DNA of 54,938 nucleotides from a virus: IMG/VR virus record IMGVR_UViG_3300042691_027774, positions 1-54,938 of that record; one strand, written 5' to 3'. Of this stretch, positions 1 through 54,938 are shown one piece after another (the first letter of the stretch is position 1; the number at the start of each line of letters is the position of its first letter). The notes under the pieces are model-generated. The model saw only the letters and a list, made by a program, of their open reading frames with translations. It was not told where the DNA came from and made no database searches. The position numbers and the translations under genes are program-made.

Positions 1-70
1 TAGCCAGATAGCCAGATAGCCAGATAGCCAGATAGCCAGATAGCCAGATAGCCAGATAGCCAGATAGCCA
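1..70. repeat. Tandem 8-bp repeat at the window edge
   Basis: The unit TAGCCAGA is repeated about 8.75 times without interruption before the sequence turns into CCAAACCCCC. It has no spacers and is not a CRISPR. Because it starts at base 1, its true length is unknown. It could be a genome-end repeat, a replication or packaging iteron, or an assembly edge; the sequence alone does not decide. Confidence 0.9.
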
Positions 71-589
71 AACCCCCAACATCCAAAAATAATGAAGAAG
101 GCTTCTCCATACCGAGTAGCCGTGCGCTCGCGCTTGAAACCGAGTTCTCGCAACCCCCCGTGCCCCAATGATTTACGAGCGATTCCAAAAAGTCCGATGT
201 CCAAAAATTGGCAGCCCTCAAATCCGAGTTTCTGTAAGTGCTTGTCACGCAAGGCTCCAAGTGTCTCCAAAGGCCCACGCAGAAACCAGGCGAGGCCAAA
301 AAGAAATTGCCTTGGCCGTTTGGCTGTAGGAAGTGCGGCCAGGCAACCTTTGATCACAATTTACGCACCTGCTCAATTTTTGAGCGATTCTTTCAATCCA
401 ACCAAAGGTAAGCCATGGCTGCTCAAAAATTACGCAGTTGATCAAAATAAAACCATCGCCACCACGGCCCCCTTGCCAAAAACGAAAATCGGTGTAAAAA
501 TAAACCTACTTCGGCGGGAGACGAATGTTTCCGCTCAGAGCCAAAAGTGTAAAACCCATATAAATCCCTAGCGTTTATGACAGGTTTTC
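71..589. other. Leader region without a convincing gene
   Basis: This stretch of about 520 bases precedes terS. The longest open frame (92-571, +) is rich in Lys, Pro and Ser, has no clear ribosome binding site and resembles no family I know. The region is relatively AT-rich and repeats AAAAAT-type words. Two arms, at about 370-386 and 418-436, form an inverted repeat around the words CAATTTTTGAGC and GCTCAAAAATTACG. A promoter for the packaging operon or a packaging/replication site would be expected here, but I see no clear -35/-10 pair. Confidence 0.5.
370..436. repeat. Inverted repeat in the terminase leader
   Basis: The left arm contains CTGCTCAATTTTTGAGC. The reverse complement of the right arm reads CTGCGTAATTTTTGAGC, so the arms match at 15 of 17 positions. 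The left arm also contains its own short palindrome, GCTCAA/TTGAGC. Placement about 150 bases before terS suggests an operator or an origin/packaging signal, which is inference. Confidence 0.5.
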
Positions 590-958
590 ATGGCCACACA
601 CGGAAACACGTTCGACCCTACGGCAATGCCAAAAATCAAACTGGACCCGTCGTCGCTGAAGACGATCCGTCCACTTGTGGCGAACATGGCGAAGAAGGGA
701 GCGCGGCCCAGCGACATCGCGGAGCTTCTTGGTAACGCATATCCCGTCCCGGTCATCCAGGCACTCTTTGCCGAGGAGTTCATTTCGGGGGCGGCAGAGT
801 GTCGGATGATGGTAGAGCAGAAGATGCTCGATGTCATCATGGATTGCGGTGATCCAAAGCTGATCCAATTCTACCTTTCCCGCCTTGGCGGCAAGAAGTG
901 GGCGGAAGGTGGCGAGGCCCAGGCCGGAGCGGAACCAAAGCGGTTGGCGATCAAATGA
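590..958 (+). CDS. terS: Terminase small subunit (putative)
   Basis: The 122-residue protein has the size and layout of a phage DNA-packaging small subunit. A helix-rich N-terminal part (residues about 20-60) includes a possible DNA-binding helix-turn-helix around PSDIAELLG. It is followed by a segment ending in a LIQFYLSRLGGKKW-type motif, similar to the conserved 'single amino-acid change then Trp' region of many small terminases. The protein would recognise the packaging site and load the large subunit. Its stop codon overlaps the terL start as ATGA at 955-958, so the two are translationally coupled. The assignment rests on motif and position next to terL. Confidence 0.75.
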   Translation: MATHGNTFDPTAMPKIKLDPSSLKTIRPLVANMAKKGARPSDIAELLGNAYPVPVIQALFAEEFISGAAECRMMVEQKMLDVIMDCGDPKLIQFYLSRLGGKKWAEGGEAQAGAEPKRLAIK

Positions 959-3333
959 CGGAATCGACAAACCCGAAGGAATTGTTGGCTTCCATCCTTG
1001 CGGACCTGAAAGACGGGAACGGTGATGGCGGCCAGGCCCAGGCGGTTCGCGGGAACCCCTTGCCTCCCTCGGCACCAAAGGCCATTCCGCCAGAAGGATT
1101 CCCAAAGAGTGCAAACGGCAAAAGGCCGGCACGTCGGCGCCCCGGCAGACCCCGCAAAGAGCGCACCCCTGAGCAGGCCGCCAAGGAAGAGGCCTCCGCT
1201 CTTCTCAACTCGCGGGACGATGACACGTCAGCGGAAGATGGCATCTTCACAGACGGGCTCCCCCTGGATCAGATGAAGGCGTTTATCGCCGACAGTATCA
1301 AAGGTCGGGCGAATGAGCGAATGGGCGACGTTGGCTCGCGGATCTCTCGGCTTCAGAAGTCGGCCAATGGGCAGATCGCGGCGTACCTGGAAGAGCAGGA
1401 GCGCGTTGCCAAAGTGGCTGCTGCGGCAGATCGGGCGGCTCAGAAGGCGGCGATGGCGGCACTCATCAAAGAGTTTGAGGCAGAAGGACACAGCCAAGAG
1501 GCGGTCGAGCGGGTCAAGCGAGCGGCTGAGATGGTGTTCTCGGACGATCCTGATTCTCACACGGCGGACGGCACTCCGCGTGAAGTCATGGAGATCACGG
1601 GGAACCAGCCGGAACAGACGGCTTTCTTGCGAGACATGCAACCGGGGAGTGTTCTGGCCCAAGGGGGTTGGGGGTGCGTTGCGGGGTGTACCCGTATCGA
1701 CCATGGTTTTGACAAGAGAACGCTGATAGCCGATCTGTTCCGTGCCGGCAAGTGGTTCAACGTGGTAACTGCGGATGGACTGAAGTGGTGCCCGCCGCCC
1801 GTTAAACTGCCAGAGGCAGAACTGTTCCACGTTTATTTCGAGGACGACGCGCGGATCACTGTCCACCCAGACCACAAGTTTTTTACGTCTGATGGGAAGT
1901 GGCAGCCCTTGCATGACTTGGGTATAGACTTTGAAGTGTTGTCGCCGTCCCCCACGTTGGCTTTTCGCCAGGCGGGATTTCATTCCCCAGGGGAGTGGGA
2001 CGATCCGAGAGTGGCTGGATCTGGGGAGACATTCAAGAAAATCATTTACATCAAAAGCGCAGGGGTTCAGGAATACTACGATCTGAACGTACCGGACGTT
2101 GGGCACTATTTGGCAGAGGGCGTGTGGAACCACAACAGCGGCAAGTCGTGGAGCGGTGCCCGCAAGTTCGCGTTCCTTCACGCTCTCAACAATGAGTCAG
2201 AGGGCATGATTATCGCCCCCACTCGTGAAGACCTTGTGCGCGACATTGTCCCCAAGTTCATTGATTTTTGCAACGAACTCAATTGGACAGTCACGCGCAA
2301 AGAGCAACCGCTTCGGCTCACGGTCCTGGGGCGGCAGATTCACTGCATGTCAGCGGAGGAACCGCGCCGAATCAGTGCGTTCACGGTGGGGCATGGTTGG
2401 GTGGATGAAGCCGCTCGTGTCAAGGAATCCAAGGTTGATCCTCTTGACGATGCCCCCACGCAGATTCGCGGGCGCATGCGATGCAAGAAAGCGAAGGTAC
2501 TGCAACTGATCGTGACGACCACGCCAGAAGGGATTCACACTTGGGTGCAGCGGGATTGGATCAACGAGGAAACGAGGAAGCCGAACCATCGTTTCTACCT
2601 ACTGAAAACGGTATTGAATACTGCCCTCCATGAGAACTACCTTGCCGACCTGAACGCGACAATCCCGGCGGACTTGGTTCAGCAGTACCTCGACGGCCAC
2701 GCGGTTGACTATGTCGCAGATCGTGCTCACGCCACGTTTGGCAACGAGAACCTTTCTGCGATGGAGTTTGACCCACGGCTGCCGCTGCATATCGGGCTGG
2801 ACTTCAACGTGGACCCCATGTCCTGGGTGGCCGCGCAGGAGTTTGGCGGCGGGATTCACTGCATTGGCGAAGTGTTCATCGAGGGCGGAACGACGATTGA
2901 CCGTGCCCTCCAAGTGGCTGCCGAGATGGGATGGGGGAAAAGCACACGAGTCGTCTTTCACCCCGACCGTTCGTCCAAGGCCCGTTCGACAACTGGTGAT
3001 GGCGAGTTTGTCAGCTTGATGAAGGCGGCGAAGGCCCTGGGGTGGAAGTGTGAGGGCACCGCGTTTGGCCACAATCCGCCAGTCATCGCACGTATCGGCA
3101 AACTCTCGCGTGCCATCCTTTCAGCCGACGGGCAACGTCGATTCTTTGTGAATCCCAAGACGTGCCCGCGCTTGACCTCTGAGTTGCGTACCGTTGGCCG
3201 GCGCCAGGATGGGGACTACGATCCAGGCAAAGCGAAAGACAAAGGGCACATATTGTCTGCCATTGGGTACGCCATTTTCGAGATGTTGCCAGACAAAGAC
3301 CTCAAAGCCGGACTCGTTCCGTTCAAGTATTGA
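955..3333 (+). CDS. terL: Terminase large subunit interrupted by a mini-intein
   Basis: This is the packaging motor ATPase and nuclease. The start at 955 is chosen because it forms an ATGA overlap with terS. The 792-residue precursor has a charged N-terminal tail, then an ATPase domain whose Walker A loop GGWG/SGKS is interrupted by 154 foreign residues (241-394). Walker B is GWVDEA with D484-E485, followed by a TTTP coupling motif near residue 520. The C-terminal RNase H-like nuclease shows acidic residues in GLDFNVDP (D616) and HPDRSS (D671). Removing the insert restores a perfect GxxxxGKS loop and a 638-residue terminase. The extreme C-terminus (KAGLVPFKY) is duplicated downstream at 3613-3654. 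Confidence 0.93.
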   Translation: MTESTNPKELLASILADLKDGNGDGGQAQAVRGNPLPPSAPKAIPPEGFPKSANGKRPARRRPGRPRKERTPEQAAKEEASALLNSRDDDTSAEDGIFTDGLPLDQMKAFIADSIKGRANERMGDVGSRISRLQKSANGQIAAYLEEQERVAKVAAAADRAAQKAAMAALIKEFEAEGHSQEAVERVKRAAEMVFSDDPDSHTADGTPREVMEITGNQPEQTAFLRDMQPGSVLAQGGWGCVAGCTRIDHGFDKRTLIADLFRAGKWFNVVTADGLKWCPPPVKLPEAELFHVYFEDDARITVHPDHKFFTSDGKWQPLHDLGIDFEVLSPSPTLAFRQAGFHSPGEWDDPRVAGSGETFKKIIYIKSAGVQEYYDLNVPDVGHYLAEGVWNHNSGKSWSGARKFAFLHALNNESEGMIIAPTREDLVRDIVPKFIDFCNELNWTVTRKEQPLRLTVLGRQIHCMSAEEPRRISAFTVGHGWVDEAARVKESKVDPLDDAPTQIRGRMRCKKAKVLQLIVTTTPEGIHTWVQRDWINEETRKPNHRFYLLKTVLNTALHENYLADLNATIPADLVQQYLDGHAVDYVADRAHATFGNENLSAMEFDPRLPLHIGLDFNVDPMSWVAAQEFGGGIHCIGEVFIEGGTTIDRALQVAAEMGWGKSTRVVFHPDRSSKARSTTGDGEFVSLMKAAKALGWKCEGTAFGHNPPVIARIGKLSRAILSADGQRRFFVNPKTCPRLTSELRTVGRRQDGDYDPGKAKDKGHILSAIGYAIFEMLPDKDLKAGLVPFKY
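1675..2136 (+). other. Mini-intein inside the TerL Walker A loop
   Basis: The 154-residue in-frame insert begins with Cys1 (CVAGCTRIDHG, block A) and ends in His-Asn followed by extein Ser+1 (VWNHN then SGKS). A block B TxxH motif is present as ARITVHPDHKFFTSDG, and block F as YYDLNVPDVGHYLAEG. There is no room for a homing endonuclease domain, so it is a minimal splicing element. All nucleophiles needed for class 1 splicing (Cys1, block B His, penultimate His, terminal Asn, Ser+1) are visible. The insertion splits the nucleotide-binding loop, so packaging should depend on splicing. Confidence 0.93.
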
Positions 3334-3347
3334 AAGAAGGAGACAGT

Positions 3348-3602
3348 ATGACTTACGAAGAACAAGAACAAATGGGGATCAATCTTATCGACGTTATGAC
3401 GACGGGGAAGTCAGCGGAGCCGATTCGCCGGGTACTTTTGACTGGATCCCCAGCAGGAGACTACTATAAGGAGATAGAGATGGGATGGCCCATTCCACAG
3501 TCAATGATCACCCGGCATCCGGTCACAGAGATAGAGGAAGTGTACGAGATCCCCGATGGCGTAGGCATCTATCAGGGAGCATATGACGGAAGCAACTTTT
3601 GA
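3348..3602 (+). CDS. Small protein of unknown function between terL and its duplicated tail
   Basis: The 84-residue acidic protein starts with MTYEEQEQMG. ATG 3348 is preferred over the upstream in-frame codon because AGAAGGAGA lies at ideal spacing. I see no recognisable domain. The gene is bracketed on the left by the real terL end and on the right by a second, diverged copy of the last terL codons, suggesting it arrived by recombination with a related phage. Confidence 0.6.
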   Translation: MTYEEQEQMGINLIDVMTTGKSAEPIRRVLLTGSPAGDYYKEIEMGWPIPQSMITRHPVTEIEEVYEIPDGVGIYQGAYDGSNF

Positions 3603-3654
3603 TACTACCGCAGACAAAAACGTCAAAGCCGGCCTTGTGCCGTTTAAGTATTGA
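3601..3654 (+). pseudogene. Diverged duplicate of the terL 3' end
   Basis: Reading from 3601, the frame encodes DTTADKNVKAGLVPFKY and a stop. This mirrors the terL C-terminus, which reads PDKDLKAGLVPFKY and a stop. Most differences are synonymous third positions, so this is a related terL allele rather than a recent copy. It has no start of its own. The bases after both stops are also similar (TGAAAGAAGGAGAC versus TGAGAAAGGAAGGGGAC) and serve as ribosome binding sites for the next gene in each case. Confidence 0.75.
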
Positions 3655-3668
3655 GAAAGGAAGGGGAC

Positions 3669-3857
3669 ATGGTGAAGGGAATATATCTGTCGGCGTGCTT
3701 GGCGTTTGGCGTAGGTTGCCTCTTCTTTGCGGCAACGAATAGTCGATACGGAAAAGGCTGGCAACGCGAAGCCATCTTGAAAGGGCACGCCATTTGGGCA
3801 GTGGACAAAGACGGCAGCCCAGTGTTTCAATGGAAACCGATTGGGGGCGAACGATGA
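3669..3857 (+). CDS. Small single-pass membrane protein
   Basis: The 62-residue protein has one hydrophobic segment at residues 4-22 (GIYLSACLAFGVGCLFFAA) followed by a basic, soluble tail. The start at ATG 3669 follows GAAAGGAAGGGG. Its stop overlaps the next start (ATGA at 3854-3857). A holin or a small superinfection-related membrane protein would fit, but nothing identifies it. Confidence 0.6.
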   Translation: MVKGIYLSACLAFGVGCLFFAATNSRYGKGWQREAILKGHAIWAVDKDGSPVFQWKPIGGER

Positions 3858-4135
3858 AGTCCACCCCTGATCTTTGCCTTGCGCCAGAAACCACTGTAAT
3901 CGGCGGAGGTTTGCAGCCGGCAGACCCTTTGCCTGCCGCGCTTCCGTGTCCGTTCTGTGGAGAAAAGTGTTACACTTCTACGAACGGGGACATTTGCCAC
4001 TACGGCGCCCCGCCGGAAAACTGTCTTATGCGGCACGTTCAGACGGCAGACCTAAGCAGCAAAAGCGGTCCAAGGCTTGTGGACCTCTGGAACACACGGT
4101 CCGGCGCAATGCAAAAAACATCAAGGAGCGAGTGA
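3854..4135 (+). CDS. Lar-like Cys-rich protein (paralogue 1)
   Basis: The 93-residue protein contains LPCPFCGEKCY, then a His/Cys pair region (ICHYGAPPENC) and LVDLWNTRS near the end. The CPFCG...W-NTR pattern is that of the Lar restriction-alleviation family and related phage zinc-ribbon proteins. A second member with the same three motifs lies on the opposite strand at 48467-48727. Lar of the Rac prophage modulates type I restriction; that role here is inference. It is coupled to both neighbours by ATGA/TGATG overlaps. Confidence 0.65.
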   Translation: MKSTPDLCLAPETTVIGGGLQPADPLPAALPCPFCGEKCYTSTNGDICHYGAPPENCLMRHVQTADLSSKSGPRLVDLWNTRSGAMQKTSRSE

Positions 4136-4398
4136 TGAATCTTGACAAAGACGTTTCCGGATACGTGGAAGGGATGTCTCTTCGCCAGGGCCTGAACGCA
4201 GCGATGAAATTGCAGTCCATGTTGGACGAAGCGGCCCAGGATCGCGCCGACTTTCTCGCCAGAGCAGGTGGATCTATCGGCACAGACAACGGCACATACC
4301 TGGCGTACATCGTGCGAGAGGACGCGCTCAGAGCGTTGGCCAGTGCGCTGCGAGACGCCATCATTGCCAAGTTTGGCAAAGAGGATCAAACGTCGTGA
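4135..4398 (+). CDS. Small helical protein of unknown function
   Basis: The 87-residue, mainly helical protein is preceded by AAGGAGCGAGTG, which gives a good ribosome binding site for ATG 4135. Two amphipathic stretches (GLNAAMKLQSMLDEA and RALASALRDAIIAKFG) are visible. It lies between the Lar-like gene and the portal. No family was recognised. Confidence 0.6.
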   Translation: MNLDKDVSGYVEGMSLRQGLNAAMKLQSMLDEAAQDRADFLARAGGSIGTDNGTYLAYIVREDALRALASALRDAIIAKFGKEDQTS

Positions 4399-4467
4399 CG
4401 AGGCATGCCCATTGCCCACAGCCACAAGATGTTAGCGTTTCTGAACACGCGACGGAGGCAATCCCAC

Positions 4468-6027
4468 ATGGACATTGAAATTGGCAAGAAGTTGAAACTC
4501 TCTGAGGAATACCTTCAGTCCGTTCGTGCCCGTTCGTTTTGGCAGGCGGCCTACGACTCCACACACACTTTTGCGGAAGGGTACGATGCGGCAGGGCTGC
4601 CCATTCTGCCCAAGTATGAAAAAGAGCGTGAGCCCGACTACATCTTTAGAAAAGCAACCGCTATCAGCCGCCCGTTCACGCGGGCAGTCATTGGCGCATA
4701 TCACAATCGCGTAGCCCGTGCTCCCATCGTGCGCCAAGTCGGCGACAATCGTTACCAAGAGTTCATCGAGGACTGCGATGGCTTGGGCACGCCTCTGTCT
4801 CAGTTCATGCACAGGGCTTTGCGCAAGTCTCAGATTCGCGGGAAAGAGTTCATCCTTTGCGACTCAACCATTGACCCCAATGTTCAAGTGACGACAAAGG
4901 CTGACGAGATCGCGCTGGGCGCTCGCATTGTTCTGGTTGACATCGATGCGGATAGTGTTTTGGAATACAAACTATATCGTGGAATCGTGCAAAACGCTGT
5001 GCTTTTAATGGAAGATCCGTCCGGCGAGAAGTTTCTGCTTGTGGTAAATGCGGACTACACTCAGCGTGTTACGTTGGATCAGAAAACGCTAGACACGTCT
5101 TCTCCTGAATTGATTCCTATGGAAGCCAAGGCTCCGAGCCCGCACAATTACAAAGCGTGTCCCCTCATCAAATTGGAACCGCTGGAAAGCTACTCTCAAT
5201 CGGGCGCAGTGGCGGAAAGTCAGAAACGCATCTGCGGCCTGGAATCAATGGAGTTCCTGGAATACGCTCACGCCACTTTCACAACGTGGGCTTTCATGGG
5301 CGTGTCACCAGAACAGCTTGCACAGATTCAAGAAGTCGGCGCGGGCATCGCTATTGCAATCCCTACTGGCGTTGGGTCAAACAGCATTCCGACATTGGAA
5401 AAACTTGGGGCAGATCCGGCGCAATCTGAAAGTCTGAGAAAAGCCTACGACAAAGAAGTCAAAGAGCTTTACCGTGGCGCCGGCCTGAGCCCTGGGAACC
5501 CCACGGATTCAAGCACGCCTGAGTCAGGCATTGCCAAGTCTTTCCGCACGGATGAAGTGAACGCAATCCTGTCTGCCATTTCCACATGCGGCGGGGAAGC
5601 AGAAAACCGAGCGGCCAAACTGTTGGCGAATGCTCGTGCATTTTCTTTCCCTGGAAAGGCTCGTTGGCCGGAAGAGTTCAACACGCCTTCTCTCATTCAA
5701 GAGTTGGAAGCGGTTCTGCGCGTGTGGGAGAGCAACCTGCCAGACACGCTGCGGCGAGATGCTGCCCGTCGGTTCATGTCTGCTCGTCGCCCGTTGCTCT
5801 CGCCGGAAGAGACGGCGAAGTTGGAGGAAGAGTTGGAAGAGGTGCCGGTCAACCGTGCGGCTGTTGACGATGAAGAAGACGACATGGAAGACGAGAAAGA
5901 CGACAAAGAGGACGAGAAAGACGGCGCGGCCACAGCCCCTCGCAAAACGCGAAAGAAGTCCGCGCCAAAGACTGGCACAATCGGCATCCGCTCTTTCTCC
6001 GATGGCAGCCAACACCAACCCGATTGA
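4468..6027 (+). CDS. Portal protein (putative)
   Basis: The position after terminase and before scaffold and capsid, a length of 519 residues, and an alpha/beta body ending in a highly acidic-then-basic tail fit a siphovirus portal, the dodecameric DNA gate of the procapsid vertex. I chose ATG 4468 because GGAGG sits 9 bases upstream; in-frame ATGs at 4405 and 4429 have poorer sites. The body includes the DYIFRKATAISRPFTRAV region and an ALRVW-like helical stem. The last 60 residues contain an Asp/Glu-rich run followed by KTRKKSAPK. The sequence does not show a diagnostic short motif, so the call depends mainly on synteny. Confidence 0.7.
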   Translation: MDIEIGKKLKLSEEYLQSVRARSFWQAAYDSTHTFAEGYDAAGLPILPKYEKEREPDYIFRKATAISRPFTRAVIGAYHNRVARAPIVRQVGDNRYQEFIEDCDGLGTPLSQFMHRALRKSQIRGKEFILCDSTIDPNVQVTTKADEIALGARIVLVDIDADSVLEYKLYRGIVQNAVLLMEDPSGEKFLLVVNADYTQRVTLDQKTLDTSSPELIPMEAKAPSPHNYKACPLIKLEPLESYSQSGAVAESQKRICGLESMEFLEYAHATFTTWAFMGVSPEQLAQIQEVGAGIAIAIPTGVGSNSIPTLEKLGADPAQSESLRKAYDKEVKELYRGAGLSPGNPTDSSTPESGIAKSFRTDEVNAILSAISTCGGEAENRAAKLLANARAFSFPGKARWPEEFNTPSLIQELEAVLRVWESNLPDTLRRDAARRFMSARRPLLSPEETAKLEEELEEVPVNRAAVDDEEDDMEDEKDDKEDEKDGAATAPRKTRKKSAPKTGTIGIRSFSDGSQHQPD

Positions 6028-6068
6028 CTTTGTTGACTGACCTAATCCTTGAAAGGAAGGACCAGGAC

Positions 6069-6257
6069 ATGAATCTAGTGAGCTGTGATGAGTGTGGGAT
6101 TGTGTTGGACGCCAATAAACTCCGTTTTCCTGAGAATATCTTTCTCGAAGATGGAAGTGTTGACCAAACGAAGTCCTCATGGGATCCCGTTTCCTCGCAA
6201 TATGTTCCAATGGTTTCCTGTCCGCAATGTGGTTTCGAGATTCTCAATCACACTTAG
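6069..6257 (+). CDS. Small zinc-ribbon protein
   Basis: The 62-residue protein has two CxxC pairs, SCDECG at residues 5-10 and SCPQCG near residue 51, the layout of a single zinc ribbon. AAAGGAAGGACC precedes the ATG at good spacing. It is placed between portal and scaffold. Function is unknown. Confidence 0.65.
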   Translation: MNLVSCDECGIVLDANKLRFPENIFLEDGSVDQTKSSWDPVSSQYVPMVSCPQCGFEILNHT

Positions 6258-6309
6258 CCTGCCCCAGCAGTTTCGTTGACAAACCCGCTCCTTGAAAGGA
6301 AGGACCCAT

Positions 6310-6945
6310 ATGAAAACCGTCGAAATCGACGGCATCATTATCGAGGTGGCAGACGATGCCATCGCCGAAAAGTTGATTGCCAAGCGCCAGGAAACAAAGG
6401 AAAAGACTCGCAGTCTTGCCGCAGAACTTGAGGAGACCCGCGCAAAGATCGCGGCCATCGACAAGGAAAAAGCGGATCAGCTTGAGGCCGAAAAGGTCAA
6501 AGGGCTGGCCGACAAGAAGAAGTTCGATGAGGCCCTGGCGACCGTCAAGGCGTCTTCTGAGGCCAGAATCAAAACCCTTTCAGACTCGTACCTGAATGCG
6601 GAACTGCGGGCAGCCGTCGCCGGCAACGCAGAAATCGTCCCCTCTGCGGTTGACGATGTTGTCTCGCTCATTCGCGGGGCTTGCACATTTGATTTAGATG
6701 CTAAAGTCGTGCGTGTGCTGGATGGGTCTTCTCCCAAACTTGGGGAAGATGGCGCCCCGATGAAAGTGGATGCTTTCATCAATGAGACGCTAGCAGCCCG
6801 CCCACACTTCCGAAAAGCAACGGCCACATCTGGATCGGGTGGGGCGTCTGGAGCAGGCGGAACGAAAGTCGGACAGTCGATCACGAACGATGCGTTCTTG
6901 GCGATGTCCCCGACTCAACGTGCCGCCTCTCTCAAGAAGCCATAG
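6310..6945 (+). CDS. Scaffold-like protein
   Basis: The 211-residue protein has a long charged coiled coil at residues about 25-80 (repeating Glu/Lys/Ala, e.g. AELEETRAKIAAIDKEKADQ). A small globular part follows, then a Gly/Ser linker (TSGSGGASGAGG) and a C-terminal helix (DAFLAMSPTQRAASLKKP). A coiled coil followed by a basic C-terminal helix, directly before the major capsid gene, is the usual design of a procapsid scaffold. AAGGAAGGACC precedes ATG 6310. Confidence 0.7.
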   Translation: MKTVEIDGIIIEVADDAIAEKLIAKRQETKEKTRSLAAELEETRAKIAAIDKEKADQLEAEKVKGLADKKKFDEALATVKASSEARIKTLSDSYLNAELRAAVAGNAEIVPSAVDDVVSLIRGACTFDLDAKVVRVLDGSSPKLGEDGAPMKVDAFINETLAARPHFRKATATSGSGGASGAGGTKVGQSITNDAFLAMSPTQRAASLKKP

Positions 6946-6960
6946 TGTTTATGGTGTCAT

Positions 6961-6992
6961 GGGACGGGGCTAACCAACTTCCCCGGAGTCCC
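6961..6992 (+). promoter_or_regulatory. Hairpin overlapping the capsid ribosome binding site
   Basis: The arms GGGAC-GGGG and CCCC-(GGA)-GTCCC surround an 11-base loop. The GGAG of the ribosome binding site (6985-6988) lies in the bulge and 3' arm, 9 bases before the capsid ATG at 6998. Folding could limit initiation until translation or transcription opens it. There is no U-tract, so it is not a terminator. The regulatory role is inference. Confidence 0.45.
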
Positions 6993-6997
6993 CTCCC

Positions 6998-8152
6998 ATG
7001 GCCAACACTCTCACTTCCCTCGCCCAAACTCTCTACCGCGCTTACAACGAAGTTCCCATGGAAGCCACTGGCTTCTTGGACTCGATGGGCGTCAACTGGA
7101 ATGCCGAAGCCATTGGCGTCAACGCCACGGTCAAGGTTCCCGTCATCACCCCTCGTGCTCTTGGGTCTGTACCCACTCCGGGCATGACCTGGACCGCTGG
7201 GGCCGATTCTGTCTCCTCCACCCGTGATTTCACTCTCACGGGAACGGCTGAATACACTTTCAACATGACCGCTGAGGAAGAGAAGTACCTGTCGATTCCT
7301 GACAACGTCACCGCGCAGGAAATGCTGCGTCTGAACCTGGAGCAAGGCAGGCGCGTCATCCGCAACGCCGTCGAAGCCGCTGTTGGCACCGCGCTGAACG
7401 CGAATGCCAGTCGTGCCATTGGCACCGCCGGCACCGCTCCGTTCGGCAGTGACATCACCCTGCTCAATGAAGCCATTCGCCAACTTCAGATCAATGGCGC
7501 TGCCGATTCTGGCCGCGTCGGTGTTCTGGACTTCAACGCTGGATACAATCTCCGCAGTATCGCGCAACTCCAGAAAATGAATGAGACCGGCGGGGACATG
7601 GTCCGCAGCGGCATGATTGGTCGTCTGGCTGGCACCGACATCTTTGAGTCGGCCAACATTGCGTCCCACACCAAAGGCGCGGCCACCGGCACCCTGGTCA
7701 ACAAGAGCGGCGGATACGCCATTGGCGACACCTCCATCGTGTTTGATACCATGACTGTCAACACGACCGGCATCAAGGCTGGCGATGTCATCACCTTCGC
7801 CGCTGACACGACATACAAATACGTCGTCAAGACCGGCGCGGCTGCCACCTCTGGCACCATCGTTCTTCAGGAGCCCGGCCTGCGCGTTGCAATCCCAGAC
7901 GACAACGCGATCACCGTGACCAACAGCCACGTTTCCAACATCGTCGCGGCTCCTTGGTCCACCAAGATCATCGCTCGCCCCTTGGCGCAGCCCCAGTCCC
8001 CCGCCGTCGAACAGCTTGTCCTGTCCGATGCCAAAGGCTGGAGTTGCAACTTGATCCGCGTTGTCGGTGACCAGATGGCCAGTTGGTACATGCGTGTCGC
8101 CTACGGCGCATTCGTGCCCAATCCCTTCGGTGTCATCAAGATCATGGGTTGA
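6998..8152 (+). CDS. Major capsid protein (P22/HK97 fold, putative)
   Basis: The 384-residue protein starts MANTLTSLAQTLYRAYNEVP, resembling P22-type coat proteins ('MAN-x-L-x-x-L' opening). It follows a scaffold-like gene. An N-terminal arm, a long helical spine near residues 100-130 (EEEKYLSIPDNVTAQEML) and a beta-rich inserted domain around residues 235-310 (VNTTGIKAGDVITFAADTTY) are visible. Codon use is strongly biased to C-ending codons, as in highly expressed genes. A strong hairpin follows the stop codon. Confidence 0.85.
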   Translation: MANTLTSLAQTLYRAYNEVPMEATGFLDSMGVNWNAEAIGVNATVKVPVITPRALGSVPTPGMTWTAGADSVSSTRDFTLTGTAEYTFNMTAEEEKYLSIPDNVTAQEMLRLNLEQGRRVIRNAVEAAVGTALNANASRAIGTAGTAPFGSDITLLNEAIRQLQINGAADSGRVGVLDFNAGYNLRSIAQLQKMNETGGDMVRSGMIGRLAGTDIFESANIASHTKGAATGTLVNKSGGYAIGDTSIVFDTMTVNTTGIKAGDVITFAADTTYKYVVKTGAAATSGTIVLQEPGLRVAIPDDNAITVTNSHVSNIVAAPWSTKIIARPLAQPQSPAVEQLVLSDAKGWSCNLIRVVGDQMASWYMRVAYGAFVPNPFGVIKIMG

Positions 8153-8167
8153 CCTTAGCGGTTCTGA

Positions 8168-8197
8168 GGTGGCGTTGGCTTTCGGGCCAGCGCCACC
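8168..8197 (+). terminator. Stem-loop after the capsid gene
   Basis: GGTGGCG and CGCCACC form a perfect 7-bp stem extended inward by TTGGC/GCCAG around the loop TTTCGG. It lies 15 bases after the capsid stop codon. There is no U-tract, so it is more likely an mRNA-stabilising or partial terminator structure than a full Rho-independent terminator. Confidence 0.55.
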
Positions 8198-8322
8198 AAA
8201 GGGCCTTTCGCACCATCGCCTTTTGTGGGCAGGTTGGTTGCACCAGAGATCGAGCGGATGGTTTTCCTCCTTTCTCATTCGTAGCGGACTGGCTCGGCTA
8301 ACATGCCCACTTTGGAGCGTCC

Positions 8323-9033
8323 ATGATCCCAGGCGAAACAGTCTATCTCGCAGTGCGGGTCACCACGGCTGCCGGGGCTCCGGTAACGGGGCTGACGCTT
8401 GGTTCATTTTCCAATGTTACGACGCTGGGTCCGAATGTAGTCACCATGGCCTTTTCCTCTGTGGTAGAGGTTGGTACAAATGGCGACTACATTCTGACGG
8501 TCACTCTTCCTCTTACCTCCGGCCAAGTGTGTGTGCGAATCTTCAGCGGCAGCAGCACAATCACCCCGCCGATGTACGCTGGCGAAATCGAATCCAACGA
8601 CTTCGACACAATCGCGTCAGCGGTCATTCGGCCAACGGTTTCTGTGATAGACCCGGCTTCTCAATTCGCGGTTCAGAACTTGGTCATGACGGCGTACCGG
8701 TACACGCCACTCAGCATTGTGTTCTCGTCAACAACCGACTTCAGTGCGTGGAATAACTTCCGCTTCAACGTGTGGGACTCGCGCAGAACCGGAAGCATCT
8801 ACACCTTGTCGGTATCGACGCCAGCCGCACCAGTCAACGGAGTCTCCACATTCAACATTGTCATCCCAGAAAACGCCGCTTTCTTCTCGCGCATTGACGC
8901 AGTGGTCACGGCGGGGCAGACGCAGTTGGCATTGGTGTACGACCTGGTCGGGGACGAAGCGGCTACGTCAAGTAAGTCCCGAACGGTTGTGTCTGGTGCC
9001 CTCAATCTCCAGGCGAATGTAGGTGCTGCATGA
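8323..9033 (+). CDS. Virion surface protein, beta-rich (unknown)
   Basis: The 236-residue, Thr/Val/Ser-rich protein has an N-terminal portion resembling a carbohydrate-binding or Ig-like beta sandwich (TVYLAVRVTTAAGAPVTGL) found in phage structural proteins. The start at 8323 follows TTTGGAG. Its stop overlaps the next start (ATGA at 9030-9033). It lies first in the block between capsid and neck genes, so a capsid decoration or head-fibre base is plausible but unproven. Confidence 0.6.
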   Translation: MIPGETVYLAVRVTTAAGAPVTGLTLGSFSNVTTLGPNVVTMAFSSVVEVGTNGDYILTVTLPLTSGQVCVRIFSGSSTITPPMYAGEIESNDFDTIASAVIRPTVSVIDPASQFAVQNLVMTAYRYTPLSIVFSSTTDFSAWNNFRFNVWDSRRTGSIYTLSVSTPAAPVNGVSTFNIVIPENAAFFSRIDAVVTAGQTQLALVYDLVGDEAATSSKSRTVVSGALNLQANVGAA

Positions 9034-10022
9034 GCTTGCTTCCTGTTTCTGGGAATCGCTGGGTGCTTTTGCCGGGGGAAGTGGCAAACGACAAACTCGA
9101 CAACATGGCGCAGAACACCATCAAAGGGCGGGTTTCTACTGGTGCTGGCGCCCCAGAGGATTTGACTGCGGCACAAGTGCGAACGATCCTCAGCATAACG
9201 GCAGCAGGTGCCGCCATCCTTGACGATGCGGATGCCGCTGCTCAGAGAACGACTTTGGGCCTGGGGGATTCCGCCACCAAGAATGTCGATGTAGCAAATG
9301 GCGTTTGCGGCCTGGACTCAGGCGGGAAAATACCAAGCGGCAATCTACCTTCAGGAATTGACGTTAAGGTGTTGGCCGACGGCACAGACTCAACGCCGGG
9401 CTACCTTGCAGACAAGTGTGATGACGCCACTCTGGAAGTGAACACGTCCACGCACGTCATGCGCGTCAAAGCCCTTGGACTCTCAGACGCCCATATATCA
9501 GCGGCAGCGGCAATCGCTTGGACGAAGATCAACAAGTCTGGTGCCGCTGCGTCTGACGTTGGTGCGCAGCCCAGCAGTTCTGAACTTACGTCTCTGGCCG
9601 GTCTCTCGACAGTCGGCGTCATCAAAAGAACCGGATCGGGCACACACTCAATTTTGGCGTCAAACGCACCAGGCGAAGACGGCTTGGCTGGGAGAATGAC
9701 TGTCGCGACAGTGACCACGGACCAATCCCCTGCCGCAGCGGATTGCGGAAAGGTGTACGAAAACACTGGCTCTGGCGCACTGGTCACGCTCACCCTGCCG
9801 AGCACACCGACGACAGGAACGCAATTCGTTGCCATTTGCCAGAACGCCAACGGCATCAAGTTTCAATGCCCCGCATCTACAACGGTGACGGTGGGCACTA
9901 CGGTTTCGAGTTCTGCTGGGTACACGCAATCAACCGCCATCGGGTCGAGTGTTACGCTGGTGTACATCGGTTCCAATAAATGGGTGGCAATTGCCGTTAC
10001 CGGCACCTGGACCACAGCATGA
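9030..10022 (+). CDS. Fibre-like structural protein
   Basis: The 330-residue protein carries motifs typical of phage fibres. [19 protein letters not shown] resembles the 'GRxxxGxGxPExLT' unit, and [17 protein letters not shown] resembles the side-tail-fibre [13 protein letters not shown] motif; a glycine- and threonine-rich beta domain ends the protein. The DADAAA motif recurs in the next gene. The stop overlaps the next start (ATGA at 10019-10022). Position directly behind the capsid gene raises the possibility of a head fibre rather than a tail fibre. Confidence 0.65.
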
Positions 10023-13000
10023 GCGCAATGTCTGGCCAACAAATTGAAAGGGCGTTTGTTCCCGTCTCAACAAATACGACAGTTGGGATTACTCACCACA
10101 ATCGGATATTGTTGGTGACTGCTTCCACTGGCATCGTGACAATCACTGTCCCTGCGGCATCGACCATGCCCAACGGTTTCCAAGTTACCGTTGTTCGCGC
10201 CACGGGATCGACATACAATGTTCAGGTGTCTGGTGGATACTCGCAGACTTTGACCGCAGCGGACCCCCAGCGGTCTATCGCTTGCGATGGATCGGCTTTG
10301 TGGTCGATGATTAACGGCGGGGCTGGTGGCCCTCCTGGTGGAACTACTGGTCAAGTTCAATATAACAACAACGGTAGCTTTGGTGGGATCGCTGAGGGGA
10401 CTTCTGGGCAAGTATTAACCTCTGGCGGCCCTGGTGCAGCGCCTTCGTTTACTACAATTTCAGGTGGTAGCGGCTCAGGCGGCGGGGGCTGGGGGAGTAG
10501 TTCACAATTAACTATGACTCAGCAGACTACTGGGTTGACTGCTGGAAGTGCTGTTAGGTTTACTTCTACCACTGGGGATCACGCTTTATCCAATTACCAA
10601 GTTACTTTGAAGGCAGGGACTAAATCAGAATTAAGTGCTGAGTTATTCGCAGTGTATAATGCTGCTACCAGTCACGCTGTGTATCAGTGGTACAACGTAA
10701 CTGCTGCTGCATACATTGGAAATCCTTCGACAGAAGTTCCAGGTAATTGGACAGGTAGTAACGCGACATACACAAATCAGATAAAAGCATTGATAACTGT
10801 CGCTTCGGATACCGTTGTAGAACTTCGCATAAAAACGGTTGGGGCGGGAACGATTACAAGTATTGAAACTGACTCTTGGGGTTTCGTTTCCTCTACCCTT
10901 CCCACAGGTGGAGCCTGGGCTAAATCCTCAGTCCTTACCCTAGCAGGACTTCAGTCAACTGGTTTAACTGCTGGTAGTCCCATCCAATTCGCTAATATAA
11001 CTGGGGATCACCTTTTAAGTAACTACGGGGTTACTGTCAAGGGTGGAAGTGTTGCGATGTTGAGGGCTAAAGTTGGGTGGGACTCTAGTTCCGCCACAGG
11101 TGTCGTGTTTAGATGGTATGATATGTCGGCTAATAGTTACGTCGGGATAGGCGGTCAGCCGCTATCAGACGATTACAGTGTTGGATATACCTACGCCCCT
11201 CAGACCGATCCATTTGTTAGAGTCTCCCCGACTACTGATACCGTGTATCAATTACGGATAGAATCAATTAACTCGGGAACCATTAGTAACATATACCCCA
11301 CGTCTTACGCCACCGTCGAATCCACCGATCCTATGTGGCCTACGGCGGGTGGGTGGGCGAAGAGTGCGTTCATGGCTCTGTCGGCTTCTCAAACAACTGG
11401 ATTAACCGCTAATTCTCCCGTTCAATTTGATTATATCTCTGGCGACTATCAACTAAACACTTATGGGGTGGTAGTAAAAGCTGGCACCGTTGCGATGCTG
11501 ACTGCTCAGTTAAATGTGTTGTTTACCTCTGCGTCTGGGTCAAATCAGTTGACGTATAGGTGGTATAATGTAACTTCTTCAGCCTGGGAAGGTAGTCGAG
11601 CTGTCCTTAGTATTGCGCCAAATCCATCCTACGAAAATATAGATAGTTGTGTATCTAAGGCTAGAGTTTCTCCTTCTGTTGATTCATTGTATCAACTAAG
11701 AATAGAACAAGCTACTGGTGTTAATCGACTATACTCGGCAGTTAAGGATTGCTGGGCCACCGTCGAATCCACCGACCCCAATCCCCCCAAAGGCGGAAAT
11801 TGGGCACTAAGTTCCTTAGTTACTTTGAGTGCCAATCAAACTACTAACTTGGCTGTTGGGCAACCTATAAGATTTGACACTATTAGTGGTGATCATACTC
11901 TTAGCAACTACAGGGTTAAGGTGAAGGGGGGACAGAAAGCGGAGTTGATTGCTAATCCTATCGCGTTTTTCTCGACCTCAAATCCAGCATATTTGACCAC
12001 ACGATGGTATGATGTTTCCGCCGCAACACTAATTGGTACTACAGGGGTACAAGACTGTAGGAACGATGGTGGAAACTATACCGCAGTGAGTCCTACGATA
12101 GCTTTGGTTACTCCATTAGCTGATAGCGAGTATGAACTAAGAGTAACCGCCGTTGCAAACATTACGCGAATTGAATCATTATATTCAGTTGCTCAAGTCC
12201 ACTCCACTCTCCCCAACGCCTCAGTAACTTCGCAGGTAATCCGCAAGGAAACGCTGAGCGCAGCGACAACAGCGTGGACTGTTACGCTGCCTGTGGCTTG
12301 TAAGGCGATACGAGTAAGTCTAGTTCTGATAAACCCAACAGGAACAGCGAATGAAATAACCGTAAGTGTTAATGGGGTCAATTCGGGACATAACCAACAC
12401 CAATACAGCTTTGACGGCAATACTTCAGCGGCCCAGGAAGTGACATCACCAACCATACAGAACATTCCGCCTAATTCTTATGCTAAGTACACTCATAGTT
12501 ACGACATTGTTACAGGTGTTGAAACTGTTATATCTGGGTATTCGGGCAGAAAACTAAGCGCCACATCCCTAGGCACTGCCGTAATCTTTGATAGGATAGC
12601 CCAATCCGCCGACATCTCCACTATAACTTTTACTGGAGACCAAACCAACGGTATCGGTGCAGGCTCAGACATCATAGTAGAACGAGTTGACGCAGACCTC
12701 GTAAATTTCACGGGGTGGGTTGACGACCCCGAACTCACAGCAATTGCGGGTCTAACCAGCGCAGCAAACAAATTGCCATATTTCACTGGTTCAGGGACCG
12801 CCGCACTTGCCGACCTTTCATCTTTTGCGAGAACCTTGTTAGACGATGCAGACGCAGCAGCGGCGAGAACGACCCTTGGTGTTGCGGCTGCGGATGCTGG
12901 ATGGCAGGACTACACTCCGAATTGTTACATCAATGGTACTTCATCAACAACTGTCCCAAACATCACAAAAAATGTCAGATACCGAATACAAGGTAAAACT

Positions 13001-13336
13001 CTTTCGGCATACGGAACGCTTGTCTTTACGGGAGTCCCAACGGGAATGACAGTACTATGTATGTCATTGCCTTCAGGAGTAAATTCTATTGTGCAGTCGT
13101 ACACGAAGAAGTTTCTCATGGTAGGCTCAGCGCACCTAATTGACGGATCTGGTCAGATGTTTCTTGGCGCAATTCTTGTGGCTACCACTGGCGGAACTCC
13201 AGAAGAAGATGGCAGCAGGGTTGCGTTTAATGTTCAAAAAACAATTTCTTCGATTGACAATGTAAGCACATCAGTTCCGTTCACCTGGGGAAACGGAATG
13301 CACATAGCTTTCGACTTTTCCATTGAAATCCAATAA
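10019..13336 (+). CDS. Large repeat-containing fibre protein
   Basis: The protein is 1105 residues from ATG 10019, which overlaps the previous stop. After a beta-rich N-terminal domain and a Gly-rich linker ([11 protein letters not shown]) come four copies of a roughly 140-residue module. Each copy opens with GGWAKSS-type residues, continues through [11 protein letters not shown] and [15 protein letters not shown], and ends near a YQLRIE strand. The [14 protein letters not shown] fibre motif follows near residue 945, then a C-terminal domain of the kind that ends phage fibres (from [12 protein letters not shown]). The modules are clearly more AT-rich and use different codons from neighbouring genes, which suggests recent acquisition or diversification as a receptor- or surface-binding fibre. 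Confidence 0.7.
10478..12190 (+). repeat. Four tandem protein-level modules in the fibre gene
   Basis: The module starts lie near 10480, 10910, 11345 and 11795, a spacing of about 430-450 bases. They share the words [20 protein letters not shown] and VKGG at protein level but have drifted apart in DNA. Such module amplification is common in adhesive fibres. Confidence 0.7.
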
Positions 13337-13366
13337 ACAAAAACGAGAAATTACGAGAGGAAGCAA

Positions 13367-13789
13367 ATGGACCCAATTGTTGCAAAAATGGTGATCGACT
13401 TGGGCATCGCGTTCACGCTCGGTGCAGTCGCCATCAGTCTTTTTATCCTGCTTTTCAAGCGGTTTCTTTCAAACTCCGCCACAGACCGCAGCGACCTTCT
13501 TGCGGCACTACAGCGGCAACTTGACTTTCAACAGTCGCAGATTGCCGAACTTCGCAGGGAAGTCAGGAAGATGCGGGAAGACAAGGACCTGTGGTTCCAT
13601 CGTGCTTTGGACCTTCAAGAGCGGACGACTACCGCTTTAATGTCAGTTATCGAAGTCAACCAATGGTGCCGCGCTGGCCGCAATGGCTCGCCACCAAAAG
13701 GCCCAAGCGAGTCCGACTGCTTCCCTCAAGACTATTGCAATTCTTGTTCCACTACTACCGCAAACGAAGCCGTGGAGGTTGACAAATGA
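13367..13789 (+). CDS. Membrane-anchored coiled-coil protein
   Basis: The 140-residue protein has a hydrophobic segment at residues 11-31 (LGIAFTLGAVAISLFILLF) followed by a charged coiled coil (LLAALQRQLDFQQSQIAELR). A Cys-containing C-terminal tail follows. GAGAGGAAGCAA precedes the ATG. It overlaps the next gene by ATGA. Together they could form a lysis pair (holin-like or spanin-like), but no motif proves this. Confidence 0.6.
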   Translation: MDPIVAKMVIDLGIAFTLGAVAISLFILLFKRFLSNSATDRSDLLAALQRQLDFQQSQIAELRREVRKMREDKDLWFHRALDLQERTTTALMSVIEVNQWCRAGRNGSPPKGPSESDCFPQDYCNSCSTTTANEAVEVDK

Positions 13790-14295
13790 GATCGACATTT
13801 TTCATTCTTTTCCTCAGCATGGTGGTTTCTGTTTGTCTGTTGGCCACTGCATGCTTGCGTATCCCTGTGCGGGTGGTACAATACGATAACGAACCCGCCC
13901 TCACAGTTGCGCCGGTTGGGAAGGTTTTCATTTCGCCAGCCACGGCAACCCAGCCGCAAACGGCGGTTATGAACCCCCAGGTCAAAGATCCTGAAACCGT
14001 TGGGCCCCTGCCGCCAAAGCCGCAGCCGATTCCAGCCGGTGGACTCGATTGGTTGTCGATGCTTCTGGGTGCTGGCTCTCTGGCCATTCCTGCCCTTGCC
14101 GTCGCTAAGGTTCTCGTGGATCGCGTCCGCACGGCGGTTGCTGTCGGCACAGAACTGGTAGATAAGATACAAGAAGTGAAGGCAGAGCACCCAGCGGCCA
14201 AAGATTCTATAAATGCGGTGTTGGCGAAGAATCAAAGCAATGAAGCGAGAGCGTTTGTTTCCAAAGTGAAGACTAAGAAGCCCCACCTAAAGTAA
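13786..14295 (+). CDS. Exported or membrane protein with a lipobox-like signal
   Basis: The 169-residue protein begins with a signal sequence (MRSTFFILFLSMVVSVCLLA) followed by Thr-Ala-Cys, a weak lipobox. A Pro-rich spacer and a second hydrophobic stretch (WLSMLLGAGSLAIPALAVAK) come next, then a basic C-terminus (KVKTKKPHLK). It could be a spanin-type or holin-associated protein anchored in the envelope. The assignment is tentative. Confidence 0.55.
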   Translation: MRSTFFILFLSMVVSVCLLATACLRIPVRVVQYDNEPALTVAPVGKVFISPATATQPQTAVMNPQVKDPETVGPLPPKPQPIPAGGLDWLSMLLGAGSLAIPALAVAKVLVDRVRTAVAVGTELVDKIQEVKAEHPAAKDSINAVLAKNQSNEARAFVSKVKTKKPHLK

Positions 14296-14328
14296 CACAC
14301 AACAGCCGAACCTCGGCAGGAGACCCCC

Positions 14329-14745
14329 GTGGCAACATTTACCAAGTTCAATTCCTTCGTTGAGGCGTGCGCTGAGAAGGTTCACAATCTTGGCAGCGAC
14401 ACCCTCAAGGTGATGCTTTGCGACACCGCTCCCGTAGCGACCAACACCGTCAAAGCGGACCTGACTGAAATCTCGGCAGGAAACGGATACACCGCTGGGG
14501 GCACCCAGGCCACCATCTCCAGCAGTTCGCAAACCACAGGCACGTACAAACTCGTCCTTGCCGACGTGGTTTTCACTGCCACAGGTGCCATCGGTCCATT
14601 CCGGTACGCGGTCCTCTACAACGACACCGCCACCAACAAAGAACTCATCGGGTTCTGGGACTACGGCAGCAGCATCTCTCTTGCCAACGGCGGCACGTTC
14701 ACCGTTGACTACGATGCGGGCACTGGTGTTCTCACGCTTGCGTGA
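14329..14745 (+). CDS. Conserved-looking virion protein
   Basis: The 138-residue protein starts at GTG 14329 after CAGGAGAC. Its beginning (KFNSFVEACAEKVHNLGSDT) and a short jelly-roll-like body match the style of small structural proteins seen in many siphoviruses. Function is unknown; capsid decoration is one possibility. Confidence 0.6.
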   Translation: MATFTKFNSFVEACAEKVHNLGSDTLKVMLCDTAPVATNTVKADLTEISAGNGYTAGGTQATISSSSQTTGTYKLVLADVVFTATGAIGPFRYAVLYNDTATNKELIGFWDYGSSISLANGGTFTVDYDAGTGVLTLA

Positions 14746-14820
14746 GATGGTTCGCCTGCTGCAACCTGATTTTGTGAAAACGATAACCACACACACACAC
14801 GCTAAGAAAAGGCACGCGCC

Positions 14821-15300
14821 ATGCAAATCACAGTCAAAAACCCCAAAATACTCTACGCTGACGACGACTCAAACTGGTCGCTGGAAGTCGAGCACCGCAA
14901 GTTGACACCTGCGGAAAAAACCTTGTGGGGGATCAACGAAGATTCATTCACGATGAACCATATTTTATCTCACAATTGCGACACCGAAGGCGGGATCAGA
15001 ACACAAGACCGTCGGTTTTTTGCGGCAGAGCAAGGAGACTGGGAGGTGAACGTGTGGGTCGAAGATGGTGCAATTGTTGGGTTTGAGTTGCGCATCGTAA
15101 TCGGCTGGGAGTTCGGCAATGGAGCCAATATCGTGTCGCTCTCAAATCTGCTCGGCGTCGTAAAAATGTCCATGATCGCCCAGGGATTTGAGTGGCCCGC
15201 TTTCATCGAACCGTTCTACTCCATCAAGGCTCTGGTCGAAAGCGCAAAGAGCGACATCGAAAGTCGTGGAATCCACTGGTCACAATGCGGCGAAGGATAA
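14821..15300 (+). CDS. Protein of unknown function
   Basis: The 159-residue acidic protein begins MQITVKNPKILYADDDSNW. A short CA repeat (ACACACACACACAC, about 14790) lies in the 75-base gap before it, together with a weak AAGAAAAGG ribosome binding site. It has alternating Trp-containing strands (GDWEVNVWVEDG). No family was recognised. It is probably a structural protein from its location. Confidence 0.5.
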   Translation: MQITVKNPKILYADDDSNWSLEVEHRKLTPAEKTLWGINEDSFTMNHILSHNCDTEGGIRTQDRRFFAAEQGDWEVNVWVEDGAIVGFELRIVIGWEFGNGANIVSLSNLLGVVKMSMIAQGFEWPAFIEPFYSIKALVESAKSDIESRGIHWSQCGEG

Positions 15301-15303
15301 GAT

Positions 15304-16128
15304 ATGGCCATCACCAGTCTGAGTGATCTGATCGCAAAAATGTCTGACCCGGCATACACGCAGTCTCTGCGTGTGTGTCGGCTCGGGCGCGTAGGCGGCA
15401 ACGCTGCGGCAACGCCAATCGCGTCTGTTCCGGTCTCTACGTGGCAGTACGAAGGCGACGGCTGCCAAGGTTCGGCTCCTGGATCGACCCCTGCGACCTG
15501 CTCGCGCACTACCCAGGGCGCAATCAGAATCGCCAACGCCACTGGTGGCCGGACCAACTATCTGACTGGCGGGTTCATATCTTCTACAGGTTCTGGTAAC
15601 GCGATACTTATTGACCGGCTCGCGCACGTCAGCGGCTTGTCAGGAACGACCACAACCGAACAATCATTCTCGTCGTCGCTCACGCTTCCAGCGCGTGCAT
15701 CTGACGGCGTTGGGGTTCTCGCGGCATTGGAAGTGTATTCACAAATTGGCACAAGCGGCACATCTTTCCAACTCAAGTACACAAACACCGCAGACGCTAC
15801 AGGGCAGCTTTCGCCAGTAACGTCAATCGGCGGGACAAGTAACAGAAATGCTCAATTATGGCGCACGATTCCTCTCGCGTCTGGTGATCTTGGCGTCAAG
15901 TCTGGCCAGAGCGTGGATCTGCTTGCGTCAACTGGCACGGTTGGCGATTTTGGTATCACGTTGTTCAAAGTTATCGCAATGATTCCGCTCAACATGCCAA
16001 AGTCCTTTATTTCTGGTGCCCCAGACCTTCCTATCATCCCGGCAGATTCGTGTCTTGAACTTATCGTCATTCCAAACGCTGCTGTTGTTCACAATGTGGA
16101 CGGTCTTCTGCATGTCGTGGAGGCATAA
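15304..16128 (+). CDS. Structural protein, paralogue of the next gene
   Basis: The 274-residue protein shares with its downstream neighbour the segment DRLAHVSGLSGTTTTEQ...LPARASDGVGVLAALEV, a GTSGTSFQ strand and a GDFGITLFK-like strand, so the pair arose by duplication. It is rich in Gly, Thr and Ser. Stop and next start overlap as TAATG at 16126-16130. It is probably a virion surface or neck-associated component; no family was recognised. Confidence 0.6.
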   Translation: MAITSLSDLIAKMSDPAYTQSLRVCRLGRVGGNAAATPIASVPVSTWQYEGDGCQGSAPGSTPATCSRTTQGAIRIANATGGRTNYLTGGFISSTGSGNAILIDRLAHVSGLSGTTTTEQSFSSSLTLPARASDGVGVLAALEVYSQIGTSGTSFQLKYTNTADATGQLSPVTSIGGTSNRNAQLWRTIPLASGDLGVKSGQSVDLLASTGTVGDFGITLFKVIAMIPLNMPKSFISGAPDLPIIPADSCLELIVIPNAAVVHNVDGLLHVVEA

Positions 16129-16961
16129 TGTCAATAGCATCCCTGACCGCCTGGCGAGCGTTACTTCCGACTGCGTTACAATTGGATTTGCAGGCTTTCC
16201 AATCCATTGTTCCGGCGATTTCTTTTATCGGCGGACTCGTTGACGTGAACACAGTGGCGACTCCGTCAACCAACGAGACATGCGACAATTCACACGCTGC
16301 CAATTTGCTTTTTAGACCAGTGTCGCCGTCTGGGAAAAAGCTGAAACTCATTCATGTTTTAAATACAATCGACATAGATACTTTCAATGTTAGCGTAGTC
16401 ACCCCGACATCATCATGCTTACTTCTCTTTGATCGCCTTGCGCAAACGGCTGGACTTTCTGGGACGGTAACGGGCGAACAGACCACGAATCTCCCAGGGT
16501 CTTTGCCTGCTCGTGCATCAGACGGGGATGGTGTGTGCGCGTTTCTTCGCGTCTGGACATCTCTTGGAAGTACCGGTACGACATTCACTTGCCGCGTACT
16601 TGGTAGCGACAACGTAGAATACACAACTCCTGTGATGGAAATACAGTCCGGACGTGTCAATGCCACTGTCCTCGTGCCGATACCATTGCCTGCTGGAGTC
16701 TCAGGGATCAAAGAAGTTCGCGGCGTAAATCTTGCCGGTACAACCGGAACGGCTGGGAACTTTGGCGTGGTATATCTGCGCCCAATTCAAGTTGTCACTT
16801 TACCTCTTGGCCCTACAGTTTTCGAGGACTTTGGATGGTCAGGATCAGGTTTCCCAGATGTTCATGACAATGCTTGCGTCAATTGGGCTCCTTTTATTCG
16901 CACAGCTAACAGACAATTATATGTCAATTGCGCCTTGCGTTTTAATTGGGTTCCAGACTAA
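16128..16961 (+). CDS. Structural protein, paralogue of the previous gene
   Basis: The 277-residue protein aligns with the preceding protein through DRLAQTAGLSGTVTGEQ, LPARASDGDGVCAFLRV and GNFGVVYLRPI. The C-terminal 50 residues differ and contain several Trp and Cys residues. It starts inside a TAATG overlap and ends in another (16959-16963), so three consecutive genes are translationally coupled. Confidence 0.6.
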   Translation: MSIASLTAWRALLPTALQLDLQAFQSIVPAISFIGGLVDVNTVATPSTNETCDNSHAANLLFRPVSPSGKKLKLIHVLNTIDIDTFNVSVVTPTSSCLLLFDRLAQTAGLSGTVTGEQTTNLPGSLPARASDGDGVCAFLRVWTSLGSTGTTFTCRVLGSDNVEYTTPVMEIQSGRVNATVLVPIPLPAGVSGIKEVRGVNLAGTTGTAGNFGVVYLRPIQVVTLPLGPTVFEDFGWSGSGFPDVHDNACVNWAPFIRTANRQLYVNCALRFNWVPD

Positions 16962-18316
16962 TGCTTGGCGCCGTTATATATCCATGGACGATTGACAGCA
17001 TCGCCACAGAACTTGGCGGGGTGCCGATAGAGTCGTCTGGCGGAGCCACGTCGTACTCCCTCACAGCAAGCGTCGGTTCTTTTTCACTCACGGGGCAAGA
17101 CGCTGGCCTGAAAGCTGCGATCACTCTTCCTTCCGAAGTGGGCGCGTTTGCTCTCTCTGGTCAAGACGCCAATCTCGTCCAGTCGTTCAAGGTGGCCGCC
17201 GACGTTGGGTCGTTTGCTCTCGCCGGGCAAAGTGCGGCGCTACTCTACGCCGCAGGCGGGTCGTACTCGCTGGCAGCGGGGGCCGGCGCGTTTGCTCTCG
17301 CCGGACAAGTTGCTGGCCTGAAACCAGCGCTCACAATGCCTGCCGAAGCTGGCACTTTCTCTCTGGCAGGGCAAGCCGCGAACCTGGCGCAGTCGTTTAG
17401 CCTCTCTGCCGACGCAGGATCTTTTGCGCTCTCTGGTCAGTCGGCGACCTTGACATATGTCGAAGGGGGAGTCTATACCCTCCCCGCATCAGCGGGATCG
17501 TTCTCTCTATCGGGGCAGGATGCAACCCTCAGCAAAACCACAGCGGGGGAGTACTCCCTCGCAGCGGAAGTTGGAAACTTTGCTCTTTCAGGGCAGGATG
17601 CAACCTTCGCCCAGACCGCAGCGCCAACGTATTCGCTCAGCGCCGAAGTCGGGGCGTTCACTTTATCCGGGCAAGCACTCGACCTAAAGGCCGCAGTGCG
17701 TCTTTCTTCAGAGGTCGGTGCGTTTGTCCTTTCTGGCCAAGAGGCTGTGCTTACGGCGTTGGCCGCAGCGGAGTACACTCTTGTCGCGGATCCGGGCGAG
17801 TTCGTTCTGTCTGGCCAAGACGTGCGCATTTACCTCGATGGCACAAGCCCTGCCACACTATTGGTGGCCCGTGTCAAGTCCGTTCTCGGGGCATCCGAAC
17901 TGATCCACAGCATCCTGCGGCTGTCGTCTGGTGCCCTTGCCAGCACCACGCGCCCACGCATTTTCACCGGCCAAGCACGGACGTTTCTGTGCGGGCGCAA
18001 TCGTGGCCGCTTGCCGTTCTTTGAGATCCATGTTTCCGGGCAATCGTTCGATCACGAGTCATACTCGGCGGGGGCGATCACGCAGACCGCACTGCTGACG
18101 CTGCACCTGGGCGGCAATGATCCAGGCGAAGCCGGGCTTGTCGCGGAGCGGGCTTTGCTCGCCGCCATTGCCGCCATCCGCACAGGCCCAGACAACTTGC
18201 TCGCTCTTGGCGATGAATCCCTTGGCGATCTTGAGCAAGGCCCATGGGGCCACCGGAGGACAATCACGTTCACCGTAACGCAGACCTACGACCGCACGAC
18301 TTACGAGGTGGTGTAA
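16961..18316 (+). CDS. Beta-repeat protein fused to a tail-terminator-like domain
   Basis: The 451-residue protein has residues about 25-285 made of 11 copies of a 22-27-residue unit with core GxFxLxGQxAxL. It is followed by a roughly 155-residue domain beginning near residue 290 (LLVARVKSVLGASEL). That domain contains FFEIHVSGQSF, TALLTLHLGGND and HRRTITFTVTQTYD, resembling a small phage tail-terminator or neck fold. The gene lies just before neck genes. The fusion of a repeat rod to such a domain is unusual. Start ATG 16961 is set by the overlap with the previous stop. Confidence 0.6.
   Translation: MLGAVIYPWTIDSIATELGGVPIESSGGATSYSLTASVGSFSLTGQDAGLKAAITLPSEVGAFALSGQDANLVQSFKVAADVGSFALAGQSAALLYAAGGSYSLAAGAGAFALAGQVAGLKPALTMPAEAGTFSLAGQAANLAQSFSLSADAGSFALSGQSATLTYVEGGVYTLPASAGSFSLSGQDATLSKTTAGEYSLAAEVGNFALSGQDATFAQTAAPTYSLSAEVGAFTLSGQALDLKAAVRLSSEVGAFVLSGQEAVLTALAAAEYTLVADPGEFVLSGQDVRIYLDGTSPATLLVARVKSVLGASELIHSILRLSSGALASTTRPRIFTGQARTFLCGRNRGRLPFFEIHVSGQSFDHESYSAGAITQTALLTLHLGGNDPGEAGLVAERALLAAIAAIRTGPDNLLALGDESLGDLEQGPWGHRRTITFTVTQTYDRTTYEVV
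17055..17820 (+). repeat. Eleven GxFxLxGQ beta-repeats
   Basis: The repeats recur every 66-81 bases and encode GSFSLTGQ, GAFALSGQ, GSFALAGQ, GTFSLAGQ and similar variants, alternating with A/S-rich strands. The DNA copies are diverged but recognisable (TCTCTGGTCAAG/TCTCGCCGGGCAA). Similar repeats occur in virion proteins that form elongated beta structures. Confidence 0.8.
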
Positions 18317-18317
18317 C

Positions 18318-19052
18318 ATGGCAAAGATTTGGAACAACTTTGGTGCGTTGCCGGCTGAAGTGGTCGCGCTGTATCCCAGCACGGCCCTGGCGGACTACGA
18401 CGAAACCGCGCCAACCGCAGTCTTAGAAGACGCCCTGGCCCGCGCTGCGGACCGCATCGTCAACAGTTTCCCAGAGCGGACGTACAAAGCCATTGCTCAG
18501 CCAGAAATGGTCTATGCCATCGCCAAAGCGACCGAGGGCCAATCGACATTCACCATTCCCTTCGGCGCCGCTGTGTCAGGGACGGTCCATGTGTGGACTG
18601 GATACCCTGCGGAACTGTCGTACCCAAAGCCGGTGATGCAGTACGAAATGCGCCAAGGCCCCTCTGGTCGCATAGAACTCGATTCGACAAAGTGGTCCAT
18701 CAACTACACGTCTGGCGTAGTCTCTCTCGGCACGTCCTTGGACGCAATGATGCAAGCATTGGTTTCCTATGACACCGATGTCAACGCTGCCACCTTTGGC
18801 ATCGCATCTCTGGCGCGTTTGGCTGCCAGGGGCGCAGCAGCGGAAGTGGGCGCACGATTGTTTTCAGAAGGGTCGCAAGAGTGGCTCTTGGTCACCAAGT
18901 ATGCGGAGGGATTCGATGCAGACCTCAAGGCACTTCATGAAGGCCGTTTGGTGCCCGAGGAAATCCGGCGCCTCCGGTTCTGGGCGGAAGTCGCGCCATC
19001 CGGTGGCCAAGGCGCCCAAGCCGGTAGCGTGCGATTTGGGAGGGCAAGGTGA
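18318..19052 (+). CDS. Head-tail connector or neck protein (putative)
   Basis: The 244-residue protein lies between capsid-associated genes and the tail-tube gene. Its first 50 residues (NNFGALPAEVVALYPSTA, then EDALARAADRIVNSFPERTY) are helical, in the manner of head-completion proteins that bind the portal. A beta region and a C-terminal helix rich in Arg follow. The stop overlaps a GTG start (GTGA at 19049-19052). The call relies on synteny. Confidence 0.5.
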   Translation: MAKIWNNFGALPAEVVALYPSTALADYDETAPTAVLEDALARAADRIVNSFPERTYKAIAQPEMVYAIAKATEGQSTFTIPFGAAVSGTVHVWTGYPAELSYPKPVMQYEMRQGPSGRIELDSTKWSINYTSGVVSLGTSLDAMMQALVSYDTDVNAATFGIASLARLAARGAAAEVGARLFSEGSQEWLLVTKYAEGFDADLKALHEGRLVPEEIRRLRFWAEVAPSGGQGAQAGSVRFGRAR

Positions 19053-19474
19053 GGATCGACAGAGCCTTTGCCGCAGAGGAAGCCAAACGGTTGGCGGGTG
19101 AAATCGCTGACATGTTGGCGAGAGTTGCGGGAGAGGTCTATGTCGAGGAAGTTGTCACCAGGCGGTACACAGACAAAAAAGAAAACGGACGCTTCGTAGA
19201 ACTCGACCCCGACTACGCTGAAGAAAAACAGGACGCCGTAGGATTTACGCATCCGATTCTTGTTCGGGAAGGGCACCTGTTCCGTGCGGTAAAAAGAGGG
19301 CGCGGAAAAGTCAACCAAGGCACAGTAACGATAACCTTTACTCTTCCCGAATACGCTAAGGACCATGATGAAGGCAGAGACAATCTTCCTATTCGTCGCC
19401 CGGTGGCGCCAAACGCATCCGATGCCAAAGCCCTGGTCGAAGGCATCGCTCGGCGCCTCAAGGGCCGAAAATAG
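19049..19474 (+). CDS. Tail completion or neck protein (HK97 gp10-like, putative)
   Basis: The 141-residue protein starts at GTG 19049, coupled to the previous gene. The N-terminal helix (AEEAKRLAGEIADMLARV) and a later stretch (TVTITFTLPEYAKDHDEGRDN followed by IRRPV) match the pattern of the phage virion-morphogenesis/HK97 gp10-like family. In that family a strand leads into 'Y-A...H...G' and then a P/R-rich segment. Confidence 0.6.
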   Translation: MRIDRAFAAEEAKRLAGEIADMLARVAGEVYVEEVVTRRYTDKKENGRFVELDPDYAEEKQDAVGFTHPILVREGHLFRAVKRGRGKVNQGTVTITFTLPEYAKDHDEGRDNLPIRRPVAPNASDAKALVEGIARRLKGRK

Positions 19475-19549
19475 CGCCATTGCACGCACAAGTAAAATGA
19501 TATTGTCCAGCATCTACCCGCCCACTCGCTCTTCTTAGGAGTCCCAACC

Positions 19550-19972
19550 ATGGCCGCCAACGCATTCCGCGCCAAAAGCGTCACCTTCAAATCCACTGCT
19601 CTGCTCGGCATGACCGATGTCGCAGTCAACCAATCTGGCAGCGCCAACGACTTGCGAACTGACGCAAGCGTGGGCGTCACTGCTGTCTTCGTTGACGGCA
19701 TCGCCGCAGACGTGACCGTTTCCACCACTGATCTGACGGGCGCAGGCGGGGCCAACTTCGTCATTGGCGCCACTGGCAGCTTGGTCATCGTCGCCGAAAA
19801 GCGGGCAGAAGGTTCTGGCGCTGCCGTAAGCGGCAACGTCACTTACACTGCCGCCCAGGCCACCGTCATCAGCAACTCGGCATCTGGGGCAACTGACGGC
19901 ATCGGCGGCGCTCAGATCGCTTTCCGCTGCTCTGTCCCCAGTGGTGACACAGACGCAATCGCCATTTCTTGA
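19550..19972 (+). CDS. Tail tube / major tail protein (putative)
   Basis: The 140-residue Ala/Gly/Thr-rich protein has high-expression codon use like the capsid gene. It is preceded by AGGAGTCCCAACC and lies directly before the tail assembly chaperones and tape measure, the usual position of the tube protein that polymerises into the tail. The small size and lack of a diagnostic motif leave a decoration protein as an alternative. Confidence 0.6.
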   Translation: MAANAFRAKSVTFKSTALLGMTDVAVNQSGSANDLRTDASVGVTAVFVDGIAADVTVSTTDLTGAGGANFVIGATGSLVIVAEKRAEGSGAAVSGNVTYTAAQATVISNSASGATDGIGGAQIAFRCSVPSGDTDAIAIS

Positions 19973-20021
19973 ATCAGTTGACGGTTCCATCTCACCTTGA
20001 ACGAAAGGAGAACTCGTTCAC

Positions 20022-20609
20022 ATGGCTTTTTCATACTTTTTACCTGGGGCCGCAGTATCGCTAACGCAAGGGGTTTTCGACAACCCTTGCGCCGCCCCTC
20101 TGCGTGTTCTGGGCGAGGTCACTGGCTACGGCACTCTTGCCAACGGGATCAAAGGCGTCGAGGTCGTCTTGGCGGGCCAGCCTCGTCCAGATCAAAGCGT
20201 GCTGTGGACCGCTTTGCCAGGGCGGGACATGTTGTTTCGCTGTGACGGCACAAAGCCAACGTGGAAAGACTTAGCCCGTGGAACCATCCCGCCATCGGTT
20301 GACGTAAAGTTGAAGTGCGGACAGACTGTCAGCATTGCGTTGGCATTGGAATCCCCGCGCAAGATGAAGTTCAGCGGAGGCGCAAAGACAACAGATTGGG
20401 CAACAGATTTGCCCAAGATTGCCAACCGCATATATGAACTCAAAGAAGGCGATCCATTGCCGACTGAACTCATGGGGGCGCTGATGGTGGCCGCGCTGCA
20501 ACCATGCTACCGCATTACTCCTGAAGTTCTTGACGCCATGGACGTGATGACAGATGAAGACTTTTACACCATTTACTTTGCGAGCCTTGGCCAAAGCCCA
20601 AAAGTCTAA
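20022..20609 (+). CDS. Tail assembly chaperone, short (G-type) product
   Basis: The 195-residue protein lies immediately before the tape measure gene and ends with a slippery CCCAAAA heptamer and stop. This is the layout of lambda gpG-like tail chaperones that bind the tape measure during tail assembly. AAAGGAGAACTCGTTCAC precedes the ATG. The C-terminal segment (DAMDVMTDEDFYTIYFASLG) is helical and acidic. Confidence 0.75.
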   Translation: MAFSYFLPGAAVSLTQGVFDNPCAAPLRVLGEVTGYGTLANGIKGVEVVLAGQPRPDQSVLWTALPGRDMLFRCDGTKPTWKDLARGTIPPSVDVKLKCGQTVSIALALESPRKMKFSGGAKTTDWATDLPKIANRIYELKEGDPLPTELMGALMVAALQPCYRITPEVLDAMDVMTDEDFYTIYFASLGQSPKV

Positions 20610-20636
20610 ACGCCAGGGCGACGTATGTTGCTCTGG
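20597..20636 (+). promoter_or_regulatory. Programmed -1 frameshift site
   Basis: The heptamer C CCA AAA (20597-20603) fits X XXY YYZ in the zero frame, two codons before the stop at 20607-20609. Nine bases further, CCAGGGC (20613-20619) can pair with GCTCTGG (20630-20636) around a 10-base loop, giving a stimulatory stem at the expected distance. This is the standard device that makes the long tail chaperone. Confidence 0.8.
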
Positions 20637-20752
20637 CCGCAGGCGGATGCCTGGACGCAGACTTGACCCCGTTTGAAGCAGACGTTTTGGCAAGGTTTCT
20701 GATCGCCAACAATCGTGCTCCAGATTTGCGAACTTACGCCAAAGGCAGATGA
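20603..20752 (+). CDS. -1 frame extension giving the long (GT-type) tail chaperone
   Basis: After slippage the frame continues through SLNARATYVALAAGG and DLTPFEADVLARFLIANNRA to a stop at 20750-20752, adding 49 residues. The fusion product would be about 243 residues. The extension has no start codon of its own and is fully open until just before the tape measure gene, supporting expression only by frameshift. Confidence 0.8.
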   Translation, partial: SLNARATYVALAAGGCLDADLTPFEADVLARFLIANNRAPDLRTYAKGR

Positions 20753-20771
20753 AGAGTACAGGGGCTCAAGA

Positions 20772-22853
20772 ATGACGCAGAACGTTGATTTACAGGTGAA
20801 GGTCAAGTTCATTGTGGATCCAAAGGATCTGCAAGCGGCGTTGTCTGGTGGTGGGGCGCAGAGCAAAGGTGCGGGCGGGTCTGGTGGGGGAGGCCCCCCA
20901 GGGTCCGCTCCGGCATCGCCGCAGAGTATCGCAAATGCTCAACTCGCAGCGGCAAGACTGCAACAAGTGACGGCGAGAACAGCACAGCAGGCAATGCTCG
21001 CCGCCGCCAGGTTACATCAACTGACTGCAAAAACCGCCCAGCAGCAACAGGCTGCCGCATCGCAGGCGCAACTCGCAGCGGCAAGGTTACGTCAACTGAC
21101 TGCAAAAACCGCCCAGCAGCAACAGGCTGCCGCATCACAGGCGCAACTTACTGCTGCGAAAATACAACTCACAAACGCACAGACCGCGCAGAGGACACAG
21201 CAGACGGCGGCCCAAGCGCAACTCGCAGCGGCAAAACTGCAACTTACAACGGCTCAGACCGCGCAGAGGACACAGCAGACCGTCGCCCAATCGCAACTTG
21301 CCGCAGTCAAATTGCAGCTCGCGCAAGGGCAACTGGCGCTGCAAGGAACTCAGCAGCAAATGGCGGCGATACGCCTCCAGCGGTTACAGCAGCAACCTCC
21401 TCCTCGCCCTCCCGCGCAAAAAGTGGGCAAAGGTTACGGCTCCGAAGGCATGTTCGCCGCTGGCACCTCTCCGATCATGCAGGGCCTCGCTTGGCAATCG
21501 CTGTTTGCGACTGGCGACATTCTTGGCCCCATGTCCTTCGCTCCGATGGCGCTATATCAGAACTACTCGCTCAAGCGGCAACGGCGAAATCGTGGGTTTG
21601 ATCTCGGCGCAGGATCCGATCTGGCAAACGCGGCAGGCGTTGGCCCCACGGGACAGATTGCGACCGCTGGGCACGCCCTGGCGGCGATAAGAAACAATGC
21701 CGCACTATCCCCAGCGGAACGTGAGAAACGCATGGCGCAAGTGGACATTATGTCCGCTGGGCGCGTTCGTGGGCGCTTGGGGCGTGGGATTGAAATGTTT
21801 GAAGCGGGGCAACTCGGTGGCAAGGGGATGCAAACTGCGGGACTGGCGGTTGCCGCACTTGGTGGCGTCAGCAGTGTTGCGCTTGGTGTTGTCGCTGGGC
21901 TCGGCGCGGTGGCGATGTCGCTGAAAGTGTTTGACGACCGAATGAAAGCCTCGGTAGAATCAATCCGTGCTGGAACCGCCGCGAATGATGAACAACGCAG
22001 GTCGTCCCGAAGGGGGCTCCAAGAACAAATGGAAAAAGGGCTTGCTGGCGATCTAGGAGCGGATTTGGCTGCGCTTGAAAGTGCGGGCATTAGCCCCGAT
22101 CTGACCCCTGGGATGCGAGGACTTGCGGCAAGAGCAGTGCGGTCTTCTGGCGGAGATGCAGCAAAGCGACTCATGGCAACTGCGGAAAAAGCAGCAAAAA
22201 CGTACAACATGACGCCAGAGTCCGCGATGGAAGCCTTGCTGCAAGCCAGAGCAGGACGCTTGCCAGCAGACGCGCTTGACCGGCGAGCACCTAACATTTT
22301 TGCAAAAGAAGTGGGCGCAACTGCCGGGCGCAGAGTGCAGATGCGGGAAGCGTGGACCGCCGGAGCGCCGGCCACCGGGTATGGCGCCTTTGCAGAAGAA
22401 TACCGAGGAGATGTTGGCTACGCTGAAGGCCGAAACTTTGAACGGTTTTTCAGCAACCAAGAGCGGGTGCGAAACCGCATTGCTGAGATCAAGAGTAAGA
22501 TTAAGCAAAACGAGGAAATGCGAAGCAAGGGGCTGTTGTCATACAACCCAGACGAACTGTTCACGCTTCCTCTGGAACTGAAGGCTCTAAAGACAGAAAC
22601 GAACATAACGCGCAGCTTGGCCAAAGACCCGCTTGCAATAGAAAATGCGATGAACTTCAGAAAACAGATAGAAGCTGTCAACAAGTTCTCTGAGAAGATT
22701 TCAGGGCAGAACGGATTCATCACGTTCATAAGCACGATGACGGATGTGATGTCTCTTGGCGTATGGGAATCTTTGACCGCAGAGAAACTGCGAAAGATTA
22801 AAGAATTCGAGGAAGAGAATAGGCGAAAACAAGTTGCGACCGGCGCTCCGTAA
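20772..22853 (+). CDS. Tape measure protein
   Basis: The 693-residue protein follows the chaperone frameshift pair. After about 50 residues it has an Ala/Gln-rich helical repeat region (residues about 57-200), then a hydrophobic segment near residues 355-380 (TAGLAVAALGGVSSVALGVV). Long charged helices extend to the C-terminus. Such proteins span the tail lumen and set tail length; by the usual ratio near 0.15 nm per residue this predicts a tail of roughly 100 nm. ATG 20772 is chosen as the start because the upstream in-frame ATG lies inside the chaperone extension. Confidence 0.85.
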   Translation: MTQNVDLQVKVKFIVDPKDLQAALSGGGAQSKGAGGSGGGGPPGSAPASPQSIANAQLAAARLQQVTARTAQQAMLAAARLHQLTAKTAQQQQAAASQAQLAAARLRQLTAKTAQQQQAAASQAQLTAAKIQLTNAQTAQRTQQTAAQAQLAAAKLQLTTAQTAQRTQQTVAQSQLAAVKLQLAQGQLALQGTQQQMAAIRLQRLQQQPPPRPPAQKVGKGYGSEGMFAAGTSPIMQGLAWQSLFATGDILGPMSFAPMALYQNYSLKRQRRNRGFDLGAGSDLANAAGVGPTGQIATAGHALAAIRNNAALSPAEREKRMAQVDIMSAGRVRGRLGRGIEMFEAGQLGGKGMQTAGLAVAALGGVSSVALGVVAGLGAVAMSLKVFDDRMKASVESIRAGTAANDEQRRSSRRGLQEQMEKGLAGDLGADLAALESAGISPDLTPGMRGLAARAVRSSGGDAAKRLMATAEKAAKTYNMTPESAMEALLQARAGRLPADALDRRAPNIFAKEVGATAGRRVQMREAWTAGAPATGYGAFAEEYRGDVGYAEGRNFERFFSNQERVRNRIAEIKSKIKQNEEMRSKGLLSYNPDELFTLPLELKALKTETNITRSLAKDPLAIENAMNFRKQIEAVNKFSEKISGQNGFITFISTMTDVMSLGVWESLTAEKLRKIKEFEEENRRKQVATGAP
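20940..21360 (+). repeat. Internal repeats in the tape measure gene
   Basis: Two nearly identical units begin at 21017 and 21092 (period 75 bases; shared word CAACTGACTGCAAAAACCGC). They are followed by units built on AGACCGCGCAGAGGACACAG. Each encodes a QLTAAKTAQQQQAAASQA-like helix of about 24-25 residues. Copy-number change here would alter tail length in steps. Confidence 0.8.
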
Positions 22854-22870
22854 CAAAAAGGCACCAAGCA

Positions 22871-23323
22871 ATGTCCTCCCCAGTTATCCAAGCAGAAATG
22901 ACAGGCGGTTTCCAGTTCTACACCTGGACCGGCCCTCTCAACCGTCCGAAACCGATTGCAGACGTTTTCCACCGCCTGGGCGCGACAAACAATCAGGCAT
23001 ACGGGGGCGGCGCATTCGCGCCCATTGGCGGCGGCGCAAGCGGACAAAACCGCATGCCACGATCTGGTGTCCAAGTTGTCGATTACCGAGCGGAAACAAG
23101 CCGGTGCCAAGCGCACATGTTTTTCGAGCGGTTATACGACGCCGACAGCGCGGTCAGGGGACTCTATAACACCATCGGCACCAAGCAGACGCTTCGCATA
23201 AATGGGATAGACGCGAACGTCGATGTCCTGGTCATTGACATTGTCGCCGATGCCCCCCGTGCGGGCTCGGGCTGTTGCAGTGTTCTCCAAACGGTCACCC
23301 TTGTTTTAGAGGCGCTCAACTGA
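22871..23323 (+). CDS. Tail protein of unknown function
   Basis: The 150-residue protein lies between tape measure and the large tail-tip gene, where distal tail proteins are encoded. It has beta-rich segments (MTGGFQFYTWTGP, QTLRINGIDANVDVLVIDIV) and ends in a strand (VLQTVTLVLEALN). It overlaps the next start by TGATG at 23321-23325. No family motif was recognised. Confidence 0.55.
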   Translation: MSSPVIQAEMTGGFQFYTWTGPLNRPKPIADVFHRLGATNNQAYGGGAFAPIGGGASGQNRMPRSGVQVVDYRAETSRCQAHMFFERLYDADSAVRGLYNTIGTKQTLRINGIDANVDVLVIDIVADAPRAGSGCCSVLQTVTLVLEALN

Positions 23324-26300
23324 TGGCCACTCCAGACGCAAGCACTCTGAACGGATGGGTGTCCGGTAACGAGAAACTCATCGACGTTTGGAGACTCACG
23401 GGAACATGGGAAAATCCTGTCTGGAAAGACGCGGGATTGATTCCAGACGGCCCTCCTGTCACGCAGCTCGGCAGCATGGGCACCGCGCTTTTCAAGATGC
23501 TGCGGAAAGCCCGCGTTGAAGTCGATCCCGCTGATCCCACGCACACCATAGAAGGCAGCGAGTTTTCCTTTGAAGTAGATTCTCCGCTGAACGCAGGCGA
23601 CTTCATTTGCGTGACGACAGGCATCATCGACCCGACGTTAATGACGCAATCGGACATCGTTTGGAGCGGAACGGTCACGTCTGTTTCTCGCACGGAAGAC
23701 CTGTTTGACGATGCGCCTGGAACGGTTACTGCCATGGAGCTTGGCGCGTGCTTGGACGATAAGTCCCCTGGCGGATGGGCGTTCATTGGGGACAGAACGC
23801 AGTCCCCGGTTCCTGTTGCACTAAACGAAACGGCAGGGACGTGGAACCTGCCGCCGCTGGCGTATGGTACGGATCTGGCGATGACGAAATCGCAGCCGAA
23901 CCTCATCCTTCACCCAGACCAGACAAAGTACGCAGGGGTAAAGATTTTCTATTCGGATATGCTTGACATTGCTGCTGCCGGGACGTTACTGCGCGGAACA
24001 AAAGCCGATCTCATCCGCCATGTTTTCGCATTTGGCCGCCCGGCGGCATGGCCAGAGATACGTCTTGTGCTGGCCCCCGGAACCACAGACATCATTGATT
24101 CTTTGGACCGCAACGTGGAAGTGGTTGATCCAAACGGCTTGACCTTTCGCGGATTGCTGGACATCGTTTTCCCGCGTGCTGGCGGGCTTGCCTGGATTGT
24201 CACTATTGAAAAAGAAGGCATCCTAGACCCAATCAAATGGCGCGTCATCGTTGTCCGCACGGATGCAGCGGAAACCACGCTGACCGTCAACATCACGGCG
24301 CCAGTCATTTCCTTGCGAAGCCAAGACACAACGCCAGCCTACGATGCCGTCGAGGTCGTAGGGGCGCCAATCGTTTGCTGCGGGACCATTCCGTTTCGTC
24401 AGGCAACAAGCGGTGAAACTCAATACGATTTTGTCATGGGGACCAAAGGCTGGACTGCGGAGGCTGAGACGAAGTTTGTAAAAGCCGAACTCTCTATCTT
24501 CACGGATCTAGCCAACAACGCTCCGCTTTACGACGAAGCCCTTACTACTTTCCGCAGTCAAGGATCAATGTCGCGTGTGTATCGGGCGTTTAGACCAAAC
24601 TTGTTCAGCGGCACACTGTGGTGCGGAGATTGCTCCAGCATTGGCGTATCTGGCCGGACTGGATCTCGCCCGGAGTACGTCGAAAACCCCGACTTGCGCA
24701 GCCCGCTTTTTCCGACGGTGAACTTTCGCCTGGGCAACACTCCTACGCTTTGGGCGCCGCCAAGTCTGGAAGGAAAAACGACCACTGTAGGCATTTTTTC
24801 AGAAGAGGGCAAAGCGTTTTCCCACCCGTCGCCTGTCGTGCTCCGAATGCTGCCGTGGATTCCAGTAAAAGTCGGGGCCATTTCTGGACTCGAATACCAG
24901 CAGGTAACGGCGGAACAGTTGATGAAGCCGCAACTTCACTACTACGACGGGGCGCACACTGCGGAAGACCTGACGTTAGCTGTCGGAGTTGACGGACTGG
25001 AACGAGCAGGCGTTGGCATGTCTCCAGACACCGTGACTGAGTCGGTGATTCTTTCTACTTCTCCTCCTGATTTTTTTGCGTTCAACAAAGACAACGTCCG
25101 CGTGAATGACCAGGGCAACTACCGGACGTACATAGATAGTGAGCCAACGCCAGCAAATGCGTACTCTTGGGAAAGCATGCTCCTGACGGTCGCATATCCG
25201 CACCAACAACGGCTACGTGTTCTTTTCTACCGCGATGGCCGAACGAATCCCGACGCAAACGGAGAGGACTGGATCGACTACGGCTGGATGCCGCCTGCCC
25301 TCCGTGCCGAAGGGGAGAAGAACAACAACATCATTCGCAAACTCGTCATCCAAGAAGACAGGTTGCAAGCGTGGTACGTTGCGCCAGGAACTATCTTGAC
25401 CAAGCGGTACAATCAGGAAGACGGCGGCCCTTCCATCTCAGACTCACCTTTTACCACCACGCCTCATGGCGTTCACACTTGGACCCGCAACGATTACGAT
25501 GCTGCCCACGCATATGCCATGCGCCTTGCCCGCCGATACTTCAAAGACCAAGCCTCGTATTCCATTGAACTCCCTCGCCCCGAGCAGCCCCTAGAAGTCA
25601 ACGGCGGGCTGACACAGGTTCTCCCAGGAATGTGGATTGGCGACCTGGTTCTCAAAGATCCCGATTCGGCAACGGGCAGAAACAAAACGATCAGCGCCTT
25701 GGTGGAAAGCGTTTCCCGCGACTTCGCCACAGGCCGCATGCTCATCAAAACGGCTGCCCCTATGTCCCCGGTGTTCTACAACAACGGGACAATCTCTCCC
25801 TCTCTTGGCGGCCCAGTGTCCCCGAGTCTCGGCGGAACCATGGCGCAGGCAGTTGGCAAGTTGCAATCGGCGGTCAGGGACATGCAAACCAATCAGGCCA
25901 GCGCGGCGCCAGTGGTTCCGTTTGTCTCTAAACCCGGGGGCGGGGGCGGGGGCACGGGGCTGATTATGGCCCGCATTCTCGGCGGAAACGCTGCGGTTCT
26001 GACTGGCTCCGATGATCCTCTTGGGCGGCTATTCGTGCATTCCGTGCCATACTCAAACCCAAATGGCGTCTTATTTGAAACTCCGAGCGTAGATGACTGG
26101 GTGAATTACCAGGATCTTGACAGCACTTTTGTCATTGGTGGGTCAAAGATACCATTGCAGCCTTCAGGGATAGGGTTTGCTCAGATCGTGCGCCCATACG
26201 CTCTTGGTAGCGCAAAGTGGTCGAACAATGACACATGGGTTGTATTGTCGTCCACGGGCGGCCCAGCGATGAACGTGGCAAACGTCAATCCAGACAAGAA

Positions 26301-26763
26301 AACTATCACGCTAACAGGAAACAAGACCGACATTGTGAAGGCGACCACGCCAAACATCACTGTCACGGTCGATGGCGTTTCTGCTACGATAAGTTCAATT
26401 GCCGCGACCGCATCGGGGGCAAAGATCACACTCCAAGCGGTAGCCGACATCACAAAGCCAATCGTTGTCACCTGGGACGGTTCAGCGTTCATTCAGGGCG
26501 AAGTTCCTGTACCAGCAGGAAGCATCACCGTCACCCCCGTTGGCGACTACTACACCATTGTCCGCGTTCTGAACAACACCGGAAGCCAAGGGTTTTCCTT
26601 TGGTTCTTACGTCATGCTGGACAAAACGGAAACGTCGGTTACAGATGACAAAGCGGTTTCCAAGGTGTGCTATCGAATCATCGGGCCTGCGTCGCAAGCG
26701 GTGCCGCATAACCACGCGGGTCTCGGTACGACAGGCCAGGGCAAGGTTCAATACCTGCTATGA
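23323..26763 (+). CDS. Large tail-tip / baseplate-hub-like protein
   Basis: The protein is 1146 residues from the ATG overlapping the previous stop. The order and size fit the central tip protein of a siphovirus tail. There is a domain-rich N-terminal half, a middle with FTRAFRPN-like and WTRNDYDAAHAYAMRL segments, and a Gly-rich hinge (KPGGGGGGTGL) near residue 870. A C-terminal beta domain follows, ending with HNHAGLGTTGQGKVQYL. Several Cys-Gly pairs are present around residues 350-450. No enzymatic motif is evident. Confidence 0.6.
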   Translation: MATPDASTLNGWVSGNEKLIDVWRLTGTWENPVWKDAGLIPDGPPVTQLGSMGTALFKMLRKARVEVDPADPTHTIEGSEFSFEVDSPLNAGDFICVTTGIIDPTLMTQSDIVWSGTVTSVSRTEDLFDDAPGTVTAMELGACLDDKSPGGWAFIGDRTQSPVPVALNETAGTWNLPPLAYGTDLAMTKSQPNLILHPDQTKYAGVKIFYSDMLDIAAAGTLLRGTKADLIRHVFAFGRPAAWPEIRLVLAPGTTDIIDSLDRNVEVVDPNGLTFRGLLDIVFPRAGGLAWIVTIEKEGILDPIKWRVIVVRTDAAETTLTVNITAPVISLRSQDTTPAYDAVEVVGAPIVCCGTIPFRQATSGETQYDFVMGTKGWTAEAETKFVKAELSIFTDLANNAPLYDEALTTFRSQGSMSRVYRAFRPNLFSGTLWCGDCSSIGVSGRTGSRPEYVENPDLRSPLFPTVNFRLGNTPTLWAPPSLEGKTTTVGIFSEEGKAFSHPSPVVLRMLPWIPVKVGAISGLEYQQVTAEQLMKPQLHYYDGAHTAEDLTLAVGVDGLERAGVGMSPDTVTESVILSTSPPDFFAFNKDNVRVNDQGNYRTYIDSEPTPANAYSWESMLLTVAYPHQQRLRVLFYRDGRTNPDANGEDWIDYGWMPPALRAEGEKNNNIIRKLVIQEDRLQAWYVAPGTILTKRYNQEDGGPSISDSPFTTTPHGVHTWTRNDYDAAHAYAMRLARRYFKDQASYSIELPRPEQPLEVNGGLTQVLPGMWIGDLVLKDPDSATGRNKTISALVESVSRDFATGRMLIKTAAPMSPVFYNNGTISPSLGGPVSPSLGGTMAQAVGKLQSAVRDMQTNQASAAPVVPFVSKPGGGGGGTGLIMARILGGNAAVLTGSDDPLGRLFVHSVPYSNPNGVLFETPSVDDWVNYQDLDSTFVIGGSKIPLQPSGIGFAQIVRPYALGSAKWSNNDTWVVLSSTGGPAMNVANVNPDKKTITLTGNKTDIVKATTPNITVTVDGVSATISSIAATASGAKITLQAVADITKPIVVTWDGSAFIQGEVPVPAGSITVTPVGDYYTIVRVLNNTGSQGFSFGSYVMLDKTETSVTDDKAVSKVCYRIIGPASQAVPHNHAGLGTTGQGKVQYLL

Positions 26764-28859
26764 CCGATATATACCTTAAATATTTACAGTACATGTCCCC
26801 AGCGGCATTGATGCACTGGTCAGGTTTTTTTACGTCCTTAGCCACTGAGGATGAATTAGAGCAGGAGCGGGATGCCATTGTCACAAAAATACTCGAAGAC
26901 AGACAATCATATCCTGAGTATTTTACTGCCAGAATTAAATATCAAGAGGTCGGGCATTCAAGCAATCCGTATTGCTTTCTGGGCATTCAGCAAGAATACT
27001 CCACAGAAAACTATGGAACAATCTCTCAGGAAACGTATCAGAGTTTTAAGCAGACGGACAAAATCACCGCAGGGGTAGCGTTGCGCCCTACTACAGGCCT
27101 CAACCCATACGGTGTTCGTGGGATGTTTTCAAACAGGTCGGACCAGACGCATGTTGGTCTTAGATCCGGGTTCCAGTTCGAGAATGTTGGGCTGATCTTT
27201 CTCGAATCCGAGCCATCGAAGCGGCTCACTCACACGCATTTCACCGAGCCAAACGAGGACAGGCCATCCCCGTGGAACGTAAATTGGTACTCGACAGAAA
27301 TTGAAAGTGGAATTAAGTCTGGCGGGATGAATTTTTCTGGAAAAATTGATAGTAAATTATTCAAAGAAGGCAATAGGTATGACCTGCCGCGAGAAATCCT
27401 CGACGACACAATGTCAGGGAACATTTCATATCCAGCAAACTGGGAAGTTTTTTTCCGAGATGTATCCACGGCATGGCTAGGAATAGTCGAAAACGACATG
27501 GTTGGGTCTAGGCTCGACTTGAGAAAAGAATTATCAGCGGTTGACTACGAAGCCATCTTAGGCCGCCCTGAAACCTTTTTCACAACTCACGGGATTTTAT
27601 TTTTCGGTGGCATTGAGTTTGCAAAGGCGGTGGACGCGCAGTCCCAAACTTTTGATTTTTATCAAGACTTAGATTTTTCACAGGTTCCTAGTCGTACACT
27701 ATATAACAGAAAGATAAACGGAGAAAAGGTAGTTGTATCTGAGTTCAACAATGGCTCAGGTGGCAAAGGAATAGTCTCGGGAGAGTGGCACGAGCGAATG
27801 AATCTTGGCCTCGTGAACTCTCATTTTATTTGGCAAGAAATCACACCTGACTACTATACGACATTCTATTCACCACGCGATTCTCAAGACTACAGGGAGC
27901 GTACTGTCATCTCTCCAGTCGGTGTCCCGTCGAATGGGATTCTTTGTCAGATCGTCAGGAAATACCCATGGGTGAAGGTTGTCGCGTACCCATATTCTCT
28001 ACAGACAGGTGAAAGTTTTTACTACACAGAAGCCCCAGTGTATTTTAGCAACACGGTACGTTTGAATGAACAGTTTTCATGGACCAGCATGTATGCGCCT
28101 GACTTTACCCAAGTCGCGGACCCTGTCTATTTGATCCGCGTAACTCCAAAATACAAAATATTTGAACGACTCGGCGGCACCCAGTGGCACACTGACAAAG
28201 GTCCAATGCCTATTAGTATAACTACATCTCCAGGAATAGAGCAACCGAAAGGCGCCACTCGTGCAATGGTTTTCGACATCGGCTGGGAGGGTAACATTCT
28301 TCCGCCGTTTGAAGACTATACGTCCGTGAAACTGAGTACATCTAAATCACAAAACGGGCCGACTGCGACAATCAATCAGCACGGAGCAATCGCTTTCAAT
28401 TTTGGGTCAAACGCGGAATATGTGGTTGACATTCTTGAAGTCGATGATGGCGAAAAGAAACAAAGATTCCCGCTGTATAGAAGACCAGCAAAGATGTTAG
28501 CGAGTCCGACGTTCCAAATGGACAGTTTGGCAGCATTTGATAGATACGGGGCATGTCGCACTTCTGCCGTGTCAATAACGGGCCGCACCGTGTCTGTAGA
28601 TTTGCCCCAGGGATACAAGGTATTTGTTTCCAAGGTGGGAAGAACCAACTCCGCAGCAGACGGCACCTTCGTTACGTTCGATGCTAACTCGACAACAGTT
28701 TCATCCGAGGGTAGATTCGAGCCAAGTTCATCACTTGTATCGAAGTTTGCTGAAGAGTGCTTCGGCGGCATCATACCAGACCGATACACCGGAACCGTTT
28801 ATGTCCAGGTGGTTGACACTTACTACAGTGAAATGCAGCAGATAACGGTCAACCTCTAA
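26760..28859 (+). CDS. Putative receptor-binding or terminal tail protein
   Basis: The 699-residue protein is coupled to the tip gene by ATGA at 26760-26763. It is rich in Tyr, Phe and Asn, and its codons are more AT-rich than the genes before it. It has no recognisable domain. Being last in the tail module and compositionally distinct, it is a candidate for host recognition, which is inference. Confidence 0.55.
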   Translation: MTDIYLKYLQYMSPAALMHWSGFFTSLATEDELEQERDAIVTKILEDRQSYPEYFTARIKYQEVGHSSNPYCFLGIQQEYSTENYGTISQETYQSFKQTDKITAGVALRPTTGLNPYGVRGMFSNRSDQTHVGLRSGFQFENVGLIFLESEPSKRLTHTHFTEPNEDRPSPWNVNWYSTEIESGIKSGGMNFSGKIDSKLFKEGNRYDLPREILDDTMSGNISYPANWEVFFRDVSTAWLGIVENDMVGSRLDLRKELSAVDYEAILGRPETFFTTHGILFFGGIEFAKAVDAQSQTFDFYQDLDFSQVPSRTLYNRKINGEKVVVSEFNNGSGGKGIVSGEWHERMNLGLVNSHFIWQEITPDYYTTFYSPRDSQDYRERTVISPVGVPSNGILCQIVRKYPWVKVVAYPYSLQTGESFYYTEAPVYFSNTVRLNEQFSWTSMYAPDFTQVADPVYLIRVTPKYKIFERLGGTQWHTDKGPMPISITTSPGIEQPKGATRAMVFDIGWEGNILPPFEDYTSVKLSTSKSQNGPTATINQHGAIAFNFGSNAEYVVDILEVDDGEKKQRFPLYRRPAKMLASPTFQMDSLAAFDRYGACRTSAVSITGRTVSVDLPQGYKVFVSKVGRTNSAADGTFVTFDANSTTVSSEGRFEPSSSLVSKFAEECFGGIIPDRYTGTVYVQVVDTYYSEMQQITVNL

Positions 28860-28862
28860 CCC

Positions 28863-29177
28863 TCACGCTGTAGGCGCGTTCCGCAAGAGCCCCCGGCCAA
28901 CGCTCGCAACCTTCTTCTCCCCCAGCGCCAACAGAATCAAGATGACAGGCGGGCACGCGAGAGTAACCCAGAACCAAAGGACCTCGTTGCGCCCCCTGGC
29001 ACAGGCGATAATCTTGGCGCAGATGGCGGGCGTAATCATCAGCGCCAACACCTGCAAGACCAGGTACAGCGCCCAGATCGCTTGGAAAAGCATGACGCCG
29101 TTTTGGTGCTCCGTTGCACGACGAATGGCGTCCAGGGTTTCAGGATCTAGCGCGGGGCGGCTATCGTAAGCAGACAT
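28863..29177 (-). CDS. Two-pass membrane protein, holin candidate
   Basis: The 104-residue protein has hydrophobic segments at about residues 29-52 (MLFQAIWALYLVLQVLALMI) and 68-86 (LWFWVTLACPPVILILLAL) and a charged N-terminus. It is the last gene of the - strand arm, and its stop lies 3 bases from the stop of the convergent + strand gene. Size and topology fit a class II holin, but no lysin gene is nearby. Confidence 0.55.
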   Translation of the reverse strand: MSAYDSRPALDPETLDAIRRATEHQNGVMLFQAIWALYLVLQVLALMITPAICAKIIACARGRNEVLWFWVTLACPPVILILLALGEKKVASVGRGLLRNAPTA

Positions 29178-29207
29178 AAAAGGCTCCTTTTCTTTTGAGG
29201 GGAATCC

Positions 29208-29561
29208 TCAGATTCCTCGTTTTGAGTGCGGCGTTTCCGCGCCGCAGTGTTGGACGATGAGAACGATGCCGTATTTTGTCAGCCATGCCTGGCAGTTGTC
29301 GCAGGCGGCGCTGTGCCCGTAGAGAAACAAGCGAGGGGGGCACTCGCGCCGCCGCTTGAGATCAACCTTGGCGGCCAGGGCGGCTTTGATTGCGGCGACT
29401 TCAGCGTGGTCGTTTTGCCCACAGATGCTCTTGCAAGCATCGTACCCTTCCCCTTGGCTGCGTGGGCACACACGCTGCGGGCACTCGCAGGCGTTCTCGC
29501 CGACAAAGTGCTTATCGTCAACGACGAGAACGGCTGTGACTTTTCGTTTTGCGCAGGTCAT
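29208..29561 (-). CDS. dCMP/cytidine-deaminase-like enzyme
   Basis: The 117-residue protein has the zinc-deaminase signature: NDHAEVAA (HAE, with catalytic Glu) at about residue 51 and CDNC near residue 86 in place of the usual PCxxC. Several extra Cys residues near the N-terminus (ACECPQRVCPR, CKSIC) resemble the second zinc site of deoxycytidylate deaminases. It would convert dCMP to dUMP in nucleotide metabolism. ATGA coupling joins it to the gene upstream. Confidence 0.75.
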   Translation of the reverse strand: MTCAKRKVTAVLVVDDKHFVGENACECPQRVCPRSQGEGYDACKSICGQNDHAEVAAIKAALAAKVDLKRRRECPPRLFLYGHSAACDNCQAWLTKYGIVLIVQHCGAETPHSKRGI

Positions 29562-29905
29562 GGTTTCTCCTCTGCGTCAACCCACTCTTCTCCGACAGTG
29601 GACCAGAACTCTCCAGTAGATAGAGAACCCAGGTGGTCTTTGGCCTGTGGGTGGTCAAGCAGGCGTTTGACCTTTCCGCTCGGGCCAACGACGGAACACT
29701 GTTCTGCTGGGAACTCATCGAGAACGTATGGGTTCCTGGCGCAGATCGTCAAGGGCGGGAGCCCAGCGCCAGCCTCTCGCATCGCTTCGACTGCTTCTTT
29801 CATATCAGAAGGGTGGAGCCAATCGAGCGGAGCGAAAACCGTTTGACTGCGGAAGCGTCCGGCCTTTACGATGATTTCGCGTTTTGGTTTTTCAGTCGTG
29901 TCCAT
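29558..29905 (-). CDS. Protein of unknown function
   Basis: The 115-residue protein uses ATG 29905, preceded by AAAAGGACACCGC. It contains REIIVKAGRFRSQTVFAPLDW and a Pro-rich middle (GLPPLTICARNPYVLDEFPA). It overlaps the downstream deaminase gene by ATGA. No domain was recognised. Confidence 0.55.
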   Translation of the reverse strand: MDTTEKPKREIIVKAGRFRSQTVFAPLDWLHPSDMKEAVEAMREAGAGLPPLTICARNPYVLDEFPAEQCSVVGPSGKVKRLLDHPQAKDHLGSLSTGEFWSTVGEEWVDAEEKP

Positions 29906-29964
29906 GCGGTGTCCTTTTGGTGTGCGGTTGTTCTGCCGGTTCCGCACAGCCGGCGGGCCAAGAG

Positions 29965-30063
29965 CTATTTCTTGGCGGCACCCTTCTTGGCGGGGGCTGC
30001 GCAGGATTTCTTGCCTTTAGCAGCGGGTTTGGCGGGGGTCTTTGCTTGGGGCTTGGTAGCCAT
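29965..30063 (-). CDS. Very small Lys/Ala/Pro-rich (histone H1-like) peptide
   Basis: The 32-codon gene starts at ATG 30063 after AAAGGGAACACC and encodes a peptide made almost entirely of Lys, Ala and Pro (MATKPQAKTPAKPAAKGKKS, then further AKK repeats). The composition matches the C-terminal tails of histone H1 and bacterial Hc1/AlgP-type DNA-binding tails. Non-specific DNA or nucleoid binding is the likely role, by inference. The strong ribosome binding site, clean stop and fit between neighbours argue that it is real. Confidence 0.7.
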   Translation of the reverse strand: MATKPQAKTPAKPAAKGKKSCAAPAKKGAAKK

Positions 30064-30131
30064 GGTGTTCCCTTTCTAGGAAACGGGGTTTTCTACTGCA
30101 CGACCGCACACGCAGCCGAGCGGAGAGGGGA

Positions 30132-30629
30132 TCAATTCAGTTCTGGGTTAGCTTTGGTTTCCACAGGAAACCCACCGATCCAAGCGCCATCCTTGGAAAA
30201 GTTCGGATCCGACGGAAACTGAAGATTGAGGTTGCCGTCAGTGAGGAAGCCAGATGTGGCAAACGTCTTTGCGTCCGCCCACAGCGTGCCTTTGGAAATG
30301 GACACAAAGCATGTGCTCAGGACGATGTCAGGAATGCCAGAACACAGACTCGTCAGAACCGCTTTTACCAGCGCATCTTTCTGATCCTCTGGCGCCTTTT
30401 CGCACAAGTGGACGAACACAAAGGTGCCAATGGCGGAAGGCACCCAAGCGGGATCTTCGATTTCGAGGACATCCAGCATTTCGTCGATGGCCGCTTGCAT
30501 TTCTCTGTGGGCATTGCGTGGATATGCGTCAATCATCCGCTTGATGTCCAAGAAGGTGCAGGGTTCGCCAACGTTGATCTTGCCGTTGACGAGACAGATC
30601 GTTTGCGTGGGGATTTTGATTTCGTTCAC
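30132..30629 (-). CDS. Protein of unknown function
   Basis: The 165-residue acidic protein starts at GTG 30629, inside a GTGA overlap with the upstream gene. It has a helical N-terminal half (CTFLDIKRMIDAYPRNAHRE, EMLDVLEIED) and a beta-rich C-terminal half. No recognised family. Confidence 0.55.
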   Translation of the reverse strand: MNEIKIPTQTICLVNGKINVGEPCTFLDIKRMIDAYPRNAHREMQAAIDEMLDVLEIEDPAWVPSAIGTFVFVHLCEKAPEDQKDALVKAVLTSLCSGIPDIVLSTCFVSISKGTLWADAKTFATSGFLTDGNLNLQFPSDPNFSKDGAWIGGFPVETKANPELN

Positions 30630-30802
30630 TTTTTGCCCCTTGGCTCATGGTGCAAGCACCCGCTGACTGGTTCCATGGAGATGTTTTTGTAGCTGTGAAT
30701 GCTCTTTGGGAAAAGTGCCTGCAAGCGTTTCCATTGGTCGTCAGGAAATTTGCAACGGGCGTTCTTTGCGTCATATTTTTTGCAGGTTTTGCATGTGGTC
30801 AT
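30626..30802 (-). CDS. Small Cys-rich protein
   Basis: The 58-residue protein has ATG 30802 preceded by AAAGGGAAACCCAA. Cys residues in TCKTCKKYDAKNARC and a later GCLHHEP could bind zinc. Many phage proteins of this type are host-takeover or DNA-associated factors; none is identified. Confidence 0.6.
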   Translation of the reverse strand: MTTCKTCKKYDAKNARCKFPDDQWKRLQALFPKSIHSYKNISMEPVSGCLHHEPRGKK

Positions 30803-31095
30803 TTGGGTTTCCCTTTCTTCTCCCACGCCTCGCTGATAAGGCGGAAAGGAACATGGTAGAAATGTGCTTGATCTTTGCACCGACTGTCCAGCCACAGGCC
30901 CGGCTCGAACCCTTTCGTATCAACAACGTATTCTTCTTTTTTCCTTCGCCGCAGTCCAGCGATAAATGTTTCGTGGAATCCGTCGCCGCCAAAACGGTAA
31001 CACTCGCACTGCTTTTCGAGCAGGTTTATCATGACAGAAGTGATGCCAGACTTGTGCTTGGTGACGAATGCGCTCGTGATGATTTTCGGTTTCAT
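30799..31095 (-). CDS. Protein of unknown function
   Basis: The 98-residue basic protein starts at ATG 31095 after AAAGGAAACCAA, the ribosome binding site repeated before most genes of this operon. It contains YRFGGDGFHETFIAGLRRRK. It overlaps the next gene by ATGA. No domain was recognised. Confidence 0.55.
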   Translation of the reverse strand: MKPKIITSAFVTKHKSGITSVMINLLEKQCECYRFGGDGFHETFIAGLRRRKKEEYVVDTKGFEPGLWLDSRCKDQAHFYHVPFRLISEAWEKKGKPK

Positions 31096-31289
31096 TTGGT
31101 TTCCTTTGTCGGTGCCGCCTCGATCATGTTTGTGCCGTTCCACACAAAACGCACACACCCTAAAATCTTTCCGCACTTTCGGCACTTGTGCGTTTGTTCA
31201 AACTCCGTGACTATCTCCGCAGCGATGTGCGGAGTCCATTTGTCCGTTTGCACACTGGCGTGCAGACCTATCGCACACAGGATATTCAT
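31092..31289 (-). CDS. Small zinc-finger-like protein
   Basis: The 65-residue protein has HKCRKCGKILGC in its second half, a compact Cys cluster, followed by a Trp-containing strand (VRFVWNG). ATGA overlaps join it to both neighbours. Confidence 0.55.
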   Translation of the reverse strand: MNILCAIGLHASVQTDKWTPHIAAEIVTEFEQTHKCRKCGKILGCVRFVWNGTNMIEAAPTKETK

Positions 31290-31483
31290 TTGGTTCCCTT
31301 TGCCTCGTCACTGTCGGACGCGCTGGCCTCCGCAGACAGGGATCGCAGCAGGCTCCATTCGTCTTCTGTGAAAGCGTCGTCGTTATAGTGGCTGCCAGAG
31401 ACGATGCAGTCAATCCCTTCGCAGACCTGGACATGACGGATGTATCGGACAAGAAGACTTCGGTACTCAGCGGAGTCTAGCAT
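31286..31483 (-). CDS. Small acidic protein of unknown function
   Basis: The 65-residue protein begins MLDSAEYRSLLVRYIRHVQV and has an acidic C-terminus. AAAGGAAACCAA lies before the ATG. It overlaps the gene downstream and is coupled by a short overlap to the gene upstream. Confidence 0.5.
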   Translation of the reverse strand: MLDSAEYRSLLVRYIRHVQVCEGIDCIVSGSHYNDDAFTEDEWSLLRSLSAEASASDSDEAKGTK

Positions 31484-31989
31484 TTGGTTTCCTTTGGTAA
31501 ATCGCTAACGGGAATGTGTTCCGCTTTTGCCCAACGGAGAATGTTGCCCTCGTCAGCGATAAATCCCTCTCCGCTGGACCAAAAACGAAAAATGTCAACC
31601 CACATCTTTTTGGCGTTGATGACTTTCCCCAAGTGCGGGCCATCCTCGCCCTTGTCGTTTGCGAGCCACACAGCGACCATTTCGCCGTCAGCAGGATCTT
31701 CAAAATCAGAGTTTATGTCGAACACCGGGCCTACGATGCGCCAGTCAGGGGCCAAGACGCTGGCGCTTAGCTCTTTGACTGGCCAGCCTTCTCCATTGTT
31801 TTGCCGAACAAGCAGGTATTGCACCCGTCCGACAACATCGCGAGGAAACCCTACGTCCATAAATTCTTCAAAACTGGACCAACACATGGCTCCGTGCGGA
31901 TCCTTTAGGAACGCACCGGCGGCAGGATCCCACACGGAAAAAGCAAAATCAGAAAGTACGACTTTGCGCATGTCAACGATGGTAAGCAT
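31477..31989 (-). CDS. Protein of unknown function
   Basis: The 170-residue protein starts at ATG 31989, preceded by AAAGGAAATCAA. It has repeated aromatic segments (FAFSVWDPAAGAF, VDIFRFWSSGEGF) and a central GEMVAVWLANDKGEDG strand. No family was recognised. Confidence 0.55.
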   Translation of the reverse strand: MLTIVDMRKVVLSDFAFSVWDPAAGAFLKDPHGAMCWSSFEEFMDVGFPRDVVGRVQYLLVRQNNGEGWPVKELSASVLAPDWRIVGPVFDINSDFEDPADGEMVAVWLANDKGEDGPHLGKVINAKKMWVDIFRFWSSGEGFIADEGNILRWAKAEHIPVSDLPKETKC

Positions 31990-32015
31990 TTGATTTCCTT
32001 TGGTCAAATGGTAAT

Positions 32016-32549
32016 TCAGCAGTGAGCATACGCTTTGCCAGCAGCACGGTCCCCATACCGCATAGCGTACTCGGCGAGTTCCGCGCATTCCGCTTTGTTA
32101 TCGTCCAGGTGCCGCTTGGTCCGTAGGTCAACGCCAGGCCAACGGCGCAGAGCGTAGGCGATTGACGCCTTCTTTCCCTCTTTGCCATCGTGCGGAAGCC
32201 CAGGCATAATCGCTTGCTTCCAATCGCAGGCTTTGACTTCAACGGGATGAATCTGCATCAAGCGGGGCAGATTCCAAACGCAATGGTACGATCCGCCGAA
32301 GTTGAAGGCTGATTGCCGCCCTTGCCTGAACGAGTTCAGAGATTCAAAGGCGGCGTACGGAACACAGAGGCCATCGCGGTCCAGTTGGAGCATTGTGCCC
32401 GAAAGGAGGTCAATCAACGCTGTTAGGTCGAGATGCTTCCCCACGTATGGCATCGGGTGGAAGATAGGGCGACCATTGCGAGGCAGGACGCAAGCGCAGC
32501 CCTCCATGCCAATGTCGAGTCCAATCGAGTACGGTGCAAGATCGGTCAT
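32016..32549 (-). CDS. RuvC-like Holliday junction resolvase
   Basis: The 177-residue protein has an RNase H-like fold signature. It opens SIGLDIGMEGCACVL (first catalytic Asp at residue 12), has an acidic residue in AAFESLNSF near residue 68, and ends with HLDDNKAECAELAEYAMR, where the paired Asp near the C-terminus completes the active site. VWNLPRLMQIHPVEVKACDW matches the RuvC/phage endonuclease 'G...P...V.P..WK' region. It would resolve branched DNA during replication and before packaging. Confidence 0.75.
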   Translation of the reverse strand: MTDLAPYSIGLDIGMEGCACVLPRNGRPIFHPMPYVGKHLDLTALIDLLSGTMLQLDRDGLCVPYAAFESLNSFRQGRQSAFNFGGSYHCVWNLPRLMQIHPVEVKACDWKQAIMPGLPHDGKEGKKASIAYALRRWPGVDLRTKRHLDDNKAECAELAEYAMRYGDRAAGKAYAHC

Positions 32550-32803
32550 TTGACTCCCATGCCGGCAAGTAAATGCAAGATGTCAGCGTACACTTTTGCC
32601 GCAGCAGCATTGTCCACGTCTGCGCCGCAATCGCAGCCTGTTAGGTTGTCGTTTGAACACCCACCTGGAGCCTTCGGGCAGGAGTACCATGGATCTTCAC
32701 ACACGCAGTGATCCCTCTTCGCTAGACAGAAAAGCTCATGGACGAGTCGGAGCACAGGGTCCGTCGAATGGCCCGGTGGCTGCGATGAAAGCTGGTCGGT
32801 CAT
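32546..32803 (-). CDS. Small Cys-rich protein
   Basis: The 85-residue protein has at least eight Cys residues in two clusters (FCLAKRDHCVCEDPWYSC and GGCSNDNLTGCDC), probably structural zinc. It overlaps the resolvase gene and the gene upstream by ATGA, which suggests a fixed stoichiometry. No family was recognised. Confidence 0.55.
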   Translation of the reverse strand: MTDQLSSQPPGHSTDPVLRLVHELFCLAKRDHCVCEDPWYSCPKAPGGCSNDNLTGCDCGADVDNAAAAKVYADILHLLAGMGVK

Positions 32804-33141
32804 TGCTTCACCCGCTCCAACGTCTCAATCAGTTGTTCCGGTGGCGGCGCAAATGCGCACTGAACGATTGCCCATTCCGCAACCTTAACCGCAGTGGCCA
32901 CCCCAACGGGGGTATGCTCTTTGACGAAGTGAGGTACAACGCCCAGCAAGAGTCTGCGATACGCAGTCACCGCGCCCGCACTGCCCCGATGTTCGTCCAA
33001 GAGTTTTCGGATCTGAGTGGCTTCGTCTTGTTCCCCGGCCTTCGCTTTTTGTGCGATGACTTGGAGAATAAGGGTTATCGCTCTGACATCGTCTCCGGCG
33101 TCAACGGCGGCGAGAAGTGCTGTTCGGTGGGAGGGTGACAT
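32800..33141 (-). CDS. Helical protein of unknown function
   Basis: The 113-residue protein starts at ATG 33141 after AGGAAACCAA. It is almost entirely alpha-helical (RTALLAAVDAGDDVRAITLI, EATQIRKLLDEHRG). It is the first gene downstream of cassette array 1. Confidence 0.5.
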   Translation of the reverse strand: MSPSHRTALLAAVDAGDDVRAITLILQVIAQKAKAGEQDEATQIRKLLDEHRGSAGAVTAYRRLLLGVVPHFVKEHTPVGVATAVKVAEWAIVQCAFAPPPEQLIETLERVKQ

Positions 33142-33164
33142 TTGGTTTCCTGTCGGGTGAAAAT

Positions 33165-33208
33165 GGGATAGATGGTGAATCATCTATTTCTTGTTTTACT
33201 GGTTATGC
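33165..33208 (-). repeat. Conserved downstream end of array 1
   Basis: This element matches 40521-40563 of array 2 over about 43 bases with a few changes. It includes the hairpin GGATAGATGG/CATCTATTTC and the word GTTTTNCNGGT. The outermost GGGATAGATGG is identical in the two arrays. It lies downstream of the last cassette gene in both loci and may be a decayed attC or the boundary of the insertion. Confidence 0.65.
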
Positions 33209-33549
33209 GGCTGTCCGTCTAACCCGGTTAGCATGGCTGGCCGCCTAACAAGACTGTTGGGCTGCAAATACGGCAAATACACAGGAATAATACGAAAGGT
33301 CCATTTTGTGTATTCAGCACCTTTATCGCGGGCAATGCTTTGCGAAAGATGCTCTCTGGCGGCGTCAATACTTGCAAAACCAATTCCGCAACCGCGACTC
33401 AATAAATCACCAGAGAATGGTTGACCAGGAAGACCGTAGGAAAATAATTCAGCAGCTACTCCAGCGCGTTTTGGCGGCTTAGATAAAATTACCCAAACAC
33501 ATGGATAAGTGTCTAGTTTGTTTTCGATTGACTCATGTGGGCCGTGCAT
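33196..33549 (-). CDS. Cassette gene A1, unknown function
   Basis: The protein is 117 residues from ATG 33549, which has AAAGGAAA at better spacing than the in-frame ATG at 33555. The body (PCVWVILSKPPKRAGVAAEL, then FASIDAAREHLSQSIARDKG) ends in a tail (LQPNSLVRRPAML and on) encoded by attC-like DNA, a common feature of integron cassette genes. The start lies 25 bases from the right-hand box of the 95-bp site. No family was recognised, and it is unrelated to gene A2 of array 2 except at the tail DNA. Confidence 0.65.
   Translation of the reverse strand: MHGPHESIENKLDTYPCVWVILSKPPKRAGVAAELFSYGLPGQPFSGDLLSRGCGIGFASIDAAREHLSQSIARDKGAEYTKWTFRIIPVYLPYLQPNSLVRRPAMLTGLDGQPHNQ
33217..33262 (-). repeat. 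Possible degenerate attC inside the end of gene A1
   Basis: On the - strand this reads GCCCAAC, then an inner GTTAG...CTAAC stem, then GTTAGAC 46 bases from the start, so both outer boxes fit RYYYAAC and GTTRRRY. It lies wholly within the coding end of A1. The corresponding part of array 2 (GACCAACAGT at about 40573-40582) retains only the left part. This site is weaker than the other four. Confidence 0.4.
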
Positions 33550-33574
33550 ATTCATTTTCCTTTGCTGTTTTATC

Positions 33575-33669
33575 GCCCAACAAGACGATTCAGCACGAGC
33601 GGGCGACTTGGTGTTTTCTATGCTTGACTGACGGGCAACGCGCCCGCCGTCTGATCTTTTGCGTTGGGC
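33575..33669 (-). repeat. attC-like site, long form, array 1
   Basis: On the - strand it starts GCCCAAC and ends GTTGGGC, perfect matches to RYYYAAC and GTTRRRY. The interior arms fold imperfectly (GCGGGCG and a GATCAG/CTGAATC region, with extrahelical bases). The stop of gene B1 lies 3 bases before it, and gene A1 starts 25 bases after. It differs from the array 2 counterpart (40870-40965) by about nine substitutions and one single-base indel. Confidence 0.7.
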
Positions 33670-33672
33670 GGA

Positions 33673-33906
33673 TCAAACTACCCGACGAATTGACAAAAAC
33701 GGCGCTTGTTTGTACGCCAGAACGGCGGATTTAATAGTTTTATGGGTAAAAGAAACATGGGGACCAATAACGTTTTGCGCGTACCCACAATTACACTCCC
33801 ATATTATAGTAGCACGACCTTCAAGTATTGCCGCACGCTTTACTCCTGAGTTTTTGATTTTTGCTCCAGCACGGATTAGTGCGTTTTCTAATTTGTTGTT
33901 GTTCAC
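33673..33906 (-). CDS. Cassette gene B1, unknown function
   Basis: The 77-residue protein starts at GTG 33906 after GAAAGGAAACACC; an in-frame TTG further upstream is less likely. It contains GVKRAAILEGRATIIWECNC and ends SIRRVV. The TGA stop is followed after TCC by the attC-like left box. Its sequence is AT-richer than flanking phage genes, as expected for an acquired cassette. No family was recognised. Confidence 0.6.
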   Translation of the reverse strand: MNNNKLENALIRAGAKIKNSGVKRAAILEGRATIIWECNCGYAQNVIGPHVSFTHKTIKSAVLAYKQAPFLSIRRVV

Positions 33907-33944
33907 GGTGTTTCCTTTCAAAGAAACGTGGTTAATAAAATCAC

Positions 33945-33998
33945 GCCCAACAATTCGCTAAACCGGATCCTTCGGCCCGGTCATCTTGGACGTTGGGC
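33945..33998 (-). repeat. attC-like site, short form, array 1
   Basis: On the - strand the 54-bp element starts GCCCAAC and ends GAATTGTTGGGC, very close to the 3' end of classical integron attC sites. A central ACCGG/CCGGT stem with a 9-10-base loop provides the inner arms. It follows the HTH gene stop by 4 bases and precedes gene B1 by 38 bases. It is identical to the array 2 short site at 43 of 54 positions. Confidence 0.72.
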
Positions 33999-34002
33999 AG
34001 GG

Positions 34003-34350
34003 TCATTCGACATTACCAGGATTCGTAAATCGCTTCGAGGTCTTCTTCACCTTCAGGGGGGACGGCAATGACTTCAGCATTAGGAAAGGCTGCGAGCGTG
34101 CTTGGAGGCGGATCCCTAACGCTTTGCACAACCGGATAACGACTGTAGTCTGTCGAAGCTCCGTGTGCCCAGAAACGAGGCGTCCCCCTAGCATCTGCGA
34201 CAATGTCGCTAAACTGACGCCGGATTCTTTTTGGAGCGTTCGGTACGATTTCCCAGAAACCGCCTGCGCCTTTATCATCAATGTCCGCAGTATTTCTGAG
34301 TTTTCCACGTCGGTAATTTCTTCTTTGGTACGCTTCGGGGGAATAGACAT
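34003..34350 (-). CDS. HTH (XRE/Cro-like) DNA-binding protein
   Basis: The protein is 115 residues from ATG 34350, with AAGGA 5 bases upstream. Residues about 35-85 form a Cro/CI-type helix-turn-helix: SYRTLQKESGVSLATLSQML, a spacer, then TVVIRLCKALGIRL. It is likely a transcription regulator of the early operon. It is the gene immediately before array 1, with the stop 4 bases from the attC-like box, so it may itself be the distal part of a cassette. A competing frame (34013-34684) overlaps it but lacks a good start. Confidence 0.7.
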   Translation of the reverse strand: MSIPPKRTKEEITDVENSEILRTLMIKAQAVSGKSYRTLQKESGVSLATLSQMLGGRLVSGHTELRQTTVVIRLCKALGIRLQARSQPFLMLKSLPSPLKVKKTSKRFTNPGNVE

Positions 34351-34475
34351 AGATGTCCTTAATGTGAACTTTGGTGACTGTGTCCGCCTTGACGACAACG
34401 ACGGGGCCGACGGGGCAAAACTCTTGGTCAACGGGAACAACGGCAAGGCGCGGGACGGGAAACCCTGGCCACCAC
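34351..34475 (-). other. Gap with an open frame but no start codon
   Basis: Between the Arg/Lys-rich gene and the HTH gene, one frame reads VTEWWPGFPVPRLAVVPVDQ and continues as coding-like sequence (TVTKVHIKDIYVYSPEA) into the HTH gene, but has no ATG, GTG or TTG in a suitable place. It may be a relic or a frameshifted extension of the 34476-35039 gene. I cannot support it as a gene. Confidence 0.35.
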
Positions 34476-35039
34476 TCAGTGACTAGGTGCGCTCTCGGGC
34501 GGCTTGCGTTTCTTTTTATGACTAGGGCGCCTGGGCGCAGATGACACCACAGGCCCGCCTGCTGCCTCTGTGCCAGGGTGACACCTTGCCGCAATGCTTT
34601 CGGTGACAACGGCGAGAGACCGGGCGGCAAGTTTCGCTTTTTGGGCATCGGCATGCACCTTTTTTCTGGCTTCCTTGGCCGCACGGCCCGCTTTGGCCAA
34701 GGCGATCAATGGGGCTACACGCTCGCTATCGCACAGGGTGCCGTCGGGCCGGCGTGCCATCGCGTACCAATCGGCTTCCGTTTTGTCAGTGTGGTATCGT
34801 AGCCAATTCTTGCGGTGCTTCTTGGCTTGGCGTTCGTCTTTGACTCGTGCGGCTTCGGATTCACGAGCGACTGCATGCGCTTCCGCTAGAGACCGCAATG
34901 GTTCAGGGATGGACTCGCTTTTCACCAAGTACACGCCGCCGATGGTGGCGTTTTCCCACCCAAGACGGATGATGGTGCCACGGATGCAGCGGGGCGTCCG
35001 TTTGGCGGCGAGGCTGATGTCTTTAACGGTTACGAGCAT
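34476..35039 (-). CDS. Basic protein of unknown function
   Basis: The protein is 187 residues from ATG 35039. Its N-terminal part (MLVTVKDISLAAKRTPRCIR) may be a small DNA-binding fold. It is followed by a long Ala/Lys/Arg-rich helix (ARVKDERQAKKHRKNWL, KAGRAAKEARKKVHADAQ) and a Lys-rich tail (HKKKRK). Charge suggests nucleic-acid binding, by inference. It overlaps the upstream gene by 10 bases. Confidence 0.55.
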   Translation of the reverse strand: MLVTVKDISLAAKRTPRCIRGTIIRLGWENATIGGVYLVKSESIPEPLRSLAEAHAVARESEAARVKDERQAKKHRKNWLRYHTDKTEADWYAMARRPDGTLCDSERVAPLIALAKAGRAAKEARKKVHADAQKAKLAARSLAVVTESIAARCHPGTEAAGGPVVSSAPRRPSHKKKRKPPESAPSH

Positions 35040-35230
35040 TTGGACGCTTTCTCCTGCACACAAAAAGGGCACATATCTTTTCCATCGACAATCCGCCAAG
35101 CCTCCCCTGGGGGGCCTGCGGCAAGCAGTTCACGCAGCTCCCCGTCTTTCTTCATGGTAAAGCACTTTGCGCGAAGTTCTCCGCAGAAATCGCAAAACAC
35201 TTTTGTATCAACCGCACGGACAATAGACAT
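35030..35230 (-). CDS. Small zinc-ribbon protein
   Basis: The protein is 66 residues from ATG 35230. Two CxxC pairs, FCDFCGE near residue 13 and MCPFCVQ near residue 54, form a clear zinc ribbon. It is placed between the primase/helicase gene and a basic protein gene. Function is unknown. Confidence 0.65.
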   Translation of the reverse strand: MSIVRAVDTKVFCDFCGELRAKCFTMKKDGELRELLAAGPPGEAWRIVDGKDMCPFCVQEKASKCS

Positions 35231-35280
35231 CGTGTTTTCTCTTTTCCTCTTGGCGTCAGTGTGTACGGTTCTCCGAACAG

Positions 35281-37755
35281 TCAAGTGGGGGAGAATGCCG
35301 GGGCGAATGCCTTGCCGTTCTCGCTCCAAGTGAGCCCCTCGAATGCCGTGCCGGTAGCCACTCGGTGTCGCTTTGCTTTCATTTTCAACGAGTGCAAAGC
35401 TGGCTCGATGCGGCGCGTGAAAGTGTTTTGTTGGCAGGGGAACTTGCGGCCTGTTGCTTCGCACCACCGGCGGTAGCCCTGAAACAAATCCTTTGCTGGG
35501 GTTGCCGCATCCGCCGCTTGGCAACACTCTTTGAGGAACGCAAGAATGGGCATAACTTCATCACGGTATTCTTCCAAAATGACGGTTTCCGCTTCCGTTT
35601 TCTTTGTGAAGCCTTGGTCTTCCTGTAACAAAATGCGGAGACCACGCAGGGCTTCATTCATCACGCCTGGCATCTCTGCCTCAATCTTGGCACTGAGATC
35701 GCGGTCTTCTGCACCAACGAAAGACACGTCAAACTGAAGGGCGGAAATGCGGCGAAGGATGGCGCCACTCGCGTCTGGGAAAGTGGGGACTTCATTAGCT
35801 ACGAGCAGTATTCGCCCTGGCATCTGAGCGGTAAAGCCTGTCGCAAACTTGGCGCAGAATGGAATCGGATCTTCCCCACTCCACGCTTTGATCTTGGATG
35901 TGATGGCGACTCCGTGCCCTTCTGTGGAATTGGCTTCTGGCATTAGGATGATGCGGGCAGACAGCAAAGGGAACGTGCCAAACTCACTGGAAACCGATTG
36001 CATAGTGGCAGACGCCAACGCTTCGACGCCGACGACTGAACGCATGACTTTTGCAAATGTTGACTTACCGGAGCCAGGGGGGCCGACGAGAACAAAGATG
36101 ACTTGGAACCGATTCTCAGCGAGCAAAACCGCTCCCATCATTTTGCGGGCAAGGCGCTGTTGATCCGCACTTGGCAACGATTCCGCTAGAAACTTGTTCA
36201 ACGTGGGCGCCGTTGCCGTAGGGTCGAAAGCGTAGGGCAAAGCACTCTGACAGAAAACATTTGGCGTAAGGGGAGCAAGTGTTACCGTTTTGCTATTGGC
36301 CAGCCACTCTTTGATATTGAGCATGCCATTCTTGAAAATGATGAGGTCGGGCAAAGGGCGGACAAACTCTTTTCTATGGCCAACGCCTTCGCCAATCTCA
36401 AACTGGGGCGGCATGACCTTTGGCAAGTGATATATCTGGACGTAAGACTTTACCGCTGACAGAATCCCTTTAATCTTTTTCTGTGGCAGGTGCCCACACT
36501 TGAACTGAATGCGGGACTCCATTTCTTCATCAGAGAGAACGCTGTATTTTCCGTTGTTCCATTCGTAAAACGAGCGGTACATGCGGACCAGTCCGCCGGT
36601 GGGATAGTAGAGCGCAAGGTATGTCCGGGCGTCGGCAGTATCGTTTTTGCCGAGGATTACCGCGCTGACATCGGATTTACTTGGCGGAGTGGGTGTGCTT
36701 TCCGTAGGGGCAGAGACAGGGGGCATTGATGTTACATCTGATCCTGGTTCTGCACGCTGCACGAACGACTGCGCCACGCCCCGCACCCCCGCCAGCATTT
36801 TCGATGTCAGCGTTGGCCCATAGAGTTCGCCAGTTGACTCTTTGGCCCGAGCGGACTTTATCATCCGATCTATCTCTTGCGGGCCAGGCTCACGCCCTTG
36901 GACTTGAAACAATTCCGTGATGGTGGCCAGAATGAGATCATCGTCAGCCCCAACGTACACCAGATCACGCACGCAGTTGAGGGCGTGAGCATGGCGTCCA
37001 TTCTTTGCACGCTGCCCCAAGACGTCCTGGCATAACGCTTGGATTTCTCCGGCTGTCCCTTTGGCCTGGCCGGCAACGCGCACAGGCGGAACCCATTCAG
37101 GAATCTGTGTGATGTCCACGAAGTCGCCAAGGAGACCCTCGACAACTTCCCAGCGCGGTTTGCCGGCGTGCGGATCAACGGCACCATCGACAAAGACGGG
37201 AGCAGAGAGGAAAACGGGGTGGCACCCTGCCGCCCATGGGGACACGTCCAGGCCGGGAATCGTTGACCAATCGAATGCGTGCAAGAGGTCACGGCGAATC
37301 GTTTGGCGGGAGTGCGGAGACAGGAGAAACCAAAGGCGGAAGTAACGCAGTTCCCCAGCGGGATCATCGCGGCTCGTCCATTGCCGAACGTGCCCAATGT
37401 CCTGAAGGAAGGGGGGCAAGATCGGGTCACGCGCGGAGCCATCGAAGTCCAAGCAAAACGTGGTGATTGCATCGTCTTCGATGTGGCCGACTTCATCCGG
37501 GCGGTCTGGAGTGTTGAAAGGAGAGTTGAACATTCTCCTTGTCATTCGTTTGTCGCCAACCAATTCGTCTGGCAATCCACCGTGGACGTAGATGCCCGCC
37601 CCGGCCCACGTCAACGATTCGACCAATTCCGCCAGGGTGCCACAGGGTTTTCTCTTCGCAGCATGCCACCAGAAAACATTGGCACGAGGGGCGGGACCAG
37701 TGGGGGAAATGTGTTTGCCGATGAACTGGTCTGATGCAGGAAATAGAAACAGCAT
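35281..37755 (-). CDS. Primase/SF3-type replicative helicase
   Basis: The protein is 824 residues from ATG 37755, with AGAGGCAAAT upstream. The C-terminal half is a D5/VapE-like helicase with Walker A GPPGSGKST near residue 560. Downstream ATPase motifs include ARIILMPEANSTEG (Walker B-like), GRILLVANEVPTF (motif C with sensor Asn) and AILRRISALQFD (arginine finger). The N-terminal half has acidic motifs (EDDAITTFCLDFDGS) and FRLWFLLSPHS, compatible with a primase-polymerase domain, though this part is less certain. It would prime and unwind phage DNA with the nearby polymerase. Confidence 0.82.
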   Translation of the reverse strand: MLFLFPASDQFIGKHISPTGPAPRANVFWWHAAKRKPCGTLAELVESLTWAGAGIYVHGGLPDELVGDKRMTRRMFNSPFNTPDRPDEVGHIEDDAITTFCLDFDGSARDPILPPFLQDIGHVRQWTSRDDPAGELRYFRLWFLLSPHSRQTIRRDLLHAFDWSTIPGLDVSPWAAGCHPVFLSAPVFVDGAVDPHAGKPRWEVVEGLLGDFVDITQIPEWVPPVRVAGQAKGTAGEIQALCQDVLGQRAKNGRHAHALNCVRDLVYVGADDDLILATITELFQVQGREPGPQEIDRMIKSARAKESTGELYGPTLTSKMLAGVRGVAQSFVQRAEPGSDVTSMPPVSAPTESTPTPPSKSDVSAVILGKNDTADARTYLALYYPTGGLVRMYRSFYEWNNGKYSVLSDEEMESRIQFKCGHLPQKKIKGILSAVKSYVQIYHLPKVMPPQFEIGEGVGHRKEFVRPLPDLIIFKNGMLNIKEWLANSKTVTLAPLTPNVFCQSALPYAFDPTATAPTLNKFLAESLPSADQQRLARKMMGAVLLAENRFQVIFVLVGPPGSGKSTFAKVMRSVVGVEALASATMQSVSSEFGTFPLLSARIILMPEANSTEGHGVAITSKIKAWSGEDPIPFCAKFATGFTAQMPGRILLVANEVPTFPDASGAILRRISALQFDVSFVGAEDRDLSAKIEAEMPGVMNEALRGLRILLQEDQGFTKKTEAETVILEEYRDEVMPILAFLKECCQAADAATPAKDLFQGYRRWCEATGRKFPCQQNTFTRRIEPALHSLKMKAKRHRVATGTAFEGLTWSENGKAFAPAFSPT

Positions 37756-37854
37756 ATTTGCCTCTTGACATTTGGAGAGTGGGGGCGAACTGTACCATTG
37801 CCGTGGAACGGGGCAACGGTATCTGTTGGGTTTGTGTGGGGTCAAACGGACCCA

Positions 37855-38010
37855 CTACTCAAGCGTTTTTAGTTCCGATGAAACCCGTAAGTCTTCGCGT
37901 GTGCGCTGAATCTGGCGGTTGTCGCGGCAAACCGGGCACTTGCCATGGTTTCGGCAGGTCTTATCGAATCTCTTTGATTTCGAGCATGGTTTCTTTTTCG
38001 TGCGGCTCAT
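37855..38010 (-). CDS. Small basic zinc-finger-like protein
   Basis: The protein is 51 residues from ATG 38010, inside an ATGA overlap. It is Lys/Arg-rich (SRTKKKPCSKSKRF) with Cys residues in CRNHGKCPVCRDN, a likely zinc site. It lies between the primase/helicase and polymerase genes. Confidence 0.55.
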   Translation of the reverse strand: MSRTKKKPCSKSKRFDKTCRNHGKCPVCRDNRQIQRTREDLRVSSELKTLE

Positions 38011-38216
38011 GGCTTTCCTTTGATCCGCTGTTTCAACTGCGCCAACCAAAGCGGATCCGTTGAGCCCCTTGGAATCTGGATGGGCGCCGCAATGTTTTCT
38101 GTTATTTTTTCTGCCAGGGATCGCGCATGGCGCCCTTCAGTCAGAATCCGTTGGGCTCTGCGTTGCGCAATCGGTGTCTTTTCGTAAAGTCTCAAACGAG
38201 TCATGGAAGGAATCAC
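38007..38216 (-). CDS. Small basic protein of unknown function
   Basis: The protein is up to 69 residues from GTG 38216; ATG 38204 (MTRLRLYEKTP) is the alternative start. It has a helix-rich sequence (QRRAQRILTEGRHARSLAEK) and ends in LAQLKQRIKGKP. It is coupled to the next gene by ATGA. No family was recognised. Confidence 0.5.
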   Translation of the reverse strand: MIPSMTRLRLYEKTPIAQRRAQRILTEGRHARSLAEKITENIAAPIQIPRGSTDPLWLAQLKQRIKGKP

Positions 38217-38240
38217 TTTCTGTGGATGTAATCTGTGCGG

Positions 38241-38462
38241 TCAGTTTGGCGGGGTAAAAAGGGCGATGCCAGCAGCAAGTCTCCTGGCTTCAAACGAAGT
38301 GCCAACGCCCGCGATGAGTGCGTCGTAGCATTTGTCAGAACAGATGCAAGGATTCATCGGCAGTCCTCGGCACCCGCAATCGCTGCCGCTGCAACAAAAC
38401 TGCGGAACATAGTCGGGCACTGGTTTGGTGCAAATCAAACACTCAATGTCGGTATCAGACAT
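38241..38462 (-). CDS. Small Cys-rich protein
   Basis: The 73-residue protein has about ten Cys residues (ECLICTKPV, CCSGSDCGCRG, PCICSDKCYDA), a pattern expected for two zinc sites. It directly follows the DNA polymerase gene, with a 5-base gap. Function is unknown. Confidence 0.6.
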   Translation of the reverse strand: MSDTDIECLICTKPVPDYVPQFCCSGSDCGCRGLPMNPCICSDKCYDALIAGVGTSFEARRLAAGIALFTPPN

Positions 38463-38467
38463 GGGTT

Positions 38468-40459
38468 TTACTTTCGATAAAAAGGAGAGATGAACCCAGC
38501 GGACCCAACGGGCAAGCCAGGCATAAAGGAAACAGGAGTAGCCATAATCTTTTGCAAGCGTTTCAGTGCGGCGGGAGCGTCAGCGATTGGAACCTCGCAA
38601 CCGATTTCATCGTGGGCATGCAATACGGGGCAGAGGCCGTCTTTGTTGGCGTGCCACATGTTACGGGCCTGGACATCGCGGTCAGCCGCTTGCACCAGGT
38701 TTTCCAGAACGGAGCCGCCCCAGACGCTATCGGCGACCCATTGGTGAGTTTCCGCATGCTGGAACCAATAGAACACCGCTGGGCCAAACTTGCCATCGCC
38801 GATGAAAGCATTGTGATAGGTGAGCCAGCGGCCAGAGGGGAGCCGCAAGCGCAGGTCCGGTGACTCAAATCGGAACGCGCAGGGGCCCGCGTCAAAATCG
38901 TGTCCAGGGTTTCGCATGGCGTTCATCATCTGTCTGTCAATCGTGCGCCAATAGTCAATGACTTCGTGGTACTCGGCGCGAACACGGGGCACCAATTTGT
39001 TGCAAAGGTCAAGGGGCAACTTGGTGACGCCGTGCATCTTCTTTGCGCCGGCCCCATACGTCCAGCCAATGCCAACCTTTTTGCCAACGTCTCCGCGTTC
39101 TTCGGCGGTAATCGTTTCGGCAGGGCGGTCCAGAACCATTGCTGCCATGTGCCGATAAAAGCCGGGGTGTTTCTCTAGGAGAATCTTCATGAGTTTGGGG
39201 CATTCCGCCATCCATGCTGTCGTGATGGGTTCGATGGAGGACAAGTCCGCCACGACAAAAACGTGTCCAGGTTTGGCGATGAAAGCGCAGCGGATCATGC
39301 CAGACAAGAGGTCAAAGATGGAGCGAGCGCCGAACATGACGGCAAGGGTGTCGTAGGCCACCTGGGGATTTGCAATGGTGGCAATGAGATTCCGCACGAG
39401 GTCAACGTCTGCGTCTTTCAAGATGCCGCGTGGAAGATTCTGAGTTTGCACGATGCGGCCAGCCCACCGCATGGTTGTGTGGGCTCCACCGTATTGATAC
39501 ATCCAGTGGAGCCGATCTGTCTCAGGGTCCGCTGCAATCAGAATGCGGTCGAGTTTGGCAAGGGAAGTCTTGCCCAACATCTGGCGCAATTCGACAACAC
39601 GGGCGGCGTCTTCATCCTGCTTTTCTTCAATCTGCGGCAGGATCTTTTCGACCATTGCCTTTTTATCCATGCCTCCTTTTTCGTACTTGGCTTCGATGCC
39701 CCTGGACGACAACCATGCGGCCAATCCACGCAAGTCCGTACCACCAGACACCATTCCGTCAGTGATCGTCCGCAATTCTTTTGCAAGGTGTGCGGCGTTG
39801 ACATCGCGGATTTCAATGAGTTTCTGGACAAACTTGCGGTCAATCATCACACCACGGTCGTTTATGTCTGCGTCCATGTCTATGACGCACCGCTCAAACT
39901 TGGAAGGAGGCGGGAGCATGTCAGACAGAGCGCCTTCTGCTTTGGCGTCAGTAGCGCAGTATTCGGTAAGGCGGGCAAGGTTCTCTGGGGTGTGATTGCG
40001 CCAGGGGTCGCTGAGATTCTTTGTGACCCGAGCGGGCTTACACAGCTTCATCATCAAATCGTGCCCCTCTTGGTCCTTTTGGATCTTGGCTTTCATGACG
40101 CGCCCCGCCGATTCCAAGTCGCCTGGCAGGTTCAATAGGTAGCAGCGGTGCATCGTGTCATCCCAGCGGGACACGGGCGGGCACTCTGGCCAACCGTGCT
40201 TTTTGCTGAAGCAATGTTTCCACATCAAACGGTCGAATGACATAACGTTTTGCCCACGGAAAATTACATCGGGATCAGAGAGAACAGAGAGGAACGCGGG
40301 GGACAGCGGTTCCGGATGCGTCCATGTCAGCACTCTGTCACCATCGACCAGCGCGGCGCACAGTCCGCGAGTGGTCGGGTGCTTTGAGTACGTCCAGCCC
40401 CCCGCCTTTTTCAGGTCGAGTTCTGAGCAGGACTCAACGTCGAGGCTAACGAAGCGCAT
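38468..40459 (-). CDS. Family A DNA polymerase
   Basis: The 663-residue protein has an N-terminal 3'-5' exonuclease: SLDVES at residues 4-9 (Exo I), FDRLMWKH (Exo II region) and YCATDAKAE (Exo III). Polymerase motif A is VVADLSSIEP near residue 400, motif B is KKVGIGWTYGAG near residue 460 and motif C is HAHDEIGCEV near residue 612. Motif A carries DLSSIEP in place of the commoner DYSQIELR, as in some phage polymerases. It would replicate the phage genome together with the primase/helicase. It sits downstream of array 2 and reads from the same strand. Confidence 0.93.
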   Translation of the reverse strand: MRFVSLDVESCSELDLKKAGGWTYSKHPTTRGLCAALVDGDRVLTWTHPEPLSPAFLSVLSDPDVIFRGQNVMSFDRLMWKHCFSKKHGWPECPPVSRWDDTMHRCYLLNLPGDLESAGRVMKAKIQKDQEGHDLMMKLCKPARVTKNLSDPWRNHTPENLARLTEYCATDAKAEGALSDMLPPPSKFERCVIDMDADINDRGVMIDRKFVQKLIEIRDVNAAHLAKELRTITDGMVSGGTDLRGLAAWLSSRGIEAKYEKGGMDKKAMVEKILPQIEEKQDEDAARVVELRQMLGKTSLAKLDRILIAADPETDRLHWMYQYGGAHTTMRWAGRIVQTQNLPRGILKDADVDLVRNLIATIANPQVAYDTLAVMFGARSIFDLLSGMIRCAFIAKPGHVFVVADLSSIEPITTAWMAECPKLMKILLEKHPGFYRHMAAMVLDRPAETITAEERGDVGKKVGIGWTYGAGAKKMHGVTKLPLDLCNKLVPRVRAEYHEVIDYWRTIDRQMMNAMRNPGHDFDAGPCAFRFESPDLRLRLPSGRWLTYHNAFIGDGKFGPAVFYWFQHAETHQWVADSVWGGSVLENLVQAADRDVQARNMWHANKDGLCPVLHAHDEIGCEVPIADAPAALKRLQKIMATPVSFMPGLPVGSAGFISPFYRK

Positions 40460-40520
40460 TTGTGTCCGTCCAAAAGCATATAGCTCAATCTAAAGGATCA
40501 TCTTACGCAATTTCTCTGTC

Positions 40521-40572
40521 GGGATAGATGGTCTGCCATCTATTTCGGGTTTTCCGGTACGCCACCTATCCC
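40521..40572 (-). repeat. Conserved downstream end of array 2
   Basis: The outer arms GGGATAGATGG (40521-40531) and CCACCTATCCC (40562-40572) pair at 10 of 11 positions and enclose a second stem, GATGG/CCATC. The element is homologous to 33165-33208. The stop codon of gene A2 lies inside it. There is no U-tract, so it is not a simple terminator. Confidence 0.65.
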
Positions 40573-40833
40573 ACTGTTGGTCGGATTACGCAAGTCGATA
40601 CCGTATTTCAGTCCAGCACGAATCAATGTGGCTTGGTGATGATGATTTTTGCATTCATCCCACAGTTTTTGCAGTCGTGCGCGAATGACACAAACATGCT
40701 CTTCAACCTTCTCGATCTTTACGCGGTACTTTTCCACGCGAACAATGCCATTAAAACAAGATGGTTCTTCCTGGGTTAATTGCCGAACCTCAAAAGATCC
40801 TATCTCACGGAATGTATCAAACCCCTTCAGCAT
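40540..40833 (-). CDS. Cassette gene A2, unknown function
   Basis: The 97-residue protein starts at ATG 40833, 36 bases after the 96-bp attC-like site, with a strong TTAAGGAGATTATTC ribosome binding site. A central helical region (VRVEKYRVKIEKVEEHVCVI, RLQKLWDECKNHHH) may form a coiled coil. The C-terminus (NPTNSGIGGVPENPK) is encoded by terminal-element DNA shared with array 1. No family was recognised. Confidence 0.6.
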   Translation of the reverse strand: MLKGFDTFREIGSFEVRQLTQEEPSCFNGIVRVEKYRVKIEKVEEHVCVIRARLQKLWDECKNHHHQATLIRAGLKYGIDLRNPTNSGIGGVPENPK

Positions 40834-40869
40834 GAATAATCTCCTTAAAAAACAGTGTTAATAAAGACC

Positions 40870-40965
40870 GCCCAACAAGTACGATTCAGCACGAGCGGGC
40901 GACTGGGTGATTTCTATGCTTCACGGACGGGCTACGCGCCCGCCGTCTGATCTTTTGCGTTAGAT
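40870..40965 (-). repeat. attC-like site, long form, array 2
   Basis: On the - strand it starts ATCTAAC and ends GTTGGGC; both boxes fit RYYYAAC and GTTRRRY. The interior is nearly identical to 33575-33669. Gene B2 reads into it for 11 codons (SNAKDQTAGA and stop), and gene A2 starts 36 bases beyond it. Confidence 0.7.
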
Positions 40966-41309
40966 TCCAATTCAATCCCTGCCGCTCTTAAGGCCATCAT
41001 TGAAATTTCTAGCGCGGCACCTTTTGCATCAAATGCCCAAAGATTGCTTTTTTCAAATGAATACGCAAAGCGAGTTGACCAGGGCAAACCATCGATACGC
41101 GTTCCAGCCCCAGGAGTTGATATGTGCTCGATTACTTGCCAGGCATCGTCGATGTTTTGTGACGGCGAAAACTTAAAAGGAAAACAGGTTGACCCCATGA
41201 CCTTATAACCAATCTGGTCGTCGCATGATTTCACCCAGTTTCCTGTATCGCGTGGGTGAACAACCCAACCCATTATCTTTGTAGCTATGATCGTGTCGAT
41301 GTCGTCCAT
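40932..41309 (-). CDS. Cassette gene B2, phage ABA-sandwich-like protein
   Basis: The 125-residue protein begins DIDTIIATKIMGWVVHP, contains FSPSQNIDDAWQVIEHI and ends AALEISMMALRAAGIELE. This order matches the phage ABA-sandwich domain family (BC1872-like; typically 'KVMGW...F.PS.DI..AW.V....A...CLAALKA.G'). The family is widespread in phage genomes and its function is unknown. Here the gene sits in a cassette, and its last 11 codons are attC-like DNA. The start follows GCAAGGGTAAAACAA. Confidence 0.7.
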   Translation of the reverse strand: MDDIDTIIATKIMGWVVHPRDTGNWVKSCDDQIGYKVMGSTCFPFKFSPSQNIDDAWQVIEHISTPGAGTRIDGLPWSTRFAYSFEKSNLWAFDAKGAALEISMMALRAAGIELESNAKDQTAGA

Positions 41310-41341
41310 TTGTTTTACCCTTGCTGTTGAGAATGAAAAGA

Positions 41342-41395
41342 ACCTAACAAGTCAATGAACCGGAGCCTTCGGCCCGGCCATCTTGTGCGTCGGGC
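41342..41395 (-). repeat. attC-like site, short form, array 2
   Basis: On the - strand it starts GCCCGAC, one base off RYYYAAC, and ends GTTAGGT, a perfect GTTRRRY. The central CCGG stem and loop match the array 1 short site. The TAA stop of the 39-codon fragment lies 3 bases before it. The intact right box is the one at which integrases cut. Confidence 0.65.
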
Positions 41396-41398
41396 GGA

Positions 41399-41518
41399 TT
41401 AAACTTCGGTATGCGACCGATTACAAAGGAGAACATTGTAAAACTCTAGCGCCATTGATTCGAGTTTTTCAATGTCTGGCGCGAGTTCCGCTCGGTTCTT
41501 TCGTTTCTTTACGGGCAT
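41399..41518 (-). pseudogene. Duplicated fragment of the 415-residue coiled-coil gene
   Basis: The 39 codons from ATG 41518 read MPVKKRKNRAELAPDIEKLE and then SMALEFYNVLL, nearly the same as residues near the C-terminus of the 41757-43004 product. After the homologous part the frame ends CNRSHTEV, and the stop is followed by the short attC-like site. It overlaps the upstream gene. It may be expressed as a small peptide, but it looks like a truncated copy left by recombination at the array border. Confidence 0.65.
41427..41492. repeat. 66-bp direct duplication, copy 1
   Basis: It matches 41884-41949 with two mismatches in 66 bases. It lies inside the 39-codon fragment, adjacent to array 2. 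Confidence 0.92.
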
Positions 41519-41745
41519 TTGGCACCTGTGTCGAATCGGTCGATTGCCGCTGCGAACTGGGCGATACGAGTAAATACTGATTCGCACATTTCCCGTGCCA
41601 GGACTTTAGCTTCGTCAGATTGCAGGTGGTGGACATCATCTGTCCACACTGTGGAAACCGCTTCCGCTACAAGCAAGTGCATCGCCATCATTTTCTGCGT
41701 GTCGGTCCTTGTGGCGGGCGGGGCATTCAGTTTGTTGGTGGCCAC
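41509..41745 (-). CDS. Small helical protein of unknown function
   Basis: The 78-residue protein begins MATNKLNAPPATRTDTQKMM and is otherwise helical (EAVSTVWTDDVHHLQSDEAK). AAGGAGAGACC precedes the ATG. It lies just downstream of the 415-residue coiled-coil gene. No family was recognised. Confidence 0.5.
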   Translation of the reverse strand: MATNKLNAPPATRTDTQKMMAMHLLVAEAVSTVWTDDVHHLQSDEAKVLAREMCESVFTRIAQFAAAIDRFDTGAKCP

Positions 41746-41756
41746 TGGTCTCTCCT

Positions 41757-43004
41757 TCAGATCGATAGGCAGGTGATGTTGTTCTCAAACTCTTGCTTCA
41801 GATACGCCGCTTTGGAGCAGAACACTCCGACGGTTTCGCGTGCGGCAAGATGCTTGAGCGTTTCCGCACGGGCTTCAAATCCCAGGAGAACATTGTAAAA
41901 CTCTAGCGCCATTGATTCGAGTTTTTCAACGTCAGGCGCGAGTTCCGCTTTTCTCTCGGCTTCCGCTTCTGCCGCTGCTTTCGCTTTGGCTTCTTCTAAC
42001 GCTTTGGCCGCCGGGGCAGCAACGGCCAACCATTCGCGGGTGATGGCGATGTACCCTTCGGCTTCCATGTCAAACTCGGCCCAATCGGTCGCCTCGGCTT
42101 CGGCAAGGCGGCCTTCAATGTGTTTGACTTGCAACTCCCACAAAGCCGCAAGAGGCGTGGCGCTCAATTCAGACAACTGCTTCAGCCCTGCACGGAGGCG
42201 AGCAATGCGCTTTTCTTCCGCAGCAAGGCGATTGGCTTCCGCCTGTTTCGCTGCGGCCTCTTTGGCTTCGTGCGCAGCCTGGGCCTCGCGCTCTTTCCTT
42301 TCGTTATCCAGGACTTTCTGGCGCAACCGCTGGGCTTCCGCGTCAACCTTGGCTTTCTCTTCCGCTATTTTGGCTTTCTCTTCGGCGGCAATGCGATTGG
42401 CTTCCGCCTGTTTCGCTGCGGCCTCTTTGGCGTCTTCGTGTTCTTTGGTCAAACGCGCGAGCAGCCGCTGAAACAGTTCCTCAGACATCGTTTCCAATTC
42501 GTAGCCTTCGGGGTTTCCCACAAGGCGAATGTGGGCTGCCCGGGCCTCGCCACGAGCACGAATGGCTTCCCGTTCTTTCTCTGCGTATGCGTCAACGATC
42601 TTGTTCAAATGGTCTTCGATTGGAGTCAGAACGTGCAAGAGGACTTTATTGGTGCCATCGACGGCAGCGATGCGGCTGCGGGAGTCTTTGTTGAGGGCCA
42701 GGCGGTCCTTGTCCGCTGCGGTACGGATTCGCATGATCTGGAGGGCGAGTTTCTTCGCCGTGACATGGTCGTCTTCTGCGACCGCTTGGCAAGCCGGGAT
42801 CAGCGATTCCAGCGCGGCCAAGTGTCCGCCGAACACCTCTTGGATCACTTTGACTTCTTGCATGCCAACGGTTGACACTGGGTCGATACCGGCGGCGATG
42901 ATGGCTTGTGTGATTTTCTCAGCGGCATGGACCGCAGGGACGTTTTCAGTGCCCGGCGGATTCAATTCTTGCGGAGTGATCGCCAGAGATTTGCGAGGGG
43001 GCAT
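41757..43004 (-). CDS. Coiled-coil protein of the recombination/replication module
   Basis: The 415-residue protein has a globular N-terminal part (residues about 20-110; EKITQAIIAAGIDPVSTVGM). Residues about 125-290 form a long Ala/Glu/Lys coiled coil with an internal repeat (KEAAAKQAEANRIAAEEK and KEAAAKQAEANRLAAEEK). A C-terminal conserved helix (APDVEKLESMALEFYNVLLG) is duplicated at 41399-41518. It lies just downstream of the exonuclease and single-strand-binding genes, so a role in DNA recombination is plausible; the family was not identified. Confidence 0.6.
   Translation of the reverse strand: MPPRKSLAITPQELNPPGTENVPAVHAAEKITQAIIAAGIDPVSTVGMQEVKVIQEVFGGHLAALESLIPACQAVAEDDHVTAKKLALQIMRIRTAADKDRLALNKDSRSRIAAVDGTNKVLLHVLTPIEDHLNKIVDAYAEKEREAIRARGEARAAHIRLVGNPEGYELETMSEELFQRLLARLTKEHEDAKEAAAKQAEANRIAAEEKAKIAEEKAKVDAEAQRLRQKVLDNERKEREAQAAHEAKEAAAKQAEANRLAAEEKRIARLRAGLKQLSELSATPLAALWELQVKHIEGRLAEAEATDWAEFDMEAEGYIAITREWLAVAAPAAKALEEAKAKAAAEAEAERKAELAPDVEKLESMALEFYNVLLGFEARAETLKHLAARETVGVFCSKAAYLKQEFENNITCLSI
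41884..41949. repeat. 66-bp direct duplication, copy 2
   Basis: This is the parental-looking copy inside the 415-residue coiled-coil gene, nearly identical to 41427-41492. Its frame continues normally in both directions, unlike copy 1. Confidence 0.92.
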
Positions 43005-43028
43005 GAGGGGGATCCTTTGGTTCTTTTG

Positions 43029-43223
43029 TTATTTGGTGGCGGCGTAGAGAAGCCAAGTGAAAACTATGGCGGCAGCAGGGATGCTGGCATCGGAAAAGAA
43101 CGCAAAAACAACCGAGAGGGTTGAGCGTTCTGGAGATTTTTTAACTTCTGTTACAACATCTGTCATGAGGCGAGCAATCCCCACAGCAAGGTTCAATGTG
43201 ACGAAGACAGCAAAGAACAACAT
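43029..43223 (-). CDS. Small two-pass membrane protein
   Basis: The protein is 64 residues from ATG 43223, with AAAGGAATCAGG upstream. Hydrophobic segments at residues 2-19 (LFFAVFVTLNLAVGIARL) and 46-62 (SIPAAAIVFTWLLYAAT) flank a charged loop. It is separated from the upstream gene by a strong terminator, so it probably needs read-through or its own promoter. Function is unknown. Confidence 0.6.
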   Translation of the reverse strand: MLFFAVFVTLNLAVGIARLMTDVVTEVKKSPERSTLSVVFAFFSDASIPAAAIVFTWLLYAATK

Positions 43224-43251
43224 GCCTGATTCCTTTCTGAAAAATTGAGGT

Positions 43252-43288
43252 AAAAAAGCCCCGCCCAGGAACACCCCAGGCGGGGGAG
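43252..43288 (-). terminator. Rho-independent terminator on the - strand
   Basis: On the - strand a GC-rich stem (CCCCGCC with GGCGGGG, extended by G/C pairs) is followed directly by CTTTTTT. It lies about 25 bases after the stop of the single-strand-binding-like gene. It would separate the upstream recombination genes from the downstream operon. Confidence 0.85.
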
Positions 43289-43310
43289 CGTACCAGTTAC
43301 CGCTCAAGAT

Positions 43311-44042
43311 TTATTGGGAGGACAAGAGTTCGTCAGAGTTGTCGTCAGTAGGTGCGGCAGGAGTGGGCGCAACGTATCCCTTAAACATACTCTTTACCTC
43401 CGCAACGCCGCGATCCCCGCCGAGGAACTTGGAACCGTCGCCAGCGTGGGACCGGATGCACTCGGTGAGACCGATAGCCATGACGACCTCTTTGTTTCCC
43501 TCTTCCAAATACTTGCCTTGCGACTTATAGAGTTTCAGGAGGTCTTGATTGGTGACGGCGATAAACGAGACGCCGACTTTGACGCGGCAGTAGCCAAAGT
43601 CACCATGCTTGATGCACTCCCGCGCGGGGTCCAAGATGATGTCTTGGCCGTCAATGGAGGGCAACTGGAACACCTTGGGCGGATTGCTGACAGGTTTGTC
43701 TTTGCCCTTTGACGTTGACAGGTTCTTGGACCAGGTGCCTTCCAGGCCCTTCGCTCTGTACTCGTCGGTGTCTCCGTCAGCGATGTTGAGCGTGATTGAC
43801 GACAGGGGGATGTGGGGCTTGCCAATCGACTTCAGATATTCCCCTGCGGCGGCCAAGAGGTTCGCCTTTGTCACGTCGGCGGCGTCACTCTTCCGCCAGA
43901 CGATGCCGGTGGAATACTTGCCGATGGAGTTGATGAACTCGCTCTTTTCGCAAGGCTTGATGAGGCGAGGGTGGATGAATTGGATCAGTCCTGTGATCGC
44001 AGGGATCCAAAAGGGAGCATTGCCGGTGGCCATGGGATTCAT
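43311..44042 (-). CDS. Single-stranded DNA-binding protein, DUF2815-like (putative)
   Basis: The protein is 243 residues from ATG 44042; an upstream GTG 44075 is possible but lacks a ribosome binding site. FWIPAITGLIQFIHPRLIKP at the start, GKYSTGIVWRKSDAADV, a central EGTWSKNLSTSKGKDKP and an acidic C-terminal tail (TDDNSDELLSSQ) resemble T7 gp2.5-type and DUF2815 phage proteins. Those carry an OB-fold and an acidic tail for partner binding. Its place next to a DUF2800-type exonuclease and family A polymerase supports this. A strong terminator follows. Confidence 0.6.
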   Translation of the reverse strand: MNPMATGNAPFWIPAITGLIQFIHPRLIKPCEKSEFINSIGKYSTGIVWRKSDAADVTKANLLAAAGEYLKSIGKPHIPLSSITLNIADGDTDEYRAKGLEGTWSKNLSTSKGKDKPVSNPPKVFQLPSIDGQDIILDPARECIKHGDFGYCRVKVGVSFIAVTNQDLLKLYKSQGKYLEEGNKEVVMAIGLTECIRSHAGDGSKFLGGDRGVAEVKSMFKGYVAPTPAAPTDDNSDELLSSQ

Positions 44043-44106
44043 TCTTTCCGCCTGTTTGGTTGGTTGATTCGGCACAGGCAGGCCGAGTTTGGTAAGAGAG
44101 GCAATA

Positions 44107-44295
44107 TCAGGTAAATTGGCGCATTGTGGCTTTGTAATATCTTTCTTCTAATTCTTTGATTCTGCCGGCGCAATACATGACGCACGCTATCAACTCTTCT
44201 CTTGTCATTTCTTCTACGAACTTTCCGCAAAAGGCAGTGCAGCATTTCTGGAGCGGGAGCGTCGCAGGCGGTGTTTCTTCGCTTGGAGCAGGCAT
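44107..44295 (-). CDS. Small protein of unknown function
   Basis: The protein is 62 residues from ATG 44295, which has a very strong AAGGAGGAATAG ribosome binding site. Two Cys residues (KCCTAFCGKF) and a helical end (REELIACVMYCAGRIKELEE) are visible. It lies between exonuclease and single-strand-binding genes. No family was recognised. Confidence 0.55.
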   Translation of the reverse strand: MPAPSEETPPATLPLQKCCTAFCGKFVEEMTREELIACVMYCAGRIKELEERYYKATMRQFT

Positions 44296-44299
44296 GACA

Positions 44300-45391
44300 C
44301 TATTCCTCCTTTTTGCCACAGGGAACCAATTTGGGTTCACCTTCAGGGGTTTCGGTCAGGCGGGCAATGGCTGCCGCAGCTTTCACTTTGCCGTAGGTTT
44401 TGGCCAGGGCATCGCGTGCTTTCGCTGGGCTGAGAGGGACAGATGGGTTTTCGATACCAAGGGCTTTCAGCGAGTCCAGAGTGTCCGCATCAGAGAGCCG
44501 CCATTTAGGATAGGGTTTCGTCGTGCCCACTTCATATCCTGGGACTCCACCGAGTGAAAGCGCCAACTTTTCAACATTGGCAATCATCTTTTTGACGTAG
44601 GGAGCACACTTGAGAATCTGGGCCATTTGCTCAGGGGACAAGATTTTGACAACGTCTGTGGGATCTGGCAAATCGACGACAGTGATTCCGCGCTCTGCCC
44701 CAGCGGTAACATATTGCATCATTCCCAGGTGAGCTTTGCAAGTGACACGTCCAGCACAGAATCCGCACTTGTCAGAGGGAGTCACTTCCCATTCGCACGC
44801 CTTGTGATTGCGATTGATGGCCGCGTACACCCTCTTTTCAAACTCGGCCAATTCTTCCAACGTTACACACCAGGAACGGTGGGTGCGATGGGAACCGTCT
44901 GGATCAACGTCTGCATCGTCTTCGCCTTGGACAATGTGCAGGTGGTAGTTCGCGGGCCGCATCTTTTTGGCAACGCACCAGGACACCGCGCCAAAGAGAA
45001 GTTGTTCGTTGTCGTAAGCGTGAACAAGCATTTCCCCCGTTTTCAAATCGGCAACGTGGAGAGTGTCTGTCAACTCGTCGTACCAAACGGCATCGAGTGT
45101 CGTCCCGGCAACGCCGTTCATCAGTTCGCATTCTTCTTCGATCTGCCAGTGGGGGCCGACGAGTTTTGCCCAAGCGGTTGCATGGGGAGCGCATTCAGCA
45201 GGCATTTCTCCGGTGAAAGTGCCGAGGGCGAACTGGTGGCAGATGCGGTGAAACTCTGTGCCGCGCTTCATCTCCGCAGACTCGACCTTCATCGACTCTT
45301 TGGTGGTGGCGTACCAGCCATCACAGTTCAGCCACATTGACGCAGTCGAGCCGCCAAAGCGCCAATGTTTTGTGGGGGCGTCAAGGTTCAT
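44300..45391 (-). CDS. PD-(D/E)XK exonuclease, DUF2800-like
   Basis: The protein is 363 residues from ATG 45391, set by the ATGA overlap. The RecB-like nuclease core is GTEFHRICHQFALG, then TLDAVWYDELTD (metal-binding Asp), LHVADLKTG (D-x-K) and YDNEQLLFGAVSW. A Cys cluster (DKCGFCAGRVTC) near residue 210 could hold an iron-sulphur cluster or zinc, as in other RecB-like nucleases of phages. With the single-strand-binding-like protein it would make a recombination pair. It is coupled to the helicase fragment upstream. Confidence 0.75.
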   Translation of the reverse strand: MNLDAPTKHWRFGGSTASMWLNCDGWYATTKESMKVESAEMKRGTEFHRICHQFALGTFTGEMPAECAPHATAWAKLVGPHWQIEEECELMNGVAGTTLDAVWYDELTDTLHVADLKTGEMLVHAYDNEQLLFGAVSWCVAKKMRPANYHLHIVQGEDDADVDPDGSHRTHRSWCVTLEELAEFEKRVYAAINRNHKACEWEVTPSDKCGFCAGRVTCKAHLGMMQYVTAGAERGITVVDLPDPTDVVKILSPEQMAQILKCAPYVKKMIANVEKLALSLGGVPGYEVGTTKPYPKWRLSDADTLDSLKALGIENPSVPLSPAKARDALAKTYGKVKAAAAIARLTETPEGEPKLVPCGKKEE

Positions 45392-46599
45392 TTGGCAAAC
45401 CCCAGGCGAGCTGCGACCAATCCGCGCTGGGCATCGGTCAACTTCGCGGGCAGAATCTTTTCGGTGACCCCAGCGGCAGCGGAGCATTCGCGGTACACGC
45501 TGGCACGACGGGCTTCGTAGTTGGCTTTGTCGCCAACGGGATCGCCAAGGAACTTGGGGAGGAAAGCGGAGAACTCGGCGAAGGTGAGGGGGGTGACTTC
45601 ACCGCCTGCGACCTTGGGCTCTTCTTTGGCCGCGACACTCCCATTGGCGCACGGTGACGCGGCAGCTTCCGCCGGGGGCAGTGGGGCCAACGAAGGGCGG
45701 GTTTTGAGGTATTGCCGCAGTTTATCAGGATCGGAAAGCGCCTCAAGTGCGGCTGCATTGACTGGGTCTTTGTTTAACGGGTTCAGCATTGTGGCGATGG
45801 CCTGCTCTTGCGGCTGGACTTTCTCAGCGGGCTTTTCCCCCGCTGAGGAAACGGCGGCGATTGCACCCACACCAATCGTCGTGCAGGGGGCTTGCAGGTC
45901 GATCTTCACTGTGGTTTTTGCAGTTTCCTCTGCTGCACTAGCAGTAGCAATCCGAGAGAGCAAAGCGGAAACGCGATTGAGTGCGCCGCCAAGTTCGCTC
46001 ACGATCTTGCCGAGTTGGAAAAGTTCTTCTTGATTCTGAGACACGGTGGGCTCCTTTTGTGCAACGTTGGCACGTGGTGGGTTAGAAAGGTTTGCAACGG
46101 CTTCTTTGTTCGCTTCTCCGAACACTATGCCAGGGGTTTCTGACGTGTCAAGGGACAAAGTTGGGGGGCCTACTAAGTCCCGCACAACCTCGCCCCAGCC
46201 GGGTTGCCCATCGCTGGCCATTTGCTTCAGGCGGTGGGCTTCGTCGAGGATAACAACGTCCCATTTTATCTGCATCAATCGGTCTTTCATAACAACCAGG
46301 TCTGTCCATGGAACCAAGGTGTGTCCTGGCGTTTTCGTTACGGAATCGTTGCGTCTGACTATTGTAAAACGTCGCCATTCTGTCCATTTTATCGCCTCTT
46401 TTTGCCAACAGGGTAAAACGGACAAAGGGGCGACAACGAGAACATTTGATAAAGGTCCGATTCCCGCCAGGTCTAACGCAAGAAGCGTTTGCACCGTTTT
46501 TCCAAGGCCGGGCGCGTCTGCCAGGATTCCACGGTCCCAAGCAGCAAGGAATCGAGCGCCTTCCTCTTGGTAGGGTTTGACGGGGCGGAGAAGTGTCAT
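45388..46599 (-). CDS. SNF2/SF2 helicase N-terminal half, fused to an unrelated tail
   Basis: The 403-residue protein starts LRPVKPYQEEGARFL, with motif I DAPGLGKT at residues 28-35 and motif II DEAH at 119-122. It also shows the PLSVLPCW and VVMKDRL segments typical of SNF2-type ATPase cores. Soon after DEAHRLK the helicase sequence stops; motifs III-VI are missing. The remaining 250 residues are low-complexity (Ala, Pro, Thr, Lys) and end in a small helical domain (LTFAEFSAFLPKFLG, TDAQRGLVAARLGF). The missing motifs occur in a separate gene 3.3 kb upstream (49869-50798). Confidence 0.8.
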   Translation of the reverse strand: MTLLRPVKPYQEEGARFLAAWDRGILADAPGLGKTVQTLLALDLAGIGPLSNVLVVAPLSVLPCWQKEAIKWTEWRRFTIVRRNDSVTKTPGHTLVPWTDLVVMKDRLMQIKWDVVILDEAHRLKQMASDGQPGWGEVVRDLVGPPTLSLDTSETPGIVFGEANKEAVANLSNPPRANVAQKEPTVSQNQEELFQLGKIVSELGGALNRVSALLSRIATASAAEETAKTTVKIDLQAPCTTIGVGAIAAVSSAGEKPAEKVQPQEQAIATMLNPLNKDPVNAAALEALSDPDKLRQYLKTRPSLAPLPPAEAAASPCANGSVAAKEEPKVAGGEVTPLTFAEFSAFLPKFLGDPVGDKANYEARRASVYRECSAAAGVTEKILPAKLTDAQRGLVAARLGFAK

Positions 46600-46793
46600 G
46601 TCGGAATGCGATCTGCCGCGTCGTCCAGGTCTTCAGCACTGCGCCGCAAGGCCAGCGCGTCAATGGCGAAAACCCCTGGCCCTGGAGTCGCTTTCATCCG
46701 CTCGGCGCACTCTCGCATCCGGCGGGCAGTGGCACGCATTTCGTCCACGAGTTCAACGCGGGCGATTCGATTTTCTTCTGATCCGGTGGTCAT
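46596..46793 (-). CDS. Small helical protein of unknown function
   Basis: The protein is 65 residues from ATG 46793, with AGGAGGCAAAACC upstream. It is a single charged helical protein (ELVDEMRATARRMRECAERM). It overlaps the helicase N-half start (ATGA at 46596-46599), so the two are co-translated. Confidence 0.55.
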   Translation of the reverse strand: MTTGSEENRIARVELVDEMRATARRMRECAERMKATPGPGVFAIDALALRRSAEDLDDAADRIPT

Positions 46794-47356
46794 GGTTTTG
46801 CCTCCTGTTCTTTCTCCCATGCGTCAAACATGGCGATAGCGTATGGAATCGCATGGCAACACCACTGGAAACGAAAGGTGTAATCTTTGAAGTCGGCTTC
46901 CCACAAGTCGTCGAACGCATCGAGGCCAAGGGCGGTAATGTCGGCCCGCACTGACGCTTCGTCTTGGTCAAAGTCTGGGTCGTCACTGTCTGGACCGGTT
47001 CCTGGGTACGCCTCTTTAAGCGTTTCGTAAAAATACTCTTTCGCTTTTGCGGGGGAATACTCTTCAACGCCATCGCATTTGTCTTGCGCTTGCACCTTTT
47101 CCGCCCAGTACGAAAGGTTTGGCGCGTGCCCTCGGAAAAACTCGAACATGTCTTTCGTGCGGGCAAAAACGTAGTCGCCCATGTCACCAGAATACGCGAG
47201 ATACCCTGGCCAGGTGATTATATTGAAGGATCGGTTGCCGGTAGCAGGATCGGCAAGGCGAATGTGGCGATAAACGCCAACATTGTGCAAAACCGTGAGG
47301 ACATGTTTTTCCACAGTTTTAGCGAAAGATTCAGGTGTGACTTCACGGTGTGACAT
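46790..47356 (-). CDS. Protein of unknown function
   Basis: The 188-residue acidic protein starts at ATG 47356. It contains SFNIITWPGYLAYSGDMGDY, DKCDGVEEYSPAKAKEYFYE and a C-terminal WCCHAIPYAIAMFDAWEKEQ. It overlaps the upstream gene by 14 bases and the downstream gene by ATGA. No family was recognised. Confidence 0.55.
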   Translation of the reverse strand: MSHREVTPESFAKTVEKHVLTVLHNVGVYRHIRLADPATGNRSFNIITWPGYLAYSGDMGDYVFARTKDMFEFFRGHAPNLSYWAEKVQAQDKCDGVEEYSPAKAKEYFYETLKEAYPGTGPDSDDPDFDQDEASVRADITALGLDAFDDLWEADFKDYTFRFQWCCHAIPYAIAMFDAWEKEQEAKP

Positions 47357-47831
47357 GGTGCGTTCCTTTTTGATTTTGTTCCAAAGTATAAACCGCCCAA
47401 ACGTTCCACGCGGCATGGTAAATGTGCGGCAAGTCAGACTCAGGATCCGTGTCTTCCCCTTCATCCAAGCGCAACAGGTGGCGCACGGCTGCGGCCCTGT
47501 ACCGTTTGATTCCATCGGGAACAGTTAGCCATCCGCCCTTTGTGTACTTTTTGGCGCCATACTTTGCCACCGCAAAAACTTGGTGCTCTCGGAACATTGA
47601 CACCATGACGATGTCCAGGGGGCGCGAGTTTTTCAACCTGGAAATCAGGAGCCATATCGCGTGATGGTCAAACTCAATGTCGTAGTGCGGCGATATAAGG
47701 CAATCTGGGTGGAAGTCCATGAGGAGATCCCATGGCTCCTTGTTGGCATCAAGTTTTGCACCTGCCGAATGGGGATCTTTGCCGAGGGGGTCGGCTTGTT
47801 TTTCTACGGGTTCGGGCAAAGGTTTCAGCAC
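47343..47831 (-). CDS. dATP/dGTP diphosphohydrolase N-terminal-like protein
   Basis: The protein is 162 residues from GTG 47831, chosen because AAGGAG lies 6 bases upstream and the previous gene ends at 47842. Residues from about 90 on carry the AKYGAKKYTKGGW...RYRAAAVRHLLRLDEGEDTDPESDLPHI pattern of phage proteins annotated as dATP/dGTP diphosphohydrolase N-terminal domain (all-alpha, MazG-like). It may act in dNTP pool control during replication; the catalytic role is inference. Confidence 0.65.
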   Translation of the reverse strand: MLKPLPEPVEKQADPLGKDPHSAGAKLDANKEPWDLLMDFHPDCLISPHYDIEFDHHAIWLLISRLKNSRPLDIVMVSMFREHQVFAVAKYGAKKYTKGGWLTVPDGIKRYRAAAVRHLLRLDEGEDTDPESDLPHIYHAAWNVWAVYTLEQNQKGTHHVTP

Positions 47832-47841
47832 TGGTTTCTCC

Positions 47842-48015
47842 TTACTTTCTTTTTTTGACAAAATAGACAGAGGTTTTATCCTTTCGCTTTTCCTTTTCAC
47901 ACACTGCCTGGGCGCATGCGGAGCACCCCAGCAACGCGCAATCGACAGAGCACTTGTCGTCGGGAGCTTTAACGGCGATAAAGCCTTCTGGGGCTTCGTT
48001 TGGATTTAGGGGCAT
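47842..48015 (-). CDS. Small Cys-rich protein
   Basis: The 57-codon gene starts at ATG 48015. Residues 22-39 hold five Cys (CSVDCALLGCSACAQAVC), followed by Lys/Arg-rich DKTSVYFVKKRK. The pattern 'Cys cluster, then S-V-x-F-V' occurs in many short phage proteins of unknown function. It fits exactly between its neighbours. Confidence 0.65.
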   Translation of the reverse strand: MPLNPNEAPEGFIAVKAPDDKCSVDCALLGCSACAQAVCEKEKRKDKTSVYFVKKRK

Positions 48016-48017
48016 GT

Positions 48018-48470
48018 TCACTCATCCTTTGCAAAAAGAAGATAAAAGTCAACCATGTGCCGCTCTGCTCCTGTGCGTTTATCAATGGTTTTCGTTACAG
48101 GAACGAGGCCAGCCAGGTTGTGCGCGATCTGTCGCTCCAATTCCACTTGCGCCGTTTCGTCAAAGTGCTCACGGCAGGCGTAAGATTCTCTGGTGTACGG
48201 ATCGTATGTGGTTGACGCGATGAACCGCTTTGCTTCGCCGCTTCGGATTTTCGTGAAAACGTCGAGGCCAGGCTGTCCCTCCCACCGAACGGGCGGCTTG
48301 GCGTCTGCGGCCATGCGCTCAGAGATAGTGAGTTTTCTATGGAGTCCGTCTATGATGGCGCGGGAATCGTACTGCGTGCGGTACAATTCAGCTTTGATCC
48401 GCTTGACCTCTGATTCCAAGCGTTTGACCTTGGGCTTTTTGTGTTCTTTTGGTTTGCGCGATTTGTTCAT
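48018..48470 (-). CDS. Basic coiled-coil protein of unknown function
   Basis: The protein is 150 residues from ATG 48470. The Lys-rich N-terminus (MNKSRKPKEHKKPKVKRLES) is followed by a coiled coil and a C-terminal alpha/beta part (YACREHFDETAQVELERQIA). It starts next to the Lar-like gene. No family was recognised. Confidence 0.55.
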   Translation of the reverse strand: MNKSRKPKEHKKPKVKRLESEVKRIKAELYRTQYDSRAIIDGLHRKLTISERMAADAKPPVRWEGQPGLDVFTKIRSGEAKRFIASTTYDPYTRESYACREHFDETAQVELERQIAHNLAGLVPVTKTIDKRTGAERHMVDFYLLFAKDE

Positions 48471-48727
48471 GGTTTTGCCCTCGTATTCCAAAGTTCAAGC
48501 AGGTTGACATTTTGTGACAGACTAGTCCTATTGCACATGTGCAAAATCGCGAGAAGCATACACTTCCCAGGCGGATGCCCAATGCCTCCCTCCTCGGTCA
48601 CGCGCATTTGAGCGCCGCAGAACGGACACGGCAACGCTTTTTGCTCTGGAAACTTGGTATTGTCTGAAACCAAGATTCCCTCTGGTGATGGGCTTGAGAA
48701 TTGGTCGTCGCATGCTGTGAATGTCAT
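48467..48727 (-). CDS. Lar-like Cys-rich protein (paralogue 2)
   Basis: The protein is 86 residues from ATG 48727, with AAAGGAAACGAGAA upstream. ALPCPFCGAQM, HPPGKC and LLELWNTRAKP match the three conserved blocks of the + strand paralogue at 3854-4135. Restriction alleviation is the known function of the namesake; here it is only a suggestion. Confidence 0.65.
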   Translation of the reverse strand: MTFTACDDQFSSPSPEGILVSDNTKFPEQKALPCPFCGAQMRVTEEGGIGHPPGKCMLLAILHMCNRTSLSQNVNLLELWNTRAKP

Positions 48728-48915
48728 TTCTCGTTTCCTTTGATGATGACGATTGGTGGCGGGCAGTTTGGGTCCGCTGCAGTCCTGAGCACAGAGTAGA
48801 GCGGAGGCCATGCGCTGCCCGGCGGTTCCTTTCGGCACAGTGGGCAAGCGGCGAGGTATTCCGCTCGTGTCCATCCGCACACTGTGCAATAGTACACCGT
48901 TTTCTGAATAATCAT
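48724..48915 (-). CDS. Small zinc-ribbon protein
   Basis: The 63-residue protein has YYCTVCGW near residue 8 and ACPLCRKE near residue 23, a single zinc ribbon. The C-terminus is hydrophobic and Pro-rich (PNCPPPIVIIKGN). It is ATGA-coupled on both sides. Confidence 0.6.
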   Translation of the reverse strand: MIIQKTVYYCTVCGWTRAEYLAACPLCRKEPPGSAWPPLYSVLRTAADPNCPPPIVIIKGNEK

Positions 48916-49325
48916 CCTACCACCTCAATTTCTTTTTGCATAGGTTTCCAGTCTTCAGTTCCAATCGGTGCAATTTCTCGTTCATTCTGAAAACTAGGGA
49001 CATCGTTGGAAAGTATTAGTCTTGTTCCTCCCTCTCTGCTTGTAAAACGCATTACATACTTTCCTATTAGCAGAAGCATGTCCTCCGGCGTCCGATCAAC
49101 CAGTTTCTTGACCTTCGGCGGCGCAGGCTTCTTCCATCGGTACTCCCTGCCGTTTAATACGTGCGCGGCACGATCCCAGACAACATAAATCGCAAATTTT
49201 CCGTCTTTATCCAGGTCCAGACTTGCTACACTTCGTTTGATCTCGCAGTCACCACGAAAAATGGCGTCAACGATTGTGTGCCATGTTTCCAGTGTGTTTG
49301 CTGTCATGCACTCATATTCTTCCAT
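48912..49325 (-). CDS. Protein of unknown function
   Basis: The protein is 137 residues from ATG 49325, with GGGAGAAAACC upstream. It has helical and beta segments (TLETWHTIVDAIFRGDCEIK, TPEDMLLLIGKYVMRF). No family was recognised. Confidence 0.5.
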   Translation of the reverse strand: MEEYECMTANTLETWHTIVDAIFRGDCEIKRSVASLDLDKDGKFAIYVVWDRAAHVLNGREYRWKKPAPPKVKKLVDRTPEDMLLLIGKYVMRFTSREGGTRLILSNDVPSFQNEREIAPIGTEDWKPMQKEIEVVG

Positions 49326-49363
49326 GGTTTTCTCCCTGGGGGATGCGTTGTTGGTGCGGGCAG

Positions 49364-49567
49364 TCATGTTGGCGCCTGTTGAGATGGAGTGAGCCCTGGC
49401 TTGGCATCCTTCACTTTCAGGGAAAAGCACGCTCCGCCCACCGTGTGTGCCGCTTTGTGCTCGCCGGAAGACTCGCAGTCAACGTGCGCCCACTGTGTGC
49501 CAACCAGAATCAAACTCTGATCTGGCAAAAGTGGTTTTCGGCAGCGAGGGCAAATGTGATTGTTCAT
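49364..49567 (-). CDS. Small zinc-finger protein
   Basis: The protein is 67 residues from ATG 49567, with AAGGAGACCGACC upstream. ICPRCRKPLLPDQ and WAHVDCESSGEH form a Cys2/His-Cys metal site of treble-clef type. Function is unknown. Confidence 0.6.
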   Translation of the reverse strand: MNNHICPRCRKPLLPDQSLILVGTQWAHVDCESSGEHKAAHTVGGACFSLKVKDAKPGLTPSQQAPT

Positions 49568-49603
49568 GGTCGGTCTCCTTAGATTCGTTTGGTTTCTTTG
49601 GTC

Positions 49604-49864
49604 TTATCCTGCGTTGAACGAGGCGCACACGACGCCGCGCTGTTGCCTGCGGTCTGCAATGCCGAGCACTTCGGCAAAAACGTGCCCCGGTTTCGGCCAT
49701 TCTCCGAAGTTGTCCCTTGGATTCATTCCGGTTTTGTTGTCAAAGCCGGGATGAATGCTGAGTGCGTCCTCTTCACTGGACGCGACGACAACGGCGGAAT
49801 CGTAGTAGTCGTACTTTGGCTGTTTGCCTTTCCGTTTCCCAGGGGTTAGCAAGTAGATGTTCAT
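49604..49864 (-). CDS. Conserved phage protein of unknown function
   Basis: The 86-residue protein begins MNIYLLTPGKRKGKQPKYDY, continues DSAVVVASSEEDALSIHP and ends near EVLGIADRRQQRGVVCASF. This 'YLLT...YDSAVV.A..E..A..IHP' layout is common in small phage and plasmid proteins of unknown role. The ATG lies just downstream of the helicase C-half stop. Confidence 0.65.
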   Translation of the reverse strand: MNIYLLTPGKRKGKQPKYDYYDSAVVVASSEEDALSIHPGFDNKTGMNPRDNFGEWPKPGHVFAEVLGIADRRQQRGVVCASFNAG

Positions 49865-49868
49865 GGTT

Positions 49869-50798
49869 TCATTCTCCTATCATTTTGATGGTGTTAGATG
49901 TTTTCCGGCGAAGCGTTTTTCTCAAGCGGTCCTCTAAAGTTGACCCAGCATCGAGTTCAAACATGAGAACCGGGGACGTACTGACTGATCCTTTGCGAAC
50001 GATTCGCCCAGTGCCCTGAATGATCTCTGAAGGGTTCCAAACGAGTTCGACAAATGCGCCGGCCACCGCTTTGTGCTGGAGTCCATCAAGCCCTGTGCCG
50101 CAGGCCCCAATGGATGCAACGATGACGGGTTTCTTGTCATTTTTCAACCATTCATCAATGATTTTCTGGCGTTTTCCTGCACTGTGCCCACCGTGGACAA
50201 ACGGCGCGTCAATTTCTTTGGCTAGCGTTTCAATGACGGTACGGTGTTTGGCTAAAAGAACAAGAGGCATTCCGCCGTGGTCAGAAAGGAAGTCACGATA
50301 CCAAGAAGCAACGGCTGGAACCTTGGCCAGTCCGCAATCTCGGCAGTACGCTGACAGACGATCTTGCCCTGGGATTTGGTCAGAGCGGGCGGGATCATAT
50401 CCGCTCAGCCCAAGGTCCGCAGCGGCTTGCAAAAGTGCCGCTCTGGCACCGTCCTGGTCAGCATCGGGACCAAGCCCGGTTTCGTCTGGAATCAAAGGTG
50501 CCGCCACGTTTGCCAGTGAAACAATTTCAAGAATGGATTCAGGGAGTTCACCGGGAACATCCTTGCCCGTTCGCCTTAGCCAATGGCCCCCGGTTTCGAG
50601 AGATTTCCGCAACTCTCCCAGATTGTTTGCCCCCAATAAATCCGGCGTCATCTTTGTTGGGTTCCAGCGTTTGCAGTGGCGCTCACGGTAGGCCGCAAGA
50701 TCGCGTGTGGCAGGGTGGCCCACCGTGTCTAGCAGGGGTTCCAACTCTATCGGGCGGCCATTGGGGGCCGGGGTGCCTGTGAGTAGCCAGACTCTCAC
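49869..50798 (-). CDS. SNF2/SF2 helicase C-terminal half
   Basis: The 309-residue protein starts at GTG 50798, inside a GTGA overlap. It begins exactly at motif III (MRVWLLTGTPAPNGRP) and contains LVLLAKHRTVIETLAKE (motif IV), VIVASIGACGTGLDGLQ (motif V) and QGTGRIVRKGSV (motif VI). No motif I or II is present. Together with the 45388-46599 product it would complete a SNF2-type ATPase/helicase core, although it is transcribed first while encoding the second half. Confidence 0.82.
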   Translation of the reverse strand: MRVWLLTGTPAPNGRPIELEPLLDTVGHPATRDLAAYRERHCKRWNPTKMTPDLLGANNLGELRKSLETGGHWLRRTGKDVPGELPESILEIVSLANVAAPLIPDETGLGPDADQDGARAALLQAAADLGLSGYDPARSDQIPGQDRLSAYCRDCGLAKVPAVASWYRDFLSDHGGMPLVLLAKHRTVIETLAKEIDAPFVHGGHSAGKRQKIIDEWLKNDKKPVIVASIGACGTGLDGLQHKAVAGAFVELVWNPSEIIQGTGRIVRKGSVSTSPVLMFELDAGSTLEDRLRKTLRRKTSNTIKMIGE

Positions 50799-51007
50799 AA
50801 AGACTCCTCGTCAACGAATCCCACAATAGCCGTGGCGTGAAACTCGCTGAATCCCTCTAGTACGCCTTCAGCAGAATATCGAAAGCCCGCTGAGGTCATA
50901 ACAGGGGACGCTCGGTTTCTTGGATCCCACAGGGCCAGCCGAGTGGTGGCTCCGTTGGCAAGGCGGACCTTTCGCACCCTTTGGCAATCTCTTTGTGTTA
51001 TTTTCAT
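50795..51007 (-). CDS. Small protein of unknown function
   Basis: The 70-residue protein begins MKITQRDCQRVRKVRLANGA and ends IVGFVDEESL. It has overlaps with both neighbours. It looks like a small beta-rich accessory; no family was recognised. Confidence 0.5.
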   Translation of the reverse strand: MKITQRDCQRVRKVRLANGATTRLALWDPRNRASPVMTSAGFRYSAEGVLEGFSEFHATAIVGFVDEESL

Positions 51008-51216
51008 GGTGTTGCCGCAAGGTTTGCACGATACCCCGCAAAAAACGCAAAGGCTTCTTTCACGGTATCGACTCGCACAGGGTCCGGCGTGATTCCTCGA
51101 ATCTCAACCTCGACCGTGCCGTAACTGCTTTTCATTACGTGAACGGTTGCGCGGGGGGCTGCTACGCTCTGTAGGCGCTCCCACTCGGTGATGATGTTTG
51201 CCTGACTGATGTCCAT
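51004..51216 (-). CDS. Small protein of unknown function
   Basis: The protein is 70 residues from ATG 51216, with AAAGGAAAACACC upstream. It has a helix-strand layout (QANIITEWERLQSV, TVEVEIRGITPDPVR) and ends with a helix (EAFAFFAGYRANLA). No family was recognised. Confidence 0.5.
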   Translation of the reverse strand: MDISQANIITEWERLQSVAAPRATVHVMKSSYGTVEVEIRGITPDPVRVDTVKEAFAFFAGYRANLAATP

Positions 51217-51274
51217 GGTGTTTTCCTTTGTGAAAGATTGCCCGGTTTCGAGGGTTTCGAGGGCAAAAAGTGGT

Positions 51275-51607
51275 TTATGGTGTTGCCGATGTGGCAGGAT
51301 ATGAGTCCGCCATTTTATCAGCGGAATCGGCGAAGGCCGCGTATTCCGTAGATTTCTTGTTGGGTCCGCCTGACGAATAGACAACGCAAGCGGCACGGTA
51401 GCGGAAATGGGCCGCCAATTTCTGCCAGAAGTCCCGCTTGCCAATGCCTTGGACCCGGTGCGTCCCTTGGACCCAAACGTAGCCACTGAGGCCAACGGGA
51501 CGAGGGACGACACGGATTCGCTTTGTCAGTTGGAGACCCTCGGCGACAAAGCGGCGGCGCGTGTTTGCCGGTGGAGCCCCGGTTTCGGAGGATTTTTGGG
51601 CGCCCAT
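51275..51607 (-). CDS. Protein of unknown function
   Basis: The 110-residue basic protein begins MGAQKSSETGAPPANTRRRF and contains FWQKLAAHFRYRAACVVYSS. The start is just after the stop of the gene upstream. No family was recognised. Confidence 0.5.
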   Translation of the reverse strand: MGAQKSSETGAPPANTRRRFVAEGLQLTKRIRVVPRPVGLSGYVWVQGTHRVQGIGKRDFWQKLAAHFRYRAACVVYSSGGPNKKSTEYAAFADSADKMADSYPATSATP

Positions 51608-51610
51608 GGT

Positions 51611-51847
51611 CTAGCCTCTCCTGCGCAAGAGCCGCAGAGAACCAAGATCCTCGGCGCCCCATGGCGCACGGGACTCAAGAATCCACCCGTGGTACTCGGC
51701 GCGGTGCGTGTCGGCTTTTGCCCGAGGGTGCGCTTTGTGCAGGATCCAGCCCGTGTCTGGCCCTTGCCCAGACTTGAACACAGGGCCACCATTGGGGGAC
51801 GGGTGCGTATCGCGGGCGAGTTTATCCAATGCCTCTTGGTATCTCAT
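51611..51847 (-). CDS. Small protein of unknown function
   Basis: The protein is 78 residues from ATG 51847, with AAAGGAAAACAACAA upstream. It contains GWILHKAHPRAKADTHRAEY and ends RLLRRRG. No family was recognised. Confidence 0.5.
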   Translation of the reverse strand: MRYQEALDKLARDTHPSPNGGPVFKSGQGPDTGWILHKAHPRAKADTHRAEYHGWILESRAPWGAEDLGSLRLLRRRG

Positions 51848-51920
51848 TTGTTGTTTTCCTTTGTAAAAATTGCCCATGTTTCGGGCGGTTTTGGGTGAAT
51901 TATTCTCTCAAAAGCGGTTT

Positions 51921-52589
51921 TTATCCCGCCAAAGTAAGCAAAACTGTCTCGGCAGAAGTCCCCTCAGACTTGAACGATCCAGGGGGCAACACTTCCCAAG
52001 AGGTAGCAATGGGGCGAAGCCCCTTAGCCTGCACGATTCCGCCGTAACAGAGGGAAATCAAAAGCCCCCCAGGTTTCAGAAAGCGGCGAGCGTGCAAGAT
52101 GTGCTGAACATCGAGGCCCCGCCGAAAGGGCGGATTCATCACAACACAATCAAAAGCGCCTCCCAAGTCTTCAACGGAACATGAAAGAAAGTCACGGACA
52201 AAGAGGCGGGCCGATGGGTACTTGTTGAACAGGTGCGGCGACAATTCGCGGGAGACTTCAACGGCAACGGTATCAAATGGGCGGCCCAGGTCTGCCAAGG
52301 CATCGAGCAAGCGGCCAGTGCCCGCCGATGGCTCCAAGATGCGGCGTGCCCACGATGGGACAAGTGACGCCATTCTGGCGGCCACCGCTGGGGGCGTGGG
52401 GAACAGTTGGTCAACCTGGGCAACGTGGGCGGGCGCGGTTTCATTCGCTAACCTGGCAAACGTGGGGGCGGCAGCGGCATGGATCGCCGCCACTGTTGTC
52501 CGGTTATGTTCCGCCAGATCGGACACACGGGCGGCAGCTTGCCCCCTCCTTTGTAGAAAGGAGAGGGACACACGGGCGGCGGGGTTCAT
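51921..52589 (-). CDS. DNA N6-adenine methyltransferase-like protein
   Basis: The protein is 222 residues from ATG 52589, set by the ATGA overlap. Motif I is LEPSAGTGRLLDAL near residue 80, and motif IV is VVMNPPFRRGLD near residue 145, the NPPF signature of amino-methyltransferases. The layout (S-adenosylmethionine site before catalytic NPPF) is that of gamma-type enzymes. It lacks a visible target-recognition domain. It could protect phage DNA from host restriction; the substrate is not shown by the sequence. Confidence 0.8.
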   Translation of the reverse strand: MNPAARVSLSFLQRRGQAAARVSDLAEHNRTTVAAIHAAAAPTFARLANETAPAHVAQVDQLFPTPPAVAARMASLVPSWARRILEPSAGTGRLLDALADLGRPFDTVAVEVSRELSPHLFNKYPSARLFVRDFLSCSVEDLGGAFDCVVMNPPFRRGLDVQHILHARRFLKPGGLLISLCYGGIVQAKGLRPIATSWEVLPPGSFKSEGTSAETVLLTLAG

Positions 52590-52990
52590 CCGAATTGGGG
52601 GGCACATGGTGGGCGGTCTCCGAGTTCGTAGGTGATGCACTGGCGGTGCGGGGACGTTGGCAATATCCGCTCAGCGTAGAATTGCTGCCCGGTTTCGTCG
52701 TAGGTGATGCGATACTCTCGGCCACCGGCACGGCACCACAGCGGGCCGGCGTACCATCGGGGGCCAGAGTCTTCGCGGTACAAATGCCCCTCCCGCATAA
52801 ATTGCGAGGTGATAAAAAACCGCCCTTCGTAAAACTCAACCCGGCGGCGCTCAGCGCCTCCAAACTTTTGCCAGTCGGTTGGCTCGCCGCCGGGGGCGGA
52901 AAATTGGCGGCGGGCGTCATGCAGGAGGGAAGAGAAACCGCACGGGATGCGAGGGGCGAACGTGTCGCCGGGGAGGAAAAAACCTCTCAT
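52586..52990 (-). CDS. Protein of unknown function
   Basis: The 134-residue protein begins MRGFFLPGDTFAPRIPCGFS and contains FITSQFMREGHLYREDSGPR and REYRITYDETGQQFYAERI, a beta-rich pattern. Its start overlaps the DUF3560 gene and its stop overlaps the methyltransferase start. No family was recognised. Confidence 0.55.
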   Translation of the reverse strand: MRGFFLPGDTFAPRIPCGFSSLLHDARRQFSAPGGEPTDWQKFGGAERRRVEFYEGRFFITSQFMREGHLYREDSGPRWYAGPLWCRAGGREYRITYDETGQQFYAERILPTSPHRQCITYELGDRPPCAPQFG

Positions 52991-54774
52991 GCGTTGGCCT
53001 CCTCAGTTTCCAGGGGTTCCGATTCTTCAACGGTCGCCGATTCTTCCGCGTCTTCCACGGTTTCGGGGGTTTCTTCAGTGACTCCAAAAGCGGCTGGCCA
53101 CGTTTTGCGGGCGTATTCCAAAAGCGCAGAGGCGGCTTCCTTCCAGGTGGAAAACATCTGGCCCGTGCGCTCGAAGGTGTATCGGTGCAGTTCAAACTGG
53201 GCGCAACAGTGGGAAAACAATTTGCGGGCAATGTCGCGGGGTTCCGATAAGTCAGAAGTCAAATCAAATGGACTCGGTTTCGCGGGTTTGTCCGTCAAGA
53301 CAACGATGCCCAGGGGGCCGAAGCGGTGGACCATGCGAAGCCGGCAAACGCGGGGAAGATATGACCGCATGCCGCCAAGATCGAAGCCGTCCACTTCTTT
53401 TGCATACGATGGAAGCGCGGCATATTCCGCCGATGTCATTTCCCGCACTTGGTACGCCAAGTTTTTCCATTCGGGGCGAGCGAGAACGGCGGCGGCGTCT
53501 TCTTTGGAAAGGTTCAACAGGGGCAACGCTTTTGGCTTGGATGCCTTCAGTTTTGCAGTAAAGGCCGCCAGTTTCGCCTTGCTTTCATCGGTTGCCGGTT
53601 TCACCTCGGCGGCCCATTTGAAACGCTCGGCAGAGAAGGCATGCACACTGCCGCGCTCTGCGTCCAGCAGGTAAATCTTGGACAAGTCCCCAGTTTTGGC
53701 CTTGGTAACGCGCTGGACAATGTACTTGCCCGAGTGCCCAACGATTGCACCAGGGGCCAACGTGTCGGCCAAGGTCTGTGCCGCTGTGCCGCCTTGCTCT
53801 GCCAAAAGTGCCCGCTCAAAGTCGATTCTCAAATTGTAGTGGGCAAGCCATCGGGACTTTGTTTCATCAGGGCGCAAGGGGTGGCGTTGGAACCAAAGGC
53901 AAAGCGCGGCGAGGCCGTCGATCTTGTCCTCTGGGGCCTGGTCGGGATTCGTGAGGGAATAGAGGTCTGAGGGGCGGCGGTCGGCATTCGTTGGGTGCTT
54001 GTAGTCATAGGATCCGCCAGAGCGCCGCCCTAGAAAAAAGTGGAACAGGGCAGAAAACTCTTCCTCCGTTTTGTCTGACGTTGCCCAGTTTTGGAGGATC
54101 TTGGCGAAGTGGTCCCATTCCGCTTGCCGTTCGGCGTAGTCGGCAAGACTTTTACGGCGATCCGATTCTAGCCCTTGGATGCGGCGATGCCGCACGTCTG
54201 CCCGGTCCCGATGGTCAGAGTTGCGAAGCACCCCGCCCACGCGGTGCCGCCAGTATTCCGCGCACTCCCAACGGGACACGCCACGGGTGCGGGCTTGCTC
54301 GCGGCGCCGATTGGAAACCCGGCGAGCGTGGGCAATGCGCCAACCTGTGGAATCAAAACGGCTGGCAGCGGTCAGGGCCTCGTCCAAGCGTTTCTCGCGG
54401 TATCCGTCAAACCGCTCTGCCCTTTCGGCAGCACGTTCGGCGGCGGGTTGCTCCTCGTCGCCAATATCACCGCAGAGATCGAGGGCGGCATCTTCAGCCT
54501 GGGGAGTCCAACGGGGGCAGACAAAAAGCTCTTGTTTTGGCGCCCATTTGTACCCTGCCGCCTTGATTGCGTCATATTCCGAGCGGGGCAAGCGAAAGGC
54601 GGGATAAATCCGCAGTTTGTTATCCTCGGGGGAATACGTGGCGGAATGGGGGAAGGTTTCTTCCTGAGTGGCCCCGGTTTCGGGGGTTGCTGAGGGGGAA
54701 GGGGAGACAAGGGCCGCCGCGTTGTCTTGGGCGTCCGCGTTGTCAGTGGTGGCATATGGGGCAAGAGTTTTCAT
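52987..54774 (-). CDS. DUF3560-containing protein
   Basis: The 595-residue protein is the first gene of the - strand arm. Residues about 50-110 (LRIYPAFRLPRSEYDAIKAAGYKWA, quoted in part; then LFVCPRWTPQAEDAALDLCG) match the DUF3560 signature seen in plasmid and phage proteins. They are followed by a long Arg/Glu-rich helical stretch. The C-terminal half has mixed alpha/beta character and an acidic tail (residues 565-595). AAAGGATTACCATC precedes the ATG. Function is unknown; it sits with methyltransferase and anti-restriction-like genes. Confidence 0.65.
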   Translation of the reverse strand: MKTLAPYATTDNADAQDNAAALVSPSPSATPETGATQEETFPHSATYSPEDNKLRIYPAFRLPRSEYDAIKAAGYKWAPKQELFVCPRWTPQAEDAALDLCGDIGDEEQPAAERAAERAERFDGYREKRLDEALTAASRFDSTGWRIAHARRVSNRRREQARTRGVSRWECAEYWRHRVGGVLRNSDHRDRADVRHRRIQGLESDRRKSLADYAERQAEWDHFAKILQNWATSDKTEEEFSALFHFFLGRRSGGSYDYKHPTNADRRPSDLYSLTNPDQAPEDKIDGLAALCLWFQRHPLRPDETKSRWLAHYNLRIDFERALLAEQGGTAAQTLADTLAPGAIVGHSGKYIVQRVTKAKTGDLSKIYLLDAERGSVHAFSAERFKWAAEVKPATDESKAKLAAFTAKLKASKPKALPLLNLSKEDAAAVLARPEWKNLAYQVREMTSAEYAALPSYAKEVDGFDLGGMRSYLPRVCRLRMVHRFGPLGIVVLTDKPAKPSPFDLTSDLSEPRDIARKLFSHCCAQFELHRYTFERTGQMFSTWKEAASALLEYARKTWPAAFGVTEETPETVEDAEESATVEESEPLETEEANA

Positions 54775-54938
54775 GATGGTAATCCTTTCGGGACAAAGGG
54801 GGACGCCTGTGGCGTCACGGTTTCAGAGGTTTTCGACTGGTCAAGACTTGGCAAGGGTCAAGCAATATTGAAAAACGGCGGCAGTTGGCCAAGCGTCGCG
54901 CCGCACAAGAACCCAAACGGGCAAACGCTCATAGGGCA
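54775..54938. other. Upstream region of the - strand arm
   Basis: The last 164 bases hold the ribosome binding site of the DUF3560 gene and a small perfect hairpin (GACGCC/GGCGTC, 54802-54816). On the - strand a frame open from the window edge ends at 54858 (MSVCPFGFLCGATLGQLPPF in part), which may be the end of another gene cut by the window. A promoter is expected here, but no clear -35/-10 pair was found. Confidence 0.4.

Follow-up and report, generated by a model that had tools for sequence, protein, structure and literature searches.

The window analysed here is the whole of an IMG/VR virus contig, 54,938 bases long. Near its start, a 792-codon open frame runs without interruption from an ATG at position 955 to a stop at 3331-3333. 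The encoded protein of 792 aa matches Pfam Terminase_6N (E 8e-7), is assigned to the PHROG terminase large subunit (TerL) and is about 29% identical to annotated terminases from several phage groups. Genes for a portal, a scaffold and a major head protein lie downstream, as expected for a packaging and head module. Residues 241-394 of the precursor (462 bases, 154 aa) form an insert that starts with CVAGCTRID, ends with GVWNHN and falls between the GGWG and SGKS halves of the Walker A motif; TerL minus this insert would have 638 residues. The original prediction had placed an intein at exactly these coordinates. A related terminase, hereafter the sibling, carries a homologous insert, and further inteins at the same junction ("same-site inteins") were collected from IMG/VR as described below. 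The features of the locus are as follows.

955..1674, + strand: N-extein of TerL, 240 aa from the ATG at 955; its last residues, GGWG, are the first half of Walker A
1663-1674, + strand: GGWG, directly 5' of the intein
1675..2136, + strand: intein, 154 aa, class 1 architecture, without endonuclease
1675..1677, + strand: Cys1 (TGC), predicted step-1 nucleophile; invariant in 27 same-site inteins
1864..1875, + strand: block B HPDH, with His64 at B:7 (normally Thr) and His67 at B:10; the sibling is identical here
1915..2028, + strand: variable linker, residues 81-118, the usual endonuclease place in inteins; 22% identity to the sibling
2080..2082, + strand: block F Asp136 (F:4), placed by alignment with other inteins
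2101..2106, + strand: block F Gly143-His144, F:13 being Gly, then His; His-His in the sibling
2131..2136, + strand: block G His153-Asn154, penultimate His and predicted cyclising Asn; invariant in 27 same-site inteins
2137-2139, + strand: Ser+1, first residue after the intein
2137-2148, + strand: SGKS, directly 3' of the intein
2137..3333, + strand: C-extein of TerL, 398 aa, starting Ser+1-Gly-Lys-Ser, stop included; Terminase_6N

The N-extein, like that of the sibling, starts about 200 residues earlier than related terminases, so that Walker A lies near residue 237 rather than near residue 30; this extra part shows low identity and no family match. Directly upstream, a 122-residue open frame (590-958, + strand) overlaps the terminase start; it had no clear family match in Pfam or PHROGs, and its position makes it a candidate for the small terminase subunit. 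The window itself begins within an 8-base tandem array (positions 1-70, TAGCCAGA). In contig L003, whose terminase end is the same, positions 2997-3396, upstream of the terminase genes, hold about 25.6 copies of this unit beside 8.8 copies of an 18-base repeat. The end of our contig is therefore probably an assembly break at this array.

Elsewhere in the window, a SNF2-type helicase is seemingly broken in two. The frame at 45388-46599 (- strand) holds motifs I and II and the SNF2 N-terminal part; that at 49869-50798 (- strand) holds the C-terminal helicase domain from the TGTP motif onwards, and about 3.3 kb lies between the halves, whose order is reversed relative to transcription. Residues 298-403, at the end of the first frame, match a gene that stands by itself in the sibling contig (G001, 48145-48462), and this match suggests a rearrangement and fusion. 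A split intein was considered and rejected, neither half having intein-like ends.

We then asked how well the terminase insert resembles known inteins. On its own it matched Pfam Intein_splicing with E 4.3e-7 and 30.3 bits, under the curated cut-off of 35.8 bits, which the sibling insert passed with 44.8 bits. A profile built from these two sequences matched Mtu RecA mini-inteins in two stretches, one from residue 1 to the end of block B and one across the final 21 residues, and a profile of the same-site inteins matched 54 solved chains, nearly all of them inteins. Structure prediction from the two-sequence alignment was poor (pLDDT 34.8) and was set aside for a model based on 27 same-site inteins. 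The resulting AlphaFold model reached pLDDT 89.0 and pTM 0.81, with low confidence in the linker only (lowest at residues 107-115). When it was submitted to Foldseek, the best solved matches were all inteins, namely the Ssp DnaB mini-intein 6frh (E 8e-10), Npu DnaB 4o1r, Mtu RecA and Npu DnaE, and the viral matches included many terminases. Cys1, Asp at F:4, the penultimate His with the terminal Asn, and Ser at +1 are all present, as found in class 1 inteins; with Cys1 in place and Asp rather than Cys at F:4, assignment to class 3 was rejected. The linker counts only about 38 residues, and Pfam scans detected no homing endonuclease domain in it or in the sibling linker, in agreement with what had been predicted; the other window open frames that were scanned yielded no endonuclease either. 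Searched with the intein, annotated phage proteins gave no match, and no relative was confirmed across 84,980 prokaryote genomes. Two apparent carriers, H1 and H39, had alignments extending into the intein end yet contain no intein: AUS531phi and BUCT006 have an uninterrupted GFGSGKT.

The exact junctions were tested blind with a profile of 52 uninterrupted related terminases, against which 1,400 excisions were scored (starts 225-259, ends 375-414). Removal at 240|394 scored best, with 191.4 bits against 188.1 for the runner-up and 175.1 for the unspliced protein; in the sibling, the exact excision was likewise best (196.0 against 179.6 bits). An intein-less site had been proposed as something to look for in related phages, and it exists: the motif is uninterrupted as GGWGSGKS in L025 and L026 and as GGWGSGKT in L054, so that relatives display the empty site directly, although none of them is a near-identical phage.

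The sibling terminase lies on a 48,627-base contig and is also present in two further contigs. Its C-extein is 72% identical to that of the window, and its intein, at the same site, has 196 aa, a linker about 42 residues longer and 56% identity over aligned positions. In a codon comparison of the two genes, amino acid identity was 63% in the N-terminal block and 75% in the C-terminal block of the intein. Synonymous sites were near saturation throughout this comparison, in which dN/dS was estimated at 0.19 for the C-terminal intein block and 0.15 for the C-extein. From these sequence comparisons, purifying selection acts on the splicing blocks and not on the linker. All together, we observe the anatomy, the family, the predicted fold, the exact junctions, the conservation and the empty sites in relatives of a class 1 mini-intein of natural origin, set in the Walker A motif (P-loop) of a tailed-phage terminase large subunit; the resemblance goes well past what chance would give, and we regard this identification as almost certain. 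The core of the original prediction, an intein in the terminase Walker A loop with Cys1, a terminal His-Asn and Ser+1, is thus borne out by sequence, family, fold, sibling, junctions and empty sites alike.

The active site is less standard than had been claimed. Block B had been read as TxxH; the segment is T62-V-H64-P-D-H67, and alignment with solved inteins places Thr B:7 on H64 and His B:10 on H67, which makes the motif HxxH, with Thr62 two positions before B:7. Counting seven residues on from Asp F:4, the spacing seen in Mtu RecA, leads to Gly143 at position F:13; His144 adjoins it. Hence the claim that all splicing residues are present holds for the nucleophiles, His B:10, Asp F:4 and the His-Asn end, while B:7 is His instead of Thr and F:13 is Gly instead of His. 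Thr at B:7 assists the first step in most inteins. Given these two substitutions, splicing could be slow or could partly give cleavage.

To place these residues in context, we scanned IMG/VR with a DNA pattern for G-[VILFM]-x-x-H-N|S-G-K-[S/T], which returned at least 119 stretches, of which 80 were fetched. Nearly all of these are inteins, in which a block F/G signature precedes the junction and a P-loop follows it; many sit in terminases, and about 10 further hosts match a narrow terminase profile. At least 35 distinct inteins of 128 to 455 aa could be cut out, window and sibling included. Six of the 35, among the matches listed, are shorter than 140 aa (L174, L185, L196, L178, L133 and L179, of 128-139 aa, within L131-L210), and natural mini-inteins as small as 134 aa have been described (PMC4031507). 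A size of 154 aa is thus ordinary, and the special practical interest attributed to it finds no support. Cys1 and the terminal His-Asn are invariant among 27 of these inteins, and same-site inteins of about 300 aa gave no Pfam endonuclease match at E 1e-3 among the 27 scanned.

In 32 aligned same-site inteins, His B:10 is present without exception (32/32). Position B:7 holds Thr in 24 of them, Ser in 4 and Ala in 2; the window and sibling inteins alone have His. In a wider set of 75 open frames, 66 of them alignable at B:7, the residue is Thr in 46, Ser in 11, Ala in 5, Asn in 2 and His in 2, so that His occurs in none of the 64 others alignable there, among the matches listed. As Ser, Ala and Asn also occupy this position, Thr at B:7 is not strictly class 1-defining. 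F:13 is His in 12 of the 32 and another residue in 20; absence of His there is common in viral inteins, and we dropped the idea that Gly at F:13 is a defect, since most same-site inteins also lack His there. A His one position past the usual F:13, in an x-His-Tyr block F, was seen in L162, L171, L174, L180 and L154 as well as in the window (2101-2106), and this group may mark a subfamily.

The HPDH block B, common to the window intein and its sibling, defines a subfamily of which two sequence types were found. It is a tentative idea, and on balance an unlikely one, that these two run the first step with a His pair instead of Thr-His, at a changed rate or in a pH- or metal-dependent way, and that terminase maturation is consequently tuned rather than immediate. 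We also consider it improbable that the intein is conditional, such that HPDH and the sibling-conserved Cys39 let splicing respond to redox state, metal or pH and packaging is timed by splicing. Both His B:7 and Cys39 are kept in the two inteins, whose identity is only 56%, and His at B:7 is otherwise missing from the 64 aligned inteins listed; stress-responsive splicing of a mycobacterial DnaB intein is reported (PMC6195587). However, Cys39 recurs in just two other same-site inteins among the matches listed, the disulfide and metal site remain putative, and the mycobacteriophage TerL inteins that were tested spliced readily in a reporter (PMC5050341). Very improbable, in our view, is a crippled element that mostly cleaves or fails to splice and leaves the terminase inactive or working as fragments: two assisting positions do differ from the textbook residues, but every nucleophile is kept, purifying selection acts on the splicing blocks, HPDH is unchanged in the sibling, 20 of the 32 listed inteins likewise have a residue other than His at F:13, and 7,330 bases of identical sequence recur in two other contigs with the frame intact. 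That the insert is a non-splicing domain retained in the terminase, as a reading frame open across it would allow, can practically be dismissed, as the insert splits Walker A, has a Cys start, an HN|S end and a predicted intein fold, and its removal restores the motif exactly.

We therefore return to the reading of a class 1 mini-intein that splices, from a precursor that is presumably inactive. The class 1 pathway via Cys1, Ser+1 and Asn154 is its likely route. Cys1 would attack the Gly240-Cys241 bond in an N-S acyl shift aided by His67 and Asp136; Ser+1 would next receive the N-extein by transesterification; and Asn154 would cyclise, aided by His153 and perhaps also by His144. A final acyl shift would link GGWG with SGKS; the resulting terminase of 638 residues would have its ATP-binding loop, GGWGSGKS, intact and contain the predicted junction peptide ...AQGGWGSGKSWSGAR. 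Because 154 residues split Walker A, an unspliced precursor is very unlikely to bind ATP or package DNA, and the original suggestion that packaging stays off until then is reasonable. Such a block is common to every Walker A intein, however, and does not in itself point to timing or regulation. Mini-inteins are usually read as once mobile inteins that lost their endonuclease (PMC7765530), and the window intein may have been derived in this way. Being without an endonuclease, it is probably transmitted together with its gene, and is probably kept as imprecise loss would destroy an essential ATPase.

The window intein is an addition to a known type of element at a very common, heavily used Walker A site: one more natural example without endonuclease, now with a corrected reading of its active site. 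His at B:7 is a mildly new feature of this intein and its sibling, and offers a simple mutational handle on the contribution of Thr B:7. The 35 distinct same-site inteins that one pattern scan yielded may be of greater use than the window intein itself, as they include many small inteins for splicing studies, some of 128-139 aa, and reveal which assisting positions can vary.

Several known systems invite comparison. The yeast VMA1 intein presumably occupies the same P-loop position as the window intein. Closest in setting are the TerL inteins of mycobacteriophages, which cluster in the ATPase domain, the Walker A P-loop being their commonest location, and have been shown to splice in a reporter; both activity and complex formation are thought to depend on their splicing (Kelley et al. 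2016, PMC5050341). The window intein shares with these and other tailed-phage TerL inteins its place in the ATPase domain P-loop. The commonest mycobacteriophage P-loop sites, however, lie between Lys and Thr of GKT (site a) and one residue away (site b), and active endonucleases are present in both inteins whose cutting was tested, BAKA TerL1-b and Bethlehem TerL1-c, site c being outside the P-loop (PMC5050341), whereas the window site, GGWG|SGKS, is three residues upstream of site a and its intein has no endonuclease. With 33 other distinct HN|SGK[S/T] inteins of IMG/VR it has in common the Walker A position, Cys1, the HN end, Ser at +1 and the Hint profile; the sibling aside, these are at most 38% identical to it, and their B:7 is Thr, Ser or Ala among the 32 aligned. 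The Ssp and Npu DnaB and Mtu RecA mini-inteins (6frh, 1mi8, 4o1r, 2imz) share the predicted Hint fold (TM-score 0.73-0.78 by query length) and the class 1 nucleophiles, but they are about 20% identical, have Thr at B:7, and some are engineered minimal forms. The gp41-1 intein (6qaz) and class 3 inteins, of viral or phage origin, have the fold that is predicted for the window intein, and they depart from TxxH too, with SxxH and DxxH, respectively (PMC12245125). Unlike the window intein, gp41-1 is used as a split intein, and class 3 inteins lack a residue-1 nucleophile and carry Cys at F:4, where the window intein has Cys1 and Asp.
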